The notes below the pieces were generated by a model. That model had not been told where the DNA came from and did not search any database. It saw only the letters and a program-made list of their open reading frames with translations. A stretch of DNA of 64,000 nt from Agromyces sp. S2-1-8 (GTDB lineage Bacteria; Actinomycetota; Actinomycetes; Actinomycetales; Microbacteriaceae): assembly GCF_021129215.1 (NCBI RefSeq), contig NZ_JAJOLP010000001.1, positions 682,001 through 746,000 of the forward strand, read 5' to 3'. Shown here one piece after another: positions 1 to 64,000 of this stretch. Position numbers and translations under genes: made by a program. Numbering within the stretch: the stretch's first letter is position 1; every line of letters begins with the position of its first letter.

Positions 1-2270
<2,270 letters not shown>

Positions 2271-2271
2271 A

Positions 2272-4374
<2,103 letters not shown>

Positions 4375-4413
4375 TCAGGGGATAACTCAGGTCGAGCGAC
4401 CGTTTTCGCCTCT

Positions 4414-4902
4414 TCAGCCGTAGGTATCGCGAGGACCGCGCCCTGGAACCGATCTGGGACCCCTTTTCCAGGTGGGGGCGTCGGGTCCTTGAAAGCGGAT
4501 GGTCTCGACCCCCGCGCCGGGGAACCTCGAGACGATCTCGGTGACGAGTTGCGTGCGCATCAGTCGGAGCTGCGTCGCCCACGCGGTCGACTCGCATTTG
4601 ACCTGCAGCACGCCGCCCTCGATCGCGATCGCCTCGGAATGCCGCGCGGTCTCGTCGCCGACGATCTCCGCCCACGACGCGAGCACGTCGTGCTGCGAGA
4701 GCGGGCCCGTCCAGCCGAGCTGCGAACTCAGTCCGTCGAGAGTCGCGGCGAGCGGCTTCGGGTCGCGACCGGGGGTGAACGGCTGGCTGCCGGACTCGTC
4801 GCGGGTGCGGACTCGAGCGCGGCCGGGTCGCACACGCGGTTCACCGCCGAAGATCTCGCGGAAGTGCCGGTACACGCGGGCGGCCTCGGAGACGTCAGTC
4901 AT
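4414..4902 (-). CDS. DUF721 protein, DciA-like helicase-loader candidate
   Basis: A 162-residue protein starting MTDVSEAARVYRHFREIFGG. A variable basic linker leads to the DUF721 core (LGWTGPLSQHDVLASWAEIV, then VLQVKCESTAWATQLRLM). DUF721 members at this position in actinobacteria are related to DciA, which in many bacteria without DnaC helps place the replicative helicase DnaB. That function is inferred by family here. The ATG at 4902 overlaps the 3' end of recF by 8 bp and is preceded by a strong AGGAGGGGG, so translation is probably coupled to recF. A longer in-frame start at 4968 would lie deep in recF and is not favoured. Confidence 0.85.
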   Translation of the reverse strand: MTDVSEAARVYRHFREIFGGEPRVRPGRARVRTRDESGSQPFTPGRDPKPLAATLDGLSSQLGWTGPLSQHDVLASWAEIVGDETARHSEAIAIEGGVLQVKCESTAWATQLRLMRTQLVTEIVSRFPGAGVETIRFQGPDAPTWKRGPRSVPGRGPRDTYG

Positions 4903-6202
4903 CGGCGGCCCCCTCCTCGTGTTCGGCGACGGACACCGAGGCGTCGTCGGACTCGCCGCCGCGCTCACCCTGCTGCCCGAGCGTCGCCTCGCCGTCGACG
5001 ATGCGCCCGGCCTCGATGTGCACGATACGCGCCGTGAGCGGCGTCGGCACGTCTTCGAGCACGGCAGCGGTCACGAGCACCTGCTCGAATCCGCCGATCG
5101 CCTCGGCCAGGCGCTCGCGCCGGAGGCGGTCGAGCTCGGCGAAGACGTCGTCGAGCACGAGCACGGGATCGCCGGTCGACGAGTCGCGACGAAGCAGCTC
5201 GGCCGAGGCGAGCCGGATCGCGAGCGCGAACGACCACGATTCGCCATGGCTCGCATAGCCCTTCGCCGGCAGTCCGTTGAGCAGCAGCAGCACGTCGTCG
5301 CGGTGCGGCCCGACGAGCGTGACGCCGCGCTCGAGCTCCTTGCCGCGGAGCGCACGCAGCGCGGCGGCGAACCGGTCAGCGGTGGACCCCGCTGGTCGAG
5401 TGGCGCCCGACCGGTCTCGATACGCGTCGTCGCTGTGCTCCGCCGCGACGACACCACCGGCTCCCCGATCGGGACCGGCCGCCCCGTCGACGTCGACGTC
5501 GGCCCCGTCGACCGACAGCACCGGGCGCAGTTCCGGCCGGTGGTCGGCGTCGACGATCGACCGGTACGCCGCGGCGACGGGGTCGCCCAACTCGGCGACG
5601 AGTGCGATGCGCTGGTCGATGATCTCGGTGCCCAGCGCGACGAGCCGTTCGTCCCAGATGTCGAGGGTCGTGAGCTTGTCGGCCGCCAGTCCGCGGGCCC
5701 GCGCGCTCTTCAGGAGCGAGTTGCGCTGCCTGAGCACCCGGTCGTAGTCGGCCATGACCCCGGAGAGGCGAGGTGAGCGCTGCACCAGCAGCTCGTCGAG
5801 CATGCGACGACGGACCCCCGGCTCACCGCGCACGATCGCGAGGTCTTCAGGAGCGAACAGCACGCTGTGCGCGTAGCGCGGCAGTTCGCGCGTCTTCACC
5901 GGCGAGCGGTTGAGCTGCGCACGGTTCGCACCCTGCCGGTTGAGTTGGAGCTCGACGAGCACGCGCCGGTCGCCGTGCGCGAGCTGAGCTCGCACGATGG
6001 CCGCGTCGGCACCCGCCCGGATCAGGGCCTGGTCGCTCGAGACCCGGTGCGAGCCGAGCGTCGCGAGATAGCCGATCGCCTCGACGAGGTTGGTCTTGCC
6101 CTGCCCGTTGCGACCCACGAGCACCGTCGCACCGGGGCCGAGTTCGAGCTCGGCGCGGGCGTAGTTGCGGTAGTCGGTCAATGAGAGGCGTGCGACGTGC
6201 AC
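4895..6202 (-). CDS. recF: DNA replication/repair protein RecF
   Basis: SMC-like ATPase that loads RecA at gaps during recombinational repair. Walker A is GRNGQGKTN near residue 30, the signature region is around HGESWSFALAIRL, and Walker B is VLVLDDVFAELD. The GTG at 6202 (VHVARLSLTDYRNY) matches the usual RecF N-terminus and sits 8 nt after AGGAG; two earlier GTGs at 6211/6208 are less well placed. An odd feature is a low-complexity insertion of about 45 residues (Asp/Gly/Ala-rich, plus positions about 5380-5515) between the coiled-coil arm and the C-terminal ATPase half, raising the length to 435 residues. It overlaps the DUF721 gene by 8 bp. Confidence 0.95.
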   Translation of the reverse strand: MHVARLSLTDYRNYARAELELGPGATVLVGRNGQGKTNLVEAIGYLATLGSHRVSSDQALIRAGADAAIVRAQLAHGDRRVLVELQLNRQGANRAQLNRSPVKTRELPRYAHSVLFAPEDLAIVRGEPGVRRRMLDELLVQRSPRLSGVMADYDRVLRQRNSLLKSARARGLAADKLTTLDIWDERLVALGTEIIDQRIALVAELGDPVAAAYRSIVDADHRPELRPVLSVDGADVDVDGAAGPDRGAGGVVAAEHSDDAYRDRSGATRPAGSTADRFAAALRALRGKELERGVTLVGPHRDDVLLLLNGLPAKGYASHGESWSFALAIRLASAELLRRDSSTGDPVLVLDDVFAELDRLRRERLAEAIGGFEQVLVTAAVLEDVPTPLTARIVHIEAGRIVDGEATLGQQGERGGESDDASVSVAEHEEGAADD

Positions 6203-6311
6203 GGGCACCACTCCTCTCGATCGACCACGACAACGCTACCCGCGGCCGCCGACACGCCGGCGCCGAGACATCCGCGCCGGTTGAAGGGCCGGTTGAAGGT
6301 GTGGCGCGCGC

Positions 6312-7466
6312 TCAGCGCAGCAGCAGGTTCGGCTGCAGCAGGTAGCGGTAGCTGTCGGAGCCGGCCTGCTCGCGCGAGGTCTGGCTCGTGATGAGCACGG
6401 GGCCCGGCTTGTTCGGGTTCTCGGTCTTCGTGAACGAGATGCGCACGTACTCGGAGTGGACGGCGCCGAGGCCGTCGAGCAGGAACTGCGGCTTCAGCGA
6501 GACGACCGTGTCGTCACCCGTGAGGATCGCGTCGATCGACTCGGAGGCCTGGGCCTGCTCCGAACCGATCGCCTCGAGGGTGAGCCCGTCGGCCGTGAAG
6601 CTGTACCGCAGCGCGGCCTCGCGCTCGAGCACGAGGGCGACGCGGCGAGTGGCCTCGATGAGGTCGGCCGTGTTCATGACGGCGTAGTTGTCGACCGTGT
6701 CGGGGAAGAGTCGGCGCACGGGCGGGAAGTTGCCCTTGATGAGCAGCGACGTGACGGTCTTCTTGTCGGCGCTGAAGGCGATGAGCTCGCGGTCGTCGCG
6801 GTTCGTGATGGCCACCGAGATGTTGCCGGAGTGGCCGAAGGTCTTGCCGACCTCCTGCAGGGTGCGCGCGGGGACGAGCGCGGTGACCGTGTCTCCGTCG
6901 CCGCCGCCGACATTGCCGCCGTCCCAGTCGATCTCGCGCACGGCGACCCGGTAGCGGTCGGTCGCGACGAGTCCGAGACTGTTCTCGCGCACCTCGAGCT
7001 GCACCCCCGTGATGACCGGGGTGACGTCGTCGCGCGACGCGGCGACGGCGACCTGCGCGACGGCGGCCGCGAACTCCTCGGCCGGGACGAGACCCGACTG
7101 CTCGCCGATCTCGGGGATCGACGGGTACTCCTCGACCGGCATCGACAGGAGCGTGAAGCTCGCCGAGCCGCAGCTCACCGAGATGCGGCTCTCTTCGGTG
7201 GCGACGCGGACGGGCGCGTTCGGCAGGCGGCCGGCGATCTCGGCGAGGAGCCGGCCGGACACCAGGACGGTGCCCGGCTCTTCGACGTCGGCCTGGATCT
7301 CGGTCTGGGAGGACACCTCGTAGTCGAAGGAGGAGAGCACGAGGCCGTCGGCGTTCGCCTGGATCAGCACGCCCGAGAGGATCGGCAGCGTGGTGCGCTG
7401 CGGCAGCAGCTTGACGGCGAAGGAAACGGCCTCACTGAAGACGTCGCGATTGACCTGGAACTTCAC
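6312..7466 (-). CDS. dnaN: DNA polymerase III sliding clamp (beta subunit)
   Basis: Ring-shaped processivity clamp for DNA polymerase III. The 384-residue product begins VKFQVNRDVFSEAVSFAVKL and shows the three repeated clamp domains; typical segments are LPILSGVLIQ, IPEIGEQSG and the C-terminal PKFLLDGL-like SLKPQFLLDGL. The GTG at 7466 follows GGGAGAACC. A longer in-frame reading to 7610 adds 48 residues of non-conserved sequence that overlap the putative origin, so it is rejected. The C-terminus (SYRYLLQPNLLLR) differs from the common YLIMPVRL ending but keeps the hydrophobic clamp edge. The gene lies between oriC and recF. Confidence 0.96.
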   Translation of the reverse strand: MKFQVNRDVFSEAVSFAVKLLPQRTTLPILSGVLIQANADGLVLSSFDYEVSSQTEIQADVEEPGTVLVSGRLLAEIAGRLPNAPVRVATEESRISVSCGSASFTLLSMPVEEYPSIPEIGEQSGLVPAEEFAAAVAQVAVAASRDDVTPVITGVQLEVRENSLGLVATDRYRVAVREIDWDGGNVGGGDGDTVTALVPARTLQEVGKTFGHSGNISVAITNRDDRELIAFSADKKTVTSLLIKGNFPPVRRLFPDTVDNYAVMNTADLIEATRRVALVLEREAALRYSFTADGLTLEAIGSEQAQASESIDAILTGDDTVVSLKPQFLLDGLGAVHSEYVRISFTKTENPNKPGPVLITSQTSREQAGSDSYRYLLQPNLLLR

Positions 7467-7624
7467 GGTTCTCCCGTCGTGGATGTCGCTTGGTGGCTCC
7501 CATGCTATCCGCAGAGCCGATCGTGATGCCGGTGAATCCGGCTCACCCGTCCGATCGAACGGCGCGGCGCGGCATCCACCACCGACCGGGTCGCCCGGCG
7601 TTCGACGCACCTCGACCTCGAGGT

Positions 7625-7900
7625 TGTGGGAATCACCCCTTTAACCACTCTCTCTTAACGGTGTTAACCGTTGTGGAAACTGTGGATGGTGTTCGGAGAC
7701 CCGCGGAACGGTGCCGATCGCAGCCCATCGCATCTGTGCACACCGTGTGGATTCGAGCGCGGATGCCTCGAGTGCGCGCAGAACGCCGAACGGTGTTCTG
7801 CACAGCCGACCGAACAGTGTCAACAGTCGTGACGCGGTTGCTCGTTAACAATCCACAGGTTCTCCACAACTGTGGGAACCGTTCGGAGATGGTCCGCAGG
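7625..7900. other. oriC: Probable chromosomal origin oriC (dnaN-dnaA intergenic)
   Basis: Gene-free interval of 460 bp between dnaA and dnaN, the normal actinobacterial oriC site. It contains several degenerate DnaA boxes (TGTGGAAAC 7672, TGTGGATGG 7681, TGTGGATT 7746, AATCCACA 7850, TTCTCCACA 7860) and a relatively AT-rich stretch with TTAACC/GTTAAC at about 7640-7670, a candidate unwinding region. None of the boxes matches TTATCCACA or TTGTCCACA perfectly. The assignment rests on position plus box clustering. A GC-skew switch would test it. Confidence 0.7.
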
Positions 7901-7926
7901 GGCGCTGCAGAAGGGTGGAAACGGAC

Positions 7927-9348
7927 TCAGCGGTAGCGCGCGGTCTGCTTGATGCGCGCGGTGAGCTCGGTCACCTGGTTGTAGATCGAGCGGCGCTCCT
8001 TCATGAGCTCCGAGATCTTCTTGTTCGCGTACATCACCGTGGTGTGGTCGCGATTGCCGAAGAGCTGGCCGATCTTCGGCAGCGAGAGGTTCGTGAGCTC
8101 GCGGCAGAGGTACATCGCGATCTGCCGGGCGGTCGCGACGGCCTGCGAACGGCTCGAGCCGTACAGGTCGTCGACGGTGAGCTTGAAGTAGTCGGCCGTC
8201 GCCGTGATGATGTCGACCGGCGCGACCACGTTGTCGCTGTCGTCGGTGATGAGGTCCTTCAGCACGGTCTGCACGAGCGGCATGTCGACGGGCGTGCGGT
8301 TGAGGCTCGCGAAGGCGGTGACGCGGATGAGCGTGCCCTCGAGCTCGCGGATGTTCGACGAGACCTTCGACGCCATGTACTCGAGGATGTCGTCGGGCAC
8401 CTGGAGGCGCTCGGACTGCGCCTTCTTGCGAAGGATCGCGATGCGCGTCTCGAGGTCGGGCGCCTGCACGTCGGTGATGAGGCCCCACTCGAAGCGGCTG
8501 CGCATGCGGTCCTCGAAGCCGGTGAGGTGCTTGGGCGGCACGTCGCTCGTGATCACGACCTGCTTGTTGTGGTCGTGCAGGGTGTTGAAGGTGTGGAAGA
8601 ACGCCTCCTGCGTCTCCGCCTTGCCCTGCAGGAACTGGATGTCGTCGATCAGCAGGATGTCGATGTTGCGGTAGCGCTGCTGGAAGAGGGAGCCGCGGTT
8701 GTTCGCGATCGAGTTGATGAAGTCGTTCGTGAACTCCTCGGAGGAGACGTACCGCACGCGGATGCCCGGATACAGGCTCATCGCGTAGTGGCCGATGGCG
8801 TGCAGGAGGTGCGTCTTGCCGAGGCCGGAGTCGCCGTAGATGAAGAGGGGGTTGTAGGCCTTCGCCGGCGCCTCCGCGACGGCGACGGCCGCGGCATGCG
8901 CGAAGCGGTTCGACTGGCCGATGACGAAGCTGTCGAACGAGTACTTCGGGTTGAGGCGGGTGTCGCGCGGCGAGACCGGGCTCGTGTTCTCGAACACCGA
9001 CTGCGGCGACGCCGGCAGCTCGACGGGGTCGGGCTCGTTCGCGTAGCCGGCCTGCTGCTCGGCAGCGGCCCTCACCTCTTCGAGCTCGGGGTTCACCACG
9101 ACGTAGAAGGAGGTGACCGGCGACGGCGCCTCGACCGCGCTCATCGCAGAGAGGAGGGAGACGCGCATCCGCTGGTTGAGCATGCTCGCGGTGAAGTCGT
9201 TCGGCACCTCGAGGTAGAACGTGCCGGCCGCGATGCCCTTCGGCTCGACCAGGTTCAGGAAACCCTGGAGCATCGGGGTGATCGCGTCGTCGTCAGACAG
9301 TCGATCGAGGATCGTCGCCCACGTCTCGGAAATGGGCTGTTCTGTCAT
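7927..9348 (-). CDS. dnaA: Chromosomal replication initiator DnaA
   Basis: Initiator ATPase that binds DnaA boxes and opens oriC. The product is 473 residues from ATG 9348 (MTEQPISETWATILDRL). Domain I is followed by a short linker, then the AAA+ domain (Walker A GDSGLGKTH near 172-180, Walker B ILLIDD near 231-236), and the C-terminal DNA-binding domain ends with the signature FGNRDHTTVMYANKKI. An in-frame TTG at 9360 is possible but less likely. It reads away from rpmH and toward oriC. The linker domain II is short compared with Streptomyces DnaA. Upstream sequence contains DnaA-box-like elements, compatible with autoregulation. Confidence 0.97.
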   Translation of the reverse strand: MTEQPISETWATILDRLSDDDAITPMLQGFLNLVEPKGIAAGTFYLEVPNDFTASMLNQRMRVSLLSAMSAVEAPSPVTSFYVVVNPELEEVRAAAEQQAGYANEPDPVELPASPQSVFENTSPVSPRDTRLNPKYSFDSFVIGQSNRFAHAAAVAVAEAPAKAYNPLFIYGDSGLGKTHLLHAIGHYAMSLYPGIRVRYVSSEEFTNDFINSIANNRGSLFQQRYRNIDILLIDDIQFLQGKAETQEAFFHTFNTLHDHNKQVVITSDVPPKHLTGFEDRMRSRFEWGLITDVQAPDLETRIAILRKKAQSERLQVPDDILEYMASKVSSNIRELEGTLIRVTAFASLNRTPVDMPLVQTVLKDLITDDSDNVVAPVDIITATADYFKLTVDDLYGSSRSQAVATARQIAMYLCRELTNLSLPKIGQLFGNRDHTTVMYANKKISELMKERRSIYNQVTELTARIKQTARYR

Positions 9349-9786
9349 CGTTCCCCGCAATCAAGTTCGGTGCTCTCGTGTGCCGCTCATCGATCCCCCA
9401 TCGACGAAGCGAGCGGCGCGAGGCGTGTGTTCACAGCGTTTTCCACTGCCTGTGGGGAGATTCGGGAACTCGCCCGGGATTCCGCGCACGAAGCTGGGGA
9501 TAACTGGTGTCAAACGCTATCCGAGGATGCCGCCCCCGACAAATGCCGATCGGAGGATCCGACATCGCGGGCGTGTTGTTCCACAGGATGCATCGAGGTT
9601 CGAGCGATACTGTGGGGTTCGAATTGCGCGCTCGTGCGCTCCCGTCGGTTTGACCGGCGGCCGTCGAGGCCGTAGTTTTAATCAGTTGACCCCAGCCCTT
9701 TCGGGCACCCAGTTTTCCCGCCGCCGCGCTGCAGCACCTGTCGCAGCCACTTCCCGGCGAGGAGATTCGACAGCCGGAGAAGAAGA
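9349..9786. promoter_or_regulatory. dnaA/rpmH divergent control region
   Basis: 438 bp without a gene between the divergent dnaA and rpmH. DnaA-box-like sequences include TGGGGATAA at 9495-9503 (one mismatch to the reverse of TTATCCACA), TTCCACA near 9580 and ACTGTGGGG near 9610. They could mediate dnaA autoregulation or form a second part of the origin. No small ORF in it looks real. Confidence 0.6.
9649..9678 (+). promoter_or_regulatory. Putative rpmH promoter
   Basis: TTGACC (9649-9654), an 18-bp spacer and TAGTTT (9673-9678) resemble a housekeeping sigma promoter reading into rpmH about 110 bp downstream. The assignment is by consensus only. Confidence 0.5.
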
Positions 9787-9924
9787 ATGAGCAAGCGTAC
9801 GTTCCAGCCGAACAACCGTCGTCGTGCCAAGAAGCACGGCTTCCGCCTTCGCATGCGCACCCGCGCGGGCCGTGCCATCCTGTCGGCGCGCCGCGCCAAG
9901 GGCCGCACCGAACTGTCCGCGTAA
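9787..9924 (+). CDS. rpmH: 50S ribosomal protein L34
   Basis: 45-residue basic ribosomal protein beginning [20 protein letters not shown], matching the invariant L34 pattern with the [11 protein letters not shown] segment and ending TELSA. A GGAG at 9776-9779 sits 7 nt before the ATG. It is the first gene of the rpmH-rnpA-yidD-yidC-jag-rsmG run and is divergent from dnaA, as in most bacteria. Confidence 0.98.
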
Positions 9925-9931
9925 TTCGTCG

Positions 9932-10312
9932 GTGCTCGCCAAAGCCAATCGCATCACGAGCGCCGACGACTACCGAGTCATCGTGCGCCGGGGTGCGAAG
10001 GTCGCCGGTGCCCACACCGTGAGCTACATGCGCTCACGGGAGTCGGGCACCGACGCGCGCTTCGGCTTCATCGTCTCGAAGAAGGTGGGCGGCGCCGTGC
10101 GTCGCAATCTCGTCCGCCGCCGCTTGAAGGCGGCGTGCCACGAGGTGCTCGGCGACGGCTTCGCGGGCACCGACGTCGTGGTGCGGGCACTCCCGTCGGC
10201 GGCCGAGGCCGACTGGGCCTCGCTCCGGGCCGACGTGATCCGCGCGATCGAGAAGCGCCGCGTGCGCACGTCGGTGCCGGCGCAACAGCAACAGGGCGAG
10301 TCGCATGCGTGA
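9932..10312 (+). CDS. rnpA: Ribonuclease P protein component
   Basis: Protein cofactor of RNase P, which matures tRNA 5' ends. The GTG at 9932, 7 bp after rpmH, opens VLAKANRITSADDYRVIVRRG, and the RNP-binding motif VRRNLVRRRLKAA follows FIVSKKVGGA. It is 126 residues, normal length. Upstream in-frame sequence overlapping rpmH is a shadow of that gene. The end overlaps yidD by 8 bp, so the two are probably translationally coupled. Confidence 0.96.
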   Translation: MLAKANRITSADDYRVIVRRGAKVAGAHTVSYMRSRESGTDARFGFIVSKKVGGAVRRNLVRRRLKAACHEVLGDGFAGTDVVVRALPSAAEADWASLRADVIRAIEKRRVRTSVPAQQQQGESHA

Positions 10313-10751
10313 CTTCGCCCTTTTCGTCGTACTCATCCCCCGCAACCTCGGGGTGCTCCTCATCCGCGGCTACCGCAAGCTGATCTCGCCCCTGTACGGC
10401 GACGTCTGCCGCTACTACCCGTCGTGCTCGGCGTACGGCCTCGGTTCGGTGCAGCAGCGAGGTCTCGTCATCGGGTCGCTGCTCACCGGCTGGCGCATCC
10501 TCCGCTGCAATCCGTGGTCGCCCGGCGGCATCGACGACGTGCGCCCGGCTCGCCATGACCGGTACCGCGTGACCCGCTTCGGCTGGGTGCTCCCCGCGGG
10601 CTACGTGAAGGCGGATGCCTCGGCTCCGGCCGCTCACGTGCACGGTGCGTCGCACACCGGCCACGAGGCATCCTTCGAATTCTCGGCGCAGCGGGTGCAG
10701 CCCGCCGCAGCCGCCATGATCTCCTCCCCCAGCCCGTCCCGAAAGGACTGA
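10305..10751 (+). CDS. yidD: Membrane protein insertion efficiency factor YidD
   Basis: Small membrane-associated protein that assists YidC-dependent insertion. The family core YRKLISPLYGDVCRYYPSCS, then GWRILRCNPWSPGGIDDV, is clear, with the conserved cysteines. At 148 residues it is longer than the usual 70-110. The C-terminal extension (about 10555-10751) is Ala/His/Ser-rich and probably disordered. The start overlaps rnpA, and yidC follows 9 bp later. Confidence 0.94.
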   Translation: MRDFALFVVLIPRNLGVLLIRGYRKLISPLYGDVCRYYPSCSAYGLGSVQQRGLVIGSLLTGWRILRCNPWSPGGIDDVRPARHDRYRVTRFGWVLPAGYVKADASAPAAHVHGASHTGHEASFEFSAQRVQPAAAAMISSPSPSRKD

Positions 10752-10760
10752 CCGCCACCC

Positions 10761-11729
10761 ATGGACCAACTCATCGGCCTGATCCTCTGGCCCATCAAGT
10801 GGGCCGTCGAGCTGATCCTCGTCGCCTTCCACTCGTTCTGGGACTTCATCGGGATGGACCCGAACGCCGGCGTCACCTGGGTGCTGTCGATCGTCGGCCT
10901 CGTGCTCGTCGTGCGTGCGGCCCTCATCCCGATCTTCGTGCGTCAGATCAAGAGCCAGCGCCGCATGCTCGAGGTCGCGCCGCAGCTCAAGAAGATCCAG
11001 GACAAGTACAAGGGCAAGAAGGATCAGCTCTCGCGCGAGGCCATGTCGCGCGAGACCATGGAGCTCTACAAGAAGACGGGCACCAACCCGCTGTCGTCGT
11101 GCCTGCCGCTGCTGCTGCAGATGCCGATCTTCTTCGCACTGTTCTCGGTGCTCAACGACGCGCAGCACGACAAGGCCGGCGTCGGCCTGCTCACCCAGGA
11201 GCTCGCGAACTCGTTCGCCAACTCCGAGTTCCTCGGTGCCCCGCTCAACTCGACCTTCATCGGCGAGTGGAACCTCATGGTCGCGGGCCAGCCGTTCAGC
11301 ATCAACACGATGCTCATCGCCCTCGCGATGATCGTGCTCATGACGGCGTCGCAGTTCATCACGCAGCTGCAGATCGTGTCGAAGAACATGTCGCCCGAGA
11401 CCAAGGCGAGCCCCATGTTCCGTCAGCAGCGCATCCTGCTGTACCTTCTCCCCCTCGTGTTCGCCTTCTCGGGCGTCGCGTTCCCGCTCGGCGTCATGTT
11501 CTACTGGCTCGTCTCGAACTTCTGGACCATGGGTCAGCAGTTCGTCGTCATCCGCAACATGCCGACTCCCGGCAGCGAGGCGGCGAAGGCGCGCGAGGCC
11601 CGCCTTGCCAAGAAGGGCAAGCTCGTCGTCGAGGACAAGGACGAGGGAACGACGATCGTCGTCGAAGAGAAGAAGACTCAGCGCCAGCAGCCGATGAGCA
11701 AGTCGCGCGCCAAGAAGCAGGGGAAATAG
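10761..11729 (+). CDS. yidC: Membrane protein insertase YidC/Oxa1
   Basis: Inserts and folds inner-membrane proteins, alone or with Sec. 322 residues. The N-terminal membrane segment starts at MDQLIGLILWPIKW. The conserved Arg-containing groove segment VVRAALIPIFVRQIKSQRRM precedes a charged cytoplasmic loop, followed by the LPLLLQMPIFFALFSVL segment and two further hydrophobic helices. The tail is strongly basic (KSRAKKQGK) for ribosome contact. It lacks the large Gram-negative periplasmic domain, as expected for the Gram-positive type. jag follows after 3 bp. Confidence 0.96.
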   Translation: MDQLIGLILWPIKWAVELILVAFHSFWDFIGMDPNAGVTWVLSIVGLVLVVRAALIPIFVRQIKSQRRMLEVAPQLKKIQDKYKGKKDQLSREAMSRETMELYKKTGTNPLSSCLPLLLQMPIFFALFSVLNDAQHDKAGVGLLTQELANSFANSEFLGAPLNSTFIGEWNLMVAGQPFSINTMLIALAMIVLMTASQFITQLQIVSKNMSPETKASPMFRQQRILLYLLPLVFAFSGVAFPLGVMFYWLVSNFWTMGQQFVVIRNMPTPGSEAAKAREARLAKKGKLVVEDKDEGTTIVVEEKKTQRQQPMSKSRAKKQGK

Positions 11730-11732
11730 ACC

Positions 11733-12230
11733 ATGACCGACGTGCAGCACGAGGCCGAAGAGCGTTCGACCGCCCAGCTCGAAGAAGAGGGCGACATCGC
11801 GGCCGACTACATCGAGGAACTGCTCGACATCACCGATCTCGACGGCGACATCGACATCGACGCCCGGAACGGGCGTGCGTACGTCTCGGTGAACGCCGGT
11901 GACGGTGCCAACCTGCGCCTGCTCTCGAAGCCCGAGACCGTGAGCGCACTCCAGGAGCTCACTCGCCTGGCGGTGCAGACGAAGACCGGCTCGTTCTCAC
12001 GTCTGATCCTCGACATCGGCGGCTCGCGCGACGCGCGCCGCGACGAGCTCGCGACGCTCGTGACGCGCGCGGTCGAGCGGATCGAGGGCGGCGCGGCCGA
12101 GGCCTCGCTCCCCCCGATGTCGTCGTACGAGCGCAAGCTCGTGCACGACCTCGTCGCCGAGCAGGGTTTCCACTCGGAGTCGCGCGGCGAGGGCTCCGAG
12201 CGTCACACGGTCATCACCCGAGTCGGCTGA
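11733..12230 (+). CDS. jag: Jag/SpoIIIJ-associated RNA-binding protein (KH-R3H)
   Basis: 165-residue acidic protein. After an acidic N-terminus (AEERSTAQLEEEGDIAADYI) comes a KH-like fold (LDGDIDIDARNGRAYVSV) and a C-terminal R3H domain (MSSYERKLVHDLVAEQ, then SRGEGSERHTVI). Jag homologues (KhpB/EloR) bind RNA and influence cell elongation in Gram-positives; the exact role here is inferred. It lies 3 bp after yidC. The interval to rsmG is only 29 bp and is largely occupied by a parS site. Confidence 0.93.
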   Translation: MTDVQHEAEERSTAQLEEEGDIAADYIEELLDITDLDGDIDIDARNGRAYVSVNAGDGANLRLLSKPETVSALQELTRLAVQTKTGSFSRLILDIGGSRDARRDELATLVTRAVERIEGGAAEASLPPMSSYERKLVHDLVAEQGFHSESRGEGSERHTVITRVG

Positions 12231-12243
12231 CGCCGACGCCCGA

Positions 12244-12259
12244 CGTTTCACGTGAAACG
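12244..12259. promoter_or_regulatory. parS: parS site 1 (jag-rsmG junction)
   Basis: CGTTTCACGTGAAACG: the 14-bp ParB palindrome GTTTCACGTGAAAC is perfect (12245-12258). It ends immediately before the rsmG ATG at 12260, occupying the ribosome-binding position. Confidence 0.9.
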
Positions 12260-12895
12260 ATGACCGACGGACTCGAACCCGAACCCGCAGCCGCCTCAGG
12301 CTTGTTCGGCGAGCATCTCGAGAAGGGCCGTGCGTTCACCGCCGCCCTTGCGCGCCATGGTGAAGAGCTCGGCCTGATCGGCCCGCTCGAACTCCCCCGG
12401 TTGTGGACCCGGCACATCGTCAACAGCGCCCTGGTGGCGCCGCTGCTGCGACCCGGCCGCGTCGGTGACGTCGGCTCCGGTGCCGGGCTGCCCGGCATCG
12501 TGCTCGCGATCACACGCCCCGACGTCGAATTCGTGCTGATCGAGCCGATGGAGCGTCGGGTGGCGTGGCTCGAGCGACAGGCGAGGGAACTCGACCTCTC
12601 GAACGTGACGGTCGTGCGCGCGCGAGCCGAGGAGTCGAAGCTGTTCGAGTCGCTCGACCAGGTGACCGCGCGAGCCGTGAGCGCACTGCGCACGCTGATT
12701 CCCGTGACCGCTCCCCTGGTTCGGCCCGGCGGCGAGCTCGTGCTGATGAAGGGCGCAGGCGTCGACGGCGAGATCGGCAAGGCCGAGAAGGTCATTCGCA
12801 AGTACCGGTTGCGCGACGTCGAGGTGCTTCTGCTGGGTGAGGGCGTCGTGCCCGACTCGGAAGTCACCCGCGTGTTCCGCGCCGTAGTCGACTGA
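12260..12895 (+). CDS. rsmG: 16S rRNA m7G527 methyltransferase RsmG
   Basis: SAM-dependent methyltransferase that modifies G527 of 16S rRNA; loss confers low-level streptomycin resistance in other bacteria. The family segment LPRLWTRHIVNSALVAPLL is followed by the SAM-binding GDVGSGAGLPGIVLA, then VVRARAEE and VTARAVSALRTLIP. 211 residues, normal length. There is no recognisable Shine-Dalgarno because the 16 bp before the ATG are a parS palindrome. Translation may depend on coupling with jag or on a leaderless or weak start. Confidence 0.95.
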   Translation: MTDGLEPEPAAASGLFGEHLEKGRAFTAALARHGEELGLIGPLELPRLWTRHIVNSALVAPLLRPGRVGDVGSGAGLPGIVLAITRPDVEFVLIEPMERRVAWLERQARELDLSNVTVVRARAEESKLFESLDQVTARAVSALRTLIPVTAPLVRPGGELVLMKGAGVDGEIGKAEKVIRKYRLRDVEVLLLGEGVVPDSEVTRVFRAVVD

Positions 12896-12944
12896 TCGGG
12901 TGAATCGAGCGGTCGGCTGCACCGCCGTGCTCCGCGGACCCTGT

Positions 12945-12960
12945 CGTTTCACGTGAAACG
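12945..12960. promoter_or_regulatory. parS: parS site 2
   Basis: CGTTTCACGTGAAACG, perfect 14-bp core, 50 bp after the rsmG stop. Confidence 0.9.
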
Positions 12961-13758
12961 CGTGGCAGGTGCCGGCGAGCGGTCGAGCGCAGGGTTCTAT
13001 CGCGGCCTCGGCTGGAGACTCGCCGCTTCCCGCGGTGTCGTGTAGTCCCCCAGGCGGCGGTCCTTCGGTGTCGTGTCGTGAGCAGTCGCGGGCATGTACG
13101 TTCGCGTCCGCTTCGCGTGCGCGGGTCCATATCGATCACCTTCCCGTGTCTGAGCGGTGACGCGTGCCACACCCGTGCCGGACGGGACTGTGCCTGCCGT
13201 CGCCCATCGTCAGCGTGCTTGCACCCGTCGCCACACTGCGCTCCCCCGCGGCCAGGAGGAGTCGTCTGTGCCACCGGCGGCGAGACGATCTTCGGTCTGC
13301 CATTCAAGGTGTCGATGATCACGGGCCTTGCGAGTGGCAGCGTGAGCCAGGCGCCGAGGACGCCGCGCGCGATCACGCGTGCGTTCTGGAGGGGTGTGCG
13401 GGCCGATGGGCTTCGTGACCTGAAGTCGACGCGTTCCCTCACCCGATCGAACAGCTCGGTCACCGCCGCGGCCACGAACCCGTGCAGCAGCGCTCGTATT
13501 GCGCGATCTCGGTCGAACGCGAGGATGCGCCAGCCCTGTTGGCGCAGTGCTGGGTCGACCAGTACAGCAGTGGGGCTTGGATGCGCGCTCCAGCACGGAC
13601 CAATGCCGCCGGAATCGTCGCGCCGAGCGCCCGGGGCGAACGTTCGCGACGAGTCGCCACGGCACGGGTACTTCATGAACCTGATAGTGGCCGGCCGGTG
13701 GATGCTGCGTCGCCCGGCGGGAGCAGAACGGGTTGGTCGTCCTGATGGGCCGCACATG

Positions 13759-13774
13759 TGCTTCACGTGAAACG
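13759..13774. promoter_or_regulatory. parS: parS site 3 (degenerate)
   Basis: TGCTTCACGTGAAACG: one mismatch in the left arm (C for T), otherwise the parS core. It may be a weaker ParB site. Confidence 0.65.
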
Positions 13775-14981
13775 GTGGCGTCGACGCGACCATCGCTCGG
13801 TCGCGCGGATGGCATCCGGGTGGGTGCAGCCGCGATGAGGCACATCAGGGAGGTCGAGACGTCAGGGGGACGTGGCACGGTGCTTGGCTGTACTGGCGGC
13901 CCAAAGGCCACGCGTGTCTGCCCCGGGAGTTCGTCCAGCCGGCCTCCGTTTCGTTGGAGCGGTCGGTGAATTGGGGGGTGTGGGGCGAATCTTGAGTGTC
14001 GCGCGACTCCGGGTTTCAAGGCGATCGAGTCCATCTCTGGACGGGCGACGGGCGCGTGGGAGAGCTGGGGAGTCCGGGTGCGTGATGGGAGCGATGTGGC
14101 TCTTCCCCGGTGCGACTCGTTCAGAGAGCGACTCGGCACGGTCGTTGGGTTGACTCCTTCGATGCGCCCCCCGATCCTTCGCTGCACCGTCGGTCGTGCC
14201 TGATTGGATCGCCGAGCGCGTCGTGGATGCACGGTGATCTGCACAGTGAGGCAGATCGAGTGCGCCGATCGTGGTTGCCGTTCGTTCAGGATGCGGCCGG
14301 TCAGGGCTTCGTACCGAGAGTGGACGTCGCAACTCGTGTGGGGAGGTCGCCGGATGCCGCTCGCTCTGCTGGGCGCGTTGCGGCCGCGCCGTCACGTTGG
14401 ATGTCGGACCCTCGGGCCGTTCGGCCCAAAGCGGCGGCCCGAGTTGGGAGGCTCTGCGGCTGAAATGGCTCCCATGGTCGGAACGGTTCGTGGCTCGACC
14501 GGGCCGCCGTGAGGCGGGTCAGCTTCGGGTGCGGCCGGTCTGAGCGCCTCGTGAGAGCGACGGCGGGCACCGTGGGCGAGTGCCCCGCGGTTGCGGTCTG
14601 GCGCACCCCGAGCTGATCGGCCGCTCCCCCATGGCCGGCGGGTGGCCTCAGCCTTCGAGAGCCATCACGTGGCATTCAACCCTGCAGGGCAGAGCGCACT
14701 GCTGAAGCTGACGCGAAGGGCTGGCCGGCGGGAGTGCTCGGCAGCCGCCTGAGGGCCGATTGAGGCGGGGCTCGTCGGTCGACATCTCGATTCCAGCGGC
14801 AATTTGTGCGACCCCGTTCACGTTCCCCGCCCCTCGGATCGATCAGCGAGCCGTTCGTGTCAGTCGGTTGGCGGAGTCGGTGACCGAGGATCGAATGCGT
14901 TCGTCGCCGAGCGCAAACAGTCTCCCGACTGCGCCAGGTATTGTCTCCGTTGCGAGTGGCTGATGGTGGGCAGTTGGAGTT

Positions 14982-14997
14982 CGTTTCACGTGAAACG
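14982..14997. promoter_or_regulatory. parS: parS site 4
   Basis: CGTTTCACGTGAAACG, perfect 14-bp core in the gene-free spacer. Confidence 0.9.
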
Positions 14998-15156
14998 GCG
15001 AATGCGCCGAGCCGGTGAGGTGCACGCAGTCACGGATTCGGCCGGCATCGCCACATCGACGGGTGCGAGCGTGGAGCGCTCGCGTGCTCCGGTATCGATC
15101 GGGCGTGATGCCATGACAGCCAGGGGAGCTTCGGCGACTCGGGAAGGTACTCGCGA

Positions 15157-15172
15157 CGTTTCACGTGAAACA
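15157..15172. promoter_or_regulatory. parS: parS site 5
   Basis: CGTTTCACGTGAAACA, perfect 14-bp core, 175 bp after site 4. Confidence 0.9.
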
Positions 15173-15868
15173 TCAGGCGCCAGACATGCGAGTGCCACTC
15201 CCCCACGGGCATGCGCAGCGGCGTGATGGCCGGGCGCCGACCTGAGGTCCAGTCTGCGGCGAGGGTTCGGACTCCCCGTGGTGGTTCCGACTTCGCACGG
15301 CGGGGTCGATCGGTGTGGCCGCGATCCCGTCATGACCTCCTGCCGACGAACCTGACCACGCGGCGACTGCACGATGATCGAGTCTGGACATCGTCTCCGC
15401 TCCGAAGAGCTCAACTCGGCGACCCGAGCCATCACGCTCGCTCGTGGCAGTGGTGGTCATTCCCCCGATCACTGAACGGCGAGCTCGCTCGGCCTGGTTC
15501 CGGGAGATCGGCGAACTCGCCTCCGCGCTCACCAGGACGGAGGTCGCGGGAGGACAGCACTCCTCGGGGCGGACTGCCCGCCCGGCGAACCGGCGCCGCG
15601 TGAGCCAATGGTGGAGCGCCTCACGCGAAGAGCCGAGCCTGATCCGGTTCGCGACATCGTGTTGGCACGCGGCGACTCACGGGCACGCCGACGTCGATGC
15701 CGCCCGGCCAGGCGGGATGACGATCGCCGCACTTGCCACTCGTCTTGGTGCGCCCTCGACACCGCTCCGCTCAAAGCCGCCGGCGGCGGGTGACTCGGGC
15801 GAGCGGGCCACGCGACCTGCCCCGGATCGAGGACTCCGAGCGTCGGCAGCTGAGGGACGATCTGGTGG

Positions 15869-15884
15869 CGTTTCACGTGAAACA
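15869..15884. promoter_or_regulatory. parS: parS site 6
   Basis: CGTTTCACGTGAAACA, perfect 14-bp core. It is paired with site 7, 42 bp away (four helical turns), just upstream of parA. Confidence 0.9.
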
Positions 15885-15910
15885 TTGAGCACCCAGTGCA
15901 CCCGCCGCGC

Positions 15911-15926
15911 TGTTTCACGTGAAACG
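15911..15926. promoter_or_regulatory. parS: parS site 7
   Basis: TGTTTCACGTGAAACG, perfect 14-bp core, about 130 bp before the parA start. ParB binding here could also control parA transcription. Confidence 0.9.
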
Positions 15927-16057
15927 GCAGCACCGGTGAGCGCAGTCTTCTCTCGAACCGCGGTTTCGCGGGCGCTGGTCGGTCGGGACGGTTAAGCTTG
16001 ACTCTCGGGTCGCGACATCCACTTGCGGCCGATCGGCGGCGGTTGGGAGACGACGGC

Positions 16058-17824
16058 ATGACACCTGGTGGAGGACGAGGATGGTTCCATCGTCGACGTT
16101 CCCACCAGAATGAACCGCCTGTCGACCCGATCCCTGAGGGCAACGGTTCGAACAGCTTGACTTCCCCGGCTCAGCCGCCCGAACAGCAGACGTCCGGCAT
16201 CGAACGACTCGCAGCGTCGGTGACCGAGCCGCCAATCAGTGCAGGTCCGCACCCGGCCGTTCCGGCGGCTCCCGAATCGAGTGTCGATGCGTACCCAGCG
16301 GATCCGCGGCCGTCAGCGGCGATCGATTGGGATGCCGCGACCGCGGCCGCGCTGACCGACGAGGGCGAGCGGACGGAGGGCTCGAGCGGGCACCCTCTCG
16401 ATGCCGATCACGGGCCCGACCGCTTGCTCGAGGACCTCATCCGCGAAATCGTCGGAGACGCCGCGGTCGACACCGCAACGGCGCTGCACGCTGATCCCAA
16501 CGCCGAGCCTGTCGCGGTACGGGAAGAGACGCCCGACGAGCGTTCGGCCGCTGCAAGTGCACCATCGCCGGTCGCCGAGGCGGGCACCGACGACATCGAG
16601 CGTGCTCCCGCGAGCGACGGAACTGCACGAGTCGGTGAGCAGCCGCTCGCCGAGGCCGAACTCACGGCGGCACCGATGTCGCAGGTCGCAGCGGCGACCG
16701 CGCCCGAGGAGACCGCGCCCGAGGAGCCCGCGCCCGAGGAGACCGCGCCCGAGGAAGAGGTGCCGGCCGTGGCGGTCGTGCCTGACGTGGCGCTCGCTGA
16801 GACCACCGCTCCCGCCGAGCCGACCGCTCCCGCCGAGGATGCGGCGCCCACCGAGTCATCCGCTCAGGCGCAAGCAGCGCCTGCCGCAACGCAGCCCAAT
16901 GCCACCACCGATGTTTCACGTGAAACATCGATCGATCCCGGAGGAACTCCCCTGGCCTACGAACTTGCCGACGAGACCCGTCGGCGCATCGCGCTCGAGG
17001 AGGCTGTGCTCCCCCGTCCGGCGCAGACTCGCGTGCTCACCATCTCGAATCAGAAGGGCGGCGTCGGCAAGACGACCACCGCCGTGAATCTCGCGGCCGC
17101 GCTTGCGCGTTCGGGCGCCCGAGTTCTCGTCATCGACCTCGACCCGCAGGGCAACGCGTCGACGGCCCTCGGCGTCGACCACCGCTCGGAGAAGAAGAGC
17201 GTCTACGAGGTGCTGGTCTCCGACCTTCCCCTCGCCGAGGTCATCCAGCCGTCGACCGAGCACGACGACCTCGACTGCGTGCCGGCGACCATCCACCTGG
17301 CCGGCGCCGAGATCGAGCTCGTCTCGCTCGTCGCCCGCGAACAGCGACTCCGCCGTGCGCTCGACGCCCACCTCGCCTCGATGGACGAGCCGTACCATTA
17401 CGTCTTCATCGACTGCCCGCCGTCGCTCGGACTCCTGACGATCAACGCGTTCGTGGCAGCTCGTGAGGTGCTCATCCCGATCCAGTGCGAGTACTACGCA
17501 CTCGAGGGGCTCTCGCAGCTGCTCAGCAACATCGAGCTCATCGAGAAGCACCTCAATCCCGAGCTGCGACTCTCGACGATCCTGCTCACGATGTACGACT
17601 CCCGCACCAACCTGGCACAGCAGGTGGCGCAGGAGGTTCGCGACCACTTCCCCACCCAGACGCTCGAGACGATCATTCCCCGATCGGTTCGTGTGTCGGA
17701 GGCACCGAGCTACGGCCAGAGCGTGATCAGCTACGACTTCGCGTCGAGCGGGTCGCTCTCGTACCGTGAGGCGGCAGCCGAGATCGCCCGACGTGGCGCT
17801 GCGAAGACCGAGGAGTCGAACTGA
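16058..17824 (+). CDS. parA: Chromosome-partitioning ATPase ParA with long N-terminal extension
   Basis: Walker-type ATPase that segregates the origin region together with ParB bound to parS. The catalytic core starts near residue 324 (TRVLTISNQKGGVGKTTT, deviant Walker A), followed by VLVIDLDPQGNASTALG and YHYVFIDCPPSLGLLTINAF. From the ATG at 16058 (GGGAG upstream) the protein has 588 residues, against about 260-300 for most ParA. The first 325 or so are Ala/Pro/Glu-rich and probably disordered, with a fourfold 15-bp repeat (APEET type). Codon bias in this part is coding-like. A shorter start is possible (ATG 16676). The stop overlaps the parB ATG by one base. A perfect parS lies inside the gene. 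Confidence 0.9.
   Translation: MTPGGGRGWFHRRRSHQNEPPVDPIPEGNGSNSLTSPAQPPEQQTSGIERLAASVTEPPISAGPHPAVPAAPESSVDAYPADPRPSAAIDWDAATAAALTDEGERTEGSSGHPLDADHGPDRLLEDLIREIVGDAAVDTATALHADPNAEPVAVREETPDERSAAASAPSPVAEAGTDDIERAPASDGTARVGEQPLAEAELTAAPMSQVAAATAPEETAPEEPAPEETAPEEEVPAVAVVPDVALAETTAPAEPTAPAEDAAPTESSAQAQAAPAATQPNATTDVSRETSIDPGGTPLAYELADETRRRIALEEAVLPRPAQTRVLTISNQKGGVGKTTTAVNLAAALARSGARVLVIDLDPQGNASTALGVDHRSEKKSVYEVLVSDLPLAEVIQPSTEHDDLDCVPATIHLAGAEIELVSLVAREQRLRRALDAHLASMDEPYHYVFIDCPPSLGLLTINAFVAAREVLIPIQCEYYALEGLSQLLSNIELIEKHLNPELRLSTILLTMYDSRTNLAQQVAQEVRDHFPTQTLETIIPRSVRVSEAPSYGQSVISYDFASSGSLSYREAAAEIARRGAAKTEESN
16700..16759 (+). repeat. Four 15-bp tandem repeats within parA
   Basis: Unit GCGCCCGAGGAGACC with minor changes, encoding APEET-APEEP-APEET-APEEE in the disordered ParA extension. 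Confidence 0.9.
16912..16927. promoter_or_regulatory. parS: parS site 8 (inside parA)
   Basis: TGTTTCACGTGAAACA, the full 16-bp consensus palindrome, embedded in the parA coding frame where it encodes part of DVSRETS. Confidence 0.93.
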
Positions 17825-18807
17825 TGGCAAGCAAGCGAACCGGACTCGGGCGGGGCATCGGCGCGCTCATTCCGACAGTCGATGAGAGCACGAGGGCGAA
17901 TCGCCCGGTCGATGTGTTCTTCCCCGACGCCGACTCGACGCCGGCCACGGCGGTGGCTGCGGTGGAGCAAGCGGCGTCCGCCGAAGAGCTGGTCACCGTT
18001 CCCGGTGCGCGGCTTGCGCGCCTCGACCCGAACGACATCGTGCCGAATGCCGTGCAGCCGCGGAGTGTCTTCGACCCCGACGATCTGGCCGAGCTCGTGC
18101 ACAGCGTGCGAGAGTTCGGCGTGCTGCAGCCGATCGTCGTGCGCCCGCACCCCGATCAGCCCGGCAAGTACGAACTCGTCATGGGCGAGCGTCGGCTCCG
18201 TGCGACGAAGGCCGCCGGTCTCGACACCATCCCGGCGGTCGTCAAGGACACCGCCAACGAGGACATGTTGCGCGATGCGCTGCTCGAGAACTTGCATCGA
18301 TCGCAGCTCAACCCGCTCGAAGAGGCGTCGGCCTACCAGCAGCTGCTGGCCGACTTCGGCATCACGCAGGAAGAACTGGCGAACCGCATCGGGCGTTCGC
18401 GTCCCCAGATCTCGAACACGCTTCGCCTGCTGAAGCTCCCCGAGCCCGTGCAGCTCCGCGTGGCAGCCGGCGTGCTCACCGCCGGGCACGCTCGCGCGAT
18501 CCTCTCGGTCGGTGACGCCGCCGAGATGCAGCGCTTCGCCGACAAGATCGTGAACGAGGAGCTCTCGGTGCGCGCCGCCGAGTCGATCGCCTCGCAGGAG
18601 CCGAAGGCGGCCGCGCGAGTGAAGCCATCCGCCGGCAAGCGACAGGACTTCCTGGACGATCTGGCGACCCGACTCGGCGATCGGCTCAACACGCGGGTCA
18701 AGATCGCTTTGGGCGCCAGAAAAGGCCAGATCAGCATCGATTTCGCGACCGTTCAGGACCTTCGCCGGATTCTCACGGAGCTGGGCGAGGAACTCGACGG
18801 CGTGTGA
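17824..18807 (+). CDS. parB: Chromosome-partitioning protein ParB
   Basis: CTP-dependent DNA clamp that loads at parS and spreads. It begins MASKRTGLGRGIGALIPT. The ParB/Srx domain includes NAVQPRSVFD and the CTP-binding GERRLRATKAAGL, then LLENLHRSQLNPLEEASAYQQL and a HTH (TQEELANRIGRSRPQISNTL). The C-terminal dimerisation region ends LTELGEELDGV. 327 residues, normal. Its ATG overlaps the parA stop, so the pair is co-translated. The eight parS-type sites upstream are its expected targets. Confidence 0.97.
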   Translation: MASKRTGLGRGIGALIPTVDESTRANRPVDVFFPDADSTPATAVAAVEQAASAEELVTVPGARLARLDPNDIVPNAVQPRSVFDPDDLAELVHSVREFGVLQPIVVRPHPDQPGKYELVMGERRLRATKAAGLDTIPAVVKDTANEDMLRDALLENLHRSQLNPLEEASAYQQLLADFGITQEELANRIGRSRPQISNTLRLLKLPEPVQLRVAAGVLTAGHARAILSVGDAAEMQRFADKIVNEELSVRAAESIASQEPKAAARVKPSAGKRQDFLDDLATRLGDRLNTRVKIALGARKGQISIDFATVQDLRRILTELGEELDGV

Positions 18808-18858
18808 TCACGACTCGTCGGGAGAATGGCTCCTGACGAACTGAAAACCGTCGATTTC

Positions 18859-18887
18859 GAGGGCTCGTTCCAGTGGAACGGGCCCTC
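18859..18887. terminator. Bidirectional terminator between parB and ddl
   Basis: GAGGGCTCGTTCC-AGT-GGAACGGGCCCTC forms a 13-bp stem with one G-T pair, 3-nt loop, located between convergent genes. Confidence 0.8.
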
Positions 18888-18892
18888 GTTCG

Positions 18893-19864
18893 TCACGCTC
18901 GCCGAGCCGCCTGACGAGTGTGCGCCGCCCGCACGAGTTCGCTGTACAACGTCGAGGCCGTCGATCCCGATGCCTCGATCGCGAGTGGGACGAGGGAGGT
19001 CTCGGTCAGCCCCGGAAGCACGTTCGCCTCGAGGAACCAGGGTGTGCCCGCGGCATCCACGATGAAGTCGACGCGCGAGAGGTCGCGGAGTCCGAGGGTC
19101 GAGTGTGCGGTGATCGCGGCCGCCGTCGCGTTCGCGAGTGCGTCGTCGCCGAGTCGCGACGGTGCGTAGAACGTGGTCTCCCCCGCGTTGTACCGCGCGT
19201 CGAATCCGTACACCCCGGCCGTCGGTTCGATCTCGACCGCGGGCAGCGTCGCCGGCCCGTCGCCGGTGTCGACGACCGTGATCGCGATCTCGGTGCCGAC
19301 GATGCGGCGCTCGACGACGGCGATGTCGTCGTACGTGAAGGCTTCGACCATCGCGCGAGCGAGCGCGTCGGGGTGGTCGACGATCGAGACGCCCTGCGCC
19401 GATCCGCCGGAGCCGGGCTTCACGACCAGGTCGCCGTCGAGCCTTTCGCGCACGACCCGCAGCACGCTCGCCGCACCGAGTTCGCGGAAGGCCTCGTGCG
19501 AGAGCACGATCGACTCGGGGACCGCGACGTCGGCGCCCGCGACCAGTGAGCTCGCGACCGGCTTCGACCAGGCGCGCCGGGCGGCGGCACCGGTCGAGCC
19601 CACGGTCGCGAGGTCGAGCGCGGCGAGCAGGTCGAGCAGCGAGCCGTCCTCTCCGCTCGATCCATGCAGCGCGGGGAATACGACATCGGGACGCTCGGCC
19701 GCGAGGTACGGCAGGAGCCCGGCATCGGGATCGCGCAGGACCACGCGGTGCCCGGCCGCCGTGAGCGCATCGGCGACGCGTCGCCCGGAACGAAGTGAGA
19801 CGTCGCGCTCATGCGAGATGCCGCCGGCGAGGACGACGACGAGAAGACCAGCAGATTCGCTCAT
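18893..19864 (-). CDS. ddl: D-alanine--D-alanine ligase
   Basis: ATP-grasp enzyme making D-Ala-D-Ala for peptidoglycan precursors. Typical landmarks are LAGGISHERDVSLRSGRRV at the N-terminus, PALHGSSGEDGSLLDLL, the ATP-grasp lysine segment LVVKPGSGGSAQGVSIV, and the Mg-binding DFIVDAAGTPWFLEANVLPG with the following GLTETSLVP. It is 323 residues from ATG 19864. A strong hairpin separates it from convergent parB. A ligase at this place is seen in related actinobacteria; whether it is the main or a second copy cannot be told from this window. Confidence 0.88.
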   Translation of the reverse strand: MSESAGLLVVVLAGGISHERDVSLRSGRRVADALTAAGHRVVLRDPDAGLLPYLAAERPDVVFPALHGSSGEDGSLLDLLAALDLATVGSTGAAARRAWSKPVASSLVAGADVAVPESIVLSHEAFRELGAASVLRVVRERLDGDLVVKPGSGGSAQGVSIVDHPDALARAMVEAFTYDDIAVVERRIVGTEIAITVVDTGDGPATLPAVEIEPTAGVYGFDARYNAGETTFYAPSRLGDDALANATAAAITAHSTLGLRDLSRVDFIVDAAGTPWFLEANVLPGLTETSLVPLAIEASGSTASTLYSELVRAAHTRQAARRA

Positions 19865-19915
19865 GATCAGGGGTTTCTCCAGTGCTCGAATCGACGTGAC
19901 GGTTTGGTTCGCGGG

Positions 19916-21268
19916 CTACTTGAGGTCGGATGGGGGCGCCGGTTCGACGCCTGGGGTCAGCGGCAGCTGCAGCGTGCCCGTTCCAGCGAAGGTGTCGAGC
20001 AGGTCGAGTTCGCCGTTGACGACCGTCGCGAGGCGGCGGACGCCGAGGCGGATGGCCTCGGGCGTCGGGTAGCAGAACGACAGGCGCATGGCGTGACGAC
20101 CGCGGCCGTCGGCGAAGAATGCCGTTCCGGGCGTATACGCGACGAGTTCCTTGACCGCGCGCGGCAGCATCTGCTTCGAGTCGAGGACATCGGGCATCGT
20201 GACCCACACGTAGAACCCGCCGTTCGGGTTCGTCCACGACAACTGCGGCAGGTACTCCCCGAGTGCCTCGATCATCGCGTCCTTGCGTTCGCGGTACACG
20301 CCGCGGAAGGTGTCGATCTGGCCCCGCCAGTCGGCGGTGGCGAGGTACTCCGAGACGACGAGCTGGCTGAACGACGACGGTGACAGCACGGCCGACTCGG
20401 CCGCGAGGATGAGTTTCTCGCGGATCGCGTGCGGCGCGAGTGCCCAGCCGACACGGAACCCGGGCGCGAGCGTCTTCGAGAACGAACCCAGGTAGATGAC
20501 CCCCTCGGGGTCGAGCGAACGGAGCGCGTTCGGTGCCGGCTCGTCGAAGTGCAGCAGCCCGTAGGGGTTGTCCTCGAGCACCAGGATCTCGTTCGCCCGG
20601 CAGATCTCGAGGATCTCGGGCCGGCGCTCGGCCGACAGCGTCACCCCGGCCGGGTTGTGGAAGTTCGGGATCGTGTACAGGAACTTGATGCGCCGACCCT
20701 GCCCGCGCAGGTGCGCGATGGTCTGGCGCAGCGCCTCGGGGATGAGCCCGTTCTCGTCCATCGCGACGTGCACCACCGACGCCTGGTAGGAGCGGAACAC
20801 CCCCATCGCGCCGACGTACGACGGCGCCTCGGCGAGCACGACGTCGCCAGGATCGAGGAACAGCTTCGCGACGAAGTCGAGCGCCTGCTGCGACCCGGTC
20901 GACGTCACGACGTTGTCGACCGTGCCGTCGATGCCCTCGATCGCCATCACCTCGAGGATCTGCTCGCGGAGCACCGGGACGCCCGCTCCCCCGCCGTACT
21001 GGAGGGCGACGGGGCCCTGCTCGCGCATGACCTTGTCCATCGACGACGTGATCAGGTCCTGCGGCAGCGCCGAGACGAACGGCATGCCGCCGGCGAGCGA
21101 GACGACCTCGGGGCGCGAGGCGACGGCGAAGAGGGCCCGGACTTCTGAGGCGGCGAACCCGGCGGCTCGCTCGGCGTAATTCGCGTACCAGGGGTCGAGA
21201 TTGTTGCCGGTCCGCTGGGGGACGCCGTCAGAGGTCACTGCGCTATCCGTTCTGCTCAGGAGTTCCAT
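19916..21268 (-). CDS. PLP-dependent aminotransferase (class I/II, LysN/MocR-type catalytic domain)
   Basis: Fold-type I aminotransferase without an N-terminal DNA-binding domain. Conserved features are SLAGGMP, LQYGGGAGVPVLREQI, the pyridine-stacking TSTGSQQALDFVAKLFLDPG, YTIPNFHNPAGVTLS, VLEDNPYG, and the PLP lysine in YLGSFSKTLAPGFRVGW. Such enzymes are often annotated as 2-aminoadipate or aromatic aminotransferases; the substrate cannot be fixed here. The start at ATG 21268 (MELLSRTD) is chosen over a longer frame to 21331, but no good ribosome-binding site is visible and the first 30 residues are variable. It ends 51 bp from ddl on the same strand. Confidence 0.85.
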   Translation of the reverse strand: MELLSRTDSAVTSDGVPQRTGNNLDPWYANYAERAAGFAASEVRALFAVASRPEVVSLAGGMPFVSALPQDLITSSMDKVMREQGPVALQYGGGAGVPVLREQILEVMAIEGIDGTVDNVVTSTGSQQALDFVAKLFLDPGDVVLAEAPSYVGAMGVFRSYQASVVHVAMDENGLIPEALRQTIAHLRGQGRRIKFLYTIPNFHNPAGVTLSAERRPEILEICRANEILVLEDNPYGLLHFDEPAPNALRSLDPEGVIYLGSFSKTLAPGFRVGWALAPHAIREKLILAAESAVLSPSSFSQLVVSEYLATADWRGQIDTFRGVYRERKDAMIEALGEYLPQLSWTNPNGGFYVWVTMPDVLDSKQMLPRAVKELVAYTPGTAFFADGRGRHAMRLSFCYPTPEAIRLGVRRLATVVNGELDLLDTFAGTGTLQLPLTPGVEPAPPSDLK

Positions 21269-21354
21269 GCTAGTTGCCGGAGAACCGGCGGATCGACGGG
21301 TTACGGGAGCCCGTGTCCGAGCGCGGAGCACGCGGCACGAGGCATCCCGCTACG

Positions 21355-21394
21355 ACGAAGGACCCGCCCGGCTGGTGCCGGACGGGTCCTTCGT
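21355..21394 (-). terminator. Terminator after trxA
   Basis: ACGAAGGACCCG(C)CCGGC and GCCGG(A)CGGGTCCTTCGT form a long, nearly perfect hairpin just past the trxA stop (minus strand). Confidence 0.85.
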
Positions 21395-21410
21395 ACGTTG
21401 CGACCGCCGA

Positions 21411-21734
21411 CTACGAGATGTAGGCGGCGAGGTCGGCCTCGAGGGCCGGCTTGGGCTTGGCGCCGACGAAGCTCTTGACGACCTCGCCGCCCTGGAACAC
21501 CTTGAACGCGGGGATCGCGGTGATCTGGTACTTCATGGCGAGGCTCGGGTGCTCGTCGACGTTGAGCTTGACGATGTCGATCTTGTCGGCGTGCTCGGTC
21601 GCGATCTGGTCGAGGATCGGGCTGACCGCGCGGCACGGCCCGCACCACTCGGCCCAGAAGTCGACGATCACGGGCTTGTCGTTCTTGAGCACCTCCTGCT
21701 CGAAGGTGGCCTCGGTCACAGCGCGTGCGCTCAT
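21411..21734 (-). CDS. trxA: Thioredoxin
   Basis: 107-residue disulfide reductant with the active site WAEWCGPCRAVSP, IVDFWAEW before it and the cis-Pro loop ITAIPAFKVFQGGEVVKSFVGA. AAGGAG precedes ATG 21734. It sits 63 bp downstream of trxB and the two form the cytoplasmic thioredoxin system. A strong hairpin follows. Confidence 0.97.
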   Translation of the reverse strand: MSARAVTEATFEQEVLKNDKPVIVDFWAEWCGPCRAVSPILDQIATEHADKIDIVKLNVDEHPSLAMKYQITAIPAFKVFQGGEVVKSFVGAKPKPALEADLAAYIS

Positions 21735-21797
21735 TGCGTTCTCCTTGGTTGAAACGTCGTGATACCGGCTGATCCGGTGTCGATGGGATGCCTCGTG

Positions 21798-22772
21798 TCA
21801 GTCGACGACGGCGAACTCGCTCTCGAGCACGGCCTCGGCCGCGTTCTCGTTGCCGATCGAGGCGAGGTAGTGCTCGGCGTCGAGCGCGGCGGCCGCGCCC
21901 GAACCGGCGGCGGTGATCGCCTGGCGGTAGTGCGGGTCGATGACGTCGCCGGCGGCGAACACGCCCTCGATGCTCGTCTTGGAGCTGCGGCCGGCGACCG
22001 CGACCGTGCCTTCGGGCGTCAGGTCGAGCTTGCCGTGCACGAGGTGCGTGCGGGGGTCGTTGCCGATCGCGACGAACAGGCCGTCGAGCGGCAGGTCGCG
22101 CTCCGCGCCGGTCTCGGTGTCGCGCAGCGTGACACCGGTCACGGCGGTTTCACCGAGCAGGCGGGCGACCTCGGCATTCCAGATGAACTCGATCTTCTCG
22201 TTGTCGAAGGCCCGCTGCTGCATGATCTTCGACGCCTTGAGCGAGTCGCGGCGGTGGATCACGTAGACCTTGTCGGCGAAGCGGGTGAGGAACGTCGCCT
22301 CCTCCATCGCCGAGTCGCCGCCGCCGACGACCGCGATCGTCTTCTGGCGGAAGAAGAAGCCGTCGCAGGTCGCGCACCACGACAGGCCGTGGCCGGAGAG
22401 CACGTCTTCCTCGGGCAGGCCGAGCTTGCGATAGGCCGAGCCCGTGGCGTAGATGATCGTGCGCGCCTCTTCGACTCCGCCGTTGCCGAGCTTGACGCGC
22501 TTGACGGGACCCTCGAGCTCGAGCTCGACCACGTCGTCGTACACGACCTCGGTGCCGAAGCGCTCGGCCTGCTGCTGGAACGCCGTCATGAGGTCGGGGC
22601 CCATGATGCCCTCGGGGAAGCCGGGGTAGTTCTCGACCTCGGTGGTGTTCATGAGCTCACCGCCGATCTCGACGGAACTCGCGATGAGCAGGGGTTTCAG
22701 CTGCGCGCGGGCCGCATAGATCGCGGCGGTGAACCCGGCCGGGCCCGAACCGATGATGATGATGTCGCGCAA
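21798..22772 (-). CDS. trxB: Thioredoxin-disulfide reductase
   Basis: FAD/NADPH enzyme that reduces thioredoxin. FAD-binding IIIIGSGPAGFTAAIYAARA, redox-active WCATCDGFFF, NADPH-binding VVGGGDSAMEEA with HRRDSLKAS, and the C-terminal GVFAAGDVIDPHYRQAITAAGSG are all present. The start is assigned to TTG 22772 (LRDIIIIGSG) because GGGAG lies 6 nt upstream. A longer frame to 22820 adds a His/Cys-rich leader without conservation. 324 residues, normal for the low-molecular-weight class. Confidence 0.96.
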   Translation of the reverse strand: MRDIIIIGSGPAGFTAAIYAARAQLKPLLIASSVEIGGELMNTTEVENYPGFPEGIMGPDLMTAFQQQAERFGTEVVYDDVVELELEGPVKRVKLGNGGVEEARTIIYATGSAYRKLGLPEEDVLSGHGLSWCATCDGFFFRQKTIAVVGGGDSAMEEATFLTRFADKVYVIHRRDSLKASKIMQQRAFDNEKIEFIWNAEVARLLGETAVTGVTLRDTETGAERDLPLDGLFVAIGNDPRTHLVHGKLDLTPEGTVAVAGRSSKTSIEGVFAAGDVIDPHYRQAITAAGSGAAAALDAEHYLASIGNENAAEAVLESEFAVVD

Positions 22773-22914
22773 CGGGTGCTCCCTCTCGTGCAAGTGGCAT
22801 CCGAGGCATCCGGATGTCACGCCATGGTCAACACAGTCTAGGCGTCGCGTATTCCGGTGGCCCGAACGCGACGCCCGTGTGACGGATGCCGCGGCCGACG
22901 CGCGATCCCGGACG

Positions 22915-24531
22915 TCAGCGCCGACGGAGTCGGGCGAGTGCCGGTTCGGCGAAGCCGCGGAACTCGGGCGAGCGCAGCAGCCAGAGGCCGCCGAAGTACA
23001 GCGCCGACATCACGGCACCGATGACGACCATCGAGACGATGGCGCCGAACCTGCCGGACACGGCGAAACCGCCTTGGCTGGTTCCGCCGAGCACGACGAG
23101 CAGCACGAGGCCCGCGGCGACCGGGAGGACGAGAGCGATGAGCGAGCGGACGATCGCCACCCCGATCCGTCGACCGTCGAGGGTGGTCAGCCGACGACGC
23201 AGCAGCAGTGTCGCGAGGATGAACTGCGCGATGACGGCGACGGTGGTCGCGAGCGCGACGCCGACGCCGATCCAGGGGAGCGGCAGGATGAGGCAGGTGA
23301 ACGCGGCGATCGTGAACACGACCACTTGGAAGAGCGTGAAGAAGAAGGGCGTGCGGGTGTCGTTGAGCGCGTAGAACGTGCGCTGCACGACGAACAGGAG
23401 GCTGAACGGCACGAGTCCGAGGGCGAAGGCGATGAGGATGTTGCCGATCGCGGATGCCGCGGCCAGTCCGGTCTGGAACACCGCGCCGAACGGGTACGCG
23501 ACGACCATGAGTCCTGCTGCCGCGAGCATGAGGATGACGAGGACGCCGCGAATCGCACTGGAGAGATCGGAGCGGACCTCACCGAGATCGTCGCGGGCGG
23601 CGTGTTCGCTCATGCGCGTGAAGTAGGCGGTCGCGATCGAGACCGTGATGACCGAGTGCGGCAGCATGAAGACGAGCCAGGCGGTGTCGACTGCTGCGAC
23701 CGATGCGCCGTAGCCGGACGCGATGGACAGCACGCGCGACTGCACGATGCCGGCGAAGGTCGTGAGCAGCAGCATGCCGAAGGTCCAGCCGGCGAGCTTG
23801 CCGGCCGCGCGCAGGCCAGCGCCCCGCCAGGCGAAGTCGGGCCGGAAGCGGAGGCCCACGCGACGCCAGAACCAGAACAGCACGAGCGCCTGCACGGCGA
23901 TGCCGAGCGTCGCAGAGCCGGCGAGCAGCGCGACCATGCCGCTCGTCCAGTCCGCGACCTCGCGCTGGCCGTCGGGGTCGAAGCCGTAGATCAGGCCGAA
24001 GACGAGGAGGCCGGCGATGGCCACGACGTTGTTGAGCACCGGTACCCAGGTGAACGGGCCGAAGCTGCGGCGGGCGTTGAGCACCTCGCCGAGCAGCGTG
24101 TAGAGGCCGTAGAAGAAGATCTGCGGCATGCACCACCACGCGAAGGCGATGGCAAGCGGCAGCATCGTCTTGTTCGTGCCGGCGTAGAGCGTGGTGAGCA
24201 GCGGGGCCAGTGCCGTGGCGACGACCGTCGCACCGAGCAGGATCACCATCGCGAGGGTCAGCAGCTTGTTGATGTAGCCGCTTCCGCCGTCGGCGTGTGC
24301 CGAAGCACGGACGATCTGCGGAACGAGCACGGCGCTCAGGACGCCGCCCGCGACGATGACGTAGACGGTGTTCGGCAGCCCGTTCGCCACGGCGAACGCG
24401 TCACCGCTGACCGAGCTGACGACACCGATGGTGCCCGCGAGCACGATCGCCTTGACGAACCCGAGGATGCGGGAGACGAGCGTTCCCGAGGCCAGGAACA
24501 GGCTCGCCTTGCCGATATGGTCGTCAGTCAC
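22915..24531 (-). CDS. murJ: Lipid II flippase MurJ (MviN)
   Basis: Polytopic membrane protein (about 14 hydrophobic segments, 538 residues) that flips lipid II for cell-wall synthesis. Family features are ASGTLVSRILGFVKAIVLA, GDAFAVANGLPNTVYVIVAGG, VPQIVRA and LVVAYPFGAVF-like segments. The GTG at 24531 (VTDDHIGKAS) overlaps the end of the DUF6049 gene by 8 bp, with GAGGA 8 nt ahead, indicating translational coupling. Unlike mycobacterial homologues it has no pseudokinase or extracellular C-terminal extension. The order DUF6049-murJ-trxB matches the Rv3909-mviN-trxB neighbourhood of M. tuberculosis, without the sigM module. Confidence 0.93.
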   Translation of the reverse strand: MTDDHIGKASLFLASGTLVSRILGFVKAIVLAGTIGVVSSVSGDAFAVANGLPNTVYVIVAGGVLSAVLVPQIVRASAHADGGSGYINKLLTLAMVILLGATVVATALAPLLTTLYAGTNKTMLPLAIAFAWWCMPQIFFYGLYTLLGEVLNARRSFGPFTWVPVLNNVVAIAGLLVFGLIYGFDPDGQREVADWTSGMVALLAGSATLGIAVQALVLFWFWRRVGLRFRPDFAWRGAGLRAAGKLAGWTFGMLLLTTFAGIVQSRVLSIASGYGASVAAVDTAWLVFMLPHSVITVSIATAYFTRMSEHAARDDLGEVRSDLSSAIRGVLVILMLAAAGLMVVAYPFGAVFQTGLAAASAIGNILIAFALGLVPFSLLFVVQRTFYALNDTRTPFFFTLFQVVVFTIAAFTCLILPLPWIGVGVALATTVAVIAQFILATLLLRRRLTTLDGRRIGVAIVRSLIALVLPVAAGLVLLVVLGGTSQGGFAVSGRFGAIVSMVVIGAVMSALYFGGLWLLRSPEFRGFAEPALARLRRR

Positions 24532-26989
24532 GCTTCGGGTCCTCGTCGTCCTGGGTCTCGTCGGCGCGCTCTGCGGTGTCGACACCGGCTCGGGCGGTTT
24601 CGCGTTCTCCGGCATCGTCGCCGGCTTCGACCGCAGCCGCGGCATCCGCGATCTCCGCCGCGTCGGCGGCACCGCCGGCCTCCGCCGACTTCGCTACCCC
24701 GCTCTCCGCAATCGCACTGCTCGCCTCGGCCGCGCGCTGCTTGCGCCGGCGGCGGATGTTGCGCCAGATGCCGAACCCGAAGAAGAGCACGACGGCGGTG
24801 GCCAGGATGACGGCGCCGAGGCCCTCCCAGTCGGCCTGGACGTTGCCGCTGATGTAGACGGTACGGCCGATGGCGACCCCGGTCGGGGAGGCCAGCGAGA
24901 TCGCGATGGTGACCTCGCCGCGGCCGACGCCGGCGGCGATCGGGACCTGCACCGTGCTGCGCGACTCGGCGGGGATCGTCTCGGTGACGCTCTCCTCGAC
25001 CACCAGGCGACCGTTCGACGGGTCGGCCGACACGACGACCGTCACCGGGTACGGCAGCGCGTTGAGCACGGTGATCGGCAACGGCGACTCGCGGGCGAAG
25101 ATGTTGACGCTCGACGACGGCACGACCGAGACGCCCGCGAGCGTCGCTCGGCGGTCGGCCAGCCACTGGGCGGCCGCCGCGTCCCAGGCAGCGGGGTCGG
25201 CGAGCCAGGCGACGTCGAACAGCGCGAGCAGGTCGCGGCGCACCGGGCCGGTGAGGAGGCGCGGATCGTCGAGCACGGTCGAGAACTGGCCCACCTCGGC
25301 CTCGAGGTCGAGCATGCGCTGAGCGGTCGTCGTGCGCTGCGGGTCCTCCGGTTCGTCGACCAGCGTGCGCGCCACCGGCGGAGCCCCGATCGCTCCGGCG
25401 AGGCCGGTCGGCTGCACCGACGCGTCGTTCGTCAGCTGCCCGAGCGTCGCGGCCACCCGCACGGAGTGCTCGCCCGCATCGCGGTCGAAGGTCGCGAGCA
25501 GGGCCGGCCCGCCCGCGGCCGGCGCGACGGCGAACTCGGCGAGCAGCTGCCCCGCCGCCGAGCGCCACGCCGTGTCACTTCCGGCAGCGGATGCCTCGCG
25601 CAACGGCGCGGTGATCCTCGCGTCGGCGACGAGTGCCGTCGAGCCGTCGATCGAGGCCGTCGCGGAGACGGCCGAGTCGGTGGGCGCGACGTTGCCGGGA
25701 GCGAGGATCGTCGTCGTGAGACCGGCGGCGTCGAGTCGGCCGAGGTCGCCGGTGGCGACGGTGTCGTCGGCCGGCCAGGCGAGATCGGTGCGGGTGTACG
25801 GCCACTCGAGCAGCGCCTCGGTCGATGGCACCTCGCCGGGCACCGCCGGCGTCTCGGTCGGCGTCGGCGTCGGGGTGTCGGCAGGGCCGTCGGTGGGCGT
25901 CGTCGTCGCGGGGAGGGTGGCCGGCACGGTCGCGTCGGCCGTGGGCGTCGGTTCGTCGATCGGCGCCTGTTCGCCTTCATCCGTGCCGGGCTCGGGTTCG
26001 ATCGGCGTCGTGAACGACGACGGGTCGAGAACGTCGCTGAAACTCGTGGGCGCGAGCATCGTGGTCAGTCCGAGCTGCGCCTGCAGCGCGACATCCGCGT
26101 CGGCGTAGGCCAGGGGGAAGATCTCGTTCGTGACCGTGCCCAGCCGTGCGAGCCACGCGGTCGCCGACTCGGGAGCGGCGCTGCCGAGCGCACGGATCGA
26201 CGCGATGATGCGCGGGTCGACGCCGATGGCGACGGGCCGGTCGGCGACGGCGTCGAGCTGCCGGCTGAGGAGGCCGAGCGGCGCCGTCCACTCCTCGAGG
26301 GTCGCGTCGTCGATCATGCCCGTCGTCTGCTCGGGGATGGTGAGCGGATACGCGAACGCGACCGTGGTCTTCGCGCCGGCGGTGCCCGTGGGCGTCGCGA
26401 ACGCGTCGGCGCCGGTCGCGACGACCGTGCCGTCGACGACGAGCTCCGCGCCGAGCCCGATGACGGGCGCCGTGGGGTCACCGAGCGCGCTCGACGGGAC
26501 CGTGAACGTGACCGTGGTCGATCCGCCGGCACTCGTCGCGCGGGACTCGGCCGTGCCGAGCTCGACGGCGGACGGCGGCGTGCCGTCGCCGACCCCGAAC
26601 CAGGCGTCGAGTTCGTCGGCGTCGTCGATCGGCTCCTCGGCCCGGGTCAGCCGCAGCGTGCCGGCGGCGAGCTGCTCGGCCGTGGCGTTGTCGAGCTCGA
26701 CCTGCACGGTGAGCGGACTGCGGGGGTCGATCGTCGTCGACGTCGCGGGCGCGAGGTGCAGCCTGACGCCCTCCGCCTCGGCGGACGCAACGGCTTCGGC
26801 CTGCGCACGTGCCTGCGCTGAGGCGGCGTCGCCGATCCCGGCCGACGAGGCTCCGCCGGAGAGGGCGAGCGCGCCGAGGGGGGCGGCGATCACCGCGATC
26901 ACCGAGGCGGCGGCGACGCCGAGCACGACGCCCCGACGGTGGGTGAGCCGATCGCCGCGCGCGCGCGCAGGGGTCGAGTCGGCTGCCAT
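24524..26989 (-). CDS. DUF6049-type large surface protein
   Basis: 821-residue envelope protein of unknown biochemical role, conserved next to murJ in actinobacteria (M. tuberculosis Rv3909 position). An N-terminal membrane/signal segment (VVLGVAAASVIAVIAAPLGA, about residues 21-43) leads to a large extracytoplasmic part. In the middle is a Thr/Pro-rich linker (TPTADATVPATLPATTTPTD). Near the C-terminus comes a membrane helix (LGAVILATAVVLFFGFGIW), then a basic stop-transfer and an Ala/Glu-rich cytoplasmic tail. The start at ATG 26989 gives the best signal anchor; upstream in-frame sequence overlaps cca antisense and is ignored. Coupling to murJ suggests a cell-wall-assembly role. Confidence 0.85.
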   Translation of the reverse strand: MAADSTPARARGDRLTHRRGVVLGVAAASVIAVIAAPLGALALSGGASSAGIGDAASAQARAQAEAVASAEAEGVRLHLAPATSTTIDPRSPLTVQVELDNATAEQLAAGTLRLTRAEEPIDDADELDAWFGVGDGTPPSAVELGTAESRATSAGGSTTVTFTVPSSALGDPTAPVIGLGAELVVDGTVVATGADAFATPTGTAGAKTTVAFAYPLTIPEQTTGMIDDATLEEWTAPLGLLSRQLDAVADRPVAIGVDPRIIASIRALGSAAPESATAWLARLGTVTNEIFPLAYADADVALQAQLGLTTMLAPTSFSDVLDPSSFTTPIEPEPGTDEGEQAPIDEPTPTADATVPATLPATTTPTDGPADTPTPTPTETPAVPGEVPSTEALLEWPYTRTDLAWPADDTVATGDLGRLDAAGLTTTILAPGNVAPTDSAVSATASIDGSTALVADARITAPLREASAAGSDTAWRSAAGQLLAEFAVAPAAGGPALLATFDRDAGEHSVRVAATLGQLTNDASVQPTGLAGAIGAPPVARTLVDEPEDPQRTTTAQRMLDLEAEVGQFSTVLDDPRLLTGPVRRDLLALFDVAWLADPAAWDAAAAQWLADRRATLAGVSVVPSSSVNIFARESPLPITVLNALPYPVTVVVSADPSNGRLVVEESVTETIPAESRSTVQVPIAAGVGRGEVTIAISLASPTGVAIGRTVYISGNVQADWEGLGAVILATAVVLFFGFGIWRNIRRRRKQRAAEASSAIAESGVAKSAEAGGAADAAEIADAAAAVEAGDDAGERETARAGVDTAERADETQDDEDPKRD

Positions 26990-27065
26990 GCAGGCGATTC
27001 TACGGGTCGGGGGCGGGGCATCCGCTCGGAACGGCGGCGCACGACGCCCGCTTAACATAGGGGGC

Positions 27066-28502
27066 ATGCAGAGTGTCGCGACAGCCCTCGACCGTTTGGC
27101 CGAGTCGGCGGCCTCGCCGACCGTCGCACCGCTCGCGGCCGCCTTCGAGCGCGCCGGACGGGAACTCGCGCTCGTCGGCGGGCCCGTGCGCGACGCCTTC
27201 CTCGGGCGGTCCACGAACGACCTCGACTTCACGACGGATGCGACGCCCGACGAGATCCTCGCGATCGTCAAGCCGATCGCCGAGGCGCACTGGGACATCG
27301 GCCGCCAGTTCGGCACGATCGGCGCGAAGATCGCCGGCGAGACCGTCGAGATCACGACGTACCGGGCCGACTCGTACGACGGCGAGTCGCGCAAGCCCGA
27401 GGTCGTCTTCGGCGACTCGCTCGAGGGCGACCTCACCCGCCGCGACTTCACCGTCAACTCGCTCGCGCTGCGCCTGCCCCGGCTCGAGCTCGTCGACCCG
27501 TCGGGCGGCATCGAAGACCTCCTCGCCGGGGTGCTGCGCACGCCCTCCGCGCCCGAGCAGTCGTTCGGCGACGACCCGCTCCGCATGATGCGCGCCGCAC
27601 GGTTCGCCGCCCAGCTCGGCTTCGACGTCGAAGAGGGCACGCTCGCGGCGATGTCGGCGCTCGCACCCGAGATCGACCGCATCTCGGCCGAGCGCGTTCG
27701 CGACGAGCTGTCGAAACTGCTGTCGACGAGGTCGCCGGCCCGAGGCATCCGCCTGCTCGTCGACACCGGGCTCGCCGATCGCGTGCTGCCAGAGGTGCCG
27801 GCGCTGCGCCTCGAACGCGACGAGCACCACCGCCACAAGGACGTCTACGAGCACAGCCTCACCGTGCTCGAGCAGGCCATCGACTACGAGATCTCGCGCG
27901 GCGTGCTCGAATCGCCCGACCTCGTCGTCCGCCTCGCCGCGCTGCTGCACGACATCGGCAAGCCCGCCACCCGCCGGTACGAGTCGGGCGGGGCGGTGAG
28001 CTTCCACCACCACGACGTCGTCGGCTCGAAGCTCGCGAAGAAGCGCCTGCGGGCGCTGCGGTTCGACAACGACACCGTTGCGGCGGTCGGGCGGCTCGTC
28101 GAGCTGCACCTGCGATTCTTCGGCTACGCGGATGCCTCGTGGTCGGACTCGGCCGTGCGCCGCTACGTGCGCGACGCGGGGTCGGACGAGCAGCTCGAGC
28201 GCCTGCACATCCTGTCGCGGGCCGATGTGACGACCCGCAATCGCCGCAAGGCCGACCAGCTCGCATTCGCGTACGACGACCTCGAGGAGCGCATCGCCCG
28301 GCTCGCCGAGGAGGAGGAGCTCGCCTCGGTACGGCCCGAACTCGACGGCCAGCAGATCATGGCCGCGCTCGGCATCCGGCCGGGCCCGGTGGTCGGCGAG
28401 GCGTACAAGTACCTGCTCGACGTGCGGCTCGACGAGGGTCCGATCGGCGAGGAGGCCGCGCGCGAACGCCTGCTCGCCTGGTGGGCCGCGCGCGAGCAGT
28501 AG
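27066..28502 (+). CDS. cca: CCA tRNA nucleotidyltransferase
   Basis: Adds or repairs the 3' CCA of tRNAs. Class II nucleotidyltransferase core: LVGGPVRDAFLGRSTNDLDF with the metal-binding DLDF, TTDATPDEI, RRDFTVNSLAL, then DDPLRMMRAARFAAQLGF. A C-terminal HD domain (LLHDIGKPATR, FHHHDVVG) follows, as in actinobacterial PcnA-type enzymes. 478 residues from ATG 27066. It diverges from the DUF6049 gene with a 76-bp shared control region. A TAACAT element about 8 bp before the ATG could be a -10 box, implying a very short leader. Confidence 0.94.
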   Translation: MQSVATALDRLAESAASPTVAPLAAAFERAGRELALVGGPVRDAFLGRSTNDLDFTTDATPDEILAIVKPIAEAHWDIGRQFGTIGAKIAGETVEITTYRADSYDGESRKPEVVFGDSLEGDLTRRDFTVNSLALRLPRLELVDPSGGIEDLLAGVLRTPSAPEQSFGDDPLRMMRAARFAAQLGFDVEEGTLAAMSALAPEIDRISAERVRDELSKLLSTRSPARGIRLLVDTGLADRVLPEVPALRLERDEHHRHKDVYEHSLTVLEQAIDYEISRGVLESPDLVVRLAALLHDIGKPATRRYESGGAVSFHHHDVVGSKLAKKRLRALRFDNDTVAAVGRLVELHLRFFGYADASWSDSAVRRYVRDAGSDEQLERLHILSRADVTTRNRRKADQLAFAYDDLEERIARLAEEEELASVRPELDGQQIMAALGIRPGPVVGEAYKYLLDVRLDEGPIGEEAARERLLAWWAAREQ

Positions 28503-28720
28503 CGCGCGCCGGGCGCGCAGCGCGCGCCGCGCGGCGGCCACGCGAGTGTGACCGTTTCGACCGAGCGTGGCGGCGAGACCGGCAACCTTCGGCGGGCCCG
28601 GCAACGCTCGCCGCGCACGCGTCGTCGTCACTGGTCCTCCACACCGGATGCTTCGGCCAGACGGTGCACGGAGCGGGTTCAGTCGCGGGCGGAGGTGGCG
28701 ATTCGTGCCAGCGTTGCGGC

Positions 28721-29680
28721 GTGGATTCAACGGACCGGCGCCGGGCAGAGCTCGTCACGACGCGGGCGCTCGCGCTCGAAGGACGCGACCCGCGAGCGAG
28801 TTCGGGCGAGCTCACGCGCCTGCGCCGCGGTGTCTTCGTGAACTCGGAGACGTGGCGGTCGGCGGGACACGACGAGCGATACCTGATGAGGGTGAGCGCC
28901 GTGCTCGAGACGCGGCGAGTCGATGCGGTGCTCTGCAACGTGTCGGCCGGCGTCGTCTGGGGCCTGCCGATCGTCGGCCCGCACCACGGCGCCGTCCATC
29001 TCGTCGCGCCGGAGCGCTCCGGGGTCCGCAGCAAGAACGGCGTCACGTGGCACTACGAGCCGGTCGCCGACGAGGAGACCGTCGAGCACGACGGGTTCCT
29101 CGTGACGAGCTTCCGGCGAACCGTCGTGGACCTCGTACGGGCGCTCCCGTTCGCCGCGGCGGTCGCGGTCGTCGACGTGGCGCTCGGCGCGGCGACGATG
29201 CATCCGCATCATCCGGCGCTCGCGGGTGTCTCGCGCGAGCACCTGCTCGAGGCGATCGAGGCGATTCCCGGGCGGCGCGGGGTGCGCTCGGCGCGCATCG
29301 CCGTGGCGTTCGGCGACCCCAGGTCGGGCTCGCCCGGTGAATCGGTCAGTCGCGCGAACATGCATCTGCTCGGGTACCCGGCACCCGAGCTGCAGGTCGC
29401 ATTCCCACGACCAGGAGGCGGTCGCGACATCGTCGACTTCGACTGGCCGGAGTTCGGGGTGTTCGGCGAATTCGACGGACGCGGCAAGTACGTTCGGCCC
29501 GAGTACCTGAAGGGGCGCACGACGGCCGAGGCGGTGCTGCTCGAGAAGGAGCGTGAGAACCGCGTGCGTCATCATCGCCCGTTCGGAGCCCGTTGGGACT
29601 GGACGGCGGCCGTACGGCCCCCACTGCTCGACGCCGAACTCCGCCGTGCGGGGCTGCGCCCGCTCCGCGAGCGGCGGTGA
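28721..29680 (+). CDS. AbiEi-like winged-helix protein with C-terminal PD-(D/E)XK-like domain
   Basis: 319-residue protein of a family common in Microbacteriaceae. The N-terminal part ([28 protein letters not shown]) resembles the AbiEi antitoxin winged helix. The middle contains [14 protein letters not shown]. The C-terminal part has [20 protein letters not shown] followed by [10 protein letters not shown], a D...E-x-D pattern reminiscent of DUF559/VSR-like PD-(D/E)XK nucleases. No AbiEii toxin gene is adjacent. The GTG at 28721 is the best available start, but no clear ribosome-binding site is seen. Function unknown; the domain assignment is by motif only. Confidence 0.7.
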
Positions 29681-29774
29681 CGGTGTTGCTCTTCCGCTCG
29701 CACCGCACGAGTGTGGCCTTTCCAGCCGAGAGGTACCCCCCTCGCGGCGACGCTCGGTCGAAACGGGAACATTC

Positions 29775-29804
29775 GCGGGTGCGGGTGCGGGTGCGGGTGC
29801 GGGC
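29775..29804 (+). repeat. G-rich hexamer tandem repeat upstream of rpsF
   Basis: GCGGGT four times plus GCGGGC, giving five GGG runs spaced by 3 nt; a potential G-quadruplex in the rpsF upstream region. Confidence 0.85.
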
Positions 29805-29948
29805 TCGAATGGCGCGAGCGCGAGGCATCCGTTACCATTGACAGGTTGCCCGTGTGCCGCATTGCGCGGCCTCCACGACGCGACGTATGCACAACCCTCC
29901 TGCTGCAGAGATCCTGTAGCCGCTGAGTCCGAAGGAGGTGGGTTAGTC

Positions 29949-30320
29949 ATGCACCAGTACGAGCTGATGGTCATCCTCGATCCCGAGATCGACGAGCGCA
30001 CCGTTGCTCCCAGCCTTGACAAGTTCCTCAACGTCATCCGTAACGATGGCGGCACCGTCGACAAGGTCGACGTCTGGGGACGTCGTCGCCTGGCCTACGA
30101 GATCAACAAGAAGTCCGAGGGCATCTACGCCGTCGTCGACTTCACCGCCGAGTCGGCGACCACCAACGAGCTCGACCGCCAGCTGAACCTCAGCGAGGCC
30201 GTCATGCGCACGAAGGTGCTCCGCGCCGAAGAGGCGATCGCCCAGGTCGCCGCGTACGCCAAGGCGCAGGAGGCGAAGGCCGCCAAGAAGGCCGCCGCCG
30301 CTGCGAAGAAGGACGCCTAG
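29949..30320 (+). CDS. rpsF: 30S ribosomal protein S6
   Basis: 123-residue small-subunit protein that pairs with S18. It begins [19 protein letters not shown], with the conserved [18 protein letters not shown] and an Ala/Lys tail ([14 protein letters not shown]). A strong AAGGAGGT precedes the ATG. First gene of rpsF-ssb-rpsR-rplI. The upstream 268 bp hold the operon promoter and a G-rich hexamer repeat. Confidence 0.97.
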
Positions 30321-30325
30321 TCCCC

Positions 30326-30844
30326 ATGGCCGGCGAGACCATCATCACCGTGGTGGGCAACCTCACTGCAGATCCCGAGCTGCGCTACACGCAGAACGGT
30401 CTGGCGGTTGCCAACTTCACCATCGCCTCCACTCCTCGTACGTTCGACCGTCAGGCGAACGAGTGGAAGGACGGTGAAGCGCTGTTCCTGCGCGCGAGCT
30501 GCTGGCGTGAATTCGCCGAGCACGTCGCCGGATCGCTCACCAAGGGTTCTCGGGTCATCGCTTCCGGGCGTCTCAAGCAGCGTTCCTACGAGACGAAGGA
30601 AGGCGAGAAGCGCACCACCATCGAGCTGGAGGTCGACGAGATCGGCCCCTCGCTCCGGTACGCGACCGCCCAGGTCACTCGAGCGCAGTCGAACCGCGGT
30701 GCGGTCGGCGGCGGCGGCTCCTTCGGGGGCGGCCAGTCCGACGACGCGTGGGCTCCCAGCGCGCCCGCTTCCGCCCCTCAGGGCGGCGGCGGCGACGTGT
30801 GGAACACCCCCGGCACCAACTACGGCGACGAGACGCCCTTCTAA
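30326..30844 (+). CDS. ssb: Single-stranded DNA-binding protein
   Basis: 172-residue OB-fold protein protecting single-stranded [23 protein letters not shown] and [14 protein letters not shown] are typical. The linker after residue 115 is Gly/Ser-rich, and the acidic tip YGDETPF is the partner-binding tail. It starts 5 bp after rpsF with no strong ribosome-binding site, so translation is probably coupled. Confidence 0.96.
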
Positions 30845-30912
30845 CACTCACGCGGGTGAGTGAGGCGGCCGGGCCGCCCACCGACACCCGCAACATCTAG
30901 ACAGGATCAGAA

Positions 30913-31173
30913 ATGGCTGGAAAGAGCAGCGGCGACCGCCGCAAGCCTCGCGGCGGCAAGGGCGCGAAGAACGCCGCCCCCGCGAAGTCCATCAAGGTCG
31001 GCGTCATCGACTACAAGGATGTCGCCACCCTTCGCAAGTTCATCTCGGAGCGCGGCAAGATCCGTGCCCGTCGCATCACCGGCGTCTCCGTGCAGGAACA
31101 GCGCCTCATCGCCCGCGCCGTGAAGAACGCGCGCGAGATGGCCCTCCTGCCCTACTCGGGCTCCGGCCGCTAA
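30913..31173 (+). CDS. rpsR: 30S ribosomal protein S18
   Basis: 86-residue basic protein with the S18 core [20 protein letters not shown] followed by [29 protein letters not shown] in part. The N-terminus is lengthened by a Lys/Gly-rich stretch ([17 protein letters not shown]). It has no zinc-binding cysteine set (C- type). It lies between ssb and rplI. Confidence 0.96.
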
Positions 31174-31184
31174 GGAGCACGACA

Positions 31185-31637
31185 ATGGCAAAGGTTATTC
31201 TCACGCACGAGGTCACCGGCCTCGGCACGGCCGGCGACGTCGTCGAGGTCAAGAACGGCTACGCGCGCAACTACCTGGTTCCCCAGGGCTTCGCCACGCC
31301 GTGGACCCGCGGTGGCGAGAAGCAGGTCGAGCAGATCAAGGCGGCGCGTGCCGCTCGCGAGCTGCACTCGCTCGAAGACGCTCAGGCCCTCAAGGCCAAG
31401 CTCGAAGAGGGCAAGGTCCGGCTGGCCGTCAAGGCCGGCCTCGGCGGCCGTCTCTTCGGCTCGGTCAAGACGTCGGACGTCGCGGCTGCGGTCGAGGCCG
31501 CCGGCCTCGGCACGGTCGACAAGCGCAAGATCCAGATCCCGTCGCCGATCAAGTCGGTCGGCGACCACGAGGCGACGGTTCGTCTGCACGACGAGCTCAC
31601 CGCGACGATCACCCTCCAGGTGGTCGCCGCGAAGTAG
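31185..31637 (+). CDS. rplI: 50S ribosomal protein L9
   Basis: 150-residue two-domain protein: N-terminal [20 protein letters not shown] with [16 protein letters not shown], a long central helix, and a C-terminal domain starting near [18 protein letters not shown] precedes the ATG. A strong hairpin closes the operon 18 bp after the stop. Confidence 0.97.
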
Positions 31638-31654
31638 CCTTCGCAACGATCGCG

Positions 31655-31700
31655 AGCGGCGGTCGGGAGCTTCGGCTCCCGGCCGCCGCTTCGTCGTTTT
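31655..31700 (+). terminator. Rho-independent-type terminator after rplI
   Basis: 16-bp stem (31655-31670 with 31675-31690, one T-G pair) capped by a TTCG tetraloop and followed by TCGTCGTTTT. Confidence 0.92.
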
Positions 31701-31850
31701 CGGGGATGCCTCGGGCGGGCGCGGCACGGCGTCGGCGTCCCCCGTGGCGGGGCGCTCGGAGACCCTCGGAAGGGTCGCGTTTTCTACACCCGTTCGATGG
31801 TCGGCCGCAACCCCGCATGCGGGTTTCCTGAGATGGTTGTACACAGGTGG

Positions 31851-32047
31851 AGAACCGTGTGTGAAGATCTCGAAAAGAAGTTCTCCCCCACAGGTGTGGA
31901 ATTCTTGAATCCCTGATCAAGTCAGAATTCAACCCGTGTAATTCACAAGAATTCCACAGTTGTCCACAGGCTGAGTGCACATGTTGGTCGGCGTTTCGCC
32001 CAGATTCTCCCCAGAGTTATCCACAGGCTGGCTTGTGCTGTGGACGA
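31851..32047. promoter_or_regulatory. AT-rich DnaA-box cluster with inverted repeat upstream of dnaB
   Basis: Part of the 547-bp gene-free interval between rplI and dnaB. It holds perfect DnaA boxes TTGTCCACA (31960-31968) and TTATCCACA (32017-32025) and a near-perfect reverse box TGTGGACGA (32039-32047). It also holds a 13-bp inverted repeat, TGTGGAATTCTTG (31895-31907) with CAAGAATTCCACA (31946-31958). The segment is much richer in A/T than its surroundings. Likely a DnaA-responsive control element for dnaB or an origin-associated site. Confidence 0.65.
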
Positions 32048-32184
32048 GCCTTCCATATCGTGAAGCAGCGTCCCTCGATCAGATGGTTCTCTCGCGGTCG
32101 CCGAGTCCATGTCAGTGGTCACGGCGAGGCTGAAGAGCGGGCGCGGGTCGCTCGCCCGCCCGAGCCGAATCGGAGGTCACCAAG

Positions 32185-33558
32185 TTGTCGATCGCGCACA
32201 TCGGGCTCGCCGAACCGGTCGACGACGAGGGAGCCCGACGGGGCGAACGCGTTCCGCCGCATGACCTGCTCGCCGAACAGAGCGCGCTCGGCGGCATGAT
32301 GCTCTCGAAAGACGCGGTCGCCGACGTCATCGAGACGATCCGCGGCGTCGACTTCTACGTGCCCAAGCACGAGGTCATCTTCAACGCCCTGCTGACGCTC
32401 TATTCGCACGGCGAGCCGACCGACGTCATCGCCGTGACCGACGAGCTCACGAAGACGGGCGACCTGCAGCGCGCCGGCGGCGTCGAGTACCTGCACACGC
32501 TCACGAGCCTCGTGCCGACCGCGGCGAACGCCGGCTTCTACGCCTCGATCGTCGCCGAACGCGCGCTGCTGCGCCGCCTCGTCGAGGCGGGCACGCGCAT
32601 CGTGCAGATGGGCTACCAGGGCGAGGGCGAGGTCGTCGACCTCGTCAACAACGCGCAGGCCGAGATCTACTCGGTCACCGGCTCGGTCGAGACCGAAGAC
32701 TACGTGCCCCTCTCCGACGCGATCGGCGTCGCGATCGACGAGATCGAGGCCGCGAAGCACACCGACGGCAAGATGGTCGGCGTGCCGACCGGCTTCGCCG
32801 ATCTCGACGACCTGACCAACGGCTTCCACCCCGGGCAGATGATCATCGTCGCCGCCCGACCCGCGATGGGAAAGTCGACGCTCGCGCTCGACTTCGCTCG
32901 GGCTGCGGCGATCACGAACGACCTGCCTGCCGTGTTCTTCTCCCTCGAGATGGGCAAGAGCGAGATCGCGATGCGCCTGCTGTCGGCCGAGGCATCCGTG
33001 CCGCTGCAGAACATGCGCAAGGGCACCGTCGACTCGCGCGACTGGACCACCATCGCCTCGACCCGCGGTCGCATCAACGATGCCCCGCTCTACATCGACG
33101 ACTCGCCGAACATGACGCTCGTCGAGATCCGCGCGAAGTGCCGCAGGCTCAAGCAGCGCGTCGGACTCAAGATGGTGGTCATCGACTACCTGCAGCTCAT
33201 GACGAGCGGCAAGCGCGTCGAGAGCCGCCAGCAAGAGGTGTCGGAGTTCTCGCGTGCGCTGAAGCTGCTCGCGAAGGAGCTGCAGGTGCCAGTCATCGCG
33301 CTGTCGCAGCTGAACCGTGGCCCCGAGCAGCGCGCCGACAAGATGCCCGCGATCAGCGACCTGCGCGAGTCGGGTTCGATCGAGCAGGACGCCGACATGG
33401 TCATCCTGCTGCACCGCGAGGCCGCCTACGAGCGAGACAGCCCCCGTGCCGGCGAGGCCGACCTGATCGTGGCGAAGCACCGAAACGGTCCGACGCGCAC
33501 GATCACGGTCGCCTTCCACGGGCACTTCTCGCGGTTCGCCGACATGGTGCAGGTGTAG
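32185..33558 (+). CDS. dnaB: Replicative DNA helicase DnaB
   Basis: Hexameric helicase that unwinds DNA at the fork. TTG start at 32185 (LSIAHIGLAEPVDDEG), strongly supported by CGGAGGT 7 nt upstream. N-terminal domain: PPHDLLAEQSALGGMMLSKD. RecA-like core: Walker A ARPAMGKST, H1a/Walker B VVIDYLQLM, and the C-terminal QLNRGPEQRADKMPAISDLR with RESGSIEQDADMV. 457 residues, without intein. The stop lies 17 bp before the left end of a 12-kb insertion, so any native downstream sequence has been displaced to 45.6 kb. Confidence 0.97.
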   Translation: MSIAHIGLAEPVDDEGARRGERVPPHDLLAEQSALGGMMLSKDAVADVIETIRGVDFYVPKHEVIFNALLTLYSHGEPTDVIAVTDELTKTGDLQRAGGVEYLHTLTSLVPTAANAGFYASIVAERALLRRLVEAGTRIVQMGYQGEGEVVDLVNNAQAEIYSVTGSVETEDYVPLSDAIGVAIDEIEAAKHTDGKMVGVPTGFADLDDLTNGFHPGQMIIVAARPAMGKSTLALDFARAAAITNDLPAVFFSLEMGKSEIAMRLLSAEASVPLQNMRKGTVDSRDWTTIASTRGRINDAPLYIDDSPNMTLVEIRAKCRRLKQRVGLKMVVIDYLQLMTSGKRVESRQQEVSEFSRALKLLAKELQVPVIALSQLNRGPEQRADKMPAISDLRESGSIEQDADMVILLHREAAYERDSPRAGEADLIVAKHRNGPTRTITVAFHGHFSRFADMVQV

Positions 33559-33560
33559 CC

Positions 33561-33575
33561 GGGCCGTTTCGCCGG
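33561..33575 (+). repeat. Left 15-bp direct repeat flanking the 12-kb insertion
   Basis: GGGCCGTTTCGCCGG, identical to 45605-45619, immediately before the element's first base. Confidence 0.9.
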
Positions 33576-33782
33576 TGTAGGTTCCGCAGGAAGATGTCAT
33601 TTTCCGCGAGTACTTGTCACCTACCTGTCATTAGTGACAACTACCGCGGATTCCGGCCCGTCCTAGGGTTCCACACGAAGATGGCATTTCTGCCACCTTC
33701 CGTGGGTCCCATAGATGAGTCGACCGTGCCTTTGCAGTAGACGCATCTGTGCGGGCGTTTTCACCAGTCAGGGTGAACGGGC
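33576..33782 (+). repeat. Element end A (left end of module I)
   Basis: Starts TGTAGGTTCCGC. Subterminal units include GAAGATGTCATTTTCC, ACTTGTCA, CTGTCATTAGTGACA and GAAGATGGCATTTCTGCC. The segment 33735-33758 (GCAGTAGACGCATCTG then TGCGGGCG) recurs with two changes at 40741-40764. Together with the flank up to 33914 it forms a 356-bp gene-free stretch. Confidence 0.8.
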
Positions 33783-33914
33783 CCTCATTCTCCAGGGGCT
33801 TGAACGGCGGTGTGGCGGGCTGGCTGCGGGGTGATCGCGTTGAGTGTGCCCGAGCGCACCCTCGCCGGCGCGTGGCGCGTGCCCCTGCCTATCACGCGAT
33901 CCTGTCCTCGGCGG

Positions 33915-34376
33915 CTACTCCTGTATGGCTGCGGGCGCGGCTCGTTTGCGAGCTGAGGTGGCGAGGATCCAGCCGAGGAGGGCGCCGACGATGGCGTTGA
34001 CGATGGTCCACATGATGGTGTCGGCGATCGCGGAGACAAGGTCCATGGTTTTGAAGATCGCGTACTGGGTGAACAGGAAGTACACCTCAGTGAGGAATGC
34101 GACGACGGCGGCTGCGGTCGCACCGCGTAGCGGTGTGTAGAACTTGCCCCAGGTGATGACGGTCGCCAGCAATACGCCGTGAGCGAGGTTGGCGATGATG
34201 ATCGCGACGATGTTGATGCTGTCTCTGGAGATCAGCTCCGTGGTTTCGGGGGATAGCTCGCTGAAACCTTCGAGGAAGTCTTGGAAGAAGGTTCCGTAGA
34301 TGAGCAGGGTAAGCCCGAACACTGCGACTGCGCCGACCACGGATGCGAGGAGGAACGTAGCGGTCTTGTGTTTCAT
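33915..34376 (-). CDS. Small four-helix membrane protein, unknown
   Basis: 153 residues with about four hydrophobic segments (near 9-30, 53-76, 83-105 and 120-142): TATFLLASVVGAVAVFGLTL, NIVAIIIANLAHGVLLATVI, FLTEVYFLFTQYAIF and MWTIVNAIVGALLGWIL. The C-terminus is basic. No family is recognised with confidence. It lies on the same strand as, and downstream of, the ABC permease operon in module I, separated by 271 bp containing a terminator, so it may be expressed separately. Base composition is less GC-rich than the core genes. Confidence 0.7.
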   Translation of the reverse strand: MKHKTATFLLASVVGAVAVFGLTLLIYGTFFQDFLEGFSELSPETTELISRDSINIVAIIIANLAHGVLLATVITWGKFYTPLRGATAAAVVAFLTEVYFLFTQYAIFKTMDLVSAIADTIMWTIVNAIVGALLGWILATSARKRAAPAAIQE

Positions 34377-34612
34377 ATCTCCGGTCCGATCTGTTCGGTG
34401 TGGGTGAGGGCGGTCTGCGGTGTCGAGGGAAATCGGAGTCAGATCTGTTGCTGCGGGTGCGGATCGCTCGGGTTTCGGGTGGTGCCATGGAGGAGCTGGA
34501 CTGCAACGAAAAGTCGTGATTATCCTTCGATTCTCAGACCGACGCCGCGTGCTCTTCTAGTGAGTTGATGCTGACATCACCTCCTCGGGACGTGATCGAT
34601 TGCGGAGCTGGT

Positions 34613-34640
34613 GGGGTGCTCGGGGTTTGCCGAGCACCCC
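34613..34640 (-). terminator. Terminator after ABC permease
   Basis: GGGGTGCTCGG-GGTTTG-CCGAGCACCCC, 11-bp perfect stem, 7 bp past the permease stop on the minus strand. Confidence 0.88.
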
Positions 34641-34647
34641 ATAGCGG

Positions 34648-35949
34648 CTATTCGTAGCGAAGTGAGTCGACGGGGTCGGCTTTCGCGGCCCGTGCGGCGG
34701 GCAGAGTGCCAGCGAGGAACGCGATCGCCATGACCAGCAGGATGATTCCCACGATCGATGCCGGGTCGAACGCGATCAGCGTGAGCCCTGGCAGGTCGGC
34801 GAGTAGTGTCTGCGAGAGTACGGAGCTGAGCCCGGTGCCGGCTGCGATCGCGATGACCGCGCCGATCGCGGAGCCGAGGAAGCCGATGAAGGTAGCTTCG
34901 AGGCTGAACAGGCCGAAGACCTTGCCGCTGCCCATGCCCATGGCTTTCATGAGTCCGATCTCCCGGGTCCGTTCCTGAACGGACATGTAGAGGGTGTTCA
35001 CGATCCCGAACGCCGCGGCTAGCAGTGCGATGATCGCGAACGCGTTGAGGACGAGCACGATCCCGTCGATGACGGTGGTGATTGTGCCGAGCTGGTCATC
35101 GATGGTCGTGCCGGTGAAGCCGGCGTCGGCGAGTCGCTCCTTGAGCGCTTCGATGTCGTCCGCGCTTGCGTCTGGGTCGAACCAGACGGTCGCGGATGAG
35201 TACCGGTCCGCTTCGTCTGCGGGGATGCCGGTGGACTGTGCGTCGAACAGGGTGTCGGTGAGCGCGGTGTTGATGAGGATGCTGGAGCCCGTCGGGGACG
35301 CGAGGGCCTCTTCCGTGACACCGACGACGGTCGCGTCGATGGTGTGCTGGGTGCGCACCGCGTCGGTGATCGCGATCGTCACGGTCTGTCCGATCGCGTC
35401 AGCGTCACTGTCGAATCCGAGCGGTTCCACGTACGCCTGCGGCAACGCGACTTCGTACTCCGTCGCGTCGTCATCGGGTGCGGAGCCATCCGCGAGGACG
35501 GTGGTCTGCCCGGCAACGAGGGCGCCGACGCTCGCGACGTACTGAGTGCCGTCATCGAATTGGATGAAGTCAGGGTTGATGTTCCGCTGCGCGTCGACGG
35601 AAAGGACCCCGTCGATGCCCTCGATGGTTTCGATGTCGTCGGGGGTGAGGGCGGTGACGGTCATCCCAGGGATGCCGGCGGAGACGGCGTCGGGGTCGTA
35701 TTCGGCCGGTTCGCCGCCTCCGGCGAGGGGGTCGCCAGCGTTTTCGGTGGTCTTCGTGACAGTCATCGCGTCGGAGGCTCCGACTCCGGAGATGGTGTCG
35801 TCGATGTAGTTGTTGATACCTGTGCCAAGGCCGCTGGTGATAGCCAGGGTGAATGCGCCGATGAAGATCGACAAAATCGTCAGGATGGTGCGGGTCTTGG
35901 ATCGGAACGTGTTGGAGACCGCGGAGCCGATCAGGTCGAGGGCCTTCAT
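34648..35949 (-). CDS. MacB/FtsX-type ABC transporter permease
   Basis: 433-residue permease. The N-terminal helix in RTILTILSIFIGAFTLAITS is followed by a large extracytoplasmic domain (about residues 50-290) and three C-terminal helices (VLVLNAFAIIALLAAAFGIV; SLEATFIGFLGSAIGAVIAI; ASIVGIILLVMAIAFLAG). The RTREIGLMKAMGMG coupling segment is typical of FtsX/MacB permeases. Such mechanotransmission transporters export peptides or drugs or regulate cell-wall enzymes; the substrate is unknown. Its ATG overlaps the ATPase stop by 4 bp. The two genes form one operon opposite to the histidine kinase. Confidence 0.9.
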   Translation of the reverse strand: MKALDLIGSAVSNTFRSKTRTILTILSIFIGAFTLAITSGLGTGINNYIDDTISGVGASDAMTVTKTTENAGDPLAGGGEPAEYDPDAVSAGIPGMTVTALTPDDIETIEGIDGVLSVDAQRNINPDFIQFDDGTQYVASVGALVAGQTTVLADGSAPDDDATEYEVALPQAYVEPLGFDSDADAIGQTVTIAITDAVRTQHTIDATVVGVTEEALASPTGSSILINTALTDTLFDAQSTGIPADEADRYSSATVWFDPDASADDIEALKERLADAGFTGTTIDDQLGTITTVIDGIVLVLNAFAIIALLAAAFGIVNTLYMSVQERTREIGLMKAMGMGSGKVFGLFSLEATFIGFLGSAIGAVIAIAAGTGLSSVLSQTLLADLPGLTLIAFDPASIVGIILLVMAIAFLAGTLPAARAAKADPVDSLRYE

Positions 35950-36644
35950 GCCGCTACCTCCGTAGTGTCGTCGATGAGGAGGCCGTCGCGGATGCGCAGC
36001 TGCCGGTCGCAGCGGGCGGCGAGGTCTTCGTCGTGGGTGACGACGATGAGGGTGATGCCGTGTTCCCGGTTCAGCTCGAAGAGGATGTCTTCGACGACGG
36101 CTCCGGTCTTGGAGTCGAGGTTGCCGGTGGGTTCGTCGGCGAAGATGATCCGGGGGTTGTTCACCAGGGCGCGGGCGATCACGACGCGTTGCTTCTGCCC
36201 GCCCGATAGGTTGATGGCCTTGTTCTTGGCCTTGTCGGCGAGTTCCAATTGCTCGAGCGCTGCCATGCCGCGGCGCTTGCGTTCTGCCGCACCGACGCCG
36301 GCGATCTTCAGCGGCAGTGTGACGTTGTCGAGCACTGATGCGTTGGGGATGAGGAAGAACTGCTGGAACACGAACCCGAAGGTCTTGTTGCGGGTGCGGT
36401 TGAGCCGGCGGCCCTTCAAAGTACGGGTGTCGACGTTCTCGAGCTTGATGCGACCGCTGGACGGGGCGTCGAGGAGGGCCATGATGTGCATCAAGGTGGA
36501 TTTCCCGGAGCCGGATTTGCCGAGGATCGCGATGGATTCACCTTCGGAGATGGCGAAGCTCACCCCCTTGAGGGCGTCGAAACGGGTTTGGCCGCGCCCG
36601 TACGACTTGTGCACGTCGTCGGCGAGGATGATCGGGATACTCAT
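35946..36644 (-). CDS. ABC transporter ATP-binding protein (MacB/LolD type)
   Basis: 232 residues with Walker A GKSGSGKSTLMHIM, Q-loop FVFQQFFLIP, signature LSGGQKQR, Walker B IIFADEPTGNLD and switch histidine VVTHD. It belongs to the family that partners FtsX-like permeases, encoded by the overlapping next gene. The ATG at 36644 (MSIPIILADDVHKSYGRG) is divergent from the histidine kinase. The 176-bp intergenic region holds a palindrome shared with the MFS gene, suggesting common control. Confidence 0.93.
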   Translation of the reverse strand: MSIPIILADDVHKSYGRGQTRFDALKGVSFAISEGESIAILGKSGSGKSTLMHIMALLDAPSSGRIKLENVDTRTLKGRRLNRTRNKTFGFVFQQFFLIPNASVLDNVTLPLKIAGVGAAERKRRGMAALEQLELADKAKNKAINLSGGQKQRVVIARALVNNPRIIFADEPTGNLDSKTGAVVEDILFELNREHGITLIVVTHDEDLAARCDRQLRIRDGLLIDDTTEVAA

Positions 36645-36745
36645 GAATCGCTCCTGTGATGCCCCGCGGGGCCGTCGGATGGTCTGGGTATCTCCAGCCT
36701 TCCGGGCACACCCGATACGCGCGTCGCTCTGACGCGGACACTCTC

Positions 36746-36763
36746 ATACCGCGGATGCGGTAT
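36746..36763. promoter_or_regulatory. Palindromic operator, copy 1 (ABC/histidine kinase)
   Basis: ATACCGC-GGAT-GCGGTAT, perfect 7-bp arms, between the divergent ABC ATPase and kinase genes. It matches copy 2 at 38691. Probable response-regulator site. Confidence 0.65.
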
Positions 36764-36820
36764 TTCCGGATCCCCTGAGAAGGTGACGTCTGTGGGGTCT
36801 GGTCGCGCCACACTGGGAGG

Positions 36821-38016
36821 GTGACCAGAGATCCGGATCGCCCCGTGACGGTGGCGGAGGTGCCGGCTTCACCGCATCCGGCGATGCCGGCGTGGGCGGG
36901 GGATCTGATCGCCGCAGCGCTGATCGTCGCCGCCGCGTTCGCACCCTTCCCGGGTGATGAGTTCCAACCCGACAACTGGGCGGCGACGGTCTTGGTGATC
37001 CTGCCGGCGGTTGTGTTGCCATTCCGGCGTAGATGGCCACTCGCCGTGCTCATCGTGTGCCTCGTCTTGTACGGGACGGCGGCGTGGATCGGGCTGCTGT
37101 CGCCGGGCATTGGGCTGAGCGTGGCGATCGCGATGTTTGGAGTAGCGAACCGGTCCACCCGACGAGCCACGGTCCTCATCGGGGGGCTCACCGTGCTGGT
37201 GGTGTTCGTGTTGAGCATTCCGGCCGCCCCCGGGAGTGTCTTTGACCCGCGGGTGTTCCAGTTCGTGTTCGCGGTCGCGTTCGCCTCCGCCGCTGGAGAC
37301 GGTGCCCGGTCACGTCGGGCATATATTGCGGCGATCACGGAGCGCGCCGAACGCGCCGAACAGACCCGGGATGCAGAGGCCCGCCGCCGCGTCACCGAGG
37401 AGCGGCTGCGCCTGGCCCGTGATCTGCATGACGCGGTCGCCCACCAGATCGCAGTCATCAGCCTGAACGCGGGAGTCGCTTCTTCCGCGCTGCGAGATGA
37501 CCCCGCCCGGGCGGCAACGGCGCTCGGCACGATCCGCGGAGCCGCCCGGACCGTTCTCGGCGAGATCGGTAGTCTGCTCACTATGCTCCGTGCCGACGAC
37601 CCGGCCGATGGCGTCCCGGCTCCTCAATACGGGCTCGAGCAGCTTCCCGACCTCCTAGACCAGTTCCGCAGCACCGGCCTGGAGGTGAACACTCGCATCG
37701 ACGGAGCGACCACGCACGTCACTGGTGTTGTGGGACTTGTGGCGTATCGGGTGATTCAGGAAGCACTCACGAACGCCCACAAGCACGGCACCGAGCACCG
37801 TGCCCACCTGCTGTTGGAGGTTGGACCGGACAACCTGCGGATCGTGGTTACCAACCCCGCCGGCGACCAGCCCAGCGCCCCCTTGACCGGTACTGGAGTA
37901 GGGCTGATCGGGTTGCGGGAACGAGTCGCGTCGGTGCGCGGAACCGTTGAGGCCGGTCCCATACTCGGCGGCTGGAAGATCAGCGCTACTCTGCCGCTGA
38001 AGAAGGAGGACGCGAC

Positions 38017-38020
<4 letters not shown>
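36821..38020 (+). CDS. Two-component sensor histidine kinase (NarL-partner type)
   Basis: 399 residues. Four to five N-terminal membrane helices (residues about 25-160) are followed by a HisKA_3 dimerisation helix with the phosphoacceptor His203 (ARDLHDAVAHQIAVISLNAG) and an HATPase domain (VIQEALTNAHKHGTEHR, GTGVGLIGLRERV). The membrane part has no large extracellular domain, so it probably senses a membrane-associated signal, as envelope-stress or drug sensors do. The GTG at 36821 is assumed; GGGAGG lies directly before it, so a start further inside is possible. Its stop overlaps the regulator start by 4 bp. Confidence 0.9.
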
Positions 38021-40448
<2,428 letters not shown>

Positions 40449-40553
40449 CCCGATCGATCGCGGTCTGTGGGATCCGGCCAAGCAATTTGCCCTAGCCGGC
40501 GCCACTCGCGCCCTTTGAGAGATCCCTTGCGGGGCGTGGCGGCAGATGTCGGT

Positions 40554-40652
40554 GTGTAGGAATTTGCCATCTTCCGTGGAATCCCGTCCGCTCAGACCCG
40601 GACAAATACCGCGGATTCTGCGCCACAGCGACATCTCCGCGCGGAACCTACA
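40554..40652 (-). repeat. Element end B1 (right end of module I)
   Basis: 99 bp, inverted orientation, reading outward-in TGTAGGTTCCGCGCGGAGAT and ending GTGTAGG-side at 40554. It is homologous over its whole length to end C (45505-45604): both carry GGATTCCAC-RGAAGATGGCA near the inner edge. It falls in the 443-bp gene-free junction 40449-40891. Confidence 0.8.
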
Positions 40653-40790
40653 TGTAGGTTCCCGTGGTAAATGTCCAATTCCCACTGGACTTGTCATCGA
40701 GGTGTCCAAAAGGACATGTGTTTGGGATTCGATCTGTGTTGCAGTAGACGTATCTGGGCGGGCGAATACCATCGGGTCAGGTAGACGGAC
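40653..40790 (+). repeat. Element end B2 (left end of module II)
   Basis: Starts TGTAGGTTCCCGTGGTAAAT. It shares ACTTGTCA, GTGTCC/GGACA and the 24-bp GCAGTAGACG-type block (40741-40764) with end A, but lacks about 70 bp of A's internal repeats. Confidence 0.78.
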
Positions 40791-40891
40791 AATTCGCTCG
40801 CTGGGCACGGCGAACTCATTCGACGATCGGGTCGCCCGCTCCCGGATGACGGTCGTATCTTTACGAAGCTGGCGCCGGAGATGGGGGATGC

Positions 40892-41728
40892 GTGATCCGT
40901 TCTGGCCCAGAGCCCGCAGGGTTGCTCCTTGACAACCACCCACGTCAATGCGGTGTGTGCGGGGTCTTCCGAAGGCTGAGTAAGACCCACGTGCCCCCAC
41001 AGGCGGCTGGCAACACCCGTGATGTTGAGCGAGCGAATGTGATGGCATCACCGGGGGTCGGACTGACGCCAGGGACTTGGAACAAGGGTGGGATGTGGGT
41101 GCGTGGGCTTTGCGTCGACTGCAACAACTTCGCCGGCTCACGCTATGACACGGCATACGCCGACTTCGCTCGTCGAGTGGAGACTCGGCTCAGGCTAACT
41201 TCTCGAAGTCGCATCGCGACACCAAACGCTCAGGCGGTTACTGTCGCTCCCGGCCGAGTCTCGCGATCGGTGCTTTCCGGAATGTTAGGGATCAGTCCCC
41301 ACACGCGGGTATTACATCCGACACTCGCGGAGCAGGTGCACGAAGGCGGGCCGGTTAGGCTCCCCGGTGAAATCACTCTGCGAGTTGCGACCTACATGGG
41401 GACCGCAGCCCAGCTCACCGGGCCGATGCTGACTGGTCTAACGGACGGAAGTGGCCGGGCGATCCATACTCTCGCCGCAGTGACATTCCGGCCATTCTCA
41501 TGGGCGCTGGCGACGTCCGACTCTGATGCCGTGCTTGCGGGTCGCGGCTGGGTCGATGCGACGGAGTGGCTCCTGTACGAAGACGCCCGGGACTCTCACG
41601 ATCTGCGATGGCTCGCACCAAATGGCGTTCCTGAGGTTCAGACAATTCTCCATGCGCCGTCCAACAGCGACATTCAGATGTACTCGAAGGAGATCGCCCC
41701 CATCATGGTTGGTCGCCTCCCGGGTTAG
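40892..41728 (+). CDS. Hypothetical protein with Cys4/HNH-like N-terminus
   Basis: 278 residues, start GTG 40892 with GGGGGATGC upstream. The N-terminus has two CxxC pairs and a histidine in the order QCGVCGVFRRLSKTHVPPQ ... LCVDCNNFAGSRYDTAY. This matches the layout of HNH-type zinc fingers or nucleases (CxxC, T-H-V-P-P, CxxCN), although a full catalytic HNH triad is not obvious. The remainder (about 90-278) has no family I recognise. Codon use is less GC-biased than in core genes. It lies just inside the left end of module II, where an element-encoded function might be expected. A role in defence or DNA processing is only a possibility. Confidence 0.7.
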   Translation: MIRSGPEPAGLLLDNHPRQCGVCGVFRRLSKTHVPPQAAGNTRDVERANVMASPGVGLTPGTWNKGGMWVRGLCVDCNNFAGSRYDTAYADFARRVETRLRLTSRSRIATPNAQAVTVAPGRVSRSVLSGMLGISPHTRVLHPTLAEQVHEGGPVRLPGEITLRVATYMGTAAQLTGPMLTGLTDGSGRAIHTLAAVTFRPFSWALATSDSDAVLAGRGWVDATEWLLYEDARDSHDLRWLAPNGVPEVQTILHAPSNSDIQMYSKEIAPIMVGRLPG

Positions 41729-41786
41729 CCCATCGGTTCTGTGGGCGCGGTGACGGACCGGCTTTGCGGGCGGATGGGCCAACGGA

Positions 41787-41852
41787 CGTGACGCCCTTTC
41801 GCCGCGTGACGCCCTTTTCATCAGGTGCCGGATCGGGCAAAAGGGCATCACG
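41787..41852. terminator. Repeat hairpin between convergent genes of module II
   Basis: CGTGACGCCCTTTT (41805-41818) pairs with AAAAGGGCATCACG (41839-41852), 14-bp arms with one G-T type mismatch and a 20-nt loop. A second direct copy CGTGACGCCCTTT lies at 41787-41799. It probably terminates both convergent transcripts. Confidence 0.65.
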
Positions 41853-41945
41853 TGAGAGTGGTCCATGAGTGGATCCGCCATCGGGACGATACTGAACCTC
41901 ACCGGTCGCTCGCTCGTGCGGGTTCTGATTGGCTGAGCATCCGCG

Positions 41946-43181
41946 CTATCGGAGCCGGTCGCGGCGACGGGCGAGGTGAGCGGTCTCTGCGGTATTGCCC
42001 GCCAGGTCGAGGGCCGTGTCGTACGCTGCGCGGGCGTCTTGGTTACGGCCGAGCCTCCGCAGCAGATCGGCACGCGTTGCGTGGAAGGCGTGATAGCCGT
42101 TCAACGCCTTTTCGAGCCGATCGACCGTCGTAAGGGCAACTGCCGGGCCGTCGATCTCGGCGACCGCGATGGCCCGGTTCAGGGCGATGATCGGTGACGG
42201 GTCTGCGTTGGCGAGCTGGTCGTAGAGCGCGAGGATCTGTGACCAGTCCGTCTCGCGGAAGTCGCGGGCGGAGGTGTGCACGGCCCCGATGGCGGCGAGG
42301 ATCTGGTATCGGCCGGGAGCCTCACCGGCGGCGGCGGCAATGAGGCGCTCACGCACCAGCTGATGGCCCTCGGCGATGAGTTCCGGCTCCCAGGCCGCAC
42401 GGTCCTGTTCGTCGAGCGGGACCAGCTCGCCGTGTTCGGAGATCCGGGCGGTGCGGCGGGCCTCCGTGAGGAGCATGAACGCCAGCAGCCCGGCGACCTC
42501 GCCGCTCTCGGGTATGAGCTGACGGATCAGGCGTGTGAGGCGGATCGCCTCGGCGGTGAGGTCGGCACGTACCGGGCTGCTTTCTGGACTGGTCGCCAGA
42601 TAGCCCTCATTGAAGATCAGGAAGAGCACCGCGAGGACCCCGGCGACGCGGTCCGGGAGATCTGCCTTAGAAGGCATTCGATACGGGATGCGAGCCGCTT
42701 TGATCTTGGCCTTCGCGCGGGTTATCCGCTGTCCCATCGTGTTCTCGGGGACCAGGAACGCGTGGGCGATCTCGGGCACGGTCAGACCGCCGATCATGCG
42801 CAAGGTCAGCGCCACTCGATTCTCCATCGCCAACGCCGGATGACAGCAGGTGAAGAGTAACCGGAGCCGGTCGTCGTCGATGGCACAGATCGACTCGGTC
42901 GGTGCGTGGCCGAACACCATCCGGGCCTCCTCGTGTTTGCTGTCGCGTTGGCTTTCGCGCCGCAGTCGATCGATGCCCTTGCGGGTCGCCGTGGTGGTGA
43001 GCCAGGCGCCCGGGTTGGGTGGTAAGCCGTCGACAGGCCACCGGGTGACGGCGGTCGCGAACGCCTCGGCCGCAGCCTCCTCCGCCAGGTCGAGGTTGCC
43101 GAAGCGCCTGGTCAGGCCGGCGACAAGCCGGGCCCACTCGTCACGGTACGCCTGGCTGATCGCGCCCTCGACGTCGCTCAC
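41946..43181 (-). CDS. ECF42-type RNA polymerase sigma factor (DUF6596/TPR C-terminus)
   Basis: 411-residue extracytoplasmic-function sigma factor with a long C-terminal extension. Sigma region 2 is visible in NLDLAEEAAAEAFATAVTRW, then GAWLTTTATRKGIDRLRR. Region 4 lies around LRMIGGLTVPEIAHAFLVPE with TMGQRITRAKAKI. The C-terminal helical/TPR-like part includes LAAIGAVHTSARDFRETDWS and LALYDQLANADPSPIIALNR. This class lacks an anti-sigma factor and is characteristically paired with YCII/DGPF proteins, as here: its GTG (43181) overlaps the YCII stop. The regulated genes are unknown; neighbours in module II are candidates. Confidence 0.92.
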   Translation of the reverse strand: MSDVEGAISQAYRDEWARLVAGLTRRFGNLDLAEEAAAEAFATAVTRWPVDGLPPNPGAWLTTTATRKGIDRLRRESQRDSKHEEARMVFGHAPTESICAIDDDRLRLLFTCCHPALAMENRVALTLRMIGGLTVPEIAHAFLVPENTMGQRITRAKAKIKAARIPYRMPSKADLPDRVAGVLAVLFLIFNEGYLATSPESSPVRADLTAEAIRLTRLIRQLIPESGEVAGLLAFMLLTEARRTARISEHGELVPLDEQDRAAWEPELIAEGHQLVRERLIAAAAGEAPGRYQILAAIGAVHTSARDFRETDWSQILALYDQLANADPSPIIALNRAIAVAEIDGPAVALTTVDRLEKALNGYHAFHATRADLLRRLGRNQDARAAYDTALDLAGNTAETAHLARRRDRLR

Positions 43182-43501
43182 TGGAACGGCCGCACCTCGA
43201 TCTTCCGGTCGCAGACCTTCGACGCCTCGGCCGCCAGGGTGAGCGCAACATCCAGATCTGGCGCCTCCCATACCCAGACACCGGCGAGGTACTCCTTCGA
43301 CTCCAGGAACGGTCCATCGCTGATCATCGGGTGCTCGCCCCGATTGTCGATGACCGTGGCTGCGTCCGTGTCCGCGAGCCCGCCCGCGAACACCCAGTAG
43401 CCATCGGCGATCAGGCGCTCGTTGAACTGGCTGATCGCGGGTCGCCTGTCCAAGCTGCCGGGATTGCGCTTGTCATCGATCACGGAAATCAGGTACTGCA
43501 T
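43178..43501 (-). CDS. YCII/DGPF-domain protein partner of ECF42
   Basis: 107 residues beginning MQYLISVIDDKRNPG, with the DGPF motif in HPMISDGPFLESKEYLAGVW and LTLAAEASKVCDRKIEVRPF. Small ferredoxin-like-fold proteins of this class are co-encoded with ECF42 sigma factors and may participate in signalling; the mechanism is not established. Its stop overlaps the sigma-factor GTG by 4 bp. Confidence 0.9.
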   Translation of the reverse strand: MQYLISVIDDKRNPGSLDRRPAISQFNERLIADGYWVFAGGLADTDAATVIDNRGEHPMISDGPFLESKEYLAGVWVWEAPDLDVALTLAAEASKVCDRKIEVRPFQ

Positions 43502-43552
43502 CGGAAGTCCTCTCTCTGGTTCATGTCATTGGTGCGACGCCCGCTCGGGTCT

Positions 43553-43912
43553 TCAGTGCGGGCCCGTGGGATGCGCGAGATCGTACGCGCGAGCGAGCTT
43601 CGCGGGCACGACCATGCGCCAGGCATCGACGACGAGTTCGCGGGCCTCGGAAGGCTTCAGCACAGCGAGATCGGCGTGGACCCAGTTGAAGCGCAGTTCT
43701 GACTCCGAGGGCATCTGGAACTTGCGTGGGTTTCCCGCGACGAGCGCTGCCCGCTCCTCCTTCGGGAAGGCGAACCCCATCACGGCCTCGTCGAGTGAGA
43801 ACGCGACGTAGACCATCTGACCGACCCGGAACTTCAATCGCCCGCGCACGTATGCATGATAGGAGCGCTCCAGCTCCGCGCCCAGCGCTCGAACGTCGTC
43901 GAGGACCGCCAT
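43553..43912 (-). CDS. MmcQ/YjbR family DNA-binding protein
   Basis: 119 residues from ATG 43912 (MAVLDDVRALGAELERSYHA). The YjbR/CyaY-like fold is indicated by VYVAFSLDEAVMGFAFPKEE, ELRFNWVHADLAVL and the C-terminal WRMVVPAKLARAYDLAHP. The biochemical role of this family is poorly known despite the DNA-binding label. It sits between ohr and the YCII gene on the same strand. A longer frame to 44092 overlaps ohr and is rejected. Confidence 0.82.
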   Translation of the reverse strand: MAVLDDVRALGAELERSYHAYVRGRLKFRVGQMVYVAFSLDEAVMGFAFPKEERAALVAGNPRKFQMPSESELRFNWVHADLAVLKPSEARELVVDAWRMVVPAKLARAYDLAHPTGPH

Positions 43913-43934
43913 GACCAGATTCCGTTTCCCTAGA

Positions 43935-44345
43935 TTATTCGGCGAGAAGGTGGACAGGAATGTTGCCCCGCGTCGCATTCGAATACGGGCAGACGTCGTG
44001 TGTGGTCCGGATGAGCTCTTGAGCGACTTCTGGGGGCAGGCCCTCGGGCAGTGCTGTCCGCAACGTGACTTCGAGCGTGAAGCCACCTGCACCGTTGGGA
44101 AGCAGGCTGACCTCGGCTGTCACCGATAGCCCTGAAACGTCGATTCTCCGCTGGCCTGCCACGAGCTGCAACGAGGTTGCAAAACAGGCGGCATATCCTG
44201 CCGCGAACAGCTGCTCGGGGTTGGTGCCATCGCCCGTACCGCCCAGCTCCTGCTGCAACGCCAAGTCCACATCCAACTTGCCGTCAGAACTGAAGGCGCG
44301 GCCGTTGCGACCGGTCGAAGTAGCAACAGCAGTGTAAAGACTCAC
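43935..44345 (-). CDS. ohr: Organic hydroperoxide resistance protein (Ohr/OsmC)
   Basis: 136 residues from GTG 44345 (AGGAG 6 nt upstream): VSLYTAVATSTGRNGRAFS. Peroxidatic cysteine in GYAACFATSLQLVA and resolving cysteine in THDVCPYSNATRGNIPVHL, the Ohr pattern. It reduces organic peroxides using lipoylated partners in studied species. No OhrR-type regulator is adjacent; the ECF42 sigma factor in the same module is a possible controller. Confidence 0.93.
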   Translation of the reverse strand: MSLYTAVATSTGRNGRAFSSDGKLDVDLALQQELGGTGDGTNPEQLFAAGYAACFATSLQLVAGQRRIDVSGLSVTAEVSLLPNGAGGFTLEVTLRTALPEGLPPEVAQELIRTTHDVCPYSNATRGNIPVHLLAE

Positions 44346-44361
44346 GACTGACTCCTGTCGA

Positions 44362-44973
44362 TCAGAACGTTGCATAGTCGGGGCGGCCAGCGGGGCGATA
44401 GGTCTGAATCATCACGCCCTTCGAATCCGTACGTGAGTCGACCAGATTCATCGCGATATCCCGACCTGAATCCGCGAAAAGTCGGGCACCCTGCCCCAGC
44501 ACCACGGGCACGATGATGAGTTCCATTTCGTCGACGAGGTCCTTCTCCAGGAGCCACTGGATGAGGCGACTACTGCCGTGCACTTGCAGCTCTCCACGCC
44601 CGCTGGCTTTCAGTTCCGTGACGGCGGCGAAGAGGTCATCACCGAGGACTGCCGTGTTCGCCCACGCCGGTTCCCTCAGCGTTCTGGATGCCACGTACTT
44701 CGGCCTCGTGTTCAGGGCCACGCCGATCGGTTGCAGTTTCAGGTCCTCGATGGTTCCCCAGAATTCGAGCAGGATGTCGTAGGTTCGGCGGCCGAGAAGA
44801 AACGCATCGGCGCGCTCGAAGGTCGCGGCGATATGATCGCGGGTCGAGTCGTCACCCGCGCCCCGCGCCCAACCACCGCGCTCGAACCCGCACTCGCGGT
44901 CTTCCACGGTCGGGCCGCCGTTTCCCTGCGTCACTCCGTCGAGCGTGAGCTGCGTGATCGTCGTAAGTTTCAT
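44362..44973 (-). CDS. Dihydrofolate reductase family protein (RibD C-terminal-like)
   Basis: 203 residues beginning MKLTTITQLTLDGVTQGNGG, with FERADAFLLGRRTYDILLEFWG, LKASGRGELQVHGSSRLIQW and IIVPVVLGQGARLFAD, the usual landmarks of the RibD_C/DHFR-like family. These are NADPH-dependent reductases of mostly unknown substrate. It ends 16 bp before ohr on the same strand and is probably co-transcribed. Confidence 0.88.
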   Translation of the reverse strand: MKLTTITQLTLDGVTQGNGGPTVEDRECGFERGGWARGAGDDSTRDHIAATFERADAFLLGRRTYDILLEFWGTIEDLKLQPIGVALNTRPKYVASRTLREPAWANTAVLGDDLFAAVTELKASGRGELQVHGSSRLIQWLLEKDLVDEMELIIVPVVLGQGARLFADSGRDIAMNLVDSRTDSKGVMIQTYRPAGRPDYATF

Positions 44974-45140
44974 TGACCTGGTTCTCCCTGGCTTCGGCGC
45001 CCGCCCATCGGACGCCTCTCACTAGATCAACGAACGGCCCCGCACGAATCCGACATCACCAGCACGCCGCCTTTAAGCGCCACCACAGACCGCTAGACGA
45101 GATGCCGCAGAAGGATCCCTCCACGCCCGCGAATGAGCGA

Positions 45141-45521
45141 TTACCTCGAGCGAGGGCGCTTCAGGCGCTCGTACTTCGAACGGAAATAGCCGAGGCTCGT
45201 TCCGCCGCTGACAACCTCGCGAGCCAGTCGCAACTCGATGCGGGATTCGAGCGCGATTCCCACGTCGCTGATGCCGGCTGTTGCTGCGGCGTGGATCGCG
45301 GCGTCGAGCTCGTCGAGCACGGGCGCCGCCTCGTCCAGGGCTGCTTCGACTTCGCTGCGGGATGCGTCGAACGCTTCGAGGTCGCGCGCCACCGCAGTGA
45401 GTTTCGCCACGACTTCCTCCCAAGCAGCAATGAGCCGGAGTCGGTTCGGATCATCCGCAGGCAATTGGCGCAGCGAGGCGGCACCATTCGGTGAGTCGCG
45501 GGGCGTGTAGGAAAATGCCAT
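45141..45521 (-). CDS. Small helical protein with its N-terminus in the element end
   Basis: 126 residues from ATG 45521: MAFSYTPRDSPNGAASLRQL followed by a helical, Ala/Glu-rich region (WEEVVAKLTAVARDLEAFDA; LDEAAPVLDELDAAIHAAAT) and a basic tail LKRPRSR. No family is recognised. The first five or so codons lie inside the conserved right terminal repeat, so the natural 5' end was probably lost when the element end was joined here. No convincing ribosome-binding site is visible. It may be non-functional. Confidence 0.5.
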   Translation of the reverse strand: MAFSYTPRDSPNGAASLRQLPADDPNRLRLIAAWEEVVAKLTAVARDLEAFDASRSEVEAALDEAAPVLDELDAAIHAAATAGISDVGIALESRIELRLAREVVSGGTSLGYFRSKYERLKRPRSR

Positions 45522-45604
45522 CTTCTGTGGAATCCGAGCGCTCAAACCGATGACATTTGCCGTGGAATCTCGGACCCTGATGCCATTTCGGCGCGGAACC
45601 TACA
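45505..45604 (-). repeat. Element end C (right end of module II)
   Basis: 100 bp homologous to end B1. Read inward it begins TGTAGGTTCCGCGCCGAAAT and contains TTCCACGGCAAATGTCAT and TTCCACAGAAGATGGCAT units. It is the outer boundary of the 12-kb insertion. Confidence 0.82.
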
Positions 45605-45619
45605 GGGCCGTTTCGCCGG
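45605..45619 (+). repeat. Right 15-bp direct repeat flanking the 12-kb insertion
   Basis: GGGCCGTTTCGCCGG, identical to 33561-33575, starting on the base after the element's last base. Confidence 0.9.
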
Positions 45620-45883
45620 TTCTCGCGCAACCTGTCGTCGCGGCGTTGCCGGCCGCATCGACAATGGCAGCCCGATCCGACTCGCACGCCCGCAGATCGG
45701 CGTGCCGGCCGACCTTGTCGAACATCGCAGTCGTCGGCAGACTGGCACCACGACGCGAGGAGTCTGCCATGGCCGATCAGGACGTCCCGAGCGGAGGCAC
45801 GCCAGCCATCTTCCGCGAGCGATGGCGAGTCTCGGATCGGCGGGCCGCCGCACGGGCCGAGACGTGTGGCGGGTGAGACGGGA
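45620..45883. other. Gene-free flank after the insertion
   Basis: Presumably the sequence that originally followed dnaB. Short frames on both strands show no recognisable protein. It may hold the promoter of the acetyltransferase gene. Confidence 0.5.
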
Positions 45884-46471
45884 GTGACGACGTCGCACGT
45901 GATCAAGCCGCTCACTCCCGAGACCTTCCCGGCGTGGTTGGCGCTCGCGCAGAAGCACAACGGGGTCTGGGGCGGGTGCTACTGCTCGTATTTCCACGGC
46001 GACACGGAGCGCACCGTCAAGGACGATTACGACCGGCCGACGTTCAAGCAGCGACTCGTGGCGGAGGGCGTCGCGCACGCCGCGCTCGTCTTCGACGGCG
46101 ACGACGCGATCGCCTGGTGCGAGTACGGCAGTCCGGTCGAACTGCCGAACATCTACCACCGCAAGCAGTACGACGCCGGCGAGACCACGCCGGCGCCGTG
46201 GCGCATCACCTGCTTCTTCGTCGACCGCGACCATCGACGGTCGGGAGTGGCACGAGAAGCGCTCGACGGCGCGCTCGAGCTGATCGCCCAGGCCGGCGGG
46301 GGCGAGGTGGTCTCGTTCCCCAACGAGCTCGCCCCCGGCAAGCGGACGTCGTCGTCGTTCCTCCACAACGGCACGAGGGCCATGTTCGAGAAGGCGGGAT
46401 TCACGTTCGAGCGGCACATCGGCAAGAGCAAGACCGTCATGCGCAAGACGGTCGCACCGGCCCACGGCTGA
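45884..46471 (+). CDS. GNAT-family acetyltransferase
   Basis: 195 residues (GTG 45884, VTTSHVIKPLTPETFPAWLA; another GTG at 45866 is possible). Typical of a GNAT subgroup with the N-terminal HNGVWGGCYCSYFH motif. The acetyl-CoA region is ITCFFVDRDHRRSGVAREAL, followed by ALELIAQAGGGEVVSFPNE. The substrate is unknown. It stands alone on the plus strand after the insertion. Confidence 0.83.
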   Translation: MTTSHVIKPLTPETFPAWLALAQKHNGVWGGCYCSYFHGDTERTVKDDYDRPTFKQRLVAEGVAHAALVFDGDDAIAWCEYGSPVELPNIYHRKQYDAGETTPAPWRITCFFVDRDHRRSGVAREALDGALELIAQAGGGEVVSFPNELAPGKRTSSSFLHNGTRAMFEKAGFTFERHIGKSKTVMRKTVAPAHG

Positions 46472-46508
46472 CGCCGGGCTCGCCCGGTCGGTTCGCCGAG
46501 TGGCGGGC

Positions 46509-46946
46509 TCAGCCGGCGGCCTTGCGGATGTGCTCGGTGATGCGCCGTTCCGTCTCGGGGGTGAGCGCGAGCAGCGCGAACGAGGTCACCCAGATGTCGC
46601 CGTCGTCGAGCTGGGCGGCCTCCTCGAAACCGAGCGTCGCGTAGCGCGACTCGAACTTGGACGCGGGCTTGAAGAAGACCACGATCTTGCCGTTCGCGTC
46701 GGCGTAGGACGGGAACCCGTACCAGGTCTTGGGGAACAGCTGCGGCGCGACATCCTTCACGATGCGGTCGATGCCCTCGGCGATCGCGCGGTCGTCATCG
46801 GGCAGCGCGGCGATCGCTTCGCGGATCGCCTTCTCGCCCGCCTCCCGCGTCTTGCCGGCCTTCGCTTCGGCCCGCAGCTCTGCCGCGCGCTGCTTGACGG
46901 CGGCGCGTTCGTCGGCGGAGAGTCCGTCGGTCTTTGTCGTAGCCAT
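46509..46946 (-). CDS. DUF1801-like protein
   Basis: 145 residues. A charged Ala/Lys/Glu-rich helical N-terminus (about 1-40) precedes a compact domain with PKTWYGFPSYADANGKIVVF, SRYATLGFEEAAQLDDGDIW and LTPETERRITEHIRKAAG, as seen in actinobacterial YdhG/DUF1801-related proteins. No catalytic motif is evident. Convergent with the acetyltransferase gene. Confidence 0.75.
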   Translation of the reverse strand: MATTKTDGLSADERAAVKQRAAELRAEAKAGKTREAGEKAIREAIAALPDDDRAIAEGIDRIVKDVAPQLFPKTWYGFPSYADANGKIVVFFKPASKFESRYATLGFEEAAQLDDGDIWVTSFALLALTPETERRITEHIRKAAG

Positions 46947-47205
46947 GGGTTGCTCCTTCTCGATGTCTTCCGGTCAAATTCGATCTGCCTTCACGGTACG
47001 GAATCGAGCACCGCGGCGCTTCTCGAATCCTGATCGAGCTGGCCCGATCGCCCGACAGCGCACGAAGCCGTGCAGGAAGCGCCCGAAACGCAGCGCCGGA
47101 CATACGGAAGGAGGAGGGGAACGGGCGCCGATGGGGAATACCGCCGACAATGGTCTCAGCACGGTCCGGCGAAGGCGCGATGCACGCATCAGGGAGAGCG
47201 ACGAG

Positions 47206-47775
47206 ATGAGACCCCTTCGATACTCGATCAACGTGACTCTCGACGGCTGCTGCCATCACGAGGCAGGGCTCCCTCCCGACGAGGAGTCGATGCGCTACTG
47301 GACCGAGGAGATGGAACGGGCCGACGCCCTGCTCTTCGGACGGGTGACCTACGAGATGATGGAGGCGGCGTGGCGGCGGCCCGCCACGGGCACGTGGCCC
47401 GACTGGATGGACGAGTGGGAGATCCCGTTCGCCGAGACCATCGACCGGGCGAAGAAGCACGTCGTGTCGAGCACGCTGAGCGGCGTCGACTGGAACGCTG
47501 AACTCGTGCGAGGCGACGTGGGGCGAGCGGTTCAGCGGCTCAAGCAGGAGCCGGGCGAGGGCCTGTTCGTGGGTGGCGTGACGCTCCCCCTGGCGCTGGC
47601 GGACCTCGGCTTGATCGACGAGTACGTGTTCGTCGTGCAGCCGGTCCTCGCCGGGCACGGGCCGACGTTGCTCGCCGGCCTGCGCGAACGCATCCGGCTC
47701 GAGCTCGTCGATCGCCACGAGTTCCGGTCGGGCGTGGTCGCCATGCGATACCGGCCCGCGCGAGTCACGGCGTGA
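47206..47775 (+). CDS. Dihydrofolate reductase family protein (RibD C-terminal-like)
   Basis: 189 residues from ATG 47206 (MRPLRYSINVTLDGCCHHEA) with GGGAGAG upstream. Core motifs are ERADALLFGRVTYEMMEAAW, LKQEPGEGLFVGGVTLPLAL and VFVVQPVLAGHGPTLL. A probable NADPH-dependent reductase of unknown substrate. Its longer in-frame upstream extension crosses a 259-bp interval where I see no other gene. It is a second member of the family found in module II but clearly divergent from it. Confidence 0.87.
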   Translation: MRPLRYSINVTLDGCCHHEAGLPPDEESMRYWTEEMERADALLFGRVTYEMMEAAWRRPATGTWPDWMDEWEIPFAETIDRAKKHVVSSTLSGVDWNAELVRGDVGRAVQRLKQEPGEGLFVGGVTLPLALADLGLIDEYVFVVQPVLAGHGPTLLAGLRERIRLELVDRHEFRSGVVAMRYRPARVTA

Positions 47776-47841
47776 CGACCCCGATCCGAGAGCACAGCGA
47801 ACCTCGGCGCGCGGTCGCGGTCGCGGTCCGAGGCGATGGCC

Positions 47842-48207
47842 TCAGTCGAGCTCGCGCAGCGGTGACGTCAGCGCTCCGCCGGCATCGCCGGTGTTGACCG
47901 TGCCGCGCGGCTCGAAGAGCACGGCGTGCACCTCGGCGTCGGCGCGCGGGCAGTGTTCGACCCCCTTCGGCACGACGAACACGTCGTCGGGGCCGAGCAC
48001 GACGTCGCGGTCGCGCAATTGGATCGTGAGCTCACCGCTCAGCACCATGAAGAGCTCATCGGTCTCGGGGTGGCTGTGCCACACGAACTCGCCGAGGAGC
48101 TTCACGACCTTCACGTCGTAGTCGTTGACGCTCGTCAGCCGGTGCGGCTGCCACGGATCGGGCACGGCGGCGAGGGCCGCCCTGAGGTTGCGCACTTCAT
48201 CGCTCAC
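47842..48207 (-). CDS. Cupin-domain protein
   Basis: 121 residues from GTG 48207 (VSDEVRNLRAALAAVPDPWQ). A single cupin barrel with metal-ligand pattern in FVWHSHPETDELFMVLSGE (H-x-H-x4-E) and VVPKGVEHCPRADAEV (distal His). Enzyme or sensor role unknown. It is divergent from the YdeI-like gene, and the 80-bp gap holds a 13-bp-arm palindrome. Confidence 0.85.
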   Translation of the reverse strand: MSDEVRNLRAALAAVPDPWQPHRLTSVNDYDVKVVKLLGEFVWHSHPETDELFMVLSGELTIQLRDRDVVLGPDDVFVVPKGVEHCPRADAEVHAVLFEPRGTVNTGDAGGALTSPLRELD

Positions 48208-48226
48208 TCCAACGAGCCTACGACGG

Positions 48227-48257
48227 CGACAGGGATGTCGCGGAGACATCCCTGTCG
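48227..48257. promoter_or_regulatory. Long perfect palindrome between divergent genes
   Basis: CGACAGGGATGTC-GCGGA-GACATCCCTGTCG: 13-bp perfect arms, 5-bp centre, between the cupin and YdeI-like genes. Likely an operator for both promoters; no regulator is encoded next to it. Confidence 0.55.
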
Positions 48258-48287
48258 TTGAACGAGGCCCTGCGGCAGGATGGCCGC

Positions 48288-48740
48288 ATGGCACTCCACT
48301 TCACCTCGATCGTCGAACCGCACGAGAAGATGCGCGGGCTCGAGGTGCCGCCAGAGGTGGTCGACGCGCTCGGAGGCGGCAAGCGACCGCGTGTCGTGGT
48401 CACGATCAACGGTCACACGTGGCGAACCCGTCTCGCGATCATGCTCGGACGCAACCTCATCGGCTTCAGCAACGCGAACCGGGCGGCGACCGGGGCCGAG
48501 GTCGGCGACGAGGTCACCATCGGTCTCGCGCTCGACGACGAGCCGATCACCGTCGACGAGCCGCCGGAGCTCACCGCGGCGCTCGATGCCGACCCGACCG
48601 CTCGAGCCGCGTTCGACGCTCTCACCGTGAGCCGGCGTCGTCAGCAGGCGCGGGTGATCGGCCAGGCGAAGGGGGCCGACACCCGGTCGCGCCGCGTCGA
48701 GAAGCTCCTCGCGCAGCTGCGCGATTCCGCGACCGACTGA
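48288..48740 (+). CDS. YdeI/OmpD-associated family protein (DUF1905 + OmdA)
   Basis: 150 residues from ATG 48288. N-terminal DUF1905 barrel (MALHFTSIVEPHEKMRGLEV, VVVTINGHTWRTRLAIM, GDEVTIGLALDDEP) and C-terminal OmdA-like helix (LTAALDADPTARAAFDALTV, RRRQQARVIGQAKGADTRSR). In other bacteria YdeI-type proteins are linked to antimicrobial-peptide tolerance; the role here is open. Confidence 0.85.
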   Translation: MALHFTSIVEPHEKMRGLEVPPEVVDALGGGKRPRVVVTINGHTWRTRLAIMLGRNLIGFSNANRAATGAEVGDEVTIGLALDDEPITVDEPPELTAALDADPTARAAFDALTVSRRRQQARVIGQAKGADTRSRRVEKLLAQLRDSATD

Positions 48741-48840
48741 CCCGTCCGCCCGCCCCGCGTGTATGAGGGCTCCACGCACCGACGCGGTCACCGCGGCCGG
48801 CGGTCGACGGCGACACCGACGGCAACCGGGCGCTCGATGC

Positions 48841-49479
48841 TCACGGCACGTGGCGGCCCGGCTCGCCGTAGCGCGCCAGGAAGAGCGCGACGGCTCTCGC
48901 CGAGGCATCCGCCGCCGGCTCGGCCTCGACGCCGAGCAGAGCGGCGTTCAGCGGGGCGCCGACGACGAGCCACGTGAACTCCTCGGCAGCCGCCCGGGGG
49001 GCGTCGGCCTTCAGCGCGCCCGCTCGGCGCAAGTCGTCGAAGGTGTCCGCGAGGTCGGAGACGTTGCGCTGCCAGCTCTCCTCGAAGTAGATGGCCGCGA
49101 CCTCGGGCTGCGTCTTCGCCTCGTTGATGACCAGTCGTCGCATGGCGACGACGTCGGGCGAGAGGATGGCGCGCAGGAGCGTTTCACCGAGCTCGACGAG
49201 CCCGTGCTCGACATCGGGCACCTGCGCGAGCCGGTCGAGCGCCGGCCGCATCGCGCCGCGACCCGAGGCCGCCCAGTCGGAGACCACCGCGCGGTAGAGC
49301 GCCGACTTCGATGGATGCTCCCGATACAACGAGCTCTTCGAGATTCGCGCACGCGCGGCCACCTCGTCCATCGTCGCGGCGGAGTAGCCGCGCTCGAGGA
49401 AGACGGCCCGCGCCTCGGCGAGCAGTGCCGAGCCGGTGAGCCCGGGCGGACGCCCGCGAGCAGAAGTGGGAACCGACAT
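48841..49479 (-). CDS. TetR-family transcriptional regulator
   Basis: 212 residues. N-terminal HTH (ARAVFLERGYSAATMDEVAA, ARARISKSSLYREHPSKSAL) with a TetR_C-type ligand domain including MRRLVINEAKTQPEVAAIYF. It is divergent from a small membrane-protein operon; the 79-bp gap has repeated GTACT half-sites over a consensus promoter, so it probably represses that operon and itself. Confidence 0.9.
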   Translation of the reverse strand: MSVPTSARGRPPGLTGSALLAEARAVFLERGYSAATMDEVAARARISKSSLYREHPSKSALYRAVVSDWAASGRGAMRPALDRLAQVPDVEHGLVELGETLLRAILSPDVVAMRRLVINEAKTQPEVAAIYFEESWQRNVSDLADTFDDLRRAGALKADAPRAAAEEFTWLVVGAPLNAALLGVEAEPAADASARAVALFLARYGEPGRHVP

Positions 49480-49490
49480 GGTTCCAGTTT

Positions 49491-49546
49491 AGTACTTGAC
49501 AGGACTAAAACGAGGCGCGTACCGTACTGAGTACTCACCAGTACTG
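49491..49546 (+). promoter_or_regulatory. Promoter with TetR-type GTACT operator repeats
   Basis: TTGACA (49496-49501), 18-bp spacer, TACCGT (49520-49525). AGTACT overlaps the -35 (49491-49496), GTACTGAGTACT overlaps the -10 (49524-49535) and the palindrome CAGTACTG follows (49539-49546). Confidence 0.7.
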
Positions 49547-49558
49547 AAAGGGGACCGC

Positions 49559-49939
49559 ATGGCACTCCTCGGCGTCGCCCTCGCCACGGTCGTCTCGTTC
49601 ATCGCAAGCGCGGTGCTCTACGCGATTCCGCCGGTCTCCCGGCTCATCGGCGCGCGGAGCACCCCTCGCCCAGGCATCCCGGTCGTCGTCCAGATGCTGC
49701 TCGTCGTCCTCCGCAGCCTCGTCATGTCCCTGCTCGTGCTCGGCCTGATGCTCGCCGGCGGTTGGCACGGAGCGGCGGCCGGCGCGGTGCTCGGACTGGC
49801 GTTGGCCTCACTGCCGGCGGTCCTCCTGCTGGGGTCGGTCGTGCACGAGAACACGCCGATCCCCGTCGCGCTCGTCCACTTCACCGACTGGCTGCTCAAG
49901 CTCGTCATCATCGGCGCCCTCGTCGGCGCCTTCACCTGA
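49559..49939 (+). CDS. Small membrane protein, DUF1761-like
   Basis: 126 residues with four hydrophobic segments (ALLGVALATVVSFIASAVLY; VVQMLLVVLRSLVMSLLVLG; AVLGLALASLPAVLLLGSVV; FTDWLLKLVIIGALVGAF). The order resembles DUF1761 proteins, whose function is unknown. The GGGG-rich leader and ATG at 49559 follow a consensus promoter under probable TetR control. The DUF1905 gene is 13 bp downstream. Confidence 0.78.
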   Translation: MALLGVALATVVSFIASAVLYAIPPVSRLIGARSTPRPGIPVVVQMLLVVLRSLVMSLLVLGLMLAGGWHGAAAGAVLGLALASLPAVLLLGSVVHENTPIPVALVHFTDWLLKLVIIGALVGAFT

Positions 49940-49952
49940 TCGGAGCAACGAC

Positions 49953-50240
49953 ATGACCGACACGAGCGGACCGCTCGACATCACCTTCACCTCGACCCTC
50001 GGCAAGGTGCGCGAGGGTGACACCTGGACCTGTGCCCAGCTGCCCGACTCGGCGACGATCTTCGACACCCGCGGCCTCGTCAAGGTCGAGGGCACGATCG
50101 ACGGCGAGCCGTTCCGCGGCGCGTTCATGGCGCTCGGCGACGGCACCCACAAGCTGCCGGTCTCCGCGGCCGTCCGCAAGCGCATCGGCAAGACCGACGG
50201 CGACTCGGTCACCGTCCACCTCACCCGCCGTCTCAGCTGA
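49953..50240 (+). CDS. DUF1905-domain protein
   Basis: 95 residues forming a single DUF1905 barrel: LDITFTSTLGKVREGDTWTC, ATIFDTRGLVKVEGTIDGEP, FMALGDGTHKLPVSAAVRKR and KTDGDSVTVHLTRRL. It is co-oriented 13 bp after the membrane-protein gene and probably co-repressed by the TetR regulator. It is equivalent to the N-terminal half of the YdeI-like protein at 48288. Confidence 0.88.
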   Translation: MTDTSGPLDITFTSTLGKVREGDTWTCAQLPDSATIFDTRGLVKVEGTIDGEPFRGAFMALGDGTHKLPVSAAVRKRIGKTDGDSVTVHLTRRLS

Positions 50241-50308
50241 GCGCGGCGGGGCGCGGCGCCCGCGACGGTGCGCCGCCGGCCGCGCCGACGCGATGGTAGG
50301 AATGGCAG

Positions 50309-50836
50309 GTGCCGATCCTGCCGAAAGAACGTGATCCGCGGCTCATCACGATCCGTCGTGGCGGAACCCTGAGCGACGACGACCACCACCTGCTCGCGGA
50401 GTGGGCGATCGCGTGCGCCGAGCACGTGCTGCCCCTCTTCGAGGACGCGCAGCCCGACGACCCGCGGCCGCGCGAGGTGCTCGAGGTCGCACGCGGGTGG
50501 GTGCGCGGCGAGGTGCCGATGCGCGAGGCGCATCATGCGGCGTTCCACGCGAACGCCGCGGGCCGAGGCCGACCCGATCCCGTGAAGTTCGCTGCGCTGT
50601 CGGTCGGGCAGGCGGTCGCGGTGGCGCACGTCGCCGAGCACGAGCTCGGGGCGGCGGCGTATGCGATCCGTGCGGCCACGGCCGCGGCACCCGTTGATGA
50701 CGGGGATGCCTCGGAGCGGGCGCGGCTCGCCGAGCGCGACTGGCAGCGCGACCGGCTGCCGCCGGCCATCCGCGATCTCGTGCTCGACGATCAGCGGCGC
50801 CGCAGCGCGATCTGCTGGAACGTCTTCGATGAGTGA
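50309..50836 (+). CDS. Putative immunity-protein-like (Imm5-like) protein
   Basis: 175 residues from GTG 50309. Helical, with RRGGTLSDDDHHLLAEWAIA, CAEHVLPLFEDAQPDDPRPR, EVLEVARGWVRGEVPMREAH and AHVAEHELGAAAYAIRAATA, a pattern of proteins labelled putative immunity protein. No toxin-like gene is next to it, so the label may be misleading. Overlaps the following methyltransferase gene by 8 bp. Confidence 0.72.
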   Translation: MPILPKERDPRLITIRRGGTLSDDDHHLLAEWAIACAEHVLPLFEDAQPDDPRPREVLEVARGWVRGEVPMREAHHAAFHANAAGRGRPDPVKFAALSVGQAVAVAHVAEHELGAAAYAIRAATAAAPVDDGDASERARLAERDWQRDRLPPAIRDLVLDDQRRRSAICWNVFDE

Positions 50837-51752
50837 ACGGCTCGGCCGGGCGTACTTCGGGGTGCAGGCGGTCGCAGGACTGGCGTGGTGGCTCGCGGTG
50901 TTCACGGTGCCCGTCGTGCGGGGCGCCACGCTCGGCGGGCTCGACCCCATGGTCGTCGCCGTGCTCGACCTCCCGCTGTTCGTCGGGGCCTCGGCGGTCG
51001 CTGCGTGCGGCGTGCGCGCGGCGGCGTTCGTCGCGACAGGGTGGACATTGATCGTCACCGCGGGTCTCACGGTGTACGCGACGCTCAGCACCGAGGCGGG
51101 CTGGGGTGTGCTGCTCATGGGCGCGGCGTCCGTGGCATCCGTGGTGGCTCTCTGCCTGATGGTGCTGGGACGCGTGCCGACCGAGTGGATGCTCGTCGGG
51201 CCGTTCCGATTCCGCCGGGCGGACGAGTCGGCGAAGACGGTCGCACACCTCGCGGCGACCGCCGTGCAGATCGTGGTCTTCTGGGGGCTGCTGCTCGGAG
51301 TCGTGCCGGCGGTGATCGCCTGGCTCGAAGTGCGGTGGGGGCTGGCCGTGCCCACGCCCGGCTGGCTGCTGCCGTTCGGTGCCTTCGTGTTCGCGCTCGC
51401 GAGCGGCCTCGGCATCTGGTCGGCGGTCGCGATGGCGACCCGCGGCGCCGGCACTCCGCTGCCCGCGGCGACCGCGAACCGGCTCGTGATCACCGGGCCG
51501 TATCGCTTCGTGCGCAACCCGATGGCGTTGGCGGGCATCACGCAGGGGGTCGCGGTCGGTCTCATGCTCGGCGCGTGGCTGGTCGTCGCCTACGCGGTCG
51601 CGGGCGGGCTGTTCTGGAACTTCGTCGTGCGCCCGCTCGAGGAGGCCGAGATGGAAGCGAGAATCGGCGATGAGTTCCGCCGGTACCGCGCGGCGGTGCG
51701 GTGCTGGGTGCCGCGGTTCTCGGGGACGCCACTCGAAGTCTCCCGCACCTGA
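50829..51752 (+). CDS. Integral membrane isoprenylcysteine-carboxyl-methyltransferase-like protein
   Basis: 307 residues with about seven hydrophobic segments. The C-terminal ICMT/phospholipid-methyltransferase pattern LVITGPYRFVRNPMALAGIT, then PLEEAEMEARIGDEFRRYRA with the conserved E-x-x-x-x-Y/F-R ending, indicates a SAM-dependent membrane methyltransferase. The acceptor is unknown. The start overlaps the previous gene (ATG 50829), so the pair is coupled. Confidence 0.82.
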   Translation: MSERLGRAYFGVQAVAGLAWWLAVFTVPVVRGATLGGLDPMVVAVLDLPLFVGASAVAACGVRAAAFVATGWTLIVTAGLTVYATLSTEAGWGVLLMGAASVASVVALCLMVLGRVPTEWMLVGPFRFRRADESAKTVAHLAATAVQIVVFWGLLLGVVPAVIAWLEVRWGLAVPTPGWLLPFGAFVFALASGLGIWSAVAMATRGAGTPLPAATANRLVITGPYRFVRNPMALAGITQGVAVGLMLGAWLVVAYAVAGGLFWNFVVRPLEEAEMEARIGDEFRRYRAAVRCWVPRFSGTPLEVSRT

Positions 51753-51927
51753 CGTCGACCGCACCGAGTTCGATCCGCTCGTTCCCGGGAGGCTGTGACC
51801 CGCGCACCTGGCCGTGCGACTCGCGTGTCGTGATCTCCCGACCCGGGCCACCCGCATCGAATCGGTTCGATAGGCTCCTTGGCAACGCAAACATCTGAAG
51901 CCCCCGCAGAGACCCGCCGAGAGCCCC

Positions 51928-53421
51928 ATGCCCACCTCCCTCACCACCGGCGCCCCCTGGCGCGTCATCCTCGTCTTCGCGACGCCGTTGCTCATCGGCA
52001 ACGTCGTGCAGCAGCTCTACCAGGTCGCCGACGCGATCGTCGTCGGGCGCTACCTCGGCATCGACTCGTTGGCCGCGGTCGGTGCGACGGGGTCGCTGCT
52101 CTTCCTGCTGCTCGGATTCGCCTGGGGGTTGACCTCGGGATTCGCCATCCCGACGGCGCAGGCCTTCGGCGCCGCTGACTCCGCCGCGGTGCGCAGCTCG
52201 GTGGCGACGGGCACGATGCTCACCGCCGCGATGAGCGCGTGCCTCACGATCGCCGCCCCGTTCCTCGCCGAACCGATGCTGCGCCTGCTGCAGACCCCCG
52301 AGGAGCTGCTCGCCGAGGCGACCGTGTTCACGCAGGTCAGCTTCCTCGGGGCTGCCGCGGTCATGTTCTTCAATTACCTCTCCGCTGTGATCCGGGCGCT
52401 CGGCGACTCGCGCACGCCGCTCGTGTTCCTCACGATCGCGTGCGTGCTGAACGTGGGCCTCGTCGTCGTCATGGTCGGCCCGCTCGGCTGGGGCGTGGCG
52501 GGAGCGGCGTGGGCGACGGTCGTCGCGCAGGCCGTCTCGGTCGCCCTCTGCCTCCTCTACGTGCGCCGCCGCCTGCCCGTGCTGCACCTGCGCCGCTCCG
52601 ACTGGAGGGTGTCGCGCGTCGAGCTGCGCGAGCACCTGCGCATCGGCATGGCCATGGGCGTGCAGACCTCGATCATCGCGATCGGCACGCTCACCGTGCA
52701 GGTGGCGCTCAACGAGCTCGGCGCCGACGCGGTCGCCGCGTTCACGCTGGGATCGCGGGTCGAGTCGATCGCGGTCGCGCTGCTCTCGTCGTTGGGCCTC
52801 GCCGCTTCGATGTTCGCCGCGCAGAACCTCGGCGGCAAGCGCCCCGACCGCGTTCGTCGCGGCGTCGTGCAGGCGACCTGGATGTCGATCGGGGCAGCCG
52901 TGGCGATCGGGGCACTGCTGATCATGTTCGGCGAGCAACTCGTGCGGTTCTTCGTCGGCGAGGGGTCGAACGACGTGGTGGACGCCGCCGCGCTCATGCT
53001 CTCCATCGACGGCTTCACCTACTCGCTGCTCGGCGTGCTGTTCATCCTGCGAGGAGTGCTGCAGGGGCTCGGTTACACCATCGTGCCGACGGTGACCGGG
53101 GTGATCGAGCTCGTGATGCGCGTCGCGGCCGCGGTCGTGCTGGGGTCGATATTCGGCTTCGTCGGCGTCGTGCTGAGCAACCCGCTCGCGTGGCTGGGCT
53201 CGGTCGCGCTGCTCATTCCCGCCTACGTCCGCGAGCATCGCCGTCTGGGTCGGCTGCCGGTCGAGCCGCTCGCGGCCACTCCGACCACGCCGGTCGCGGT
53301 CATCGGGCCCGTGGACGGGTCGATGACCGTCGACGCCGTCGTGACCGGATCGGTGCCGGTCCATCGGCCCGCCGAGGACGATCAGGATCCCGACCTCGCG
53401 TCGAACGTCGAGACCCGCTGA
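51928..53421 (+). CDS. MATE-family efflux transporter
   Basis: 497 residues, twelve predicted membrane segments in two MatE halves. Half 1 has TPLLIGNVVQQLYQVADAIV and GRYLGIDSLAAVGATGSLLF; half 2 has GMAMGVQTSIIAIGTLTVQV and SRVESIAVALLSSLGLAASM with AQNLGGKRPDRVRRGV. Exports cations or drugs using Na+ or H+ gradients. The soluble C-terminal tail of about 50 residues is Thr/Val/Asp-rich. Stands alone. Confidence 0.92.
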   Translation: MPTSLTTGAPWRVILVFATPLLIGNVVQQLYQVADAIVVGRYLGIDSLAAVGATGSLLFLLLGFAWGLTSGFAIPTAQAFGAADSAAVRSSVATGTMLTAAMSACLTIAAPFLAEPMLRLLQTPEELLAEATVFTQVSFLGAAAVMFFNYLSAVIRALGDSRTPLVFLTIACVLNVGLVVVMVGPLGWGVAGAAWATVVAQAVSVALCLLYVRRRLPVLHLRRSDWRVSRVELREHLRIGMAMGVQTSIIAIGTLTVQVALNELGADAVAAFTLGSRVESIAVALLSSLGLAASMFAAQNLGGKRPDRVRRGVVQATWMSIGAAVAIGALLIMFGEQLVRFFVGEGSNDVVDAAALMLSIDGFTYSLLGVLFILRGVLQGLGYTIVPTVTGVIELVMRVAAAVVLGSIFGFVGVVLSNPLAWLGSVALLIPAYVREHRRLGRLPVEPLAATPTTPVAVIGPVDGSMTVDAVVTGSVPVHRPAEDDQDPDLASNVETR

Positions 53422-53492
53422 CCAGCGCAATCGCGTTCCGGACCTCGCGGTGGGTCTAGCCGCGCGCGGGCAACGCGCGTACCGTCGAGCGC

Positions 53493-53864
53493 ATGACGAA
53501 GCTCATCGAGAACCTGGCGGATTCGGTGCCCAGGTGGGGCGCGAAGGTGGCGTACGGCGAGAAGTCGACGATCGACGGGCGCGAGTTCGTTCCGGTCGCG
53601 CTCGTGGCCTTCGGGTTCGGCGGGGGTGAGGGCTCCGGCGACATGCCGGAGACCGAGAAGACCCCGGCCGGCCGGGGTGAGGGCAGCGGTGGCGGTGGCG
53701 GTGGCTACGCCGTGCCGATCGGGGCGTACATCGGCGGACCGGATGGACTGCGATTCCGCCCCAACACGATCGCCCTCGCGGTGGTCGCGGTGCCGCTCGT
53801 GTCGGCGGTCGGCGCCGCCCTGGCGATGATCATCGGCGCGAGCCGGTTCGCCCGCTCCCGCTGA
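53493..53864 (+). CDS. GerW/YtfJ-like protein
   Basis: 123 residues: LIENLADSVPRWGAKVAYGE, REFVPVALVAFGFGGGEGSG, a Gly/Glu-rich flexible stretch, GGGYAVPIGAYIGGPDGLRF, and a C-terminal membrane helix TIALAVVAVPLVSAVGAALA. It resembles the GerW (YtfJ) family; in a non-sporing actinobacterium the role is unknown. It is followed by a 247-bp interval with the monooxygenase operator. Confidence 0.78.
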   Translation: MTKLIENLADSVPRWGAKVAYGEKSTIDGREFVPVALVAFGFGGGEGSGDMPETEKTPAGRGEGSGGGGGGYAVPIGAYIGGPDGLRFRPNTIALAVVAVPLVSAVGAALAMIIGASRFARSR

Positions 53865-54032
53865 CCGCAAGCCCGAACGGAAGCCCGACCACCCGCCGCG
53901 ACCCGGTTCCTCCACTGAGGTGACGAACGTCGCCGAGCCCGACCGCATCGGTCGCCCGGCGCTGATCGCCACCCGGCTTGTGCTGCGTCGCGTCGCGATC
54001 TACCATTGCCTCGCGCGATAAACGAATAGCAC

Positions 54033-54047
54033 GTTCGAATATCGAAC
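54033..54047. promoter_or_regulatory. Palindromic operator upstream of the monooxygenase
   Basis: GTTCGA-ATA-TCGAAC, perfect 15-bp palindrome about 65 bp before the monooxygenase start. A plausible binding site for the IclR-type regulator encoded downstream. Confidence 0.55.
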
Positions 54048-54111
54048 AATGCGAGGCATCCATCTCTCGAAACCGCCGGGTGCCTCGTCACGACGACGTG
54101 AGGAGCCCACC

Positions 54112-56025
54112 GTGCAGTTCCACCACCACGGCTACGTGTCCGGCGACCCCCGGGTGCTCCCGGCCGCAGGGGTCGGCATCGACCGCCCCGAGGAGCTGCC
54201 CGACGAGATCGACGTGCTCATCGTCGGCTCGGGGCCCGCGGGCATGCTGCTGTCGGCGCAGCTCTCGCAGTACCCCGACGTCGTCACGCGCATCATCGAG
54301 CGCCGAGACGGCCGGCTCGTGCTGGGCCAGGCCGACGGCATCCAGCCGCGCAGCGTCGAGACGTTCCAGGCGTTCGGCTTCGCCGAGCGCATCATCGCCG
54401 AGGCGTACAACATCGGCTACATGAACTTCTGGGGCCCCGACCCCGCCGACCCGCAGAACATCATCCGCACCTCGCGCACCGAGGACTACGGCTACAAGAT
54501 CAGCGAGTTCCCGCACCTCATCGTGAACCAGGCGCGCGTGCTCGACTACTTCGCCGAGGCCGCAGCCCACGGGCCCGGCCGCATCGTGCCCGACTACGGC
54601 ATCGAGTTCACGGGCCTCACCGTGCACGAGGAAGGCAGCGAAGGCGCGGCGTCGGGCTACCCCGTCGAGGTGCGCGTGCGCTACACCGCGGGCGAGCGCG
54701 CCGGCGAGGAGCGCACCGTGCGCGCGAAGTACGTCGCGGGCTGCGACGGCGCGCGCAGCGGCGTGCGCGAGGCGATCGGCCGCAAGCACATCGGCGCCAT
54801 GGCGTCGCACGCGTGGGGCGTCATGGACGTCGTCGTGAACACCGACTTCCCGGACTGGCGCACGAAGTGCGCGATCAACTCGGAGGCGGGCAACATCCTG
54901 CACATCCCTCGCGAGGGCGGGTACCTCAGCCGCATGTACATCGACCTGGGGGCCGTGGCCGAGGATGACGACCATGAGGTGCGCAAGACGCCGATCGAGG
55001 CCATCATCGCGAAGGCCAACGACATCCTGCACCCGTACACGCTCGACGTGCGCCAGGTCGCGTGGTTCAGCGTCTACGAGGTCGGCCACCGGGTGACCGA
55101 CCACTTCGACGACCGGGCGAACGACGACGAGGATGCCTCGCCGCGGGTGTTCCTCACCGGAGACGCCTGCCACACCCACAGCGCGAAGGCCGGCCAGGGC
55201 ATGAACGTCTCGATGCAGGACGGCTTCAACCTGGGCTGGAAGCTCGGTTCGGTCGTCTCGGGGCTCGCGCCGGCGTCGCTGCTCTCGACCTACTCGGCCG
55301 AACGGCAGCCCGTCGCGCAGCAGCTCATCGACTTCGACCGCGAGTGGTCGTCGCTCATGGCGCGCAAGCCCGAGGAGATCTCCGACCCGCAGGAGCTCGC
55401 GACGTTCTACCTCGGCACGGCAGAGTTCCCGTCGGGGTTCATGACGCAGTACGGGCCCTCGATGATCACGGGCGACGCCGCGCACCAGGAGCTCGCGACC
55501 GGGTTCCCGATCGGCAAGCGGTTCAAGTCGTCGCAGGTGTCGTTCGTGTGCGACGGCAACGTCGTGCACCTCGGCCACCACGCCAAGGCCGACGGCCGCT
55601 GGCGCGTCTACGCCTTCGCCGACGCGCCGGCCGCGGGCGAGGCATCCGCCCTGACCGACTGGGCCGAGTGGATGGCGACCGCACCAGAGTCACCGGTGTC
55701 GCGGTTCACGCCGGCGGGTGCCGACGTCGACGCGGTGTTCGACGTCAAGGCGATCTACCAGCAGCGGCACGACGAGCTCGACATCACCCGGGCGCCCGAG
55801 GCGTTCCGGCCGAAGACCGGTCCGCTCGCGCTGATGGACTGGGAGAAGGTCTTCGCCGCCGGCCCGAGCGTCTGGTGCCCGACCGACATCTTCGAGGAGC
55901 GCGGCATCTCGCGCGACGGTGCGGTCGTCGTCGTGCGCCCCGACGGGTACGTCGCGCACGTGCTGCCGCTCACGGCGACGGCCGAGCTGGGCGAGTTCTT
56001 CGCGGGGCAGATGCTCGAGCGCTGA
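54112..56025 (+). CDS. FAD-dependent aromatic hydroxylase (phenol 2-monooxygenase / 3-hydroxybenzoate 4-hydroxylase type)
   Basis: 637 residues from GTG 54112 (GAGGAG 7 nt ahead). PHBH-fold flavoprotein: dinucleotide motif DVLIVGSGPAGMLLSAQLSQ near 36-55, DG motif VAGCDGARSGVREAIGR, GD motif VFLTGDACHTHSAKAGQGMN. A C-terminal thioredoxin-like domain (from about residue 450) is characteristic of phenol hydroxylase and MobA-type enzymes. Hydroxylates an aromatic ring with NADPH and O2; the substrate is not determinable. An IclR-family regulator follows on the opposite strand and probably controls it through the upstream palindrome. Confidence 0.88.
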   Translation: MQFHHHGYVSGDPRVLPAAGVGIDRPEELPDEIDVLIVGSGPAGMLLSAQLSQYPDVVTRIIERRDGRLVLGQADGIQPRSVETFQAFGFAERIIAEAYNIGYMNFWGPDPADPQNIIRTSRTEDYGYKISEFPHLIVNQARVLDYFAEAAAHGPGRIVPDYGIEFTGLTVHEEGSEGAASGYPVEVRVRYTAGERAGEERTVRAKYVAGCDGARSGVREAIGRKHIGAMASHAWGVMDVVVNTDFPDWRTKCAINSEAGNILHIPREGGYLSRMYIDLGAVAEDDDHEVRKTPIEAIIAKANDILHPYTLDVRQVAWFSVYEVGHRVTDHFDDRANDDEDASPRVFLTGDACHTHSAKAGQGMNVSMQDGFNLGWKLGSVVSGLAPASLLSTYSAERQPVAQQLIDFDREWSSLMARKPEEISDPQELATFYLGTAEFPSGFMTQYGPSMITGDAAHQELATGFPIGKRFKSSQVSFVCDGNVVHLGHHAKADGRWRVYAFADAPAAGEASALTDWAEWMATAPESPVSRFTPAGADVDAVFDVKAIYQQRHDELDITRAPEAFRPKTGPLALMDWEKVFAAGPSVWCPTDIFEERGISRDGAVVVVRPDGYVAHVLPLTATAELGEFFAGQMLER

Positions 56026-56103
56026 ACCCGGGCCCGTCGAAGGTGCACTCGTGGCCCGGATGCGGGCGGCGAGTGCACTCTCGGGGCGCGGAGGGGCGAG
56101 TCG

Positions 56104-56817
56104 TCAGGCGCCCGAGGCGCGCCGCAGGTTCGCCGAGGCGACGAGCAGCCGCTCGGCGAGCTCGTCCTCGGGCCGGGGGAAGGACACGTGGATGACGGCG
56201 ATCGCCGCCGGCGGCTGCCCGGGCAGGTTGAGCGGCACGGCGACCGATCGCAGCGACGGCACCACCTCGTCGTGGCTCACGGTGTACCCCCGGGCACGGC
56301 TCTCGGCGATCTCGGCGCGCAGGGTCTCGGGCACGTCGTCGGGCCAGCGCGACTCCGGCAAGCCCATGAGGATCGCCTTGCCGGGGCCTCCGCGCGTGAT
56401 CGGGTGCCGGTGCCCCGGCCGGTACGACACGGCGGCCGTCCGGCGCGGCGACGCGCTCACGAGCGTCACGGCCTCGTCGCCGTCGAGCAGCACGGCGAGC
56501 AGGCACGTCATGCCGAGTTCTTCGGCGACCTCCGCGAGCTCGGGCAGGGCGAGCTGCTGCAGGTCGCGCTGCACCCCGGCGGCCAGTGCGGCGAGACCGG
56601 CCCCGAGCACGATGCGCCCCCCGGCGTCGCGCGAGGCGAGCCCGTGGTGCTCGAGCGTACGCAGCAGGCGGTAGGCGACCGAGCGGTGCACGCCCAGTTC
56701 GGCGGCCACCTCGTCGATCGAGAGCGCGCGGTCGGCATCGGCCAGGATCTCGAGGATCCGGATGCCACGGCTGAGGGTCTGCGACCCCGCCTGCGCCGCC
56801 TTCATGTCTGCCGCCAT
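56104..56817 (-). CDS. IclR-family transcriptional regulator
   Basis: 237 residues from ATG 56817 (MAADMKAAQAGSQTLSRGIR; ATG 56806 is possible). N-terminal winged HTH (LSIDEVAAELGVHRSVAYRL, LRTLEHHGLASRD) and C-terminal IclR effector domain (GRIVLGAGLAALAAGVQRDL; ITRGGPGKAILMGLPES; VSHDEVVPSLRSVAVPL). Convergent with the monooxygenase it likely regulates; inverted CGTCCGAT/ATCGGACG repeats lie by its own start. Confidence 0.92.
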   Translation of the reverse strand: MAADMKAAQAGSQTLSRGIRILEILADADRALSIDEVAAELGVHRSVAYRLLRTLEHHGLASRDAGGRIVLGAGLAALAAGVQRDLQQLALPELAEVAEELGMTCLLAVLLDGDEAVTLVSASPRRTAAVSYRPGHRHPITRGGPGKAILMGLPESRWPDDVPETLRAEIAESRARGYTVSHDEVVPSLRSVAVPLNLPGQPPAAIAVIHVSFPRPEDELAERLLVASANLRRASGA

Positions 56818-56893
56818 GCGTCCGATACTAGAACGACCTGCTCGATCATCGGACGATGGCGCCGTCGACCCCTCGGGTGCGAGACTGACGTCG

Positions 56894-57466
56894 ATGACCG
56901 AACACGGTGACGAGTCCCCGTCGAGCGGGCAGCCGGCGGCCGGCGACCCGCTCGGCATGGGCGACGACGAGGCGATCACGGGCGAACTCCTCAAGGAGCC
57001 GGGCCTCGCCGACGAATTGATCCGGCAGAACACGCTCATGTACGGCGGGTTGATCGGCCTCGGCGTCGTGATCGTCCAGCCGTACATCGGGAGCGACGAC
57101 CTTCCCCCGCTCGGGCTCGTGACGGTCATCTCGTTCGCGTTGGCCATTCCGCTGCTCGCGATGCTCATGCTGCTCGGCAGCCAGGAGGCGTACCGCCACC
57201 GCGTGAGCCGCGCGCGCAGCGTCGGCTTCGCCCGGGGGGTCGCGATGGCGGCCGCGTGCGTCGGCACGGTGGCGGCGTTCTGGCAGATCAGCTGGATCGC
57301 GGGCGTGGTCATCCTCGTCAGCGGGGCCGTCGCCATCGGCGTCCAGAGCGCCGGGTACGTCAAGCTCGAGCCCGAGATGATGCGCAAGGCCGAGACGCTC
57401 TCGCTCGGGCGCGTCGCGGCCCGGCGGGCGGCCCGGAAGGGCCGCCGACCCGACGTGGAGCGGTGA
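56894..57466 (+). CDS. Hypothetical membrane protein
   Basis: 190 residues from ATG 56894 (MTEHGDESPSSGQPAAGDPL). An acidic cytoplasmic N-terminus of about 60 residues is followed by two pairs of hydrophobic segments (MYGGLIGLGVVIVQPYIG; LGLVTVISFALAIPLLAMLM; VAMAAACVGTVAAFW; IAGVVILVSGAVAIGVQSAG) and a basic tail (RRAARKGRRPDVER). No family recognised. Divergent from the IclR gene and convergent with the LuxR gene 13 bp away. Confidence 0.75.
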   Translation: MTEHGDESPSSGQPAAGDPLGMGDDEAITGELLKEPGLADELIRQNTLMYGGLIGLGVVIVQPYIGSDDLPPLGLVTVISFALAIPLLAMLMLLGSQEAYRHRVSRARSVGFARGVAMAAACVGTVAAFWQISWIAGVVILVSGAVAIGVQSAGYVKLEPEMMRKAETLSLGRVAARRAARKGRRPDVER

Positions 57467-57479
57467 ACGAGCCGATCGC

Positions 57480-60101
57480 TCAGTCGATGCCGAACTCGGC
57501 GGCCCGTCGGGCGATCTCGCGCCGGCTCGAGAGTCCGAGCTTCGCGAGGATCGCCGAGACATGATGGTCGGCCGTCTTCGGCGAGATGTAGAGGCTCGTC
57601 GCGAGCTCGGCGTTCGTCAGCCCCTTCGCGACCAGGCGGGCGACGTCGAGCTGGCGGTTCGTGAGGCCCGAGGGGTTCGACCGGGTGCTCGCCCTGCGCT
57701 GCGCGGGCAGCCCCTCGATGCCTCGATCGGCGAGCAGGGTGCGGGCGCGTGCCGCCGAGGCATCCAGCCCCATCTCCTCGAGCCGGATCAGGGCGCCGAT
57801 CGCCGCCTCCCGGTCGGTGCCGTGCAGCTCGGCGAGCGACGCCTCGAACGGCGAACCGAGTGCGAACCAGGCCGCGGCCGCCTCCGCGTGGCGACCGGCG
57901 AGTTCGAGCCGGTGCGGCTCGGCGATGCGGGCGAGCCCGCTCGCATCGGCATCGACGGCCCGGCCGACGCGGGCGAGCCAGACCATGAGCTCTCCGATCG
58001 CCCACTGCATGCCCGGCAGTGAGGCGGCGGCGCCGAGGTGGGCCGGCGCCTCGTCGAGCCGCGCATCGGCGCCGCCGCTCATCCAACGGCGTTCGGCGAT
58101 CGCGGCGAGGGCGCCGAGGATCATGAGCGACTCCCCCAGCTCGAGCGCCAGTTCCCATGCGGTGTCGAGGTGCTCGGAGACCGTCGCGTCGTCACCGCTC
58201 GTTCGCAGCTCGACGAGCCCGAGCACGAGGTTCGGCCACACCGAGGCGAGCGGCGCACTGCCTTCGTCGAGGATGTTCGAGGCATCCTCGGCGGACGCGG
58301 CCCAGTGTCCGCGAAGCAAGTGGAGCCGTGCCCGCATGCCCGTCTGCCACTGGTAGCAGATCGGGATGTCGCGTTCGACGGTCAGCGGGATCGAGCGGGC
58401 GAGCACGGCCTCGGCCTCGCGGAAGCGGCGCGACTCGATGTCGATCGCAGCCAGATTCGAGAACGCCGTCGTGCCGACCTCGTCGAGCGAGCGGTCGAGT
58501 GCCTGCGCGGCACGCAGCAGCAGCCGGGGACGGCCGGACGGCTCGCCCTCGACGAGAGCGGCGGCCGCCTCGGTGATGGCGAAGCGGATCGCGGCGGGGT
58601 CGTCGTGCGGGCCGGCCGGCGCGTCGTCATCGTGCTCGGCCTCGAGCAGGATGGCGCGGGCAGCGGCGAGGTCGTGGCGCCGGTAGGCGAGATAGGCGAG
58701 CGTGGCACGCGCCGACGGCCCGTTCGGCGTGCCGTCGCTCGCCGCGACCGCGAGCTCGGCATGGTGCTCGGCGGCGGCACGCCGCGCCGAGTAGTACTCG
58801 ACCACGGCGCGCCGGTCGTGCGCGGCTGCCGCGCCCTCGCGGTCGCCGAGCTGCTCGCGGAGCCGCAGCGCCGCATCGATCGACGCGATCGACTCGGGCA
58901 ATCGGGACACCATGTACTGCTCCGTGCTGAGGAGCTCGAGCATCTCGGCGCGCTCGCGGCGGTGAGTGCGCTCGTCGCCCAGGTGTGCGAGTGCGAGCTC
59001 GAGGAAGGCGACCGCCTCCGAGTGCGACCCGGTGCGCGTCGCGACGTCGGCGGCGAGGGCCGCGTATCGCCGGGTGCGGGCGTCGTCGCCGGCCGCCTCC
59101 GCGTGGTGCGTCAGCACCGCGTAGTCGTTCGAGCCGAGCGCCTCGAGGGCCGTGAGCAGCCGTCGGTGCAGCAGGCTCGCGCCGCCCGGTCCGGCCGAGT
59201 CGAGCACTGCGAGCCGGGCGAGTTCGTGGCGGAACGCGATGCCGCGCCGGGCTCGCACGATGAGCCCGGTCGCCTCGAGGCGACGCAACTGCGGCAGATC
59301 GATGCCGAGTCCGGGCAACAGGCGGTCGTCGAGCGCGTCGGGTGCCGAGGCGATGAGCTGCAGGGTCTCCAGGTCGTCACCGTCGAGCGCGGTGGTACTC
59401 GCGAGCACCGCGTCGCGGATCGTCGACGGCAGCCGCTGGTCGGGATGTCGCGCGATCTCGCCGACGTAGAAGGGATTGCCGCCCGTGAGCTCGTGCGCGC
59501 GGCCCGGGTCGACCCCGGTACCCGCGAGCACGGCTGCGACCGACGCGACCGACAGCGGCTGCATCGTGATCGACGACGCCGTCTCGAGTCGAGCGACGTC
59601 GCCGAGGAGCGGGAGCAGCGGATGCCCGACACCGATGACGGTGTCGCGGTAGCTCACGATGAGCAGCACCGGCAGCGCGTCGATGCGGCGCACGAGGTAG
59701 CGCAGCATCTCGACCGAGGCGGCGTCGATCCACTGCGCGTCCTCGATGACGAGTACCGTCGCGCGGTCGGCGACCGCCGCGACGAACGCGCCTTCGCCGT
59801 CGAGCGGGGATGTCGCGCCACCGCCCGGTGCGACATTCGAGCCGCCGGGCCGCGAAATCGCATCGAGCTCGCCCAGCGCGTCGGCGATGGGGCCGAGCGG
59901 CCGGGGCGTGGTCAGCGGATCGCAGAGGCCGCGGAGCAGGTGCGGCCCCGAGGCCGGTGCACTGCCGAACGCGGCGCGGATGAGGCTCGTCTTGCCGGCG
60001 CCGGCATCACCGGTCACCGTGACGACGCGGCCGCCCTCTTCGATGCGTCGCGCCCCGTCGCGGAGCGTCGCGAGCTCGGGCTCGCGCTCGAACAGCCCCA
60101 T
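57480..60101 (-). CDS. Large ATP-binding LuxR-family regulator (LAL type)
   Basis: 873 residues. N-terminal AAA/STAND ATPase: Walker A VTGDAGAGKTSLIRAAF near residue 30, Walker B VLVIEDAQWIDAASVEML. A long TPR-like helical middle is followed by a C-terminal LuxR HTH (LTNRQLDVARLVAKGLTNAE, LYISPKTADHHVSAILAKLG). LAL/MalT-type regulators bind an inducer through the ATPase/TPR part; the inducer and targets are unknown. The ATG at 60101 is preferred; longer upstream sequence is not conserved-looking. Confidence 0.88.
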   Translation of the reverse strand: MGLFEREPELATLRDGARRIEEGGRVVTVTGDAGAGKTSLIRAAFGSAPASGPHLLRGLCDPLTTPRPLGPIADALGELDAISRPGGSNVAPGGGATSPLDGEGAFVAAVADRATVLVIEDAQWIDAASVEMLRYLVRRIDALPVLLIVSYRDTVIGVGHPLLPLLGDVARLETASSITMQPLSVASVAAVLAGTGVDPGRAHELTGGNPFYVGEIARHPDQRLPSTIRDAVLASTTALDGDDLETLQLIASAPDALDDRLLPGLGIDLPQLRRLEATGLIVRARRGIAFRHELARLAVLDSAGPGGASLLHRRLLTALEALGSNDYAVLTHHAEAAGDDARTRRYAALAADVATRTGSHSEAVAFLELALAHLGDERTHRRERAEMLELLSTEQYMVSRLPESIASIDAALRLREQLGDREGAAAAHDRRAVVEYYSARRAAAEHHAELAVAASDGTPNGPSARATLAYLAYRRHDLAAARAILLEAEHDDDAPAGPHDDPAAIRFAITEAAAALVEGEPSGRPRLLLRAAQALDRSLDEVGTTAFSNLAAIDIESRRFREAEAVLARSIPLTVERDIPICYQWQTGMRARLHLLRGHWAASAEDASNILDEGSAPLASVWPNLVLGLVELRTSGDDATVSEHLDTAWELALELGESLMILGALAAIAERRWMSGGADARLDEAPAHLGAAASLPGMQWAIGELMVWLARVGRAVDADASGLARIAEPHRLELAGRHAEAAAAWFALGSPFEASLAELHGTDREAAIGALIRLEEMGLDASAARARTLLADRGIEGLPAQRRASTRSNPSGLTNRQLDVARLVAKGLTNAELATSLYISPKTADHHVSAILAKLGLSSRREIARRAAEFGID

Positions 60102-60177
60102 GACAGCAGCGTACGTGTCATGGGGCCGGTTCGGGTGGGCGGTTTCGAGCATGCCGGCGGCCGGGGAGCCGACTCGC

Positions 60178-60432
60178 TCAGAGCAGCCGGCCGCCGACGG
60201 CGCCGCGCTGCGAGTCCGCGCGAAGCCGGGCGGCGATCCGTCGGTTCTCGAGGGCGAGCGCAACCGTCTCATGGCTGAGCGGGTCGCGTGGTCGGCGTCG
60301 CCGGGCGAACGCGCCGACGACGGCGAACGCATGTGCGAGGTGCGCCGTCAAGCGGCCCCTCAACGCGTCGACGTGCTCGGCCGCCGCGGCGCTCGACGCG
60401 AACACCACGGTCGTTGCGGTGTCCATGGCCAT
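60178..60432 (-). CDS. Small hypothetical protein coupled to DUF4242
   Basis: 84 residues: MAMDTATTVVFASSAAAAEH, then a helical stretch (VDALRGRLTAHLAHAFAVVG) and a basic, Arg-rich C-terminal half. Its ATG shares a base with the stop of the DUF4242 gene (TGATG arrangement), which suggests translation by re-initiation. No family recognised; could be a small DNA- or membrane-associated protein, or spurious. Confidence 0.45.
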   Translation of the reverse strand: MAMDTATTVVFASSAAAAEHVDALRGRLTAHLAHAFAVVGAFARRRRPRDPLSHETVALALENRRIAARLRADSQRGAVGGRLL

Positions 60433-60713
60433 CACGCCATCTCGGCGGCCGTGTGCGGGCCGAACTCGGCGACGACCTCCGAGACGAGGTTCGCGGGGAA
60501 CCCGCCCCGTCGGGCGTGCTCCCGCACCGTCTCGGCGTCGTCGGTGCGGTGCACGCAGTACAGCTTGTCGCCGGCGACGTAGGTGGTGACCCAGTCGTAC
60601 TCGACGCCGAGCGAGTCGACGGCGGCGTTCGAGACCGTCGAGATCTCTGCGAGTTCGGCGTGGCTCAGGCGAGCCGCGCCGGGCACTTCGCGTTCGATGA
60701 TGAATGTCTTCAT
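60432..60713 (-). CDS. DUF4242-domain protein
   Basis: 93 residues from ATG 60713: MKTFIIEREVPGAARLSHAE, STVSNAAVDSLGVEYDWVTT and YVAGDKLYCVHRTDDAETVR are the DUF4242 (nickel-binding/ferredoxin-like) pattern, often described as SCO4226-like. Function not established. GGAACGGAACC precedes the start. Confidence 0.85.
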   Translation of the reverse strand: MKTFIIEREVPGAARLSHAELAEISTVSNAAVDSLGVEYDWVTTYVAGDKLYCVHRTDDAETVREHARRGGFPANLVSEVVAEFGPHTAAEMA

Positions 60714-61180
60714 GGTTCCGTTCCTTCGAGTGCGTCCGGCGGCTGCCGGACGAATCAATGGTCCGGTCGTCGGGCGTTGCGGGGCATCGGGAGAACCTCC
60801 CCATGTTCGGCCGAGGTGCACTCCCCGCGACGAGTCCCGTGCGCGAGCGCGCCGACGACGCGGTCGAGTAGCGGGTCGAACTTCCGCCCGGTGAAAGAAG
60901 TGCAGATCCTTCGAGGCGAATCGGGCGGAAAACCTTCGTCACCGCCGTTCGCGCGTCTACGCTGATGCCGAGCCTCGCTGCGACGGTCACAGGCACGCAA
61001 CGATTCCGCATAACGGAACGTAACTTTCTCATCAAGGAAGTTCTGTGACCATACAGTGGGTGCTCGGCATGCAGCACCGTCGCCGCAGCGGGGTCCTCCC
61101 GTCCCGCGTCGACGGTGACGCACGCTGAGGCGGTCGCACCCGGCGACCGTCTCGACGAGGCAGACGAGAAGGAGCACCGC
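60714..61180. promoter_or_regulatory. Control region between DUF4242 and pntA
   Basis: 467 bp without a credible gene. Near 61022-61042 is an inverted repeat AACTT(TC)...(GG)AAGTT, followed by TACAGT (61052-61057) as a possible -10 box of pntAB. The rest shows no clear structure. Confidence 0.5.
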
Positions 61181-62800
61181 ATGACGCGCATCGGGGTCGT
61201 CACCGAGCAACCGCCCGAGACCAGGGTCGCCGCGACGCCGGCGACCGTGAAGCAGTTGATCTCGCTCGGCTACGAGGTGATCGTCGAGGCCGGTGCGGGC
61301 GCCGCCTCCGCGTTCCCCGACGAGGCCTACGTCGACGCCGGTGCGACGATCGTCGGCACCGCCGAGGCGCTCGCCGCCGGCGTCGTGCTCAAGGTCAACG
61401 CGCCGACGGAGGCCGAGATCGCCGGCCTGCAGCCCGGTGCGACGGTCGTCGGCCTGCTGGCCCCGGCGTTCAAGCCCGAACTCCTCGAGGCGCTGGCCGG
61501 ACGCGGCGTCACCGCGCTCGCCATGGACGCGGTGCCGCGCATCTCGCGCGCCCAGTCGATGGACGTGCTGAGCTCGATGGCGAACATCGCCGGCTATCGC
61601 GCCGTCGTCGAGGCCGCGCACGAGTTCGGCCGATTCTTCACGGGCCAGGTCACCGCCGCCGGCAAGGTTCCGCCGGCGAAGGTGCTCGTCGCGGGTGCCG
61701 GCGTCGCGGGGCTCGCGGCGATCGGGGCCGCCTCCAGCCTCGGCGCCATCGTGCGCGCGACCGACCCGCGCCCCGAGGTCGCCGACCAGGTCAGGTCGAT
61801 CGGCGGCGAGTACCTCAAGGTCGAGGTCGAGGTCGAGCAGTCGACCGACGGCTACGCCAAGGCGACGAGCGAGGCCTACGACCGCCGCGCCGCGGAGATC
61901 TACTCCGAGCAGGCGGCCGATGTCGACATCGTCATCACGACGGCGCTCATCCCCGGACGCGCGGCCCCGCGGCTCATCACCGCGGCCGACGTCGCGAGCA
62001 TGAAGTCGGGCAGCGTCATCGTCGACATGGCGGCCGGCATGGGCGGCAACGTCGAGGGCTCGGTGGCGGGCGAGCGCATCGTCACGCCGAACGGCGTCGT
62101 CATCCTCGGCTACACCGACCTCGCATCGCGCCTGCCCACGCAGGCCTCGCAGCTCTACGGCACCAACGTCGTCAACCTGATGAAGCTCATCACCCCGGGC
62201 AAGGACGGCGAGCCGTCGCTCGACTTCGACGACATCGTGCAGCGCTCGGTGACGGTCGCGAAGGACGGCGCGGTCACCTGGCCGCCGCCGCCCGTGCAGG
62301 TCTCGGCCGCGCCCGCCGCGGCATCGCCGAAGCCGGATGCCTCGGCCGAGGCATCCGCGACGCAGAAGCAGCCCATGTCGGCCGGCAGGAAGGTCGCGCT
62401 CATCGCGGTCGGCGTCGCCGCGCTGTTCCTCGTCAACGCGGTCGCTCCCCCGCCGCTGCCGCAGCACTTCACGGTGCTCGTGCTCGCGATCGTCGTCGGC
62501 TTCTACGTCATCGGCAAGGTGGCGCACGCGCTGCACACGCCGCTCATGAGCGTGACGAACGCCATCTCGGGCATCATCGTCGTCGGCGCGATGGTGCAGA
62601 TCACGAGCGACCAGCCCGTCGTGCAGATCCTCGCGGCGGTCGCCGTGCTGCTCGCGAGCATCAACATCTTCGGCGGTTTCGCCGTGACCCGACGCATGCT
62701 GGCGATGTTCGCGAAGGGTGCCGCGCCCGCCGCCGCGCCGACGGCCCCTGCCGCCGCCCGCGCCGCCGCCAAGGCCGAGACTGGAGCCGACCGTGCCTGA
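61181..62800 (+). CDS. pntA: NAD(P) transhydrogenase alpha subunit
   Basis: 539 residues from ATG 61181 (GAGAAGGAG upstream). The N-terminal NAD(H)-binding domain dI includes [40 protein letters not shown] and the RQD-loop equivalent. A Pro/Ala linker ([20 protein letters not shown]) is followed by membrane segments of the alpha subunit ([54 protein letters not shown]). Unlike three-gene systems, domain I and the membrane part are fused. With PntB it couples proton flow to NADPH formation. Overlaps pntB by 8 bp. Confidence 0.95.
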
Positions 62801-64000
62801 GACCACGACCCTGCTGACCCCGGCGTCGATCGCCGGAGCCGCCTACATCGTCGCGGCGCTGCTGTTCATCATGAGCCTCGCGGGGCTCAGCCGGCACGAG
62901 ACCTCCCGAGCCGGGGTCGGCTACGGCATCGCCGGCATGGCGATCGCGCTCGTCGCGACCGTATGGGTGACGTTCGCGGGAGCGTGGGGAACACCCGCGG
63001 TGACGACCGGGCTCATCCTGCTCGTCGTCGCGGTGATCGTCGGCGCGGCGATCGGCCTGTGGCGAGCCCGCGTGGTCGCGATGACGGGCATGCCCGAGCT
63101 CATCGCCCTGCTGCACAGCTTCGTCGGCCTCGCAGCCGTGCTCGTCGGCTGGAACGGGGCGCTCGATGAAACCGGCATGACCGGCGCGCTCCTCGACATC
63201 CACCACGCCGAGGTCTTCATCGGCGTCTTCATCGGCGCCGTCACGTTCACCGGGTCGATCGTCGCGTTCCTCAAGCTCTCGGCCCGCATGAAGTCGGCGC
63301 CGCTCATGCTGCCCGGCAAGAACGCGCTCAACCTCGGCGCACTCGTCGCCTTCGTCGTGCTCACCGTCTGGTACGTCGTCACGCCCGAGCTGTGGCTGCT
63401 CGTCGTCGTGACGCTGCTCGCGCTCGCGCTCGGCTGGCACCTCGTCGCCTCGATCGGCGGCGGCGACATGCCGGTCGTCATCTCGATGCTGAACAGCTAC
63501 TCGGGCTGGGCGGCGGCCGCTGCGGGCTTCCTGCTCAACAACGACCTGCTCATCGTCACCGGTGCGCTCGTCGGCTCGTCGGGTGCCTACCTCTCGTACA
63601 TCATGTGCAAGGCGATGAACCGGTCGTTCATCTCCGTCATCGCGGGCGGCTTCGGCATCGCCGCGCCGTCGTCGAGCGGCGAGGTCGAGGGCGAGACGCA
63701 CGAGGTCGACGCCGAGGCCGTCGCCGCACTGCTGAGCGACGCCTCGACCGTCATCATCACCCCCGGCTACGGCATGGCCGTCGCCCAGGCGCAGTACCCC
63801 GTGGCCGAGCTCACGAGCCGGCTGCGCGAGCGTGGCGTCGAGGTGCGGTTCGGGATCCATCCGGTCGCCGGTCGCCTGCCCGGGCACATGAACGTGCTGC
63901 TCGCCGAGGCGAAGGTGCCGTACGACATCGTCGAGGAGATGGACGAGATCAACGACGACCTCGCGGCGACCGATGTCGTGCTCGTCATCGGCGCCAACGA
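62793..64000 (+). CDS. pntB: NAD(P) transhydrogenase beta subunit (3' end outside window)
   Basis: About 402 residues are present from GTG 62793 (GGAG 6 nt upstream). Membrane domain dII with many helices ([99 protein letters not shown]), then the start of the NADP-binding domain dIII ([48 protein letters not shown] at the edge). Translationally coupled with pntA. Confidence 0.95.

Follow-up and report, generated by a model that had tools for sequence, protein, structure and literature searches.

The insertion downstream of dnaB

The window (the whole stretch of 64,000 nucleotides from Agromyces sp. S2-1-8 that was analysed here) carries a 12,029-bp insert that starts 17 nt past the dnaB stop codon and consists of two cassettes placed end to end, 33576-40652 and 40653-45604. 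The preliminary description had placed this insert after dnaB, and the identity of that gene is confirmed by its TIGR00665 score. The features of the locus are as follows.

32185..33558, + strand: dnaB, replicative DNA helicase (TIGR00665, 528 bits; cut-off 385)
33561..33575, + strand: left copy of the 15-bp direct repeat GGGCCGTTTCGCCGG (read directly; exact-match search)
33576..40652, no strand: cassette I (module I), 7,077 bp, without detected transposase (weight-matrix ends and gene content)
33576..33665, + strand: end A, left-type, with spaced repeats as putative TnsB sites (weight matrix)
33915..34376, - strand: cassette I, 153-aa protein without Pfam match, membrane-like by eye
34648..35949, - strand: cassette I, MacB/FtsX-type ABC permease (PF02687, PF12704)
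35946..36644, - strand: cassette I, ABC transporter ATPase (PF00005)
36821..38020, + strand: cassette I, sensor histidine kinase (PF07730)
38017..38682, + strand: cassette I, LuxR-type response regulator (PF00072, PF00196)
38715..40448, + strand: cassette I, DHA2-family MFS efflux transporter (PF07690; TIGR00711 above cut-off)
40553..40652, - strand: end B, right-type, of cassette I (weight matrix)
40653..45604, no strand: cassette II (module II), 4,952 bp, without detected transposase (weight-matrix ends and gene content)
40653..40742, + strand: end C, left-type, of cassette II (weight matrix)
40892..41728, + strand: cassette II, protein of unknown function (weak HNH-like match, under cut-off)
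41946..43271, - strand: cassette II, ECF sigma factor with DUF6596 (PF20239, PF08281, PF04542)
43178..43501, - strand: cassette II, YCII-domain protein (PF03795)
43553..44092, - strand: cassette II, YjbR-like protein (PF04237 at 25.2 bits, below the cut-off of 30.1); the real start is probably further inside
43935..44375, - strand: cassette II, OsmC-like protein (PF02566)
44362..44973, - strand: cassette II, RibD C-terminal-domain protein (PF01872)
45505..45604, - strand: end D, right-type, of cassette II (weight matrix)
45605..45619, + strand: right copy of the 15-bp repeat, perfect, immediately outside end D
45620..45636, + strand: TTCTCGCGCAACCTGTC, equal to the stretch after TGTAGG in the left-type ends of genomes G280, G336 and G339, with TGTAGG missing
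45866..46471, + strand: GNAT acetyltransferase gene (PF00583), which comes next after dnaB at the empty G328 site

The insert had been described as two transposase-less modules with homologous inverted-repeat ends, and the four related ends were recovered both by reading the sequence and by weight matrices. TGTAGGTTCCGC stands at 33576 (+ strand) and its reverse complement terminates at 40652 and at 45604, the fourth copy, TGTAGGTTCC, beginning at 40653 (+ strand); the inner ends B and C abut with zero bases between them. For the matrices, 18 left-type and 13 right-type ends were taken from other genomes, with the window and the tns-bearing genome G446 excluded, and the four ends were the top scorers among 127,908 window positions: the left-type matrix gave 54.1 at 33576 (+) and 37.5 at 40653 (+), the right-type matrix 50.4 at 45604 (-) and 46.8 at 40652 (-), and the highest non-end site with either matrix reached 6.7. 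The likeness of end A to the left ends of other genomes extends to approximately 33796. Both cassettes have the ends of this family, with spaced repeats and a left end distinct from the right one.

Pfam scans of the 18 ORFs inside the insert identified no transposase, integrase or resolvase, in agreement with the preliminary description, and no istA or istB of the IS21 family; tblastn at 1e-4 with the TnsABCD proteins of G446 found nothing in the window. Lacking tnsABC of their own, the cassettes are therefore classed only as non-autonomous, with Tn7-like family ends. Nothing exceeded the Rfam gathering score in 33000-46500, no tRNA was found in the window, and one of the five window proteins tried in PADLOC, the ABC permease, matched weakly. 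The label ECF42 for the sigma factor gene is that of the preliminary description.

The 15-bp repeat was added by the present analysis, being absent from the earlier account. GGGCCGTTTCGCCGG occurs without mismatch at just two positions of the window, both bordering the outer ends of the 12,029-bp unit (with up to three mismatches there are 12 matches against 8.7 expected). The perfect repeat surrounds the cassette pair and no duplication surrounds either cassette singly; the two may have moved as a single unit. Beyond the right copy, TTCTCGCGCAACCTGTC is probably a remnant of the left end of an older element, to judge from its likeness to other left ends; the left matrix found no match in 45605-45760 (best score -8.7).

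Related ends at the dnaB 3' end of other genomes

The exact end pattern was found in 5 of 299 genomes of the family (0 of 299 with the reversed pattern as control) and, in a collection of 84,980 species, in seven stretches from six genomes. The end family is present in nine other Microbacteriaceae genomes; eight of them have a same-type end facing the dnaB 3' end, the ninth (G120) falling outside the dnaB check. Ten genomes, the window's among them, were thus identified from the ends alone, and nine of the ten have a left-type end 1-100 nt past the dnaB stop. Within Agromyces, the dnaB 3' region was usable in 59 genomes, and 11 of these carry such an end. This count comes from a matrix whose training set of 15 dnaB-adjacent ends included 12 from Agromyces itself and a mis-registered Root81 row; it can also be read directly from the sequences and end positions. 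The 11 ends scored 43-61, the next best region 16 and the other 47 below 0. One genome (G352) was dropped before the counts as it had no usable dnaB 3' match, and in G337 the dnaB stop was called too early by a short local alignment, its true end falling inside the scored stretch. Taken together, these data point to the dnaB 3' end as the probable attachment site. The distance from dnaB to the end is not fixed (1-100 nt past the stop, 6-17 nt in 11 of 15 cases), and some members of the family are located away from dnaB. Searches for the family ends in viral contigs and in plasmids gave no match; when all 12 kb were compared with plasmids, seven records came up, with gene-level matches only.

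Duplications were examined at 29 loci chosen for ends or end-like sites. Exact 5-bp duplications, all different from one another, flank five members or member arrays, namely those of G446 (37.5 kb), A. italicus (11.2 kb), G280 (655 bp), G227 (4.4 kb) and G120 (2.5 kb), the last four being tns-less, with both ends and different cargo. No target duplication was found at several dnaB-adjacent elements (Root81, and G280 except its 655-bp member). The window cassettes have 15 bp instead of 5 bp, which could conceivably represent three successive 5-bp duplications. Six other junctions between units measure 2, 4, 4, 4, 5 and 8 nt, against 0 at B/C.

The insertion lies directly past a conserved gene's 3' end and is bounded by a perfect direct repeat of 15 bp, which could also be read as the attL and attR of an island-like element, integrated by a tyrosine or serine recombinase at the 15-bp core. 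We consider such site-specific recombination very improbable: Pfam identified no recombinase or integrase inside the insert, the ends match transposon ends that enclose tnsA and tnsB in G446 and A. italicus, the five duplications of the relatives are 5 bp long and all differ, and, the flanks differing among genomes, the 15-bp core does not directly follow dnaB at other occupied sites.

The preliminary description had proposed comparing the ends with other Microbacteriaceae and looking for a strain with an empty site downstream of dnaB. Both were found. The same ends surround a transposase-bearing element (G446) as well as other cargo, and in the Agromyces genome G328 the window's GNAT gene has a counterpart of 91.6% identity, the match beginning 75 nt past the dnaB stop, while in Agromyces Soil535 the same gene lies about 16 kb from dnaB, beyond an array. 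This pair of occupied and empty sites speaks against the genes being carried collinearly by all relatives, and the repeats bound insertions rather than standing as ordinary intergenic repeats.

Relatives with transposition genes

In G446, which belongs to another genus, a 37.5-kb unit (C1:175137-212621) starts 10 nt past dnaB and holds tnsA, tnsB, tnsC and tnsD/tniQ between family ends; GGCCG is duplicated at both sides, and the outer ends score 58.2 and 40.0 on the matrices trained without this genome. From the left end the genes encode a YobI-like NTPase, TnsA (NF033179, TnsA_like_Actin, 232 bits against a cut-off of 110; PF08722), TnsB, TnsC (PF05621/PF13401) and TnsD, a TniQ protein (PF06527, 67 bits) with a long C-terminal extension with HTH matches. 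TnsB falls under the Pfam cut-offs for rve and Mu-transpos_C and matches solved TnsB chains in PDB (best E 9.6e-13), its name therefore resting on the operon context and these matches. A TnsA endonuclease, a TnsB DDE transposase, a TnsC ATPase and a TniQ-type TnsD in one operon, together with a 5-bp target duplication, make this element Tn7-like, and Tn7 had been among the precedents named before. G446 is the only genome in which a complete tnsABCD member with family ends was found. At dnaB of A. italicus there is a family end with an in-frame TnsA and a TnsB whose match spans only some 470 of 725 residues; the 13.5 kb examined contain neither a TnsC or TnsD match nor a right-type end.

Since the TnsB of G446 scores below the PF09299 cut-off, that model is a weak test here and a search with the TnsB protein was used instead. 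It found a close relative in one of 60 Agromyces genomes (the window's own among the 60) and none in the other 59, which include the window's genome. Among plasmids, the matches listed for the G446 TnsB are 12 relatives with 41-45% identity, from Rhodococcus and Streptomyces, and 7 of these 12 carry an NF033179 annotation under the match. The PF06527 (TniQ) search gave no match in a first run and was rerun with G446 as positive control. A TnsABC set found in G280 through PF09299 and PF00665 was rejected as the direct helper: it is located on a different contig, close to a tRNA-Arg, its putative end repeats differ by eye, and it has no family-like TGTAGG end.

TG...CA ends with several subterminal repeats are also those of IS21, and long duplications are possible in IS481 elements, so that the ends might belong to a transposase of either type rather than to a Tn7-like TnsAB. 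The genome of the window does contain one rve-domain transposase gene. By eye, however, that gene resembles those of IS481, no TGTAGG-type end occurs in its locus of 3.4 kb, and the only transposition genes found between family ends are TnsA, TnsB, TnsC and TnsD; we hold this explanation to be very improbable.

A further alternative is that the cassettes are decayed autonomous Tn7-like elements whose own tnsABCD was deleted later, with no mobilisation in trans. A. italicus, with TnsA in frame, TnsB shortened and TnsC and TnsD without match, is an example of such decay. Against it stand the four tns-less members with both ends and perfect 5-bp duplications (655 bp to 11.2 kb), and, apart from A. 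italicus and G446, the arrays gave no sign of leftover tns sequence in tblastn at 1e-4. That all four genes were cleanly lost from such a number of members is a less simple account than passenger movement, and we regard decay as unlikely. It may fit one cassette and not the other, and does not fully exclude movement in trans.

Probable homing of the cassettes to dnaB

The cassette ends match those of a complete Tn7-like transposon at the same position relative to dnaB, and the cassettes therefore look like passengers. This supports the preliminary description, which had suggested passengers mobilised in trans. In our view the insert is in all likelihood a tandem of two non-autonomous Tn7-like elements homing to dnaB and probably moved by a TnsABC plus TnsD helper acting in trans. 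Under this model the ends would be arrays of binding sites for a TnsB-type transposase, the cassettes would carry cargo only (an efflux, ABC and two-component set in I; an ECF sigma factor, YCII, OsmC and RibD-like set in II), and an autonomous relative elsewhere would encode the helper, whose TnsAB would recognise the ends and whose TnsD, a TniQ protein, would read the dnaB 3' end. Insertion would then occur in one orientation a few bases past the dnaB stop codon with 5 bp duplicated, and repeated homing would build arrays. The 15 bp rather than 5 bp and the lack of bases between the cassettes are unexplained by the model; the variable dnaB distance, the dnaB-adjacent elements without duplication and the members away from dnaB count against it.

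The Tn7 kind of transposon is itself already known. Tn7 keeps a constant distance to glmS when it inserts. It follows a TnsABCD pathway into attTn7 downstream of that gene (PMC2918618). The present family resembles it in the operon and target duplication of G446, in TGT...ACA ends with several repeats and in oriented insertion directly past an essential gene, and differs in the site (dnaB instead of glmS), the variable distance, the HTH matches in the C-terminal part of TnsD, and the fact that most members observed here lack tns genes and many stand in arrays. An Actinobacteria-dominated clade of Tn7-like transposons is described in the part of Benler et al. 2021 (PMC8649781) available to us, which contains no mention of a dnaB site or transposase-free members; the G446 TnsA, above the TnsA_like_Actin cut-off, resembles that clade. 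Compared with MITEs and other non-autonomous transposons, as PMC10969869 presents them, the cassettes likewise share their ends with an autonomous family while lacking its transposase, and the 655-bp member of G280 is nearly MITE-sized; unlike MITEs, the window members span 5-7 kb with whole gene sets, and they would depend on a Tn7-type helper made of several proteins, a target selector among them. Neither the dnaB attachment site nor transposase-free arrays at dnaB were found in the literature searched.

According to Parks and Peters, several Tn7-like elements reportedly accumulate at one site as Tn7-type genomic islands at attTn7; unlike these, most units accumulated at dnaB lack tns genes. 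Few Tn7-like attachment genes have to our knowledge been described (glmS, comM, tRNA genes and some others), and if TnsD reads dnaB an essential replication gene would join them. A mostly transposase-free family would mean that many cargo islands escape searches seeded with tns genes; they could be sought as TGTAGGTTCY N8 ATGKC within approximately 100 nt past dnaB. G446 and the cassettes also offer a candidate helper and passenger pair on which trans mobilisation of Tn7-type cargo in actinobacteria could be tested.

A broader reading, possible rather than probable in our judgement, is that the dnaB 3' end is the home of a Microbacteriaceae Tn7-like family in which transposase-free cassettes far outnumber complete elements, form arrays, swap or invert cargo and spread as composites; if true, this would be the Tn7 counterpart of integron cassette arrays. 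The composites would be those of 37.5 kb (G446) and 12 kb (window), spreading whenever a helper TnsABCD passes through. The attachment gene would sometimes travel along, as in A. italicus, where a foreign 3' dnaB fragment accompanies an 11-kb cassette.

Two cassettes downstream of dnaB

The preliminary description of a two-module insertion with related ends behind dnaB was borne out. The four ends rank at the top of a scan with left and right end matrices. These ends and the gene upstream of them are:

32185-33558, dnaB, upstream of the four ends
33576, + strand, end A, left-type
40652, - strand, end B, right-type
40653, + strand, end C, left-type
45604, - strand, end D, right-type

Training of the matrices used 18 left-type and 13 right-type ends, none of them from the window or from G446 (a genome of another genus with a complete element), and the four ends were the four best of 127,908 positions. 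They delimit two cassettes of 7,077 bp (I) and 4,952 bp (II), enclosed as a 12,029-bp unit by a perfect 15-bp direct repeat, GGGCCGTTTCGCCGG (33561-33575 and 45605-45619). The cargo of cassette I includes an ABC permease, an ABC ATPase, a histidine kinase with its response regulator and an MFS exporter of the DHA2 type; that of cassette II includes an ECF sigma factor with DUF6596, YCII, YjbR-like, OsmC-like and RibD-like proteins and one unknown protein. The 18 ORFs scanned inside the cassettes yielded no transposase, integrase or resolvase, as also claimed. Past the end repeats, a 26-bp stretch is 92% identical between the cassettes (33732-33757 and 40739-40764), and 92-118 bp around it are also present in Root81, ISL-38 and G280, three of the compared genomes.

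A strain with an empty site, which the preliminary description had proposed to look for, was found in G328, where the counterpart of window 45880-46487 (a GNAT gene; 91.6% identity) starts 75 nt after dnaB. The same gene sits behind the 12-kb insert in the window, and about 16 kb from dnaB in Soil535, with an array of these elements between. The native alignment picks up again at about window 45705. Between 45620 and that point lies probable debris of an older element: window 45620-45636 is identical to the stretch following TGTAGG in the left ends of G280, G336 and G339, although the left matrix gave no match there.

A family of ends and its site

Left-type ends differ from right-type ends; each type shows conservation and spaced repeats across about 65-100 bp. 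Of 299 genomes from the bacterial family, 5 contain the pattern TGTAGGTTCC N8 ATGKC and none its reversed control. A longer left-end pattern found seven stretches in six genomes of the species-wide collection, namely Agromyces ISL-38, Soil535 (twice), Root81, A. italicus, a Plantibacter and a Microbacterium MAG; the Plantibacter is G175, one of the genomes with the shorter pattern. Both searches pooled yielded ten distinct genomes, counting the window's own. The same ends thus occur elsewhere in Microbacteriaceae, as the preliminary description had suggested searching for, including G446 with tnsABCD between them.

Of the ten genomes found by their ends alone, dnaB was examined in nine (all but G120); each of the nine has a left-type end 1-100 nt past a dnaB stop codon, and the end facing dnaB is always the left-type one. 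Members away from dnaB also exist, for example at loci L012, L013, L076 and L080. When the 3' part of dnaB was searched in 60 Agromyces genomes, 59 gave a usable match, and in 11 of these a clear left-type end lies no farther than about 100 nt from dnaB. The gene adjoining dnaB differs in many other Agromyces, indicating that the locus is variable in general. A second, unrelated family of TAGATTGTCCGA repeats also starts right after dnaB (L122 in G348, L132 in G312, L077 in Root81), which may make the 3' end of this gene a hotspot shared by different element families. On contig C9 of G354 (L141, L142) dnaB is present twice, the copies facing opposite ways some 39 kb from each other and sharing at least 1.5 kb of identical downstream sequence, possibly an assembly artefact.

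A complete element and proposed movement in trans

The Tn7-type precedent proposed for the ends is supported by G446, where a left-type end lies 10 nt past dnaB. Behind it come a gene for a YobI-like NTPase and then tnsA, tnsB, tnsC and tnsD; after tnsD there are a right-type and a left end, both degenerate and 4 nt apart, and a long stretch of cargo that leads up to the final right-type end. This unit spans 37,485 bp and GGCCG abuts both outer ends. TnsA scored 232 bits against a cut-off of 110 (actinobacterial TnsA-like family), TnsD 67 against 27 (TniQ), and TnsC exceeded the cut-offs of TniB and AAA_22; TnsB fell under the Pfam cut-offs for rve and Mu-transpos_C and matched solved TnsB chains (best E 9.6e-13). 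The tnsA side is the one turned towards dnaB, just as in Tn7 it is turned towards glmS. In A. italicus a left-type end lies 33 nt after a full dnaB, with TnsA and a truncated TnsB inside; its TnsB found some relative in 25 of 398 family genomes, G446 being by far the closest (76%, next 51%). A second Tn7-like TnsABC set lies in G280 (L066 15918-19728), about 3.3 kb past a tRNA-Arg gene, whose putative end repeat, seen by eye, is unlike the dnaB-element ends.

Among 295 left/right end pairs from 29 chosen loci, seven showed a direct repeat of at least 4 bases abutting both ends (1.5 expected). Repeats of at least 5 bases were:

window, 15 bases
G446, 5 bases
A. italicus L070, 11.2-kb element, 5 bases
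G280, 655-bp element, 5 bases
G227, 4.4-kb element, 5 bases
G120, 2.5-kb element, 5 bases

G446 TnsABCD had no match (tblastn, 1e-4) in the last four elements. G446 TnsB had none in the window's own genome (two contigs, 99.99% complete). Among the 60 Agromyces a close TnsB relative occurs only in A. italicus (about 470 of 725 residues matched) and distant ones (28-37%) in three others, and the TniQ profile matched G446 but none of eight other genomes tested, the window's own included. Movement of the cassettes in trans is favoured by the clean 5-bp duplications of members lacking tns genes, and by ends that are fairly common at dnaB (11/59) whereas the cognate machine is rare, with no intact copy seen in the 60 Agromyces. 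The main rival explanation is that tns genes were lost later.

Tn7 islands at attTn7 have been reported earlier. Literature searches linking Tn7-like elements to dnaB, or dnaB and transposons to Agromyces, found no paper, supplements and most subscription papers being outside the search, and dnaB does not occur in the main texts of Benler 2021 (PMC8649781), Faure 2023 (PMC10293859) and PMC11406308. The Tn7-like kind is already known; its apparent novelty here is the dnaB site together with the abundance of cassettes free of a transposase.

Arrays and cargo

The L070 array of A. italicus does not adjoin the resident dnaB. It starts 9 nt past the stop of a foreign dnaB 3' fragment that lies away from the resident gene (about 15966-16439, G302/G325 contig C4; some 156 codons) and whose DNA matches another Agromyces at 95% identity over 469 bp. 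There the 11.2-kb element, its 5-bp duplication, three more bases and an older left end come one after another, the order expected from repeated homing to one site. The B/C junction in the window has zero bases, six other junctions measure 2, 4, 4, 4, 5 and 8 nt, and several array members lack a target duplication. Together with the 15-bp repeat and the variable distance to dnaB, this shows a history of more than single insertions.

In Root81 the cargo of cassette II (87% identity, 1,974 bp) has the opposite orientation with respect to its ends. G317 and G321 have relatives of this cargo no more than about 4 kb from dnaB, and in G280 such relatives are about 17-32 kb off; from these arrangements, cargo and ends seem to be reshuffled by recombination. 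Other members carry a TIR-domain protein for which PADLOC gave candidate-defence matches (L012 2957-4429), an AAA-like/TPR protein (L014 14514-16952) and a YobI-like NTPase (L200 3-2510); a defence role may be common among the cargo of these elements.
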